DNA of 30,076 nucleotides from a virus. A program made the translations under genes and the position numbers. The notes under the pieces were generated by a model. It had not been told where the DNA came from, searched no databases, and worked only from the letters and a program-made list of their open reading frames with translations. The stretch spans positions 1 through 30,076 of IMG/VR virus record IMGVR_UViG_3300018906_000007; one strand, written 5' to 3'. This document shows positions 1-30,076 of the stretch, in pieces. The first letter of the stretch is position 1. Every line of letters begins with the position of its first letter.

Positions 1-1
1 C

Positions 2-1180
2 GCCTACCCCGCGATCGACACCCTCGAGGACATCCAGGCGCTGTGGGGCACCGAGCCTCCGGTGCTGTACAAGGTGGAAGACGTCGAAGAGATCGCTGCA
101 TCCGGCAGCGGCTTCAAGGCAAGGAAGGTGGATGAGGTGCCGAACTGGCTCCGGAAGAAGGAGGTCGCTGCTGCGGCCACCGAGATCAAGGCGTCGGTCT
201 CCCTGGACACCGTCCGCCGCTCCTACTACGAAGGGCTCGACGCCAGCCAGATGTGGTGGTGGATCCGAGAGGTCCGCGTCAACCCGCTGAGCCTGATCGT
301 CGACGACGACGAGGGCGGGCTGTACGAGATCCCCGTCACCGCCGGCACCGACGACACGGTGAGCTTCGGCGAGCCGAAGAGCGTCAAGATCGAGTACGTC
401 GCCGCGAGCGGCGCACCCGTCCCTGAGCGTCCGCCGGGCCAGGTCCTGGCGGCGATGTACGACAAGCCCGAGGAGACGGGTCGCACTTCCCGCCTCGAAG
501 GTGCCGTCGAGGACGCTACCATGGCGTCCTCCCCTCCCACCAAGAAGGAGCCGTCCAACATGGACCTCACCGCAGAGGAGCTGGCAGCGCTCGGCCTCAC
601 GGCCGATGCGACTCGCGAGCAGATCTCGGCGGCGATCCTCGGTCAGCGCCAGGAGGGGACGCCCGACGACGGCAACCCCGCCTCGCAGCCGGAGACGCCC
701 GCCACCGAGCCGGGTGCTCAGCCCGCAACGAGCCCCGACTACGTGCAGCCCCCGCCGGGCGTGCCCGCAGGCGAGCCCGTCGCAGTCCCGCAGCAGGCGG
801 TCATCCCCGAGGGCATGGCCCTCATCGACGAGCCCACGCTGGCCGAGCTGCGCCAGGGGGTGGCTGCTTCGACGCAGCTCGTCCAGCGTCAGGCCCAGCG
901 CGACCGGGACGAGATCCTGGACAACGCCATCCGTGCCGGCAAGTTCGGTCCGGGTCGCCGGAAGCACTACGAGGGTCTGCTGCTCAGCGACCCCCTCGGC
1001 GGCAAGGCCACCATCGCCAGCCTGGAGCCGGGCCTGGTGCCCGTCGCCGAGACGGTCGCGGCCAGCGTCGGCAGCACCGAGCAGGTCGAGGACACCACGT
1101 CCTACCCGACCGGCTGGAAGACCTCGGTCGCGGCGACCCGCCGTGGCCTCTCCGACCGCGTGAAGGTGGTGAACGACTAG
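2..1180 (+). CDS. Capsid scaffold / maturation-protease-like protein (5' truncated)
   Basis: The frame is open to the left edge, so the true start lies outside the window; 392 residues are visible. The middle part (Trp-rich WWWIREV, then VDDDEGGLY and a GEPKSVKIEYVA stretch) resembles a domain common in actinophage proteins encoded just before the capsid gene. The last 200 residues have scaffold character: acidic, then a Pro/Ala/Gln-rich linker, then a helical segment with many charges and an SLEPGLVPV-type motif near the C-terminus, as in Mu gpI-like protease/scaffold proteins. I see no certain protease active site in the visible part, so scaffold is the safer reading. It ends with TAG overlapping the next GTG by one base. 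Its place before the head protein and the major capsid protein fits a role inside the procapsid. Confidence 0.65.
   Translation, partial: AYPAIDTLEDIQALWGTEPPVLYKVEDVEEIAASGSGFKARKVDEVPNWLRKKEVAAAATEIKASVSLDTVRRSYYEGLDASQMWWWIREVRVNPLSLIVDDDEGGLYEIPVTAGTDDTVSFGEPKSVKIEYVAASGAPVPERPPGQVLAAMYDKPEETGRTSRLEGAVEDATMASSPPTKKEPSNMDLTAEELAALGLTADATREQISAAILGQRQEGTPDDGNPASQPETPATEPGAQPATSPDYVQPPPGVPAGEPVAVPQQAVIPEGMALIDEPTLAELRQGVAASTQLVQRQAQRDRDEILDNAIRAGKFGPGRRKHYEGLLLSDPLGGKATIASLEPGLVPVAETVAASVGSTEQVEDTTSYPTGWKTSVAATRRGLSDRVKVVND
560..1180 (+). CDS. Probable internally initiated scaffold protein (206 aa, in frame)
   Basis: Inside the larger gene an ATG at 560, in the same frame, follows a strong ribosome binding site (AAGGAG at 545-550, nine bases before the ATG). 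The product would begin MDLTAEELAALGL and contain only the Pro-rich linker and the helical C-terminal scaffold part. Mu (gpI/gpZ) and lambda (C/Nu3) make their scaffold this way, from an in-frame internal start inside the protease gene. The site is seen in the sequence; that it is used is inference. Confidence 0.5.
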   Translation: MDLTAEELAALGLTADATREQISAAILGQRQEGTPDDGNPASQPETPATEPGAQPATSPDYVQPPPGVPAGEPVAVPQQAVIPEGMALIDEPTLAELRQGVAASTQLVQRQAQRDRDEILDNAIRAGKFGPGRRKHYEGLLLSDPLGGKATIASLEPGLVPVAETVAASVGSTEQVEDTTSYPTGWKTSVAATRRGLSDRVKVVND

Positions 1181-1575
1181 TGCCCGCCAACGAGCTCATC
1201 CCGTTCAAGGAGCACGCCGATCGGCTGACGTGCACTCCGAGCACGGCGGTCATCGGCAAGCGGTTCGTCAGCCTCGCTGGCGACCGTCAGGCCGACGGCA
1301 CCTACACCATCGCCCCCAGCGCCAACGCCGGCAAGGCCCTCGGCGTGGCGTGCTGGGACGCGGGCGTCGGTGCGAAGGTGACGGTCGTCTCGGTGGATGC
1401 CGGCGACATCGTCCCGGTCCGGGCGGGTGCAGCGCTGACTGCTGGCGCGAGCGTCATGTCCGACGCGACGGGGCAGGCCATCGTCGCTACCGGGGCTGCG
1501 GCTCTCGGCATCTGCATGACCGGCTGCGCTTCCGGCGCGGACGCTCAGATCAAGCTCTCCCGTCACTCGGTCTAG
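1180..1575 (+). CDS. DUF2190-like capsid decoration / head protein
   Basis: This 131-residue protein begins with a GTG that shares its G with the preceding TAG stop. It is rich in Ala, Gly and Val with alternating short beta-type segments (FVSLAGDRQADG, GKALGVACWDAGVGAKVTVV, IVPVRAGAALTAGASVMSDATG). This is the usual pattern of DUF2190 proteins, which sit just upstream of the major capsid gene in many tailed phages and are thought to decorate or stabilise the shell. The size (about 110-135 aa) and position fit. No enzymatic motif is seen. The family call is by pattern and has not been searched. Confidence 0.7.
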   Translation: MPANELIPFKEHADRLTCTPSTAVIGKRFVSLAGDRQADGTYTIAPSANAGKALGVACWDAGVGAKVTVVSVDAGDIVPVRAGAALTAGASVMSDATGQAIVATGAAALGICMTGCASGADAQIKLSRHSV

Positions 1576-1588
1576 GAGGCCACGACAC

Positions 1589-2578
1589 ATGCTCACGCAG
1601 ACGCAGGTCCGCGAGCGCGGGGTCGACCCCCGCTACCTCGCGGCGCTCGCGGAGCTGCCGACCTTCGTCGGTGCCTCCGCAGGCCTGAACCCGGTGGCGC
1701 ACCCGCTCGGTGCGCCGCTCTACACGGGGTCCACCGTGACCGTGGACACGATGCTCCAGCAGCCGACGCGCATCACGTCGTTCCTGATGGACCTCACCCT
1801 CCAGCGCTTCCTGCTGGACCGGCTGTTCGACACCCCCGGCGGTGTCACGGGCGGTGCGGTCGTCTACGACATGGTGACCGAGAACGAGCTGTACCTCGAC
1901 CGCGACGTCGAGCCGGTCAGCCCCGGTGCCGAGTTCCCGATCGTCACCAGCTCGCGGCGAGCTCCGAAGGTCGCTGAGGTCGAGAAGTATGGTGGCAAGT
2001 ACTTCTTCACCGACGAGGCCCGGGACCGCAACGACGCCAGCGCCTTCCGGAACGAGAACATCAAGCTGGGCAACACGATCGTGCGCAAGCTGAACACGCG
2101 CGCCATCGAGGTGCTCAGCGCGGCGATCGCGGCCAACGGCGGCGCGTCCGAGTTCACCGGCAACGACTGGTCGGCGGCCATCCCGGCTGGCTCGAACCCG
2201 AGCCTGCCGGCGCTGACCCCGGGGGCCGACTTCGCCAAGGCGAACCTGCTCGCGGATCAGCGCGAGCTGGGAGTGCGGTTCAACATCGCGCTCGTCAACC
2301 CGGTGCAGATGAACGAGCTGCGCCTGTTCTACCAGGGCAACCTGGCGCAGATGCTGTCCGACAACGGGTTCGACGAGGTCTACGCCTCGAACCGCGTGCC
2401 CGTCGGCCAGGCGTACTTCGTGGCGGAGGGCCAGCTCGGTGAGATGCGCATCGAGCAGCCCCTGGCGACGGAGACCTGGCGCGAGCCCGGCACCCAGCGC
2501 ACCTGGGTGCAGGCGAGCGTCCGTCCGCTGATGTTCGTCAACAACCCGTTCGCGGTCGTCCGCGCTACGGGTCTCTGA
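1589..2578 (+). CDS. Major capsid protein
   Basis: A 329-residue protein with a strong ribosome binding site (AGGAGG, eight bases before the ATG). It follows the scaffold and DUF2190 genes and precedes the connector genes, which is the standard place for the major capsid protein. The N-terminal region contains segments (VDTMLQQPTRITSFLMDLT, GAVVYDMVTENELYLDRDVE) followed by a charged EKYGGKYFFTDEARDRND stretch, typical of HK97-fold capsid proteins of Mu-like and actinobacterial phages. The middle has a long helical segment (IKLGNTIVRKLNTRAIEVL), compatible with the spine helix. The C-terminal half is beta-rich and ends in a conserved-looking P-domain segment. No separate N-terminal delta domain is evident, consistent with a separate scaffold protein. 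Confidence 0.88.
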   Translation: MLTQTQVRERGVDPRYLAALAELPTFVGASAGLNPVAHPLGAPLYTGSTVTVDTMLQQPTRITSFLMDLTLQRFLLDRLFDTPGGVTGGAVVYDMVTENELYLDRDVEPVSPGAEFPIVTSSRRAPKVAEVEKYGGKYFFTDEARDRNDASAFRNENIKLGNTIVRKLNTRAIEVLSAAIAANGGASEFTGNDWSAAIPAGSNPSLPALTPGADFAKANLLADQRELGVRFNIALVNPVQMNELRLFYQGNLAQMLSDNGFDEVYASNRVPVGQAYFVAEGQLGEMRIEQPLATETWREPGTQRTWVQASVRPLMFVNNPFAVVRATGL

Positions 2579-2589
2579 GGGGAGTCCGC

Positions 2590-3318
2590 ATGGCCAAGTA
2601 CACGGTGCGCCACGCGCTCCTGCAGTACCAGAGCAAGAACACCCTCGGGCAGGACACCTACGAGACGGCCTTCCGCAACATGTCCGTCGAGATGGAAGAC
2701 GGCCCGGAGACGGACCGGCTGCTCGGGCTCGGGGCGATCGTCCCCGACGGCGAGGAGCTGAGCCGTCCGGGCCGCATGCTGGCCCTGCCGGAGACCGCCA
2801 CCGACGCGGAGATCCTCAACTGGGTCTCCGGTGCCACCACCCCGGAGGTCGCCGAGCTGGTCTCGGCCCGCCCGGTGATGGCACCCCGGCTGCTCAGTGC
2901 TCAGGAGGCCGTGTCCCAGCGGTTCGCCGAGCAGGCCGAGCTGCTGGGCCAGGCGGCTGAGCAGCCGCCGGTCGTGACCACTCCGGTGGACGTCCTCACG
3001 ACGGACAACGGGCTCGGGCTCACCCCCGCTCCGCAGCCGAGCACCACCGAGTTCCCGGCGGTCAACAGCCCCGGCGACATCGGCGGCAGCCCGGCGGCGA
3101 GCGGTCAGCCCCTCCTGGCGGACGACGGCTCGCTGAGCCCGGACGACGCCGACAAGATCGTGGCCGGTGGCGCTCGTCAGGTCGCCGACTACATCAGCGA
3201 GAACCCGCGTCACGCCCAGGCGGTGCTGGACGCGGAGAGCCGCCGTGGCGAGGACCCCCGGGTCTCCGTCATCCGAGCGGCTCAGGCTGCTGCCGCCTTC
3301 GGGACCGGCACGCAGTAG
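2590..3318 (+). CDS. Hypothetical protein of the head module
   Basis: A 242-residue protein starting 11 bases after the capsid stop, with GGGGAG as ribosome binding site. The first 115 residues look folded and contain a PGRMLALPETATDAEILNWV segment. Residues about 125-175 are low-complexity (Pro, Thr, Gly, Ser), and the end is helical and charged. I recognise similar N-termini in proteins that follow capsid genes in other actinophages, but know no function. It could be a head accessory or head-tail joining protein. It is expressed with the capsid genes. Confidence 0.7.
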   Translation: MAKYTVRHALLQYQSKNTLGQDTYETAFRNMSVEMEDGPETDRLLGLGAIVPDGEELSRPGRMLALPETATDAEILNWVSGATTPEVAELVSARPVMAPRLLSAQEAVSQRFAEQAELLGQAAEQPPVVTTPVDVLTTDNGLGLTPAPQPSTTEFPAVNSPGDIGGSPAASGQPLLADDGSLSPDDADKIVAGGARQVADYISENPRHAQAVLDAESRRGEDPRVSVIRAAQAAAAFGTGTQ

Positions 3319-3326
3319 CTCGAACC

Positions 3327-3845
3327 ATGCCGACCTCGGACTACACCCCGGACGTGGCCAGCGTCGGCGCGCTGCTGCGCGCTCGTACGCGGGACACGAA
3401 CGGGAACGAGATCGGCACCTTCACCGAGCAGACCCGACCGACCGGCGACCAGGTACTCTCGCTCATCCGCACTGCGGTGGGCGACCTGTCGTCGGCGGTC
3501 GGGTCTGATCTCGCTGAGACCTTCCATGTGGCAGCTCAGCAGCTCGCGGTCTACCGGGCCGCAGCGCTCATCGAGCTGTCGTTCTACCCCGAGCAGGTCG
3601 CGCTCGGGCGCTCGCCCTATGCGCAGATCCTCGCGCTGTACAACGACGCGCTGGCCGCGCTGCGGCTGGCTATCGAGGATGCTGGCGGAGAGGTCCCTGG
3701 GGATCCCGGGGGAGAGGCGGGTGGCGTCCCCACCCCCAAGGCCCCTGAGTGGGCCTTCCCGGTCCGAGACGCCCCTCTGGACTACGTGCTGGGCTACCCG
3801 CTCGGCGTGTACGGCGTGCCATGGGCGAGCGGGCTCCACCAGTGA
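3327..3845 (+). CDS. Head-tail connector (adaptor) protein
   Basis: A 172-residue protein, mostly helical, with the typical adaptor opening (YTPDVASVGALLRARTRD) followed by a helix with LSLIRTAVGDL and an AAALIELSFYPEQ segment. This pattern is common in gp6/gp15-type head-tail adaptors of actinophages, small helical proteins that form a ring under the portal. The C-terminal 45 residues are Gly/Pro-rich and probably flexible. It sits between the capsid genes and the tail completion gene, as expected. The ribosome binding site is weak. The stop TGA overlaps the next GTG by four bases (GTGA). Confidence 0.72.
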   Translation: MPTSDYTPDVASVGALLRARTRDTNGNEIGTFTEQTRPTGDQVLSLIRTAVGDLSSAVGSDLAETFHVAAQQLAVYRAAALIELSFYPEQVALGRSPYAQILALYNDALAALRLAIEDAGGEVPGDPGGEAGGVPTPKAPEWAFPVRDAPLDYVLGYPLGVYGVPWASGLHQ

Positions 3846-4300
3846 GGATGACGCTCGAAGTCTTCGGTGAGGTCCAGCTCAGTCGCGAGCTGTTGCGCGT
3901 CGGAGCGAACGCGGCCAACATGCGGCCCGCCTTCGACGAGATCCACGAAGACCTGCTCGACGCTGAGCAGCAGCAGTTCAGCTCCCAGGGCGCTCGCTTC
4001 TCGGGCGGCTGGCGACCGCTCGCGGCCAGCACCGTCGCTGCGAAGGCTCGGGCTGGTCAGGACCCCCGCATCCTCCACCGCACTCTGCGACTCCGCAACT
4101 CTCTGACACAAGCTGGCCACCCCGACCACGTCTACGACGTCGGTGCCGACGAGATGTTCACGGGCTCGCGCGTCTCCTACGGTGTGTACCATCAGCACGG
4201 TGACGAGCCCCGTATGCCTCGTCGTCGACCCTTCGAGCTGGACGCAGCCACCCGTCGCGACATCATGAAGGTCCTCCAGCGCCACCTGCTCGGGTCGTGA
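3842..4300 (+). CDS. Tail completion / virion morphogenesis protein (Mu gpG-like)
   Basis: A 152-residue protein. I place the start at GTG 3842, whose GTGA overlaps the previous stop; the ATG at 3848, two codons later, is equally possible. The frame is open further upstream, but that would overlap the adaptor by 90 bases. The order of motifs matches phage virion morphogenesis proteins (Mu gpG family): FDEIHEDLLDAEQQQFSSQG, then GGWRPLAASTVAAKARAG, then a LHRTLRLRNSLT segment, a VGADEMFTGSRVSYGVYHQHG region and a C-terminal PRRRPFELD. The family is about 150-160 residues and joins or completes head and tail. Confidence 0.82.
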   Translation: MRMTLEVFGEVQLSRELLRVGANAANMRPAFDEIHEDLLDAEQQQFSSQGARFSGGWRPLAASTVAAKARAGQDPRILHRTLRLRNSLTQAGHPDHVYDVGADEMFTGSRVSYGVYHQHGDEPRMPRRRPFELDAATRRDIMKVLQRHLLGS

Positions 4301-4304
4301 CCTC

Positions 4305-4919
4305 ATGAGCAACGCCAACCTGTTCGGCCCGATCGTCACGGGCAAGCAGGTCCGCCGGGCGATGCACGAGCACATCCGGGCGTGGTTCCCCAGCTACCTG
4401 GCTGAAGTGGCCCGGGGCGACGGGCGCGATCCGAGCGCGGTCCCGGTGTTCCGCTCGTACGCCAGCATGCTGGACATGCCGGACGGGCGCTTCCTCGAAG
4501 AGCAGATGCCGGGATGCGTCATCGTTGCGCCGGGCCTACTCGAGACGCCAATCAAGAAGAGTGGTCTGTACATCGTTCGCTGGGCGGTCAACGTCGGAGC
4601 CATCGTCAGCGGTCAGAACAAGGAGAACACGTTCGACCTGAGCGAGCTGTACGCGGCTGCGCTCCGCTCGGCGGTCGTCCAGAACCCGGGTCTGGGAGGC
4701 TTCGCCACGGCGACCGACTGGCTGGGCGAACGGTACGACGAGATCCCCAACGCCATGGAACGGACGCTGGCAGCGGGCACCGTTCAGTTCAGCGTCGAGG
4801 TCCAGGGGGCGGTCGACAGCCGTGAAGGCCCTGACGCCCCGCTCGCTGATCCCGTCCCAGACCCCGGTCTGCGCGGTACCTTTGCCGCCGTAGACGCCGT
4901 CATCCAGCGCAAGGAGTAG
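4305..4919 (+). CDS. Tail terminator-like protein
   Basis: A 204-residue protein between the tail completion gene and the sheath. The opening (GKQVRRAMHEHIRAWFPSYLAEVARGDG) and the central beta-rich part (GLYIVRWAVNVGAIVSG, then DLSELYAAALRSAVVQNPGL) match the general layout of tail terminator / minor tail proteins that cap the tail tube at the head end. The C-terminal segment (GTVQFSVEVQGAVDSREGP) is the usual closing beta strand region. The call depends on layout and position more than on a unique motif. Confidence 0.6.
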   Translation: MSNANLFGPIVTGKQVRRAMHEHIRAWFPSYLAEVARGDGRDPSAVPVFRSYASMLDMPDGRFLEEQMPGCVIVAPGLLETPIKKSGLYIVRWAVNVGAIVSGQNKENTFDLSELYAAALRSAVVQNPGLGGFATATDWLGERYDEIPNAMERTLAAGTVQFSVEVQGAVDSREGPDAPLADPVPDPGLRGTFAAVDAVIQRKE

Positions 4920-4926
4920 GAGCCGC

Positions 4927-5154
4927 ATGTCCACCGTCCTGAACGTGGCGGGGCACCCCGTGGACCTCGACAACGGTCGGACGCTTGCGCCCGGCGAGTC
5001 GGTTGAGGACATCGACACCGGCAAGCCCCACAACCGGGTGCTCGTCGTCAGCCGCCAGATCCTGGTGACCGAAGGGTCGACGCCCCGTACCACCCAGCCC
5101 GAGCGCCTCGTCCGAGACGCGGTCCGCCGTACCGAAGGGGAGGACGACCAGTGA
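4927..5154 (+). CDS. Small hypothetical protein upstream of the sheath
   Basis: A 75-residue protein with a good ribosome binding site (GGAG just after the previous stop). It begins with a short beta-type segment (VLNVAGHPVDLDNGRTLAPGE) and ends in a charged tail. In Mu-like phages a protein of similar size (DUF2635) lies directly upstream of the sheath gene. Position and size suggest a counterpart, but I see no sequence motif that proves it. Its stop overlaps the sheath GTG by four bases. Confidence 0.6.
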   Translation: MSTVLNVAGHPVDLDNGRTLAPGESVEDIDTGKPHNRVLVVSRQILVTEGSTPRTTQPERLVRDAVRRTEGEDDQ

Positions 5155-6596
5155 CGACACCCGCCGCACCCGGCACCCAGATCGTCGCCAGGGCTACCCC
5201 GCCGAACCGCAGTGCCGGTTCAGCGACGAGTACCTGGCACATCGCAGCGCTGGCCCAGCGCGGCCCGACCAACGGCGCTCGTCTGCTCCGCAACCTGGGC
5301 GACTACGACCGGGTCTTCGGCAGCCGTGTGAGCTACGGCCAGCGCGACGCCGTCGAGGCGCACTTCCGCAACGGCGGTGGTCTCGTCAACATGATCCGCA
5401 TCGTCGGCCCGGCGGCGACGCTCGCCACGGTGGCGCTGCCCGGCGCGGGGGCTGCGGCCAGCCTGGCCGTCGACGCGATCGGCGAGGGCGTCAGCACCCT
5501 GAGCGTCGACGTCGACGTCACGGGCTCGCTGTTCACCCTCACGGTGTTCGAGGGCTCAACCAAGCTGGAGATCAGCCCGCCTCTGGACACGGTGGCGGCT
5601 GCGGTCAGCTGGAGTCAGAACAGCAACCTCATCCGGGTGCGCGCGACGGGTTCGGTCGTGCCGGTCGCGACGCCCAGCGCGGTGGCACTCGCGGGCGGTG
5701 CGGACGATATCGCGTCTGTGACCGACTCCCACCGACTCGCGGCGCTGAACAAGATCGCCAAGGGTGACGGTGCCGGCCAGGTCAGCATCCCGGGGGCCAC
5801 CACCACGGCGGTCCACATCGGGTTGGCGCAGCACGCGGCGGCGAACAACCGCTTCGCGCTGCTGGACCTCCCCAACAGCGCAACCGAGGGGGACCTCGTC
5901 GCAGCAGCGGACGCCTTCCGAGCGGGAGCGACCGACCACGAGGAGAGCCACGTGTTCTTCTGCGAGGGCTGGCACAGCATCCCGGGGCTGACGGTCGGCA
6001 CCACCCGTACCGTCCCGCCGAGCGCGATCGACAGCGCTCTGATGTCGGTGCGGGACGCAGCTACCGGCAACCCGAACGAGCCCGCAGCCGGGGTCCACGG
6101 TGTGCCCGGGTACTCGCTCGGTCCGGTGCGGCCGGAGTGGTCCGACGAGGCTCGCGCTCGTCTGAACACCGCTGGCGTCAACGTCTTCCGCTACATCGGC
6201 GGGTCGCACCGGCTGTACGGGTACCGCACGGCGGTCGACCCGAACGGGGTCGGTGCGACGTGGCTCAGCGCGAGCAACGCTCGGCTGCGCATGGCGCTCA
6301 TCGCTGAGGCCGACCGCATCGCCGAGCCCTTCGTCTTCAGCCAGGTCACGAAGACGAAGATCTCCGAGTACAACGGCGCGATGACCGGCATGCTGCTCGG
6401 CTACTACACCAAGGGCGCGCTCTTCGGCGACACCCCGGAGGAGGCGTTCATCGTCGACACCGGGCCGCAGGTCAACACCCCGGCGCGCATCGCCGCGCGC
6501 CAGCTCAGCGTGGTCATGGGCGTCCGGATGAGTGAGTTCGCCGAGATCGCCTACATGGAGTTCGTCAAGGTCGCCGTCACGGAGGTGCTCGCATGA
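5151..6596 (+). CDS. Contractile tail sheath protein
   Basis: A 481-residue protein beginning at a GTG that overlaps the preceding stop. The N-terminal part has the sheath opening (STWHIAALAQRGPTNGARLL, then a region describing a circular RVFGSRVSYGQRDAV segment). The C-terminal third has the conserved sheath domain: GVPGYSLGPVRPEW, VNVFRYIGGSHRLYGYRT, and SNARLRMALIAEADRIAEPFVF. It ends with RIAARQLSVVMGVRMSEFAEI and a VKVAVTEVL strand, which hooks into the neighbouring subunit in known sheaths. This gene sets the tail type as contractile. The length is normal for the family. Its last TGA overlaps the tube gene ATG. Confidence 0.9.
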   Translation: MTTPAAPGTQIVARATPPNRSAGSATSTWHIAALAQRGPTNGARLLRNLGDYDRVFGSRVSYGQRDAVEAHFRNGGGLVNMIRIVGPAATLATVALPGAGAAASLAVDAIGEGVSTLSVDVDVTGSLFTLTVFEGSTKLEISPPLDTVAAAVSWSQNSNLIRVRATGSVVPVATPSAVALAGGADDIASVTDSHRLAALNKIAKGDGAGQVSIPGATTTAVHIGLAQHAAANNRFALLDLPNSATEGDLVAAADAFRAGATDHEESHVFFCEGWHSIPGLTVGTTRTVPPSAIDSALMSVRDAATGNPNEPAAGVHGVPGYSLGPVRPEWSDEARARLNTAGVNVFRYIGGSHRLYGYRTAVDPNGVGATWLSASNARLRMALIAEADRIAEPFVFSQVTKTKISEYNGAMTGMLLGYYTKGALFGDTPEEAFIVDTGPQVNTPARIAARQLSVVMGVRMSEFAEIAYMEFVKVAVTEVLA

Positions 6597-6997
6597 GGCA
6601 GGACCAGTGGGCCAACACGGTCTCGATCGACGGCCAGCCGATGGGGGTGTGGGACACGCTCGCTGGCGGCGGCTCGGGCAGCGACAACACCGTCTACCGG
6701 CCCGGCGGCATGTCGCCGCAGGTGTCGCTCGGAGGCCCGCGCACCATCGCCGAGATCACGCTCGGGCGGCTCATCAGCCGCGAGGACTGGGACTACATGC
6801 ACCAACTGATGAACCGCACCGGGCAGGCTCGGGCCACCGTCAGCCGTCAGCCTCTGGACGAGGACGGCAACCCGTGGGGTCGCCCGCTCACCTACACGGG
6901 CATCGTCAGCAACTGCAACCCGGGCGACACCGACAGCAACAGCTCGGATGCCCAGGTCTGGGAGATCACCGTGACACCCGAGGGGAGCGTGGCCTAG
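6593..6997 (+). CDS. Tail tube protein
   Basis: A 134-residue protein directly after the sheath (ATGA overlap), the standard place for the tube subunit of contractile tails. It is beta-rich with segments typical of P2 FII / T4 gp19-type tubes: a VSIDGQPMGVWDTLAGG opening, a central ISREDWDYMHQLM helix, an RATVSRQPLDEDGN turn and a closing VWEITVTPEG strand. The size is normal for the family. It polymerises into the inner tube around the tape measure. Confidence 0.82.
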   Translation: MRQDQWANTVSIDGQPMGVWDTLAGGGSGSDNTVYRPGGMSPQVSLGGPRTIAEITLGRLISREDWDYMHQLMNRTGQARATVSRQPLDEDGNPWGRPLTYTGIVSNCNPGDTDSNSSDAQVWEITVTPEGSVA

Positions 6998-6999
6998 CA

Positions 7000-7506
7000 A
7001 TGTCGGAGCAGGAGAGCACGATCAGCACGGGCGGGCTCAGCATCCTCAGCAACATGAAGGAGCGTCGCCAGCAGGTCCTCGCGGCACAGGAGCTCCCCCT
7101 GCCTGTGCCGCGATGGACCGACCCGGTCATCGTCGTGAAGTACAAGCCTCTGCCGCACGAGCTGATCCGTTCCAGCCAGACCCGGCTGGACGCAGCACCG
7201 AAGGCGAAGCGAGCCGCGATGGAGGTCGACCTCAACGCCGACCTGCTGATCAAGGGCTGCACGGCTGTGGTCGCCGTGATCGACGACCGCGAGTACTCGC
7301 TGCGCTCGGGCGACCCCGAGGGCGAGCCGACGTTGTTCGACGCTGACCTCGCCGAGAACCTCGGGCTCGACGACAGCGCGAAGGCCCGCGACGTGGTTCG
7401 GGCGCTGTTCATCACCGAGCCGGACATCATCAGTGCGGCCCAGTCTCTGATCACGTGGTCCGGCTACAAGGAGACCGAAGCGGACGACTCCCTCCGGGGG
7501 GAATGA
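7000..7506 (+). CDS. Tail assembly chaperone, upstream frame product
   Basis: A 168-residue protein between tube and tape measure. The sequence shows a charged N-terminus, a short beta segment (PVIVVKYKPLPHELI) and an acidic helical end, with LVRALFITEP-like features typical of the first gene of tail assembly chaperone pairs. The frame ends at TGA 7504-7506, right after a run of six G (7496-7501). A second frame continues from there to the tape measure gene, the standard arrangement for a programmed frameshift. AGGGGA lies upstream of ATG 7000 at a rather long distance. The chaperones bind the tape measure during tail assembly and are absent from the virion. Confidence 0.78.
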   Translation: MSEQESTISTGGLSILSNMKERRQQVLAAQELPLPVPRWTDPVIVVKYKPLPHELIRSSQTRLDAAPKAKRAAMEVDLNADLLIKGCTAVVAVIDDREYSLRSGDPEGEPTLFDADLAENLGLDDSAKARDVVRALFITEPDIISAAQSLITWSGYKETEADDSLRGE

Positions 7507-7733
7507 GAAGGGGACCCCTCCGTGCCAGCATCAAGGAGGGCGCGCTGGCCCTCGAGCACGGGTGGGATCCCCTACACTACCTGGACCTGAGCCACGAAGA
7601 TCGCCTGGTCGCCCGGGAGATCCTCCAGCTCGCAGCCGACAACAAGGCAGAGGAGCGGCAAGCGTTCTTCAAGAGCATGTCGAACGCTGTGCAGAACGGC
7701 GTAGCGCGAGCGTTCAAGCCGAAGGGCAACTAG
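7000..7733 (+). CDS. Tail assembly chaperone, -1 frameshift fusion product
   Basis: The second frame (7500-7733) has no good ribosome binding site and is best read as a -1 frameshift extension of the chaperone. The slip site is the G run at 7496-7501 followed by AA. With GGG 7498-7500 in the P site the ribosome can move back one base onto another GGG and read GGA ATG AGA. The join 7000-7500 plus 7500-7733 gives 244 residues. The extension contains ASIKEGALALEHGWDPLHYL and a HEDRLVAREI helix and ends just before the tape measure. An ATG at 7503 (overlapping the TGA) could alternatively start a separate short protein. Confidence 0.65.
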
Positions 7734-7743
7734 GAGGCGGGCA

Positions 7744-9876
7744 GTGACTTCACCCACAGAGGAGGTCGGTGCCCGCCTCCGCCTTCGCGACCGCGCTCAG
7801 TTCCAGCGTGACGCCCAAGGCGCGGCGAAGGACATCAAGAACATCGGTGACAGCGCTGACAAGGCCGAGTCTTCCGGCAAGCGCATGGGCTCGGGGATGG
7901 GCGTGGCCCGAGCGGGTATCGGAGGGCTCACCAGCGCGGCCCGCGTCGGCATCACCGCGATCGCTGGGCTGACCGTGGTCGTCGGCGGGCTCGCGGCCAA
8001 GACGGTCGGGCTGGCTATGGACGCGGCCGAGACCCAAAGCAAGTTCAACACGGTCTTCGCCGGCATGGAGGCGGACGTCGGCAGCTTCGTCACACAGATG
8101 AACGCGGACTACGGCATCCCGACGAAGGAGCTGCAGGATGCGGCCAGTTCCTTCGGCATCTTCGCGAAGGCTGCCGGCATCCCGAGCGAGAACCTGGCCG
8201 GGTTCAGCAAGGACCTCACCGCTGCTGGGATGGATCTCGCCAGCTTCTACAACGTCGAGCCGGGGGAGGCCTTCCAGGCGCTGAGCTCAGGCCTGTCGGG
8301 TGAGGCTGAGCCGCTACGGCGCTTCGGCATCTTCCTGAGCGATGCCACCATGAAGGCCGAAGCCGCGAGCATGGGGCTGAAGGGCGAGCTGACCGAGCAG
8401 CAGAAGGTGATGCTGCGTCAGCGGATCATCATGAAGTCGCTCGGCGATGCCCAGGGTGACCTGGCCCGAACGAGCGGTGGACTGTCGAACCAGTGGAAGG
8501 CGCTCAAGGGCCGACTGACCGAGGCGGGCACCGCCATCGGTACCGCGCTGCTCCCCTACGCCAACCAGCTCGTCGTGGCCCTCAACGACCGCCTGCAGCC
8601 CGCTGTGGCTTGGCTGCAGGACAACCTCCCGGGCATGGTCCAGGGAGCGGCTGAGAGCCTCACAGCGGCGGGCGAGAGGGCCAAGGCAGCGTGGGAGTGG
8701 GGCACGTATGGCGACGTGGGTGCCGCCTTCCTCGGGATGCCCGCGCTCGTCGACCCTATCAACCGGGTGGCCGACGCAGCCGGGGACCTCTGGACCATCT
8801 TCACGGTCGGCATCGTGCCCGCCTTCGCCACCGTCCAGGCTGCGATTCCCGGGCTGCAGTCCCCACTGGACACACTGGACTCGACGCTTGACTTCCTGGC
8901 GGACAACGCCGAGACGCTGCACCCGCTGCTCGTCGGGCTCGTCGCTGTGTGGACTGCCTGGCGGCTCGCGGTCGTCGCCCACAACGTGGTCATGGCCGTC
9001 GCGGGCGGGCTCGCCGCAGCGCGGGTCGGGCTCAACATGCTCGTGACCGGCTCGACTGGGCTGGCCACCGCTGCTGAGCTGACCCGCAACCAGGCGATCA
9101 TCGCGAGCATCGCGCTGCACGCCCGGCTCGGGGCCATGATGATCTGGACCGGCATCAAGGCGGTCGCTTCGATGGTGCTTGCGGTGGCGACGACCGTGGG
9201 CGGCTGGATCGTCATGGGCGCTACCGCGATGGTGAACGCCGGCATCATGGCGGTGGCCTGGGTCGTCGCGCTCGGGCCGATCGGCTGGGGCATCGCGTTG
9301 CTGGTGCTGCTCGGCGGCGCGTTCGTCATCCTCTGGAAGAAGAGCGAGACGTTCCGCAACATCGTGAAGGGCTCGCTCGCTGCGGTCGGTTCAGCCGCCA
9401 TCGCCGCGAAGGACTGGATCGTCGGTGCATTCAACACCACAGTCGGCTTCTTGAGCGGGCTGCCTGCCCGCATCAGAGTCGCTACGAGCGGGATGTGGGA
9501 CGGGATCAAGAGCAGCTTTCGCAGTGCGATCAACTTCATCATCGACGGCTGGAACGGGCTCAGCTTCTCTATCCCCGGGATCGACCCACCCGGGCCAGGG
9601 CCGACGATCCCGGGCTTCAGCATCGGGACTCCCAACATCCCCCGGCTCCACCAGGGCGGATCTACCACCTCGGCTGGCTCGGTGATCATCCAGCCCGACG
9701 AGGAGCTGGTGGTGCTGCCCCCGGCGGCGAGTGTGGTCCCGCTGGACAACGCGCCTGCGGTGGCAGCAGCTACCGGCGGCAGCTCGGGGCCGATCACCCT
9801 CCAGGTCGTGCTCGACCGGCGCGTCTTGGCGGAGGCTGTCTACGACCACACAGGCGACAAGGTGGCGCGGCGATGA
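7744..9876 (+). CDS. Tape measure protein
   Basis: A 710-residue protein starting at GTG 7744 with a strong ribosome binding site (AGGAGG at 7732-7737). It is the largest gene in the region and follows the chaperone pair. The N-terminal 100 residues are charged and helical, then Gly/Ala-rich (MGSGMGVARAGIGGLTSAAR). Residues about 95-290 form the conserved tape-measure core (TQSKFNTVFAGME, LQDAASSFGIFAKAAGI, FSKDLTAAGMDLASFYN, LSSGLSGEAEPLRRFGIFLS). Residues about 450-540 hold several hydrophobic, membrane-type segments, including VMGATAMVNAGIMAVAW and GWGIALLVLLGGAFVILW. The C-terminus is Pro/Gly-rich. No lytic enzyme domain is seen. At about 1.5 angstrom per residue the tail would be near 100 nm. 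Confidence 0.9.
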   Translation: MTSPTEEVGARLRLRDRAQFQRDAQGAAKDIKNIGDSADKAESSGKRMGSGMGVARAGIGGLTSAARVGITAIAGLTVVVGGLAAKTVGLAMDAAETQSKFNTVFAGMEADVGSFVTQMNADYGIPTKELQDAASSFGIFAKAAGIPSENLAGFSKDLTAAGMDLASFYNVEPGEAFQALSSGLSGEAEPLRRFGIFLSDATMKAEAASMGLKGELTEQQKVMLRQRIIMKSLGDAQGDLARTSGGLSNQWKALKGRLTEAGTAIGTALLPYANQLVVALNDRLQPAVAWLQDNLPGMVQGAAESLTAAGERAKAAWEWGTYGDVGAAFLGMPALVDPINRVADAAGDLWTIFTVGIVPAFATVQAAIPGLQSPLDTLDSTLDFLADNAETLHPLLVGLVAVWTAWRLAVVAHNVVMAVAGGLAAARVGLNMLVTGSTGLATAAELTRNQAIIASIALHARLGAMMIWTGIKAVASMVLAVATTVGGWIVMGATAMVNAGIMAVAWVVALGPIGWGIALLVLLGGAFVILWKKSETFRNIVKGSLAAVGSAAIAAKDWIVGAFNTTVGFLSGLPARIRVATSGMWDGIKSSFRSAINFIIDGWNGLSFSIPGIDPPGPGPTIPGFSIGTPNIPRLHQGGSTTSAGSVIIQPDEELVVLPPAASVVPLDNAPAVAAATGGSSGPITLQVVLDRRVLAEAVYDHTGDKVARR

Positions 9877-10595
9877 GCGCGGAGGATTTCCGCGATGGGG
9901 CGAAGCGTGTCCAGTTCACCCCCGAGCTGAAGCGCACCGTCTTCATCCGACCTCTGGTCAAGGCTGCCGGACTCCGCGAGGTTCACTTCCAGCTCGGCGA
10001 CGGCGTGGGCGTAGCCGAGAGCGACGGCGGGTGGTCCTTCGTGAGCCGCCCTCGGACCACCGGCTTCACGAGCTGGGACGGGCGGCTGCCCTACGTCATG
10101 ACCATCCCGCTGATGCTGGACGGGTTCGCCACGGACGACAGCGTCGAGGGCGAGTGGGAGGCGCTCCGCTCCATCTTCCGGAACGGGGTCGGCCCGGAAC
10201 GCCAGCCGAGCCCCGTCTCGATCACGGGTGCGGTGCCGCTGACCAACCTCACCTGGGTCATCCAGAAGATCGATCCGACGCAGGAGCTGCGGCGCTCGCG
10301 CGACACCCAGCGAGTCCGGATCGCCTTCACGCTGACGGTGATGCAGTTCGTCGAGGCCGACGTCATCATGGCCAACAAGGCCAGTCCCGCGAAGGCGGCA
10401 GCGGCCCGGAAGCCGACCAGCGCTGCCAAGCCCGTAGCGACCCGGGCCTACGTCGTGAAGAGCGGCGACACGCTGAGCAAGATCGCGCAGGCGCTGCTCG
10501 GCAGCTACAAGCGCTGGCCTGAGATCGCCAGCCTGAACGGCATCCGCGACCCCCAGACGGTGAGGATCGGTCAGCGGTTGAAGATCCCGGCATGA
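9873..10595 (+). CDS. LysM-domain tail / baseplate protein
   Basis: A 240-residue protein starting at ATG 9873, which overlaps the tape measure stop (ATGA); the frame is open further upstream only as a shadow of that gene. Residues 1-165 form a beta-rich domain (LREVHFQLGDGVGVAESDGGW, LPYVMTIPLMLDGF, RVRIAFTLTVMQFVE) like the tail proteins encoded between tape measure and hub in other myoviruses. A basic Ala/Lys linker follows, then a LysM domain at about 190-240 (YVVKSGDTLSKIAQALLG, then a WPEIASLNGI segment and IGQRLKIP). LysM binds peptidoglycan-type glycans; in baseplates (T4 gp53-like) it may instead hold hub subunits together. Confidence 0.82.
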   Translation: MSAEDFRDGAKRVQFTPELKRTVFIRPLVKAAGLREVHFQLGDGVGVAESDGGWSFVSRPRTTGFTSWDGRLPYVMTIPLMLDGFATDDSVEGEWEALRSIFRNGVGPERQPSPVSITGAVPLTNLTWVIQKIDPTQELRRSRDTQRVRIAFTLTVMQFVEADVIMANKASPAKAAAARKPTSAAKPVATRAYVVKSGDTLSKIAQALLGSYKRWPEIASLNGIRDPQTVRIGQRLKIPA

Positions 10596-11878
10596 CGATG
10601 CCCTTGCTGGCCGAGCGGAGTGCCGGCGCTGAGGCCACCGCCACCCTCGATGTCTTCCACAGCCTTGTCCTCAATGGCACAGCGCTGCGAGCGGAGATCC
10701 AGGCAGTGCTCCGGGAGGCCAAGCACACCCGCTCGATCGACGGCGTGAACACCCTTACCCTGGACCTCTACGACAACGCGGCGAAGCTGCTGGAGAGCGG
10801 CATCTTCAGCACTCGCAGCACCCTTCGTATCCCGGGGGATCACCCCAAGGCGTTGCCCCTGGACTTCGAGACGGTACAGATCCGGAAGAGTGGGCCTGCT
10901 CTCAGCCTCACCTTCGAGGACTACACCGTCAGCTCGCTCCGGAAGCGGGACGCCCCCTTCAAGGTGGCGCCCAACACCACCAACCACGTGGCCTTCGCTC
11001 AGCGGCTCGTACGGGAAGTTCCGGGGGTGGGGTTCTTCTACCCGCCCGGCACCGTACCGAAGGGCCACGCCCCGACCGAGCTGGCGCGCGGCAACGTCGC
11101 TGACAAGACCCGGGAGGACAGCTGGACCGCTATCCGCCGCATCGGAGACGAGCGCGGGTGGCGGGCGTTCATCCGGGGGAAGACCGTCTTCTATGCGCCC
11201 GAGACCTGGCTGCTCGCTCAGCGCCCTGCCTACCGGCTGACCGAGCTGACCGGCGGGGTCGACTACATCGACTTTGACTTCGACATCGGCAAGCCCGTCG
11301 CCACGGTGAAGATGAAGCTGCGCGCGAGCCGCTTCGAGATGCACGTCGGCGACGTCATCGAGCTCTACTCGATGGGGCCGGTGAACGGCAAGTGGCTCAT
11401 CAGCGAGATCAGCCGTTCGCTGTTCGACCTGCACGCCGATGTCACCTGCACGAAGGCCCGTCCGGTGCTGCCCGAGCCCCAGCCCGGGGGTGCCACCTCT
11501 GGGTCCGCCACAGCAACGTTCGGCGACGGTCGCAAGAGGACGTATGCGCTTGGCGCGGTCAAGCCGCACGTGCGAACCGCAGCCGTGGAGATCGGATCGA
11601 AGTTCTCTGTCAACACGGTGCTGGGCGTCGGGTCACGATCGGTGAGCACCAGCGACCACCCGCTCGGCTACGCGCTGGACTTCATGGTCGGCCGCGAGCA
11701 AGGTGACGCGCTCGCCGACTACATCTTCGAGAACTCGGCGAAGCTCAAGGTCAAGTACATCATCTGGCGGCAGCGCATCCGGTACCCGGGTGGGACCTGG
11801 AGACCGATGGCTGACCGGGGCTCAGCCACCGCCAACCACGAAGACCACGTCCACGTCTCCTTCCAACCGATAGGCTAG
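10592..11878 (+). CDS. Baseplate hub protein fused to an M15-type peptidoglycan peptidase
   Basis: A 428-residue protein beginning at an ATGA overlap. Residues 1-300 look like a gp27/P2 gpD-type hub (LTLDLYDNAAKLL, LSLTFEDYTVSSLRKRDAPFK, TREDSWTAIRRIGDERGW, VGDVIELYSMGPVNGKWLI). A Gly/Ser/Thr linker leads to a C-terminal domain at about 318-428 with the M15/VanY-type zinc peptidase signature S-x-H-x2-G-x-A-x-D (H356, D363) and a closing HEDHVH motif (H419, H421). The stretches VKYIIWRQRI and MADRGSATANH mark the ARB_07466/VldE-like subfamily common in actinobacteria. The domain probably cuts peptide cross-links when the tail tip meets the wall. It should sit at the tip of the tail. Confidence 0.85.
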   Translation: MTMPLLAERSAGAEATATLDVFHSLVLNGTALRAEIQAVLREAKHTRSIDGVNTLTLDLYDNAAKLLESGIFSTRSTLRIPGDHPKALPLDFETVQIRKSGPALSLTFEDYTVSSLRKRDAPFKVAPNTTNHVAFAQRLVREVPGVGFFYPPGTVPKGHAPTELARGNVADKTREDSWTAIRRIGDERGWRAFIRGKTVFYAPETWLLAQRPAYRLTELTGGVDYIDFDFDIGKPVATVKMKLRASRFEMHVGDVIELYSMGPVNGKWLISEISRSLFDLHADVTCTKARPVLPEPQPGGATSGSATATFGDGRKRTYALGAVKPHVRTAAVEIGSKFSVNTVLGVGSRSVSTSDHPLGYALDFMVGREQGDALADYIFENSAKLKVKYIIWRQRIRYPGGTWRPMADRGSATANHEDHVHVSFQPIG

Positions 11879-11883
11879 ACCCC

Positions 11884-12225
11884 GTGACCCTCGATGCCAT
11901 GCTCCCCTACCGGGTTCCCGGCTCGGCAGCTACGCAACAGAACACGTTCGTCGAGGGCGTGATCTTGGACGTCACCTCGGGGGGTGCCCGCTTCACGGTG
12001 CCGGACTGGGACGGTGGCCGGCACGTGTTCGGCCCTGCCCCGTGGCCGGTGTCGCGCGTCGAGCCCACCGATCACAGCCACAGCGTCTCTCACAGCATGG
12101 GCGGTGGCCCCGCCGAGACCGTCACGCACGACCACGCCGAGACGCGGCCAGCTCGGGGCGCTCGCTGCCTGGTGGTGTTCGTCGGTGAGGGCATCGAACG
12201 CCCATGGATCCTGGGGGTGTGGTAG
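11884..12225 (+). CDS. Baseplate spike / OB-fold protein with His-rich insert
   Basis: A 113-residue protein (GTG start, weak ribosome binding site) between hub and gp25-like wedge, the position of the spike in Mu- and P2-like phages. The start (TFVEGVILDVTSGGARFTVPDWDGG) and end (ARCLVVFVGEGIERPWILGVW) are the strands of a gpV/gp5-type OB fold. Between them, at about residues 64-86, is an insert with seven histidines (DHSHSVSHSM, then TVTHDHAE). P2-type spikes hold an iron ion in an HxH apex, so metal binding is plausible. The protein is short: no long beta-helix follows the OB fold. Its stop TAG shares a base with the next GTG. Confidence 0.65.
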   Translation: MTLDAMLPYRVPGSAATQQNTFVEGVILDVTSGGARFTVPDWDGGRHVFGPAPWPVSRVEPTDHSHSVSHSMGGGPAETVTHDHAETRPARGARCLVVFVGEGIERPWILGVW

Positions 12226-12542
12226 TGGACGCCGCTCCGCACTTCCGCTTCCCGTTCCGCTGGACCCCTACGGGGCGGGCCGCTACGGTCTCTCAGGATT
12301 CCGACGAGGAGATCGAGCAGGGCGTTCGGGTGCTGCTGCTGAGCCACGTTGGCGAGCGGGTGGAAGTGCCAGAGTTCGGGGTGGCGGACCAGACGTTCCG
12401 CCCACGCTGGGACGCGGACGCGGTGCAGCGGGCCGCAAGCGAGTGGGACGAGCGCATCGAGATCACTCTCCGGGAGACGCCTGACACCGTGAACGCTATG
12501 GTCCGACACGTGCTCGTGCAGATCTCTGAGCGGGAGGAGTAG
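12225..12542 (+). CDS. Baseplate wedge protein, gp25 / P2 gpW-like
   Basis: A 105-residue protein. I choose GTG 12225, which overlaps the previous TAG by one base like other junctions in this operon; ATG 12204 upstream would cut into the spike gene. The signature of the gp25-like family is clear: EEIEQGVRVLLLSHVGERVEVPEFGV, followed by a DADAVQRAASEWDERIEI helix and closing beta strands (VNAMVRHVLVQIS). The family is about 100-140 residues and forms part of the inner wedge that triggers sheath contraction. The neighbouring J-like and I-like genes complete the wedge. Confidence 0.85.
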   Translation: MDAAPHFRFPFRWTPTGRAATVSQDSDEEIEQGVRVLLLSHVGERVEVPEFGVADQTFRPRWDADAVQRAASEWDERIEITLRETPDTVNAMVRHVLVQISEREE

Positions 12543-12546
12543 GGCC

Positions 12547-13698
12547 GTGGTCGAGTATGTCGGAGTGCCAGTCGAGACCGACCCGGACACCATCACAGAC
12601 GCGGCGCTGGACGCGCTCGCTGAGCGGGTCGAGAACTTCAACCCAAGAGAGGCCCACCTCGAGGTCCAGCTCCTCGAGGTCGTGTCACGCATCAACGCAG
12701 AGACGCGGCTGCTCGGGCAGAGTGTGCCCGACAGCATCTGGAAGGCGTTCGGCACAACGCTCGTCCGGGTGCTGCCGGTGTCCGACGCGCACGCTACGAC
12801 CGTCAGCACCTGGACGATGATCGATTCGGCGGGCTACACGCTGGAGGACGGGACGACCGTAGCGTTCCGGGTGGCGGGCGACGCGCTCGTCCCCTTCCAG
12901 GTGGTGGGGGACCACGTCGTCTCTCCGGGGCTCACGACCGCGACTGACGTCCCGTTGCGGGCGGTCGAGTCCGGAGCAGCCGGCAACGGGTACGGACCGG
13001 GCGCTCTCGAGCTGGTGGACGCGCTCGCGTACGTCCAGGAAGTACGGGCCACCCGAGCGGCCAGCGGGGGCGTCGACGCGGAGACCGACGAGGAGTACTT
13101 CGGTCGGCTCCGCGATGAGATGACGTTGCTCACCCCCCGCTTCGTGCTGGCTCGAGACGCGGCGGTGCTGGCCCGCCGGATTCCGGGAGTCCATCGAGCG
13201 CTCGGGGTCGACAACTACAACCCGTTGACGCAGACCTTCAACAACGAGAAGATGATCACGCTCGCGGTGGCCGACGAGCAGGGTCTGGCGCTCAGCTCTG
13301 AGAAGCGAGCTGAGATCGCTCAGTACTTGAACAGCATGCGGGAGATCAACTTCATCATCCACGTGGTGTCCCCGAGCTACACCCCCATCAACGTCACCTT
13401 CACGGTCGTCGCCCAGGCAGGGTTCGAGCTCGCGTCGCTGGCCGAGCGCGTGCGAACGGCTGTCGCGGCGTACCTGAACCCGGCGACGTGGGCGGGCGGC
13501 GATCGCAACCCGCCCGAGTGGCGAAGCGAGGACAGCGTCGTCCGCTACCTGGAGGTGGCGCAGGTGGTGAACAACACGGACGGCGTGAACTACGTCAAGA
13601 CGCTCACCGTGAACGGCGGGACCACCGACGTACCGCTGGCCGGGGTGGCCGCGCTGCCGACGATCGGCACCTTGACGGGGACCGCGTCCAGTGTCTAG
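12547..13698 (+). CDS. Baseplate J-like wedge protein (P2 gpJ / T4 gp6 type)
   Basis: A 383-residue protein (GTG start, good ribosome binding site GGAGGAG). The layout of baseplate J-like proteins is visible: an N-terminal helical part (EAHLEVQLLEVVSRINAETR), a central beta domain (GYTLEDGTTVAFRVAGDALV), then the AVESGAAGNGYGPGALELVD segment and a GVDAETDEEYFGRLRDEMTLL motif. A VLARDAAVLARRIPGVHRAL helix follows, and the C-terminal domain ends with YVKTLTVNGG. The length is typical. It forms the wedge ring around the hub with the gp25-like and I-like proteins. Confidence 0.88.
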   Translation: MVEYVGVPVETDPDTITDAALDALAERVENFNPREAHLEVQLLEVVSRINAETRLLGQSVPDSIWKAFGTTLVRVLPVSDAHATTVSTWTMIDSAGYTLEDGTTVAFRVAGDALVPFQVVGDHVVSPGLTTATDVPLRAVESGAAGNGYGPGALELVDALAYVQEVRATRAASGGVDAETDEEYFGRLRDEMTLLTPRFVLARDAAVLARRIPGVHRALGVDNYNPLTQTFNNEKMITLAVADEQGLALSSEKRAEIAQYLNSMREINFIIHVVSPSYTPINVTFTVVAQAGFELASLAERVRTAVAAYLNPATWAGGDRNPPEWRSEDSVVRYLEVAQVVNNTDGVNYVKTLTVNGGTTDVPLAGVAALPTIGTLTGTASSV

Positions 13699-14362
13699 TC
13701 AGCCGCCGGTAGCGGCGATCTCAGCGGAGGTCTACGAAGGCCTGACCACATGGGCTCGGGCGGACCGCGACGTGTGGGATCTGCTGCTCTACGTCGACGC
13801 GATGATGGGGAACCTCCAGCCGCTCGTGGACCTGGTCCGCGATACCGACGAGCACCCCGGCTGGGCTCGGCTGCTCGACGTCGATGCGGCCCCGAGCGAG
13901 GCGTTGCCGTGGCTGGCTCAGTTCGTCGGAGTCACCCCGCTCCGAGGGCTGACCGATGAGGCCCAGCGGCTCCGCATCCGAGAAGCGGCGGGCTGGCAGC
14001 GTGGCAGCTTGAACGCCATCCGGGCTGCGGCTCAGCAGTTCCTCACCGGCTCGCGGATCGTTGAGGTGTACGAGCGAGACGGCGGGAACCCGTGGCGCTT
14101 CCGCGTCCGCACCTACCTCGCGGAGACCCCCAACCCCCAGGCGGTGCGAGACGCTGTTGAGGCGCTGAAGCCCGCCGGGCTGATCTTCGTCCACGAGGTT
14201 CAGGCAGGTATCTCCATCGACCAGCTCAACGGCCCCATTGATGGTTACGCTCAGACCATTGCGTCGTTCAGCGACTTGCTGCCGACTGACCCGCCCCCGC
14301 GCTTCGGTCGGCCCTTCGGCAGCGGAGCGTTCGGCAGTGGACCATACGGAAGGAACGCCTGA
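13691..14362 (+). CDS. P2 gpI-like tail protein (wedge-fibre connector)
   Basis: A 223-residue protein whose GTG start overlaps the J-like gene by eight bases. It carries the Tail_P2_I pattern: a short N-terminal part, PSEALPWLAQFVGV, then LRIREAAGWQRGSLNAIRAA and a VRDAVEALKPAGLIFVHEV end. The last 30 residues are Gly/Phe/Pro-rich (FGRPFGSGAFGSGPYG) and may serve as a flexible fibre attachment. In P2-like phages gpI links the wedge to the tail fibres, which agrees with the fibre gene that follows. Confidence 0.83.
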   Translation: MSSQPPVAAISAEVYEGLTTWARADRDVWDLLLYVDAMMGNLQPLVDLVRDTDEHPGWARLLDVDAAPSEALPWLAQFVGVTPLRGLTDEAQRLRIREAAGWQRGSLNAIRAAAQQFLTGSRIVEVYERDGGNPWRFRVRTYLAETPNPQAVRDAVEALKPAGLIFVHEVQAGISIDQLNGPIDGYAQTIASFSDLLPTDPPPRFGRPFGSGAFGSGPYGRNA

Positions 14363-15150
14363 TGCCCGCGACTACCTCCAAGGGTGTGCCCTACTCGCTG
14401 GGCTCTGATGCGGCGAGCACGATCGACACCACGATGCAGTCACTCGCCGAGTGGGTGAACGCCAACCCCGGGATTGCGGTGCTGACCGAGTCCCAGCGCA
14501 ATGCGCTGAGCGGCGTGGCTCGCTGGGCCAATCGAGTGATCGTCAACGCCACCAACTCGCGTCTGGAGCGCTGGAACAGCACTCTCGAGCAGTGGGAGCC
14601 TGCGGTCCGCGACATGGTCTCCACTCTCGGGGGCAGCATCATCGCCCCTTCTGCGGCCAGCGTCCGAGGGCTGACGATCCGGGCTGCGGCAAATCAGACC
14701 GCCAGTCTCCTGGAGCTGCAGAACAGCAGCGGAGCCTCTGTTGGTGGCATCTCGAGCAGCGGAGCCATCGTTGGTCTCACCAAGACGCTGCGCGACGTCG
14801 AGACCATCAGGTACAAGGGCAGCCTGCAGACCGGGGAGGTGGGAGGCTTCTACGTCTCGCTGCCTGCCGGGCAGTCCTCCAAGCTGATGGGCGGCAGGGC
14901 CCGGGTCACCGGTCCGCAGGTCGCCACCATCGAGATCCAGCTCAACGGCGTGACCGTGCCGGGCTCGTCGACGTTGGTGAACGCGCCGCAGTACATCGGA
15001 GCTCCGACGATCGCGGTGCCGAGCGGGACCGATGGAGTTCTGTCGGATCAGGTGTACGTGTCCGTCACCATCACCTCGCTCGCGTTCAACCCGACGGGCT
15101 CGAACGACCCGCTGCTGGTGGTGTCGCTGTTCCGCGACGTGACGTTCTAG
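14362..15150 (+). CDS. Tail fibre / receptor-binding protein candidate
   Basis: A 262-residue protein following the gpI-like gene (TGATG overlap). It opens with a TSKGVPYSLGSDAASTIDTT segment common at the N-terminus of actinophage tail fibres. The middle is repetitive and rich in Ser/Ala/Gly (SLLELQNSSGASVGGISSSG), typical of trimeric fibre shafts, and the last 120 residues are beta-rich, suited to a receptor-binding tip. It is the only fibre gene in the window and is short. No enzyme (depolymerase) motif is seen. Confidence 0.65.
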   Translation: MPATTSKGVPYSLGSDAASTIDTTMQSLAEWVNANPGIAVLTESQRNALSGVARWANRVIVNATNSRLERWNSTLEQWEPAVRDMVSTLGGSIIAPSAASVRGLTIRAAANQTASLLELQNSSGASVGGISSSGAIVGLTKTLRDVETIRYKGSLQTGEVGGFYVSLPAGQSSKLMGGRARVTGPQVATIEIQLNGVTVPGSSTLVNAPQYIGAPTIAVPSGTDGVLSDQVYVSVTITSLAFNPTGSNDPLLVVSLFRDVTF

Positions 15151-15160
15151 GAGGCCTGTT

Positions 15161-15238
15161 GTGACCAGCCCGATCATCCCTGACGATGAGGCCCCCGAGC
15201 GCGACGACGCTGAGCCCGATGATGCGAGCGACGAGTGA
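15161..15238 (+). CDS. 25-residue acidic peptide upstream of the endolysin
   Basis: A very short reading frame: GTG at 15161 preceded by an excellent ribosome binding site (AGGAGG, seven bases before it) directly after the fibre stop. The peptide, MTSPIIPDDEAPERDD then AEPDDASDE, is 25 residues long and about half Asp/Glu. Its TGA overlaps the endolysin GTG (GTGA), so its translation would couple to the endolysin, which lacks its own site. It could be a functional small protein or mainly a leader that sets endolysin expression. Confidence 0.55.
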   Translation: MTSPIIPDDEAPERDDAEPDDASDE

Positions 15239-15987
15239 CCAGCGTCGTCGGGTTCGTCACCCGGGCCGACGCTGGGCTCGTTCCCGCCGCGTCGTTCAGC
15301 AGCCGCATTACCCCAGAGAGTGGCGGAGTGGCGCTGCACTACGGAGGACCGCCGAGCCGCATTCGCTCGCACGCCGACTGCATCTCAACGTGGCGCGGCT
15401 GGCAGCGCTTCCACATGGGGCCTGAACGCGGCTGGGCTGACATCGCCTACACCATGGGCGTCTGTGACCACGGCTACGCGCTCGCAGGACGTGGGGCTCA
15501 CCGACGCACCGCTGCCAACGGCACCGACTACGGCAACCAGAACTACTACGCCGTGTGTTGGCTAGGCGGCGAAGGCCAGCAGCCCACCGACCTGGCGCAG
15601 AGTGCGTTCGCCTGGTGTGTGAATGAGCTGCGGAGCAGCGGCGGAGCAGGCGATCGGGTTCGGCCGCACAGCTTCTTCAAGGGCACTGGCTGTCCGGGAG
15701 ACCATCTTCGGTGGCTCGCGGCTACGCTGGACGCGCGGGACCTCCGTCCTCCGCCGCCCCCGATCGTCGATCTGACTGAGGAGCCTGACATGCGCTACAC
15801 CCTGGTCCGCGTCGGGAGCAACAAGGAGGTCTATGCCTGCCGGCCCGGCATAGCGCCGGTTCACATCCCGACTCCCGACCACTTCAATGACCTGGTCGCG
15901 CTCGGGCTCACCCATGATGGGCGCGAGGTTGAGGTCATCGACCAGGCCCGGCTCGATCGCCTCAAGGCGTTCCTGCCGACAGCCTGA
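15235..15987 (+). CDS. Endolysin, N-acetylmuramoyl-L-alanine amidase (PGRP / Amidase_2 type)
   Basis: A 250-residue protein starting at GTG 15235. Residues 1-170 match a peptidoglycan-recognition-type amidase: ALHYGG (zinc ligand H35), a GWADIAYTMGVCDHGYALAGRG segment in the fold's centre, GNQNYYAVCWLGG, and the C-terminal RPHSFFKGTGCPGD with H145 and C153 as the other zinc ligands. It cleaves the amide bond between muramic acid and L-alanine. A Pro-rich linker (RPPPPPIVD) leads to a 65-residue C-terminal part that may bind the wall; I do not recognise its family. There is no signal peptide, so it depends on a holin. Confidence 0.88.
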   Translation: MTSVVGFVTRADAGLVPAASFSSRITPESGGVALHYGGPPSRIRSHADCISTWRGWQRFHMGPERGWADIAYTMGVCDHGYALAGRGAHRRTAANGTDYGNQNYYAVCWLGGEGQQPTDLAQSAFAWCVNELRSSGGAGDRVRPHSFFKGTGCPGDHLRWLAATLDARDLRPPPPPIVDLTEEPDMRYTLVRVGSNKEVYACRPGIAPVHIPTPDHFNDLVALGLTHDGREVEVIDQARLDRLKAFLPTA

Positions 15988-16274
15988 TGGGCGAGGGCAT
16001 CGTGGCCGCGCTGCTGACCGCGCTCGGCGCGCTCGCTGGCGGTGCCGCGACCTACTGGGCCAAGCGTCGAGTGACCAGCGGTACGGTCCAGACCACCGAA
16101 GCTCAGCAGCTCTGGGCCGAGGCGAGCGCCTTCCGCCAGTCGTTGCGAGACGAGAACGCTGCGCTGAAGGCCGAGCTGGCGAAGGTCGAAGCCGAACGAG
16201 ACGCACTACGCAAGGAGAACGCAGATCTGTGGGCGGAGAAGCTGAAGAGCAGCCGTAGAGGGGCAGCTACATGA
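15987..16274 (+). CDS. Small membrane protein with coiled coil (lysis accessory, spanin- or holin-like)
   Basis: A 95-residue protein whose ATG overlaps the endolysin stop (TGATG). Residues about 4-25 form one hydrophobic segment (IVAALLTALGALAGGAATYW), and residues 40-90 are a charged heptad-type coiled coil (ENAALKAELAKVEAERDALR). This single-span plus coiled-coil layout is seen in i-spanin-like and other lysis-cassette proteins. A spanin pair is not expected for a Gram-positive host, so a holin regulator or structural role is equally possible. Confidence 0.6.
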   Translation: MGEGIVAALLTALGALAGGAATYWAKRRVTSGTVQTTEAQQLWAEASAFRQSLRDENAALKAELAKVEAERDALRKENADLWAEKLKSSRRGAAT

Positions 16275-16696
16275 GCGCCTGGCAGATCATCTTCCACGCA
16301 TCGAACGTGCTCATCGCGCTGGACTACTTCCTCATCGGGCTGTTCTTCCTCGGCCGCGTGCGGAGCGGTATCTCGGTGCGCCGTACCAACCCCCGGGCGC
16401 TGCTCGGGCTGGCCGCGATGATCATCTTCTTCTTCGGCTGCGTCCACACCCACGTGAACCTCGTCATCCTCGGCGAGGGGCTCAATCCTCACTGGTTCCA
16501 CCCCCTCGATGTGTTCAGCCACGCGGCGCAGGGGGTTGGCGGGCTCGCTTTCTGGTGGCTGGCCCGGCAGCACCTGGTCATCAACATCTACGATCGAGTT
16601 GTCTACGATGAGGCCACCGCGAGCGCCCGCGAGCAGGCCGAGACCGAAGCCCGCCTCGACAGGCTGGCCCTACAGGTGGGACTCAGGAACCGATGA
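16271..16696 (+). CDS. Membrane protein with three segments and a His/Cys cluster
   Basis: A 141-residue protein (ATGA overlap). Hydrophobic segments lie at about 6-28 (ALDYFLIGLFFLG), 43-67 (LLGLAAMIIFFFGCVHTHVN) and 78-101, followed by a charged helical tail (EATASAREQAETEARLDRL). Histidines and a cysteine cluster in and near segment 2 (CVHTHVN, HWFHPLD). The pattern of segments 1-2 recalls the ethylene-receptor-type sensor domain, which has an Asp in helix 1 and a C-x3-H copper site in helix 2. The resemblance is by eye only. In the lysis module it may be a holin or holin partner. Confidence 0.6.
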   Translation: MSAWQIIFHASNVLIALDYFLIGLFFLGRVRSGISVRRTNPRALLGLAAMIIFFFGCVHTHVNLVILGEGLNPHWFHPLDVFSHAAQGVGGLAFWWLARQHLVINIYDRVVYDEATASAREQAETEARLDRLALQVGLRNR

Positions 16697-17175
16697 TGAT
16701 CACTGACAAGATCAGCTGGATCGAGGTGACATGGACGCTGATCGCCAGCATCGGGCTCATCGTCACGTTCGTGAATCTTCGCGAGGTCGTAGCTGATCTG
16801 ACCGCAGCTCGAACCATCAACCCACGCAACGGGCGGTACACGCTCGCCCTGGCCAACGTACGAAGCGAGCTGTGGACGGTGATGCTGCAGAGCGGTTTCA
16901 TCAGCATCGGCGTCTGTTCGATGGCGCTGCCCAACCAAGCCCTGGACCACCCGGCTCGCACCGTCGCGGGCATCATCCTCATCGTGCTGGGGCTCGGCTC
17001 GACCGCGATGACGATCTGCGACGCGCTCGTCCGCCGAGCACTGGTCCGCCCCATCCGGCCGACCGTCGCCCCTCCAGACGAAGATCTGCCCGTGGCCGAA
17101 CACAGCCACACCCTCAAGAGCGAGCCTCTCCGCCCTACCTCATCCGGTCCGGTCACTCCTGAAGGAGACAGCTGA
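16693..17175 (+). CDS. Membrane protein of the lysis module
   Basis: A 160-residue protein (ATGA overlap; a second ATG follows directly). Three hydrophobic segments are seen at about 10-32 (VTWTLIASIGLIVTFVNL), 59-79 (LWTVMLQSGFISIGVCSM) and 88-111 (TVAGIILIVLGLGSTAMTI). The last 45 residues are Pro/charge-rich and probably cytoplasmic. I do not recognise the family. Its position among three other membrane genes after the endolysin suggests a part in lysis or its timing. Confidence 0.65.
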   Translation: MMITDKISWIEVTWTLIASIGLIVTFVNLREVVADLTAARTINPRNGRYTLALANVRSELWTVMLQSGFISIGVCSMALPNQALDHPARTVAGIILIVLGLGSTAMTICDALVRRALVRPIRPTVAPPDEDLPVAEHSHTLKSEPLRPTSSGPVTPEGDS

Positions 17176-17591
17176 TGGACTTCATCCCGCTTGCGGCTGC
17201 GGTCGCGCTGATCTGGAAGGTCGTCGACTTCGCCCGCTTCCTCCGGGCGCGAGACGTCGACAGCTCGCTCACCCAGGCTGTGGTCTGGGCGGTCGGTACT
17301 GGCGTGGCGTTCCTGCTGGCCGGCACCAACTGGGCTGGCGGCATCGTGCTCGGCGACGTCGCCATGCAGGACATGAGCTGGCAGTCGCTGCTGCTCGTCG
17401 GGCTCAGCCTGGGCAGCACGGCCAGCGCGTTCGTGGACTTCAAGAGCGCCATCGACAACACCGACAGCGCGGCCATCCCGCGCCGAGCCGCTGACGTGGG
17501 CCGCAAGCAGAAGACGCCTCGCGCTCGGGTACGGCTGCGCACCCCGATGGTCGTCGACCGGGCTCAGCCGGAGAACACCCCGCACGCGTGA
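17175..17591 (+). CDS. Holin candidate (three membrane segments)
   Basis: A 138-residue protein (TGATG overlap). It opens with a hydrophobic segment (FIPLAAAVALIWKVVDFARFL), then SLTQAVVWAVGTGVAFLLAG and a third segment (WQSLLLVGLSLGSTASAFVDF), with an NWAGGIVLGDV loop between the last two. The pattern K-V-x-D-F-x-R-x-L, T-Q-x-V-V-W-x-x-G and F/W-x-G-G-I is shared by holin-like proteins of several actinophages. The C-terminal 45 residues are basic, as in many holins. Of the four membrane genes here this is the best holin candidate. Confidence 0.62.
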   Translation: MDFIPLAAAVALIWKVVDFARFLRARDVDSSLTQAVVWAVGTGVAFLLAGTNWAGGIVLGDVAMQDMSWQSLLLVGLSLGSTASAFVDFKSAIDNTDSAAIPRRAADVGRKQKTPRARVRLRTPMVVDRAQPENTPHA

Positions 17592-17677
17592 CGGGGCGGG
17601 TGGGAGCGTATTTCCTGCCGCTCCCCAGGCGCGAGTGCGGCCCCGACACCGCATACCAGCTCGCACCCCCGCCCCGT
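17591..17677 (+). ncRNA. Possible structured RNA (three-way junction) or complex 3' end
   Basis: Starting at the last base of the holin stop, three nested stems can be drawn. P1 is 10 bp, perfect: 17591-17600 (ACGGGGCGGG) with 17668-17677. P2 is a 7-bp hairpin: 17602-17608 with 17619-17625, loop of 10. P3 is two 5-bp blocks: 17631-17640 with 17649-17653 and 17660-17664, with a 6-base bulge. P2 and P3 fit inside P1. The region is very GC-rich, so some pairing is expected by chance. P2 alone could act as a terminator for the rightward operon, though no T-run follows. Confidence 0.35.
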
Positions 17678-17690
17678 CACGTGATCGTGG

Positions 17691-17731
17691 CTCAGCCCCC
17701 ACCCGGCGCTCGGCAGCAGGTGGGGGCTGAG
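17691..17731 (-). terminator. 13-bp hairpin, terminator of the leftward operon (possibly bidirectional)
   Basis: CTCAGCCCCCACC at 17691-17703 pairs perfectly with 17719-17731 across a 15-base loop. On the minus strand it starts five bases after the stop of the MazG-like gene, the usual place for a terminator. There is no T-run on either side, as is common in GC-rich genomes. It lies between two convergent operons, so it may stop transcription from both sides. Confidence 0.6.
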
Positions 17732-17736
17732 GCTTG

Positions 17737-18183
17737 TCAGCCCTGGCCCATGCCCCTCTCCGACAAGGGCTGGTAGTTGTCGCCGTACGGGGCGTCCGGG
17801 TCCCAGTCGGGCCGGACCACGACGACGGGCTGGACCAAGCCGTCCCGCTTCTTCGGATCTGGCCAGACGGGCTCGGGCACGTGCTGGTAGGTGCCGTCGG
17901 CAGCCGTGGCCCAGGTGCGGAGCCGCAGCACGGCCAGCTTGTCGGCGACGGCCTGGGCCAGATCGGCCAGGTCCTTGCCCTGCATCCACAGTGTGCCGAG
18001 CAGCGAGATCATCACGTCCGCCGCCTCGTCCATGCGCTCGGGCTCGGCAGCGAATTCCAGCGCCTCGTTGCGGAACTTCAGCGCCTGCTTGTCCAGTGAG
18101 AACGTGAGCCCCTGCTGGACCTGGAGCTGCTCGAACCAGTCCGTCACCTCGACGGCCACGTCGCCTATCAGTGGAGCCGTCAC
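17737..18183 (-). CDS. MazG-like nucleotide pyrophosphohydrolase
   Basis: A 148-residue protein (GTG start overlapping the upstream stop). The N-terminal half is helical and holds the all-alpha NTP-PPase metal motif, ExxE then ExxD: E40 and E43 in RNEALEF, E53 and D56 in MDEAADVMISLLG. This family cleaves (d)NTPs to NMP and pyrophosphate; phage members often adjust nucleotide pools. The C-terminal half (after about 95) is Trp/Pro/Asp-rich and not recognised. In a phage that appears to use a modified thymidine, a plausible role is removal of dTTP or dUTP, but the substrate cannot be read from the sequence. It is the last gene of the leftward operon. Confidence 0.72.
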   Translation of the reverse strand: MTAPLIGDVAVEVTDWFEQLQVQQGLTFSLDKQALKFRNEALEFAAEPERMDEAADVMISLLGTLWMQGKDLADLAQAVADKLAVLRLRTWATAADGTYQHVPEPVWPDPKKRDGLVQPVVVVRPDWDPDAPYGDNYQPLSERGMGQG

Positions 18184-18626
18184 AGCAGACCGCTCGCGGC
18201 AGCAGCGGCGTCGGCCTTCTTCTGCGCCCGGCGCTCGCGCGCCTTGCGGGCGTCCCGCTGCTTGGGCGTCTCCTCGTCCGAGGTTGCCGCCTCCACGTCC
18301 TGAGGTCCGGCCTGAGGCGCTGCGGCGGTCGCGGGCTGCGCCGCTGCGCGGGCGAGTGCAGCGGCGACGCTCTCGCCCTTCTGCCGGGCGGTCTGCACAG
18401 CCGCCCGCTTGTTGGGGTCGTTGAAGGGTCGACCCCCGCCGAGCTTGCGGGTGCCCTCGGGCATGTCACGCAGGACCTTGAGGACGGACTCGACCTCCTC
18501 GGGGGTGGTCTTGCCGGCACCGGCCTCGATGCGGACGTAGGCGCTGAAGCCGATCCCGCAGGCCTGCGAGACGGTGTACTGGCCGAGCCGCTTCTGCTCG
18601 CGCAGGTCGCGGATGGTGTCGGTCAT
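18180..18626 (-). CDS. XRE-like helix-turn-helix DNA-binding protein
   Basis: A 148-residue protein. ATG 18626 has a GGAG site nine bases upstream and overlaps the preceding small gene (ATGA); the frame is open further upstream, but without a site. Residues about 3-50 look like an XRE/Cro-type helix-turn-helix (IRDLREQKRLGQYTVSQACG, then FSAYVRIEAG), followed by a TPEEVESVLKVL helix. The second half is low-complexity, rich in Ala, Arg, Gln and Lys. It could regulate early or late transcription, perhaps through the repeated promoter module at 18950-19020. It ends in -LL with the junction sequence CTGCTGTGA. Confidence 0.55.
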   Translation of the reverse strand: MTDTIRDLREQKRLGQYTVSQACGIGFSAYVRIEAGAGKTTPEEVESVLKVLRDMPEGTRKLGGGRPFNDPNKRAAVQTARQKGESVAAALARAAAQPATAAAPQAGPQDVEAATSDEETPKQRDARKARERRAQKKADAAAAASGLL

Positions 18627-18769
18627 GATGTGGTGCTCCGATCGATCTCGAGGTGGATCTCGCCGACACGGTTGTCGTCGAGCGCTGCTCGTACGAGCGC
18701 CAGAACCTCGGCGGTACTGGCGTCGGGCTTGCGGACCGTCTTGGTGCCGACGGTGATGCGGACGTTCAC
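18623..18769 (-). CDS. 48-residue hypothetical protein
   Basis: A short gene between two coding regions. GTG 18769 shares a base with the upstream TAG stop, and its TGA overlaps the next ATG (ATGA). The product starts MNVRITVGTKTVRKPD and continues with a helix (AEVLALVRAALDD) and a closing IHLEID strand, so it looks like a small folded alpha/beta protein. The gene fills an otherwise empty gap in a tightly packed operon, which supports it. Function unknown. Confidence 0.6.
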   Translation of the reverse strand: MNVRITVGTKTVRKPDASTAEVLALVRAALDDNRVGEIHLEIDRSTTS

Positions 18770-18948
18770 TAGCGGGTCTTGATGGGAGCGGTCCGACGCA
18801 CCCGAGGCTGAGAGTCGCGGTGGCTCTTCGAAGCGGCAGTGCGCTCGGCACGCTCCTCGGCGGACAGCGGGGTGAAGATCGGGGCAGGAGCCGAAGCGTT
18901 CAGCCGGGCAATCTCGGCTTCGATGGCGGCGATCTCGCTGGCGTTCAT
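18769..18948 (-). CDS. Small hypothetical protein, first gene after promoter module 1
   Basis: A 59-residue protein beginning MNASEIAAIEAEIARLN, with a helical acidic N-terminus and a basic C-terminus (HRDSQPRVRRTAPIKTR). I choose ATG 18948 because a GAGGAG site lies six bases upstream and the leader is shared with the second promoter copy. An in-frame ATG at 18984 would add 12 residues (MAKGASRAEEPP). It lies about where transcription should start from the -10 box, so a leaderless start there is possible. Function unknown. Confidence 0.6.
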   Translation of the reverse strand: MNASEIAAIEAEIARLNASAPAPIFTPLSAEERAERTAASKSHRDSQPRVRRTAPIKTR

Positions 18949-18968
18949 GGGAGGCTCCTCGGCTCGGC

Positions 18969-19019
18969 TGGCCCCTTTGGCCATAACTAGATACTACCCC
19001 CTGGGGTACAGGAAGGAAA
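18969..19019 (-). promoter_or_regulatory. Leftward promoter / operator module, copy 1
   Basis: Read on the minus strand: a weak -35 (TTTCCT, 19019-19014), 17 bases, then a -10 (TAGTAT, 18996-18991). A dyad TGGCC-N5-GGCCA at 18983-18969 falls just after the expected transcription start. A second dyad, TACCCC-CT-GGGGTA (18995-19008), lies in the spacer and touches the -10, a good place for an operator. The same layout occurs at 27426-27477. The promoter lies immediately behind the stop of the P-loop kinase gene and would drive the last four leftward genes. Confidence 0.55.
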
Positions 19020-19022
19020 GCC

Positions 19023-19544
19023 CTACAGGCAAGATTCTTCCTGGGGCCGCTCGTCGACGTAGATCCCAGCCTCGCGGCACGCCTGGACCAGCACGGGTAC
19101 GCGCCCGCTCGCCGCCTTGACCCAGCGGTCGGAGAGGACCTTGCCGCCCCTACCGGCCCGTCGGGCTGCGGCCAGCTCGGGCGTGATGGACAAGTAGATG
19201 ACCGTGAGGTCGCTCACCTCGTGTAGCGCCAGCAGGAAGCTGATGTGGCTGAGCCGCACGCCCTCCCCGAAGATGCAGTCGAGCCCCAGCAGCGGCACTG
19301 CCTGCACCCAGAGCAGCGCCTGAGGGGCGACGCTGAGGCTCAGCGCGTCGGTGCCGGGGTACTCGGGCCGCAGCCGCCCCAGGTAGGCCCCGCTTCCCAG
19401 CTCGGGGTGCTGGAGGTAGTGGCCGAACATCTCCTTCGAGGTCCACTTGGTGTACGGTCCGGGCTCCCAGCCGGTCAGCAGCTCGGCCATCAGAGTGCTC
19501 TTGCCCGAGCCTGGCGCGCCCACGATGTATGTAGAGCGCGTCAC
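19023..19544 (-). CDS. P-loop kinase, candidate 5-hydroxymethyluridine (DNA or nucleotide) kinase
   Basis: A 173-residue protein from GTG 19544 (GTGA overlap with the phosphatase gene). Residues 9-17 are a Walker A motif (GAPGSGKST). A CIFGEGVRLSH segment follows in the middle, and near the end is a basic LID-type stretch (AAARRAGRGG) as in nucleotide kinases. The size suits a single P-loop kinase domain. In thymidine-hypermodifying phages a P-loop kinase phosphorylates 5-hydroxymethyluracil in DNA, usually fused to a helical domain; here a separate gene at 22866-23834 encodes that helical domain. It could instead phosphorylate hydroxymethyl-dUMP. The kinase fold is clear; the substrate is inference. 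Confidence 0.65.
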   Translation of the reverse strand: MTRSTYIVGAPGSGKSTLMAELLTGWEPGPYTKWTSKEMFGHYLQHPELGSGAYLGRLRPEYPGTDALSLSVAPQALLWVQAVPLLGLDCIFGEGVRLSHISFLLALHEVSDLTVIYLSITPELAAARRAGRGGKVLSDRWVKAASGRVPVLVQACREAGIYVDERPQEESCL

Positions 19545-19987
19545 TTGAAGGTCTCCAGGAACGCGACGAAGTGCTCGTTGGCCAGCGCGTTGGGCCGACC
19601 CCGGCGGACGACCTCGACCGCGTCGAGCCCGGGGATGCCGAACAGGTGGTGCACGATGAGCGCGCTGAGCAGCCCCGAGCGGTTGCGGCCCGCGTTGCAC
19701 ATCGTCAACACGACCGCCCCCTCATCGATCGCCTCGGCGTACCGCTGAGCCATCAGGTCTATGTAGCTGCCCGACCGCAACACCCCGTCCGTGATGGGGT
19801 AGTGGGTGAAGCTCAGCAGCCCGAGCGCGTCGAGCTGGACCAGGTCCTCGTCCGGGAAGGCAGGGGCCATGGCAACCGCGTGCGTGATGCCTCGCACCAT
19901 GAACGCCTGGCTCTTCTCCTCCATGCTCACGCCGTGAGTGCGCCCACGCTGGTGCAGCGAGCCGGGGATGATCTCGTGGGCGATCAC
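19541..19987 (-). CDS. Dual-specificity-phosphatase-like protein (C(X)5R)
   Basis: A 148-residue protein (GTG start, GTGA overlap with the transferase gene). It carries the cysteine phosphatase signature CNAGRNRSG, with catalytic C97 and R103, preceded by VVLTM. A general acid candidate, D67, sits in HYPITDG about 30 residues before it, the normal spacing for dual-specificity phosphatases. The residue before the cysteine is Met, not the usual His, a mild deviation. The family removes phosphate from proteins, nucleotides or RNA 5' ends. Lying between an amino acid:DNA transferase-like gene and a P-loop kinase, it may act on phosphorylated base or nucleotide intermediates, but that is inference. 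Confidence 0.75.
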   Translation of the reverse strand: MIAHEIIPGSLHQRGRTHGVSMEEKSQAFMVRGITHAVAMAPAFPDEDLVQLDALGLLSFTHYPITDGVLRSGSYIDLMAQRYAEAIDEGAVVLTMCNAGRNRSGLLSALIVHHLFGIPGLDAVEVVRRGRPNALANEHFVAFLETFK

Positions 19988-20976
19988 AGCAGCGTCCTCT
20001 TGATTGCGTCGAGCAGGACAGGCTCAGCGAAGTTGGTGGTAGCGGTGTAGTCGTACAGCGTGTCGCTCCACGTATAGCCGTGGTCCGCCAGGACGCCTCC
20101 CAGCTCGGGCCGGACCCCGTCCCAGCCGTTCCACTCTCCCAGCGCCCACACGGGGAAGCAGGCCTCGCGAACATCGTAGAAGCTGGACTGCTGCTGGCGC
20201 TCTTCCCCCCAGTGTGCGTAGACGCGGCGGAAGTAGTCCATCTCGGTGTCGATGCTCTTGCCGGGGTACTGCTTGCGCCCGAGCACGCTCTGCTTGTACT
20301 CGCACAGCAGGCTCTGGATGGTGTAGTAGTCGGTCTCGATCCCGTACGCCATGTTCAGGTCGAGCAGGCAGCGAGCCGCAGCCTGGTCCGAGACCAGCAG
20401 CTCGCGGGCGCTGTTGCCGCCGAGCAGGGCGGGACCGTCCTCGGGGTAGAGCAGCGCGAGCGCCTTGCGGGGGTGCTGCCCCCCGTCGCTGTGGATGTCC
20501 GGCATGACCCACTCGGTGCCGAACGCGCGCCGGACCACCTCCAGCCACCGGATGGCGATGTACCGGCCCATGTACCGGCAGCCCGCGTCGAACTCGGCGA
20601 GCGCTTCGGGGTAGGTGGCAGGCCAGCTCAGCGTGTCGATGAAGCGGTGGTAGCTGGCCAGGCTCTCTGCGAAGAACGGCTTGCGGAAGACGGCCTTCCT
20701 CTCCTTGCGGAGCGGGATGCCCGCCCAGTGCTCTTCCGTCCACATGAGGAAGTCGGCCTGATTGAAGCTGTCGACCGGCCACTCCAGGAAGATCCGTTCG
20801 GCGCTCGGCCAGTTGTAGGTCAGCGCGTAGCAGCCCGCGAACCACAGCTTCTCGCGGGGGTCGTCGAGCCGGGACAGGCTCTCGACGGTCATGGCGACGT
20901 GCGGCGTGGTCCCCCCGCTGAGCTGGACCCCCTTGACGAACTCGGCGAAGTGGAGGAAGTGCTCGTCAGGCGTCAT
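19984..20976 (-). CDS. Amino acid:DNA transferase-like protein (ADDT / aGPT-PPlase family)
   Basis: A 330-residue protein from ATG 20976, overlapping the hydroxymethylase end by 11 bases. It begins with HFLHFAEFVKGVQLSGG, then WFAGCYALTYNWPSAERIFLEWP, a LRKERKAVFRKP segment and YMGRYIAIRWLEVVRRAFG. I recognise this order from proteins annotated as amino acid:DNA transferases, formerly alpha-glutamyl/putrescinyl thymine pyrophosphorylases. In characterised phages this enzyme replaces the (pyro)phosphate on 5-(phosphohydroxymethyl)uracil in DNA with an amino acid such as glycine. A second half with CRLLDL- and ETDYYTIQSLLCEYKQ-type helices follows. The call is by pattern; the neighbours strongly support it. 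Confidence 0.65.
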   Translation of the reverse strand: MTPDEHFLHFAEFVKGVQLSGGTTPHVAMTVESLSRLDDPREKLWFAGCYALTYNWPSAERIFLEWPVDSFNQADFLMWTEEHWAGIPLRKERKAVFRKPFFAESLASYHRFIDTLSWPATYPEALAEFDAGCRYMGRYIAIRWLEVVRRAFGTEWVMPDIHSDGGQHPRKALALLYPEDGPALLGGNSARELLVSDQAAARCLLDLNMAYGIETDYYTIQSLLCEYKQSVLGRKQYPGKSIDTEMDYFRRVYAHWGEERQQQSSFYDVREACFPVWALGEWNGWDGVRPELGGVLADHGYTWSDTLYDYTATTNFAEPVLLDAIKRTLL

Positions 20977-22447
20977 ACCGACCCCGGGCGAGCGTGTACG
21001 CCAGGGCTAGCAGCGTCTCGGTCACGTGCTGCTTCTGACGGGTGTCTCCATGGGGGTCTTCGGCGAGCGTCTCCAGGAACTCGAAGCCTTGGATGATGAG
21101 CTCGACGTCGACGTAGTCGTCGGCGTAGCCCTTCTCATACTCGCCCAGGATGATCTCGACCTCCTCGGGTGAACCCGAGCCACCCCCGAGCCAGGACCAG
21201 TACTTCGCCAGGTAGACGGTGAGGTCGAGCGCGGTGTCGAGCGGGGTCTCGTCAGCGGTCGAGCCGCCAGCGTCGAGCCGGTCGACCTTTCGGGCGATGT
21301 TGCCGAGGATGCCGGTCTCGCCCCGCCGCTTCCAGCTGTCCCCGTACGCGGCGTGCTTCTCAGCGTGCAACGCGTTGACGTGCTCGAAGAAGCTCGGGCG
21401 CTCGGGCTCGGCCAGCTTCAGCAGGGGAGGGTTCTCGGCGTACTCCCGAGCCTCGTCGCTGAGCGCGAAGCGCTGCGGAGCCCCAGCCGGGGCCACGCCG
21501 ACGAGCGCGGCCCGCTCGAGGCGAGTACCTCGGAGCGGCTGGAGGAAGCGCTCGTCGCCGCTCCAGTACCACTGCAGCACGCGGAGCCACGAGCGCATCA
21601 TCGGCTCGGGGAAGTGGAAGATCTCGACTTCGTTGGCGTGGCCAGTGCGGATCTCTCCCTCGATGCGGAACCACTCGCCGATCAGGCAGTCGAGCACCGA
21701 CAGCCCGCCGACCTGGCGAGCGTCGAAGCGCGGGCTGTCCGTGAGGAAGTAGTCGCTGCCGTCCAGCTCGGAGAGCCGCCGGGCCTTCTCCCAGTGGCGG
21801 TCGTAGAGGTGGAGGCTGGTGGTGCTGAAGTGCAGCGCGCCGACCTGGAGCCCGCTGAGCCCAGCGACGATCTCGAGCAGCACCGACCACTCGAAGGCGT
21901 TGATGCCGGACCAGCCCCAGATGAGGTCGTTGCTGCGGACCGCGACGTGGAGGTCGAGCCGCCCGAGCCGCGAGCTGAGGTTCAGCCAGTTGTTGCAGGC
22001 GATGTCCTTGCCGGGCATGAGGTCGAACAGCGGGTCCCAGATGGTGGCGACGGCCTGGCGCGAGCCGGGCGAGTCGCCCATGATCCGGACGAGGTGGGCG
22101 AGCTGGTCGACGCCGTGGTAGTCGCGGAGCCGTGGCCCGTAGCCCGCCCGCCAGGTGCTGCCGTCGTCGCTGAACTCGGCCGCTCGGGGGAGGTAGGGAA
22201 GCAGCGTCGCCACATCGTTGCGGCCAGCGAGCACCCACATGGTCTCGACGATCTGCGCGGCGACGCTCGCCTTGCGGATCGGCAGCACGATCTCCCGCTG
22301 CCACGGGCGCTCCAGGGTGATGCCGACGTGCATCAGTTCCTTGGTCACCCCGGCGCGCGAGCCGAACTCGTCGCCGTTCGTCAGCAGCTCGCGAGCCAGC
22401 TCGGGTAGCCCGTCGTTGACGTTGTTGAACACGAAGTTGTGTATCAC
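20966..22447 (-). CDS. Thymidylate-synthase-like dUMP hydroxymethylase fused to a nucleotide-modification domain
   Basis: A 493-residue protein from GTG 22447 (GTGA overlap); an upstream ATG in the same frame lacks support. Residues about 40-320 form a divergent thymidylate synthase fold: catalytic C151 in GKDIACNNW, the dUMP-binding RSND motif at 171-174, GINAFEWSVLLE with N183 at or next to the position that selects uracil over cytosine, and FSTTSLHLYD. This phage subfamily includes enzymes making 5-hydroxymethyl-dUMP. Residues about 350-425 match nucleotide modification associated domain 1 (DUF1599): EKHAAYGDSWKRRGETGILG, then IARKVDRLD. A plain thymidylate synthase is possible, but the neighbouring kinase-helical and transferase genes favour the hydroxymethylase. 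Confidence 0.78.
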   Translation of the reverse strand: MIHNFVFNNVNDGLPELARELLTNGDEFGSRAGVTKELMHVGITLERPWQREIVLPIRKASVAAQIVETMWVLAGRNDVATLLPYLPRAAEFSDDGSTWRAGYGPRLRDYHGVDQLAHLVRIMGDSPGSRQAVATIWDPLFDLMPGKDIACNNWLNLSSRLGRLDLHVAVRSNDLIWGWSGINAFEWSVLLEIVAGLSGLQVGALHFSTTSLHLYDRHWEKARRLSELDGSDYFLTDSPRFDARQVGGLSVLDCLIGEWFRIEGEIRTGHANEVEIFHFPEPMMRSWLRVLQWYWSGDERFLQPLRGTRLERAALVGVAPAGAPQRFALSDEAREYAENPPLLKLAEPERPSFFEHVNALHAEKHAAYGDSWKRRGETGILGNIARKVDRLDAGGSTADETPLDTALDLTVYLAKYWSWLGGGSGSPEEVEIILGEYEKGYADDYVDVELIIQGFEFLETLAEDPHGDTRQKQHVTETLLALAYTLARGRYDA

Positions 22448-22869
22448 AGCAGAGGCTCCCAGTCGTTGACGAGGTACATGTAGTGGAGGGTCGCGCCCTT
22501 GTGCTCGAACCAGGCGAGCAGCGCGGGCCAGCGGTAGCCCTGGGGGCTGTCCTGGCCGGTGACGTACCACTGTCCCCCGGCGGTGCGGATGGCGGCGTAG
22601 TCGTAGGTCTTCGGGCTGTTCGGGTAGCCGAGCTGGAAGCGGACGACGTGCCCCGCCTGGTCCGGCTCAGCCATCAGCAGGTCGAGCTTCTGCTCGGGGG
22701 TGAATCCGCTCGACGCTGCTGGGCGCGGGTCGCAGCAGCAGTCGTGAGCGCTCGCGGGGGCTTCGGTGAACGTCAGGCCGCTGTAGCGGCAGGCGCGAAT
22801 GTGCCCAGTCTCCTTGAGCGCTTGGCGCGGGTTGTACGTGGCGGCCTCATAGTCGTCTTCAGCGGTCAC
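22444..22869 (-). CDS. Hypothetical protein within the modification cluster
   Basis: A 141-residue protein (GTG start, GTGA overlaps on both sides). The N-terminal half is Cys-containing (RACRYSGLTFTEAP, then DCCCDPRP). The C-terminal half looks like a small alpha/beta domain (HVVRFQLGYPNSPKTYDYAAI, then WPALLAWFEHKGATLHYMYLV). I have seen similar C-terminal halves in uncharacterised actinophage proteins but know no function. Close packing between the helical-domain gene and the hydroxymethylase gene suggests joint expression. It ends in -LL. Confidence 0.65.
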   Translation of the reverse strand: MTAEDDYEAATYNPRQALKETGHIRACRYSGLTFTEAPASAHDCCCDPRPAASSGFTPEQKLDLLMAEPDQAGHVVRFQLGYPNSPKTYDYAAIRTAGGQWYVTGQDSPQGYRWPALLAWFEHKGATLHYMYLVNDWEPLL

Positions 22870-23834
22870 AGCAGATCAGCTCCGTCGGTGTAGTAGGAGG
22901 GCAGCACCGGGAAGGGCTGCGGCCCCGGGTGGGCGGGCTTGTACTTGGTGGCCGGCACCGGCTTCTCCCGGTACCGGGCGTACTTGCTCCACTCGCACAG
23001 GAGGTTGCTCCCGATGTCCATGAGGCTGGGTACACGGTACCCCACCTGGGGTACATCAGGCAAGTTCCGCACCGCGTCGACCACCCGCCGCACCACATAC
23101 ATCGTGGGCTCGCCAGGGCTGAGCTGAGCCGCGCCCTTCACCGAGCCCGGACCAGGCTGCAGAAACTCGTCCTCGAGGTCGCGATCCTGGGTGTAGGTCC
23201 AGTCGGCCAGCACCTGCATCGACATGAAGTCCCCGACACCCTTGTTGCGGCGCAGCAGCTTGTACCGCTGGGCCTGGCTGCGGGCTCGCTCCCACTCGGG
23301 CATGATGTCGTCGGGGGAGCCCGGGGTGAACAACCGCTCGGTGAGGTCCAGGATGCTGTCGAGTTTGTTGGTTCCCGGCGTGGCCGACTGCGGGAACACT
23401 AGATAAGCGTTCGTGAACACCGTCCGGGGGAAGGCTTTGACCTCCCGACGTTCTCCTGTGTAGGTGGCAATGTGCTGCGACCAGGGGATCCTGGTGTGGG
23501 TGCGAGGCTCGCCTCGGTAGGCGTGCCAAGCAGCCCGCACGTCCTTGAGGTTCGAGCTGGTGGGCAGCCCGCAGATCAGCTCCAGGTGCTGCCAGCTCTC
23601 GATGCGCCCGGTGTGGCGGTAGAGGAACGCGCGGAGCAGCCGGTCGCGCTCGTCCAGCTCGGGGTCGAAGAGGTCGGTCAGCACGTACTGCGTGCCGGGG
23701 TCGAGCACCCGGAACACGTTGGTGAACTTCCTGCTGGCGAGGATCGGGTCGTCCGTCCACGGCTGCGGAGCCCCAGCCAGCCGCTTCTCCCAGATGCGAT
23801 GGCGTTCAACCACGAAGCGCAGGAAGTCGTTCAT
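22866..23834 (-). CDS. 5-hmdU DNA kinase helical-domain protein (aGPT-PPlase clade 2-like), stand-alone
   Basis: A 322-residue protein from ATG 23834 (ATGA overlap). The N-terminus (VVERHRIWEKRLAG, PWTDDPIL, KFTNVFRVLDPGTQYV) is the signature of the helical domain of 5-hydroxymethyl-dU DNA kinases, earlier called alpha-glutamyl/putrescinyl thymine pyrophosphorylase. A LLRRNKGVGDFMSMQVLADW segment in the middle is a helix-hairpin-helix-type DNA-contact region, and the C-terminus has a LLCEWSKYARYRE segment. Characterised members carry this domain together with a P-loop kinase. Here no Walker motif is present, and a separate P-loop kinase lies three genes downstream. The protein probably positions DNA for base phosphorylation. 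Confidence 0.75.
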   Translation of the reverse strand: MNDFLRFVVERHRIWEKRLAGAPQPWTDDPILASRKFTNVFRVLDPGTQYVLTDLFDPELDERDRLLRAFLYRHTGRIESWQHLELICGLPTSSNLKDVRAAWHAYRGEPRTHTRIPWSQHIATYTGERREVKAFPRTVFTNAYLVFPQSATPGTNKLDSILDLTERLFTPGSPDDIMPEWERARSQAQRYKLLRRNKGVGDFMSMQVLADWTYTQDRDLEDEFLQPGPGSVKGAAQLSPGEPTMYVVRRVVDAVRNLPDVPQVGYRVPSLMDIGSNLLCEWSKYARYREKPVPATKYKPAHPGPQPFPVLPSYYTDGADLL

Positions 23835-24034
23835 GTCAGCTGCCCGGTACGTAGGGCGATGGCTACGGCGTGGGCAGCGTCGCGGGCATGGAGCTTGTTG
23901 TAGGCGTGGCTCAGGTGCTTCGCCACTGTGTTGGGGGAGAGATACAGCATCGCGGCGATCTGAGCACGGTTGTGACCCAGCGAGCGGAGCTCCAGGATCT
24001 CCCGTTCGCGCGGGCTGAGCGGGTGGGCGCTCAC
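23831..24034 (-). CDS. LuxR-type helix-turn-helix protein (stand-alone HTH)
   Basis: A 67-residue protein from GTG 24034 (GTGA overlap). Almost all of it is a GerE/LuxR-type HTH: LSPREREILELRSLGHNRAQ, IAAMLYLSPNTVAKHLSHAY, NKLHARDAAHAVAIAL. There is no receiver or ligand-binding domain, so activity may depend on its amount or on partners. It is a likely transcription regulator made together with the replication and modification genes. The HTH call is strong; target sites are unknown, although the repeated TACCCC/GGGGTA dyads are candidates. Confidence 0.85.
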   Translation of the reverse strand: MSAHPLSPREREILELRSLGHNRAQIAAMLYLSPNTVAKHLSHAYNKLHARDAAHAVAIALRTGQLT

Positions 24035-24279
24035 TTGCACTCGTCCTGGCCGGGTGCGTGGACCAACCAGCAGTTGGAGCACACCGGCTGCGGCCGGGTG
24101 CGAGCGGGGCAGCGGGCGTGCTGAGCTTCACCGTCCACCATCACACCCTCGTCGCCCTTCTCGAGCAGGGTGTCGCAGTTCGGGCAGTCACTGTCGAACG
24201 CGGCTATGAAGACGGACCTGTCGATGCAGGTGCAGCCTGTCGTGTCGATCGGCTGGTGGCAGCCCTTGCAGATCTTCAT
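24031..24279 (-). CDS. Zinc-ribbon-like Cys-rich protein
   Basis: An 82-residue protein from ATG 24279, overlapping the methyltransferase stop (ATGA); the longer open frame upstream is a shadow of that gene. It has three Cys pairs or clusters: CKGC and CTC at 4-25, CPNC at about 43, and CSNCW at about 68, plus single Cys residues, which suits one or two zinc ribbons. No enzyme motif is seen. Such proteins often contact nucleic acids or other proteins. Confidence 0.65.
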   Translation of the reverse strand: MKICKGCHQPIDTTGCTCIDRSVFIAAFDSDCPNCDTLLEKGDEGVMVDGEAQHARCPARTRPQPVCSNCWLVHAPGQDECK

Positions 24280-24929
24280 CGGACGAACATCTCCTCGACC
24301 CACCAGGCCTTCTCGGACCAGCGTGATCCCCAGATGCGGCGGAACCCCAGCTCGTCCTGCAGGCGGGCGCTTAGCCGCTCGGCCAGCTCGCGGTTGCCCC
24401 TGTGCTTGAAGTGCCACTCGATGAACAGCCGGTCGGCGCTGGCTGGGAAGCTCTCCAGCAGGTCGAGCAGGTACTCCCCTCCCTCGATGTCGATCTTGAC
24501 GAACGTCGGGTCGAGCCCCCGGCACAGCTCGGCCAGCGACCAGGTCTGGACGACGAACGGCACCCGCCCACGCTTGACGATCAGGCTGTGGCTGTCGGTC
24601 CCCTTGTGCTGGTTGAGGTAGATGGTCTCCAGCCCCGTCTCCGACACACAGGCTGCCCCCTCCCACAGCTCGACCCGAGGGTCGTCCACGTTCCGGCGGA
24701 AGAGCACGGTGTTGTCCGGGACGGGCTCGACGGCTCGCACCCGGACCGCTCCCGCCGCGAGCGCCCGAGCCGTGAAGGTGCCGATGTGCGCACCGAGGTC
24801 CAGTACCACGTCGCCAGCCGAGACCGCTGCCTCCTTCTTGAACATCTTGCGGGTGTCGGCGATGGAGACGAGGTCGCTGGTACCGGGGCGGTGCCAGAAC
24901 CCGTCCCGCTGCTCTAGCTGCTGGGTCAC
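24276..24929 (-). CDS. FkbM-family SAM-dependent methyltransferase
   Basis: A 217-residue protein from GTG 24929 (GTGA overlap). The SAM-binding motif VVLDLGAHIGTF lies at 41-52, the acidic loop motif AVEPVPDN at about 66-73, and FVKIDIEGGEY, the hallmark of the FkbM family, further on. The end (RLFIEWHFKHRGNRELAERL, then GFRRIWGSRWSEKAWWVEEM) is as in other members. FkbM enzymes O-methylate sugars and other small groups. In this cluster it could methylate a modified base or a host glycan; neither can be decided from sequence. The length is normal. Confidence 0.78.
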   Translation of the reverse strand: MTQQLEQRDGFWHRPGTSDLVSIADTRKMFKKEAAVSAGDVVLDLGAHIGTFTARALAAGAVRVRAVEPVPDNTVLFRRNVDDPRVELWEGAACVSETGLETIYLNQHKGTDSHSLIVKRGRVPFVVQTWSLAELCRGLDPTFVKIDIEGGEYLLDLLESFPASADRLFIEWHFKHRGNRELAERLSARLQDELGFRRIWGSRWSEKAWWVEEMFVR

Positions 24930-25126
24930 GTCAGCCCTTTCGCGAGTACCTCGTCGCGCCAGTCGGCCCACGACGTTCCATCCGTGCGGCCCGAGCGGGT
25001 GTGGCCCTCGGCCCACCCCCGCCAGATGTCGCCGTGCTGGCCCCTGAGCGCTTCGCTGTAGAGCAGCAGCCACTCGAACGAGTCCGTGTCTGCGGGCAGC
25101 CGGACCCCCGCCTTGATCCTCGCCAT
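24926..25126 (-). CDS. Small hypothetical protein downstream of the polymerase
   Basis: A 66-residue protein from ATG 25126, one base after the polymerase stop. It is rich in Trp and charge (SFEWLLLYSEALRGQ, then DIWRGWAEGHTRSG) and probably helical. Its TGA overlaps the methyltransferase GTG. I do not recognise the family. Confidence 0.6.
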   Translation of the reverse strand: MARIKAGVRLPADTDSFEWLLLYSEALRGQHGDIWRGWAEGHTRSGRTDGTSWADWRDEVLAKGLT

Positions 25127-25127
25127 G

Positions 25128-26960
25128 TCAGCCCTTCCTGTAGCGGTAGGTGATAAATCCTTCGCCGTCGAGCGGGAGCCCGGTAGCCCAGGGCGGTACG
25201 ACCGTCATGAGCTGGGTGACGTCCTCGAGGCGGTCAGTCTCCGCGATCACCTCGTCGTGCACGTGGCCTACCACCGGCAGCCCGGCAGCCTCCAGGCGGA
25301 CGAGAGCCCCCGCCAACACGTCCCGGGCGATGGCCTGGGTAGCGTTCTCGATGAGCCGCCCGCCGTAGGTGCCGATGCGGGTGGGCTTCTTCGGGTCGTC
25401 GTACCGCCACCCCTCCTTGTGGATCTTCTTCTTGGTCTTCGGGTCGATGACGACGTACCGCTCCCAGCGCACCCCGTGGTAGCCGATGGCCCGACCGCTC
25501 GGGAGGTGCATTCGGCGCGAGCTGCCGTGCCGAGTGATGTGGATGTGACGACCGACCCGACCACCCTCGCCGAACGCCTCATCAGCCAGCGTCCACAGCC
25601 GGACGATGCGCGCGTTGGCACGCCTCCACTGCTTCAGGAGGAGGCTGAGGTCCTCATCAGAGCCCTGCGCGCCCATCACCCGGAGGCTGTTGACCCCGCC
25701 CGCGTAGCCGAGCGCCAGCACCGCCACCTTGCCGGCTGAACGGCTGAGTTGGTTGCCCGGGCTGGACATGCGCTCGGCGGTCTCGACGTAGATGTCGCGG
25801 CCCGCGCGGAAGGCGTCGAGCGCCCAGGTCTCGTCGGCCATCCACGCCAGCACCCGAGCCTCGATGCTGGCATAGTCGACGACGCTGAGGGTCGGCTGGC
25901 CGATGAACATCGAGCGGACGAGCGCCTTCAGCGTGTAGGGCTCAGCCCCGAGCCCCATGTGCAGGTCCAGGATGGCCGCCTCAGGGTCGTCCACGGTGGC
26001 CCGGGGGAGGTTCTGGGGCTGGACGCGCTGGCCCGTCCAGCGGCCCGTGTGGGCCCCGAAGAAGCGGAACCCTCCACGGATGCGGCTGTCCGGGCTGACC
26101 ACCTGCAGCGCAGCCCCGAACTTGCCTCCCGCCGCGAGCGCCAGGTCCTGCCGCAGCTCCAGGGCTCGGCGGTGCAGCTCGGGCAGCTCGGGGTCTTCGA
26201 GCAGCGCCTCGATGGTCGCGGCCTGGCAGTTGGGGAGGTCGAGCCCGACGGTCTTGGCCCACGCCATCACCTGCTGGATCGAGCCCGGGTTGAGCACGCC
26301 GGTCAGCTCGGTGAACTCGTCCTTGCCGTCCGCCTTCCCCTCGTCGACGGCCACGGCTGCGGCCTTGCACAGCGCCAGGTCGATGAGCATGCCCCGGTCG
26401 TTGATCCGTTGGTCGGCGTTCCACACATCCCGCTCGCCCGGGGGCCAGCTCGGGAGCAGCCGGTGGACCTCGCGGTGAGTCTCGACGTCCTGAGCGCAGT
26501 AGGCCAGGAACTCCATCCACTCCAGCGGGTGCGACTCGGCGTCGTTCCAGCCCCCGCCTCGGCGCGGCTTGCAGAAGAGGTCGATCAGCTTCTTGCCCGC
26601 GCTGTCCTTGCCCTCCAGCCCGAGCGCAGCCGCGACGTTCTCCAAGCTGGCCGGGTAGCCGTGTTCCATGGCCAGGGACTGGGTGTCCTCCCACTGCTCG
26701 GGGTTCAGCAGACTGACGTCGATGACGGTGCCCAGGCACACTCGCTCGAACTGCGCGTTGTGCGCTACCTTCGGGGTGTCGAGCAGCCCGGGGATGGCCG
26801 CGATCTCGTCGTGCCCGACCGCCACCCGCACGGGGTCGTCCCCGTGGGCCCAGCCCGCCATCAGGATCTCGAAGCTGGGATCCTCGGTGTAGGCGTACAC
26901 ACCGAGCTTCTTCAGGTCGACGACCGAGCGGGTCTCGATGTCGAGATACAATGGGGTCAC
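25128..26960 (-). CDS. Family A DNA polymerase with 3'-5' exonuclease
   Basis: A 610-residue protein from GTG 26960 (GTGA overlap). Residues 1-170 form a DnaQ-type 3'-5' exonuclease: D7 and E9 in LDIETRS, N68 in AHNAQFE, and D158 in YCAQDVETH. The polymerase domain has the fingers/thumb entry GAHTGRWTGQRVQPQNLPR, motif A VDYASIEARV (D362), motif B around K411 with YAGG at 419-422, and motif C HVHDE (H568, D569, E570). There is no 5'-3' nuclease domain, as in T7-like and many actinophage polymerases. This is the replicative enzyme of the phage and would need to accept the modified nucleotide if one is incorporated. All catalytic residues are present. Confidence 0.92.
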   Translation of the reverse strand: MTPLYLDIETRSVVDLKKLGVYAYTEDPSFEILMAGWAHGDDPVRVAVGHDEIAAIPGLLDTPKVAHNAQFERVCLGTVIDVSLLNPEQWEDTQSLAMEHGYPASLENVAAALGLEGKDSAGKKLIDLFCKPRRGGGWNDAESHPLEWMEFLAYCAQDVETHREVHRLLPSWPPGERDVWNADQRINDRGMLIDLALCKAAAVAVDEGKADGKDEFTELTGVLNPGSIQQVMAWAKTVGLDLPNCQAATIEALLEDPELPELHRRALELRQDLALAAGGKFGAALQVVSPDSRIRGGFRFFGAHTGRWTGQRVQPQNLPRATVDDPEAAILDLHMGLGAEPYTLKALVRSMFIGQPTLSVVDYASIEARVLAWMADETWALDAFRAGRDIYVETAERMSSPGNQLSRSAGKVAVLALGYAGGVNSLRVMGAQGSDEDLSLLLKQWRRANARIVRLWTLADEAFGEGGRVGRHIHITRHGSSRRMHLPSGRAIGYHGVRWERYVVIDPKTKKKIHKEGWRYDDPKKPTRIGTYGGRLIENATQAIARDVLAGALVRLEAAGLPVVGHVHDEVIAETDRLEDVTQLMTVVPPWATGLPLDGEGFITYRYRKG

Positions 26961-27406
26961 GCACGCTCCTGGGTGAAACAGTGGTCGTAGCCGTAGAAGG
27001 GCCGGTGCAGACTCTCAGGGATGCGGCACGCCTTGCCATCATCGCCGAGCGTGGTGCAACGGGGCTCGCCGCAGACATGGCGACCAGGCTCGCAGTGGGT
27101 GTGAGCGCTGTAGTCCTTGAGGCCCTCTGCATGGCGCAGCGCGTCGCGGTAGGTGACGCGGGCGTAGCCCTTGCGCGGGTTGCGGCGCTTGCTGAAGATT
27201 GTGCAGAACAAGGTGTCCTGGCGACCCTTGCCGCCCTTGGCTGAACCGGGGGTGTAGCTGATGATGACGTTGTCAGTATCAAACCAGTGAGCACCGGACA
27301 CGAGCACCTGGCGCGAACCGTCGGCCCGTCGCTCGTCGGTGACCCGGCAGCCGAGCGCGGCCAGCTCCCGGGCGAAGAACTCGATGCGTTCAGCGGCGAT
27401 AGTCAT
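26957..27406 (-). CDS. Hypothetical protein upstream of the polymerase
   Basis: A 149-residue protein. ATG 27406 has a GGGAG site seven bases upstream and lies behind promoter module 2; the longer frame upstream is not supported. The N-terminal half (IEFFARELAALGCRVTDERR, then VLVSGAHWFDTDNVIISYTPG) looks like a folded alpha/beta domain. The last third has a Cys/His cluster (HTHCEPGRHVCGEPRC and another Cys) that could bind zinc. Function unknown. It is the first gene of the transcription unit that contains the polymerase and modification genes. Confidence 0.7.
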   Translation of the reverse strand: MTIAAERIEFFARELAALGCRVTDERRADGSRQVLVSGAHWFDTDNVIISYTPGSAKGGKGRQDTLFCTIFSKRRNPRKGYARVTYRDALRHAEGLKDYSAHTHCEPGRHVCGEPRCTTLGDDGKACRIPESLHRPFYGYDHCFTQERA

Positions 27407-27425
27407 GGCGCTCTCCCTAGCTCGG

Positions 27426-27477
27426 TGGCCCCTCTGGCCCGTACCGTGATAGTACCCCACTTGTAGTCCGAAGGCAA
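27426..27477 (-). promoter_or_regulatory. Leftward promoter / operator module, copy 2
   Basis: On the minus strand a -35 (TTGCCT, 27477-27472), 17 bases, and a -10 (TACTAT, 27454-27449). A GGCC-N5-GGCC dyad at 27440-27426 lies just after the expected start, as in copy 1 at 18969-19019. The spacer holds a half-site GTACCCC of the dyad seen whole in copy 1. The leader shares CCGAGC and a GGGAG- or GGAG-type ribosome site with copy 1. It would drive the polymerase and modification genes. Confidence 0.6.
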
Positions 27478-27486
27478 GCAACCGAA

Positions 27487-27519
27487 CAGCCCCCGCCGGG
27501 CCGAAGCTGGCGGGGGCTG
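27487..27519 (-). terminator. 11-bp hairpin terminator upstream of promoter module 2
   Basis: CAGCCCCCGCC (27487-27497) pairs perfectly with 27509-27519 across an 11-base loop. On the minus strand the hairpin is followed by TTCGGTTGCTTGCCTT, moderately T-rich, so it can end leftward transcripts from the single-strand-binding gene just before the next promoter starts. Confidence 0.65.
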
Positions 27520-27616
27520 CTGCGAGCTGGCCGCAGGTACGGCTAGGGCTGAAGGCCCATCGTGACCGCCCTTCGCCTGGGACTAACCATGGAAGCGAGG
27601 CGTTGACGGGGCTCGC
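27520..27616. other. Non-coding gap between two hairpins
   Basis: About 100 bases between the two terminator-like hairpins without a convincing gene. A CGCCT/AGGCG pairing is possible near 27574-27602. A 15-codon frame on the minus strand (starting ATGGTTAGTCCC) lacks a ribosome site. The stretch does not fold as a tRNA by eye. A small RNA is possible; otherwise I see nothing in it. Confidence 0.3.
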
Positions 27617-27654
27617 GCTCGGGCGGGCTGCCGCTGCAGATAGCCCGCCCGAGC
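27617..27654 (-). terminator. 13-bp hairpin directly after the single-strand-binding gene
   Basis: GCTCGGGCGGGCT (27617-27629) pairs perfectly with 27642-27654 across a 12-base loop. On the minus strand the hairpin begins three bases after the stop of the DUF2815 gene. No T-run follows. Together with the hairpin at 27487-27519 it gives a double terminator. Confidence 0.6.
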
Positions 27655-27657
27655 CGA

Positions 27658-28227
27658 CTAGATCAGGCCGGAGTCGTCGTCCGCGAAGTCGTCCGCGAAG
27701 TCGTCCTCGGCCTTGGTGCGGCCTCCGCCCAGCCGTTCGCCGTCGGCGAGGAACTGCACGTTGTTCAGGCCGAAGGTGACGCCCTTCTTGCCCTTGGCGT
27801 CGTACGGGTAGGCGTTCATGCTGACCCGCCCGAAGCAGCCGCTGTAGACCAGCTCGGGGTCGTCGATCGGGTTGCGGTACTGGTCCACGACGCCCGGGCG
27901 GCTCTTGCTGCTCAGGTTCATGTACATGTGCCCCTTGTACTCGGGGTTCTTGTCGAGGTCGGCCTCCTCGTCGCCGTCGTGCAGCGTGAAGGTGAGGTTG
28001 GCCGGGATGCGCCCGCCCCACTTCTTGGTCTTGCCGGCCTCCTTCGCCGCCTCCTGGGCGCGGCGGATGCGGTCGAGCGTCCCCTTGTCGGTCTTGGGGA
28101 TGAGGATGGCGAGGCTGTACTTCGGCTCGTCGTCCGCGCTGGCCGCGTACGGCTCGAAGATGCGGACGTAGCTGAGCCGCACCTTGTTGGTGACGACGCG
28201 GGTGGCGTTCGGGTCTGCTGCGGGCAT
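27658..28227 (-). CDS. DUF2815-like single-stranded DNA-binding protein
   Basis: A 189-residue protein from ATG 28227 with a GGAG site. It shows the DUF2815 pattern, found next to DUF2800 and a family A polymerase in many phages: VRLSYVRIFEPYAAS, KYSLAILIPKTDKGTLDRIR, then DKNPEYKGHMYMNLSSKSRPGVVD and VYSGCFGRVSMNAYPYDAKG, typical of an OB-fold ssDNA-binding protein. The end is a strongly acidic tail made from a short tandem repeat (DDFADDFADDDSGLI), like the acidic tip by which SSBs contact replication proteins. It probably covers single strands during replication and recombination. Confidence 0.85.
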   Translation of the reverse strand: MPAADPNATRVVTNKVRLSYVRIFEPYAASADDEPKYSLAILIPKTDKGTLDRIRRAQEAAKEAGKTKKWGGRIPANLTFTLHDGDEEADLDKNPEYKGHMYMNLSSKSRPGVVDQYRNPIDDPELVYSGCFGRVSMNAYPYDAKGKKGVTFGLNNVQFLADGERLGGGRTKAEDDFADDFADDDSGLI

Positions 28228-28244
28228 AGCGATGATCTCCTGAT

Positions 28245-28778
28245 CTACGGGGTGTCGGTGTGAGTGGTGAGCTGGCAGAAGCGGGAGCGGTACTCCCACT
28301 CGGCCCTGTCGGGGAACCAACCATGGATGGTCAGCCCCAGTGGTGCCTTGCCCTCCAGCGCCGACCACGGGCGCTCGGGCTCGCGCATCAGCGCGGCCCG
28401 CTCGTCCAGGACGATGCGGCGGTCGTACTCGCGGACCTCGTCGGGCTGAGCGGGAACGATTCCCGCCCAGGCGGTGATGGCCGACATGATGTGGTCCTCG
28501 ATGACCTCGAACTCCGGGATCTCGTTCTTGAGAGGCCACACCATGTCGCCCACGTACGCCTCGGTGGCGTCGTGGAGCAGCGCCCAGAGAGCGTTCTCCG
28601 GGGCCACAGCGTGACTGAGCAAGACGCAGTGCTCGGCCACGCTGTAGAAGCGGGACACCGCGCCGTTGTACCGGCACAGCATCGAGAGGTGGTGCGCGAT
28701 GTCGTCGATGTCGACGTCGCTGGGCTGAAAGGCGAGCACGTCGACGGCTCGGCCCGTGTAGGTCTGAATCCAGCTCAC
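28245..28778 (-). CDS. HD-domain nucleotidase / phosphohydrolase (YfbR-like)
   Basis: A 177-residue protein from GTG 28778 (GTGA overlap). It has the HD signature: FYSVAEHCVLLSH with H50, ALLHDATEAY with H69-D70, and a later DRRIVLDE with a further Asp. The SVAEHxxxLS / LLHDATEA(Y/F) pattern is that of phage and bacterial HD phosphohydrolases related to 5'-deoxynucleotidases. It may remove phosphate from dNMPs, shaping the nucleotide pool together with the MazG-like enzyme. The substrate is inference. Confidence 0.75.
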   Translation of the reverse strand: MSWIQTYTGRAVDVLAFQPSDVDIDDIAHHLSMLCRYNGAVSRFYSVAEHCVLLSHAVAPENALWALLHDATEAYVGDMVWPLKNEIPEFEVIEDHIMSAITAWAGIVPAQPDEVREYDRRIVLDERAALMREPERPWSALEGKAPLGLTIHGWFPDRAEWEYRSRFCQLTTHTDTP

Positions 28779-28996
28779 GGCCCCTCCAGGAGAGCATCGA
28801 GGTTCTTCTGGATCCGGTCCCGCTGCTCCCTCTTGAGCTTGCTGAGACGGCTGCCCACCCAGTCTCGGGCAGCGCGCTCCTTCTCTGCTTCCGAGAAAGA
28901 CTCCATGACAAGTGCGATGACCTGACCACGGTTATCCCGCTGGGGAGCGCGCTTCCAGACCTCCTCGATCTTGTCATCGAGGGGCAGGCGGCTCAC
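28775..28996 (-). CDS. Small charged helical protein
   Basis: A 73-residue protein from GTG 28996 (GTGA overlaps on both sides). It is almost fully helical and charged (KIEEVWKRAPQRDNRGQVI, then LVMESFSEAEKERAARDWV, SRLSKLKREQRDRIQKNL). I do not recognise the family. It lies between the nuclease and the HD protein and may be a partner of either. Confidence 0.6.
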   Translation of the reverse strand: MSRLPLDDKIEEVWKRAPQRDNRGQVIALVMESFSEAEKERAARDWVGSRLSKLKREQRDRIQKNLDALLEGP

Positions 28997-30076
28997 GGCT
29001 CACTCCCCGGGTGGACGGTGTCCGCGAGCGTCTCCGCAGGCTCCGCGAAGTCGTCCACCGCACTGCTCTCCGGGGAGATCGGGTCGCGGCGGTCGCTCTC
29101 CGGGACTAGGCTCGGGCTGCCCTTGCCCTTCGTGACGATGCCCGTGTCCTCGAGCGCGGTCTTGAAGGTCGGCTTGCCGAGCAGCTTCTCCAGGTCGCCG
29201 ATGCCCTTCGGCTTGCGGACGGTGACCTCGTCCTCGTCGTACCCGAGCCCGGTGAGGATCTTGACGGCCTGGTCGGGATCGGTCACGCCGCGCTTACCGC
29301 CCGACATGACCACCTTCCAGCCGGGCACGGGCTGGCCCTTGCTGTAGACGCGGTCGAGGCAGTAGTCCTGCACCGCCGCAGCCCACTGCAGGATGAAGGG
29401 GATGCGCTCCAGGGCCTCGGCCAGCTCAGCGTCCCCGAGCGTCTCCACCGGAGCGGCGAAGTCACGCGTGGTCGCCCAGTCGAGCTGAGCCCGGCACTGC
29501 CCGCTGGCCGGGCAGAAGCGGCACGCCTTCTCGCTGGGGCCGAACGGCGCGTCCGGGCCGAGCGCGCTCTCCGCGATGGGGAGGAGGCTGTCCCGCCACG
29601 CTCGGAGGTCGGCTGCGGACAGCGTCTCCGAGTCGACGTGGTCGAGACGCGGCTGGAACACGGTACACGTGACCGTCTCCACCGTCCCCAGCAGGTCCCC
29701 GTAGGTGTCGAGCGCGCCGACGGCGTAGAGCCGGGTCTGCGGGTTGCCCTCAGCATCGACCTTGATGCCGAGCCCGTACTTGAAGTCGACGATCTCCAGC
29801 CAGGTCGGGCTGACCATGACCGCGTCGCTGGTGCCCCAGGAGTCCGGGATGCCCGTGGGGAGACGCTGCTCCAACAGGAGCTGAGCCCCGGGGTGCTCTT
29901 CGAGCCGAGCCCGCAGGTACCGGACGTAGGCCGAGGCGTGCTCGGTCATCTCGGCGGGCGCGAGGAGGTCCTCACCAGTGAGACCATCCTCCTCCGAGGT
30001 AGGGACCTCGACGACCGGCGCGGCCTTCGGCTGGCGCTTCGGCTTCTCGACGACCGGCGCGGCAGCCGGGGCAGGG
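28993..30076 (-). CDS. DUF2800-like (Cas4/RecB-type PD-(D/E)XK) nuclease, 5' truncated
   Basis: The frame is open to the right edge; an ATG at 29949 is in frame but has no clear ribosome site, so the gene probably begins outside the window. The visible core shows RLPTGIPDSWGTSDAVMV and LEIVDFKYGLGIKVD, which match the G-(T)-x-D and (E)-x-D-x-K positions of this nuclease family, then NPQTRLYAVGAL. Further on, CRFCPASGQCRAQ is the Cys cluster that in Cas4-like proteins holds an iron-sulphur centre. DUF2800 usually neighbours DUF2815 and polymerase genes, as here, and is thought to serve recombination. Before the core the frame encodes a Pro/Ala/Val-rich linker with a repeated APVVE motif. Confidence 0.78.
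   Translation of the reverse strand, partial: PAPAAAPVVEKPKRQPKAAPVVEVPTSEEDGLTGEDLLAPAEMTEHASAYVRYLRARLEEHPGAQLLLEQRLPTGIPDSWGTSDAVMVSPTWLEIVDFKYGLGIKVDAEGNPQTRLYAVGALDTYGDLLGTVETVTCTVFQPRLDHVDSETLSAADLRAWRDSLLPIAESALGPDAPFGPSEKACRFCPASGQCRAQLDWATTRDFAAPVETLGDAELAEALERIPFILQWAAAVQDYCLDRVYSKGQPVPGWKVVMSGGKRGVTDPDQAVKILTGLGYDEDEVTVRKPKGIGDLEKLLGKPTFKTALEDTGIVTKGKGSPSLVPESDRRDPISPESSAVDDFAEPAETLADTVHPGSEP
30007..30063. repeat. 18-bp direct repeat in the nuclease linker (39-bp period)
   Basis: CTCGACGACCGGCGCGGC occurs at 30007-30024 and 30046-30063. It encodes the repeated AAPVVE part of the Pro/Ala-rich linker on the minus strand. It looks like a simple linker duplication. Confidence 0.8.

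Follow-up and report, generated by a model that had tools for sequence, protein, structure and literature searches.

A thymidine-hypermodification operon with a divergent ADDT-fold transferase and an adjoining phosphatase: a possible inositol decoration of phage DNA

The operon described here may convert the thymidine positions of a phage's DNA to a hypermodified base by a sequence of inositol-phosphate transfer, dephosphorylation and O-methylation; we offer this explanation as a whole tentatively, as quite possible rather than probable. When the operon is compared with those of dozens of related viruses, the attached group looks to be something other than the amino acid of the studied cases, perhaps inositol or another sugar alcohol. 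To our knowledge, the groups so far identified on hypermodified thymidines of phages derive from amino acids or polyamines, and an inositol-decorated DNA base would be undescribed; our literature search for a link between inositol and modified phage DNA turned up none. If the proposal is right, a cyclitol attached by the ADDT route is a new class of DNA decoration.

The operon and its setting

The window is the whole stretch of viral DNA that was analysed, 30,076 nucleotides of IMG/VR record IMGVR_UViG_3300018906_000007. One operon occupies positions 19023-24929 (minus strand), bounded exactly by the start of an FkbM methyltransferase gene and the stop of a P-loop kinase gene, with 4-nt overlaps between nearly all neighbouring genes. 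Its enzymes are a dUMP-hydroxymethylase-like thymidylate synthase (TS), a 5-hmdU DNA kinase helical-domain protein (HMUDK_hel), a P-loop kinase, a divergent ADDT-fold transferase that we call ADDT2, a dual-specificity phosphatase (DSP) and the FkbM-type methyltransferase. The genes, and the polymerase gene directly upstream, which marks the phage lineage, are:

19023..19544, minus strand: P-loop kinase (Ploopntkinase3, PF18751; E 5.9e-16; phrog_800, E 3.2e-11)
19541..19987, minus strand: dual-specificity phosphatase (CNAGRNRS active-site loop; Asp general acid in ITDG)
19984..20976, minus strand: ADDT2, divergent ADDT-fold DNA transferase (PF18724, E 0.001; model against 8z2n, Z 17.2)
20966..22447, minus strand: predicted thymidylate-synthase-fold dUMP hydroxymethylase with a fused C-terminal domain (PF00303, E 5.4e-18)
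22444..22869, minus strand: 141-aa protein with an HDCCCDP motif (phrog_1342, E 6e-9)
22866..23834, minus strand: HMUDK_hel (PF18723, E 2.1e-42)
23831..24034, minus strand: LuxR/GerE-type helix-turn-helix protein (PF00196, E 2.3e-13)
24031..24279, minus strand: 82-aa Cys-rich (zinc-ribbon-like) protein (phrog_1581, E 1.4e-8)
24276..24929, minus strand: FkbM-type methyltransferase (PF05050, E 8e-9; 36.3 bits against a cut-off of 22.7)
25128..26960, minus strand: family A DNA polymerase (PF00476, E 4e-11; 69% identical in contig L002)

These enzyme families and their arrangement support what a sequence-only reading had proposed, namely a thymidine-hypermodification cluster in a contractile-tailed phage: its hydroxymethylase, kinase helical domain and P-loop kinase are all recovered by profile, and the tail assignment is borne out by a tail sheath (E 1.2e-26) and a Baseplate_J protein (E 1e-17). 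Two further families that it had named for checking, PF18746 and PF07659, have no match at E<1 among the window's proteins. Its remark that no PLP or radical-SAM enzyme is visible holds for all the window proteins scanned, in a linear 30-kb record that is perhaps incomplete; profiles likewise find no tailoring enzyme of the PLP, radical-SAM or FAD type among the ten cluster proteins scanned.

Priming of the base

The TS-fold protein finds 'thymidylate synthase' as its best PHROG (E 4.5e-61), is 37% identical to the phage SP8 enzyme, and retains Cys151 and Asn183, which are invariant among the 7 relatives compared; by sequence it is a candidate TS-fold pyrimidine hydroxymethylase, its catalytic residues conserved, of the kind on which 5-hmdU-based thymidine hypermodification depends. 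The P-loop kinase, 60-65% identical in the nearest contigs, is probably the 5-hmdU DNA kinase subunit; with HMUDK_hel, for which a PDB sequence search returned nothing credible, it makes up, on profile scores that both exceed their cut-offs, a putative 5-hmdU DNA kinase pair. Might the pathway nevertheless be partial or decayed, so that virion DNA carries 5-hmdU or normal thymidine alone? The contig may be incomplete, which would favour such a state, but every reading frame of the operon is unbroken, the catalytic residues are kept, the genes are tightly packed in one operon and GC3 is uniform; we regard decay as very improbable.

The two small Cys-containing proteins are probably lineage genes with no part in the end product, because relatives of both adjoin HMUDK_hel where the phage carries another tailoring cassette: those of the 141-aa protein sit between HMUDK_hel and TS in L028-L030 and L106, and those of the 82-aa protein lie upstream of HMUDK_hel in L028-L030. 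The single Cys-containing protein first noticed in the cluster is thus one of two, and both are probably bystanders.

The transferase and its phosphatase

The window's ADDT2 falls short of the PF18724 cut-off (19.3 against 26.2 bits), so that the ADDT-like protein of the sequence-only reading does not pass by profile; four ADDT2 relatives do pass, and the fold agrees. The AlphaFold model (pLDDT 94) superimposes on the solved PaMx11 5-PmdU glycinyltransferase (8z2n) with Z 17.2 and rmsd 3.1 over 243 residues, the next fold scoring Z 9.4, though a PDB sequence search gave nothing credible. The model places ADDT2 structurally within the superfamily of ADDT-fold 5-PmdU transferases, and its predicted reaction is displacement of the 5-phosphomethyl-dU phosphate. 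Within that superfamily ADDT2 proteins form a separate, strongly supported clade (support 100/99). A search of genome contigs found no ADDT2 in bacterial genomes, a search of 395 genomes of one actinobacterial class gave one weak match, and none of 50,697 phage records is an isolated phage with the ADDT2-DSP pair. The nearest ADDTs of isolated phages are those of CaiB, Tonitrus and Kozie, in which no phosphatase is annotated near the ADDT (most Kozie genes are annotated merely as hypothetical).

The phosphatase, too, is recognised by structure: the window protein is below the DSPc cut-off (E 3.5e-4), two relatives are above it (E 1e-9 and 5e-12), the model (pLDDT 95) matches dual-specificity phosphatases with Z 17-19, and the active-site loop fits CxxGxxR[ST], its Cys and Arg invariant in 12 sequences. 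By loop and modelled fold it is a dual-specificity phosphatase. Reading its substrate from the fold match was tried and rejected: PTPMT1 and PTEN score about as well as the protein phosphatases do.

DSP adjoins ADDT2, or is fused to it, in every one of the 12 ADDT2 records, the window included, and occurs in none of 97 other (control) loci. Fusions join ADDT2 to DSP (L103/L155 and L176) and DSP to the kinase (L199). The phosphatase and the methyltransferase, both present as first noticed, are probably the tailoring steps and not 'extras'.

The link to inositol-phosphate synthase

What is transferred? The clade's neighbours offer a clue: a myo-inositol-1-phosphate synthase (MIPS) gene is adjacent in 6 of the 12 ADDT2 records, against 0 of the 97 controls. 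Viewed from the other side, of 69 distinct MIPS loci in viruses, 36 carry ADDT2 with DSP, 10 another, Cr30-type ADDT and 23 no ADDT within the flanks examined; these proportions are biased, because the loci were sampled by similarity rank to an ADDT2-linked MIPS. (Phage MIPS proteins are missed by PF07994 and detected by PF01658.) Not every phage MIPS serves an ADDT system: Stenotrophomonas phage Moby has MIPS and no match to ADDT, HMUDK_hel or TS. FkbM homologues adjoin MIPS or ADDT2 in L160, L182, L195, L199 and L203; in four records they lie between the two genes and in others beside MIPS. FkbM is also found in glycosyltransferase clusters, which counts against inositol.

An amino acid or amine as the attached group, carried over from phages M6 and ViI, thus becomes doubtful: the ADDT2 clade stands apart, always with a phosphatase, and mostly with MIPS, not amino-acid enzymes. 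It could still be argued that ADDT2 moves an ordinary amino acid or amine, with DSP doing no more than cleaning up, by stripping unused 5-phosphomethyl phosphates from DNA or dephosphorylating nucleotides, and with a simple amino-acyl thymidine, perhaps methylated, as the product. The nearest solved relative transfers glycine, ADDT2 relatives pass PF18724, and a 5-PmdU phosphatase would likewise adjoin transferase and kinase, as the L199 fusion illustrates. Against this, 5-PmdU is also the intermediate in classical ADDT clusters, and a DSP is absent from all 97 control loci; nor does such a reading account for the MIPS linkage. We consider this version improbable. The suggestion that the end product may be a base not yet described is supported and strengthened.

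The window itself is on shakier ground, since no MIPS (PF01658) occurs in its 30-kb record, or in the available, incomplete records of its four nearest ADDT2 relatives (L118, L100, L146 and L147); for that reason its inositol step is one that we only infer. An inositol phosphate could come from the host: in Arthrobacter's order (which may not be that of the window's host) 96 of 119 genomes encode MIPS, so hosts there could supply it. L100 and L146, at 41-49% GC, are not obviously actinophages, a point against inositol in the window's subclade.

Might these five use the same machinery on another phosphorylated acceptor (glycerol phosphate, sugar phosphate, phosphoserine or phosphoethanolamine), DSP dephosphorylating after transfer? 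They lack MIPS, His168 and further motif differences are specific to them (MIPS-linked ADDT2 proteins mostly have Ser there), and DSP is kept throughout the ADDT2 members. However, the subclade branches from within the MIPS-linked ADDT2 proteins, the records without MIPS are incomplete, FkbM is common to the window and the MIPS-linked clusters, and the window's operon has no recognisable gene for a different phosphorylated acceptor. Such an acceptor is unlikely, though it deserves more weight than an amino acid.

A proposed pathway

The inositol proposal can be set out in five steps. 1) The TS-fold enzyme would make 5-hydroxymethyl-dUMP, to be incorporated in place of dTMP. 2) The P-loop kinase and HMUDK_hel would phosphorylate the hydroxymethyl base in DNA to 5-phosphomethyl-dU; these two steps follow from characterised relatives. 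3) ADDT2 would replace that phosphate by a small molecule that itself bears a phosphate, joined through one of its hydroxyls; a host-made inositol phosphate is the likeliest. 4) DSP would take off the remaining phosphate. 5) The FkbM enzyme would O-methylate the attached ring. The enzyme families, the operon, the ADDT2-DSP unit and the clade's MIPS link can be read from sequence; the acceptor of step 3, and steps 4 and 5, we infer. The phage DNA would then possibly hold an inositol-bearing (perhaps O-methyl-inositol) 5-hydroxymethyldeoxyuridine, formed from inositol phosphate on 5-phosphomethyl-dU and then dephosphorylated, a product that we hold to be tentative. If so, the dozens of viral inositol-phosphate synthases found in this analysis acquire a likely function.

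Comparison with known systems

The proposed logic resembles that of bacterial inositol lipids, in which inositol phosphate is attached first and the phosphate removed afterwards (PMC9246714); bacterial phosphatidylinositol synthesis has a lipid acceptor and other enzymes, and the resemblance is one of analogy, not homology. Among the nearest systems are the MIPS-linked ADDT2-DSP clusters of metagenomic phages (L152, L203 and others), of which we found no description in the literature searched: they share ADDT2, DSP and P-loop kinase, and often HMUDK_hel, TS and FkbM, but encode the inositol-phosphate synthase that the window is without. The isolated Caulobacter phage Cr30 has an ADDT, P-loop kinase and TS, with MIPS two genes from its ADDT; unlike the window, its ADDT is of a different type, it has a TAGT-like gene and no HMUDK_hel, and there is no DSP in the 21-kb stretch examined. 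Inositol is a prediction open to test in this phage.

With Pseudomonas phages M6 and PaMx11 and Salmonella phage ViI the window shares the TS-fold hydroxymethylase, P-loop kinase, HMUDK_hel and ADDT-fold transferase, a set confirmed in PaMx11. It differs in the separate clade of its ADDT2, in an acceptor that is probably not an amino acid, and in its tailoring enzymes: DSP and FkbM in place of the FAD lyase/acetyltransferase of PaMx11 or the PLP/radical-SAM enzymes of others of the amino-acid type, no such enzyme being seen in the window's cluster as the perhaps incomplete record presents it. Glutamicibacter phage Montesquieu and contigs L002-L005 have the window's polymerase, HMUDK_hel, fused TS and P-loop kinase, but a classical ADDT with a PLP-like enzyme where the window has ADDT2-DSP. 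Among contigs that share this priming core one finds, variously, classical ADDT with a PLP-like enzyme, a CaiB-type ADDT or glycosyltransferases, and since one core stands beside differing cassettes, the end-product module has been exchanged. This cassette swap within one phage lineage shows how a phage can alter its end product and yet keep its priming enzymes.

The modification operon

The record is linear, possibly incomplete, and its 30,076 bases span the entire IMG/VR entry. Structural genes of a contractile-tailed virion (for capsid, tail sheath, tape measure and baseplate) take up its left half and bear out the contractile tail proposed in the sequence-only reading. The modification genes form a single minus-strand run downstream of a family A polymerase, in the order: FkbM methyltransferase, Cys-rich protein, LuxR-type HTH protein, 5-hmdU DNA kinase helical-domain protein (HMUDK_hel), 141-aa unknown protein, thymidylate-synthase-fold dUMP hydroxymethylase (TS), ADDT-like transferase, dual-specificity phosphatase (DSP) and P-loop kinase. 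Five of these figure individually below:

23831-24034, minus strand, tiny LuxR/GerE-type HTH protein encoded within the operon
20966-22447, minus strand, TS with fused C-terminal domain
19984-20976, minus strand, divergent ADDT-fold DNA transferase (ADDT2)
19541-19987, minus strand, DSP
19023-19544, minus strand, P-loop kinase

From a 66-aa ORF through the kinase, all junctions are 4-nt overlaps, except TS/ADDT2 (11 nt); GC3 is 0.81-0.93 across the whole operon, with no broken frames. The C-terminal third of the TS is a conserved domain (LHxxKxxAYGDSWKRRGE...ARKVDR) with no Pfam match at E<1; it is a standalone gene near HMUDK_hel in three other contigs (L009, L012, L063). The label of phrog_800, "terminase small subunit", looks wrong: the window kinase and PaMx11 gp49 (L018:6522-7091) both belong to it, yet each is a P-loop kinase encoded in a modification cluster.

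A divergent transferase and its phosphatase

ADDT2 of the window scores 19.3 bits against PF18724, below the 26.2 cut-off, which relatives from four contigs pass. Its AlphaFold model (pLDDT 94) best matches PaMx11 gp46, the 5-phosphomethyl-dU (5-PmdU) glycinyltransferase (Z 17.2, rmsd 3.1, 243 residues); the next matches (8-oxoguanine glycosylases, a queuine salvage enzyme) fall to Z ~9. In the ADDT tree the 12 ADDT2 proteins are one clade (support 100/99). ADDT2 is thus real, and distinct from other ADDTs.

Each of the other 11 distinct ADDT2 loci has the DSP gene immediately after ADDT2 or joined to it in frame, and the DSP profile has no match among 97 distinct HMUDK/TS loci outside this group (Fisher p 3e-16, only indicative, the sequences being related). 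One-frame ADDT2-DSP fusions occur in L103 (protein identical to that of L154 and L155) and L176, and a DSP-P-loop kinase fusion in L199; the CHAGRNRS loop is intact in the latter two. That ADDT2 and DSP act as one unit is very likely. The DSP model (pLDDT 95) resembles PTPMT1 and PTEN as much as it does dual-specificity protein phosphatases, and its fold therefore gives no substrate.

Directly after the ADDT2-DSP-kinase cluster of L146, a single 716-aa ORF (2977-5127) combines radical-SAM and TET-associated glycosyltransferase (TAGT) domains. Tet/JBP dioxygenase genes adjoin ADDT2-DSP in L147 (999-1916) and L150 (7693-8757), contigs in which TS was not found; 5-hmU could consequently arise there by oxidation of T in DNA.

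Apparent exchange of the tailoring cassette

The closely related contig L002 shares 69% identity with the window in the polymerase, 65% in HMUDK_hel and 60% in the fused TS; the isolated relatives, Brevibacterium phage LuckyBarnes and Glutamicibacter phage Montesquieu, are more distant. Among contigs with these three related genes the tailoring cassettes differ: most have a classical ADDT and a PLP-like enzyme, L114 has a CaiB-type ADDT, LuckyBarnes has two annotated glycosyltransferases, and the ADDT2 + DSP pair occurs, within the lineage compared, only in the window and L118. (The PLP-like assignment is our reading of the sequence, together with the Montesquieu annotation "aminocyclopropane-1-carboxylate deaminase"; Pfam finds nothing at E 0.01.) It thus seems that the end-product module can be swapped, with hydroxymethylation and phosphorylation constant. 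Both Cys-containing window proteins have relatives in PLP-cassette phages (L028-L030) and so are, as judged by homology, not end-product specific.

HMUDK_hel also lies in glycosyltransferase clusters (L014, L063, L060) in which none of the P-loop kinase families sought was seen; its name may therefore mislead, and it may serve more generally in handling hmdU DNA.

The inositol link

A gene matching myo-inositol-1-phosphate synthase (MIPS) adjoins ADDT2-DSP in L148, L149, L151, L152, L153 and L154/L155 (PF01658, E 1e-28 to 1e-38 for those scanned); in the PDB, the L152 protein is most similar to M. tuberculosis Ino1 (E 3e-133). MIPS is absent from all 97 control loci. A reverse scan seeded with MIPS kept the 80 loci (69 distinct MIPS) that most resembled an ADDT2-linked MIPS, and the shares among them do not represent phage MIPS as a whole: ADDT2 + DSP are present in 36 of the 69, every ADDT2 locus having DSP; an ADDT resembling that of Caulobacter phage Cr30 in 10, nine with a Tet/JBP-like dioxygenase; and no ADDT in the examined flank of 23.

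Four phage loci (L216, L222, L229, L231) combine MIPS, FkbM and a TS-like gene, with no ADDT in the flank examined; this may be an additional pathway to inositol-bearing DNA, or inositol may be put to some other use. Stenotrophomonas phage Moby (L156) has no ADDT; its MIPS gene is two genes away from homologues of QueC, TGT and QueE, which belong to 7-deazaguanine chemistry.

PF01658 has no match in the records of the window, L118, L100, L146, L147 and L150; all but L150 belong to one ADDT2 subclade, nested among MIPS-linked ADDT2. Two readings remain. The host may supply the inositol phosphate: MIPS is found in 96 of 119 genomes of Arthrobacter's order, and the isolated relatives of the lineage are actinophages, but L100 (49% GC, 57 kb) and L146 (41% GC, 6.8 kb) are not obviously so, which counts against host supply. 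Alternatively, the acceptor in this subclade may be a different phosphorylated compound, as is perhaps hinted at by the His peculiar to the clade at the HPRK/SPRR motif.

FkbM lies between MIPS and ADDT2 in L160, L195, L199 and L203, after DSP in L182, after MIPS in L216, L222, L229 and L231, and beside a Cr30-type ADDT in L218, L235 and L236; the closest grouping of the window FkbM, a weak one, is with its counterparts from L182 and L199 (86/91). FkbM is not specific for inositol, because it also flanks HMUDK_hel in clusters resembling glycosyltransferase clusters (L063, L060, L089, L099, L050).

A proposed pathway and its relation to known systems

The enzyme families, the operon, the ADDT2-DSP unit and the MIPS linkage of the clade are shown at the level of sequence; a 5-hmdU-derived hypermodification in this phage is highly probable. 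By the established route of relatives (described for phages M6, ViI and phi W-14 in PMC6449724), hydroxymethylation would precede incorporation into DNA, 5-hmdU would then be phosphorylated, and the ADDT would displace the phosphate, as the 5-PmdU glycinyltransferase structures (8z2m/8z2n) also suggest. The nucleophile would be inositol phosphate; DSP would dephosphorylate the product, by analogy with bacterial phosphatidylinositol synthesis (PMC9246714), and FkbM might O-methylate it. That inositol decorates the DNA of this particular phage is a tentative proposal, somewhat short of probable. In Caulobacter phage Cr30, an isolate, the ADDT (E 1e-52) is separated from MIPS only by a TAGT-like gene.
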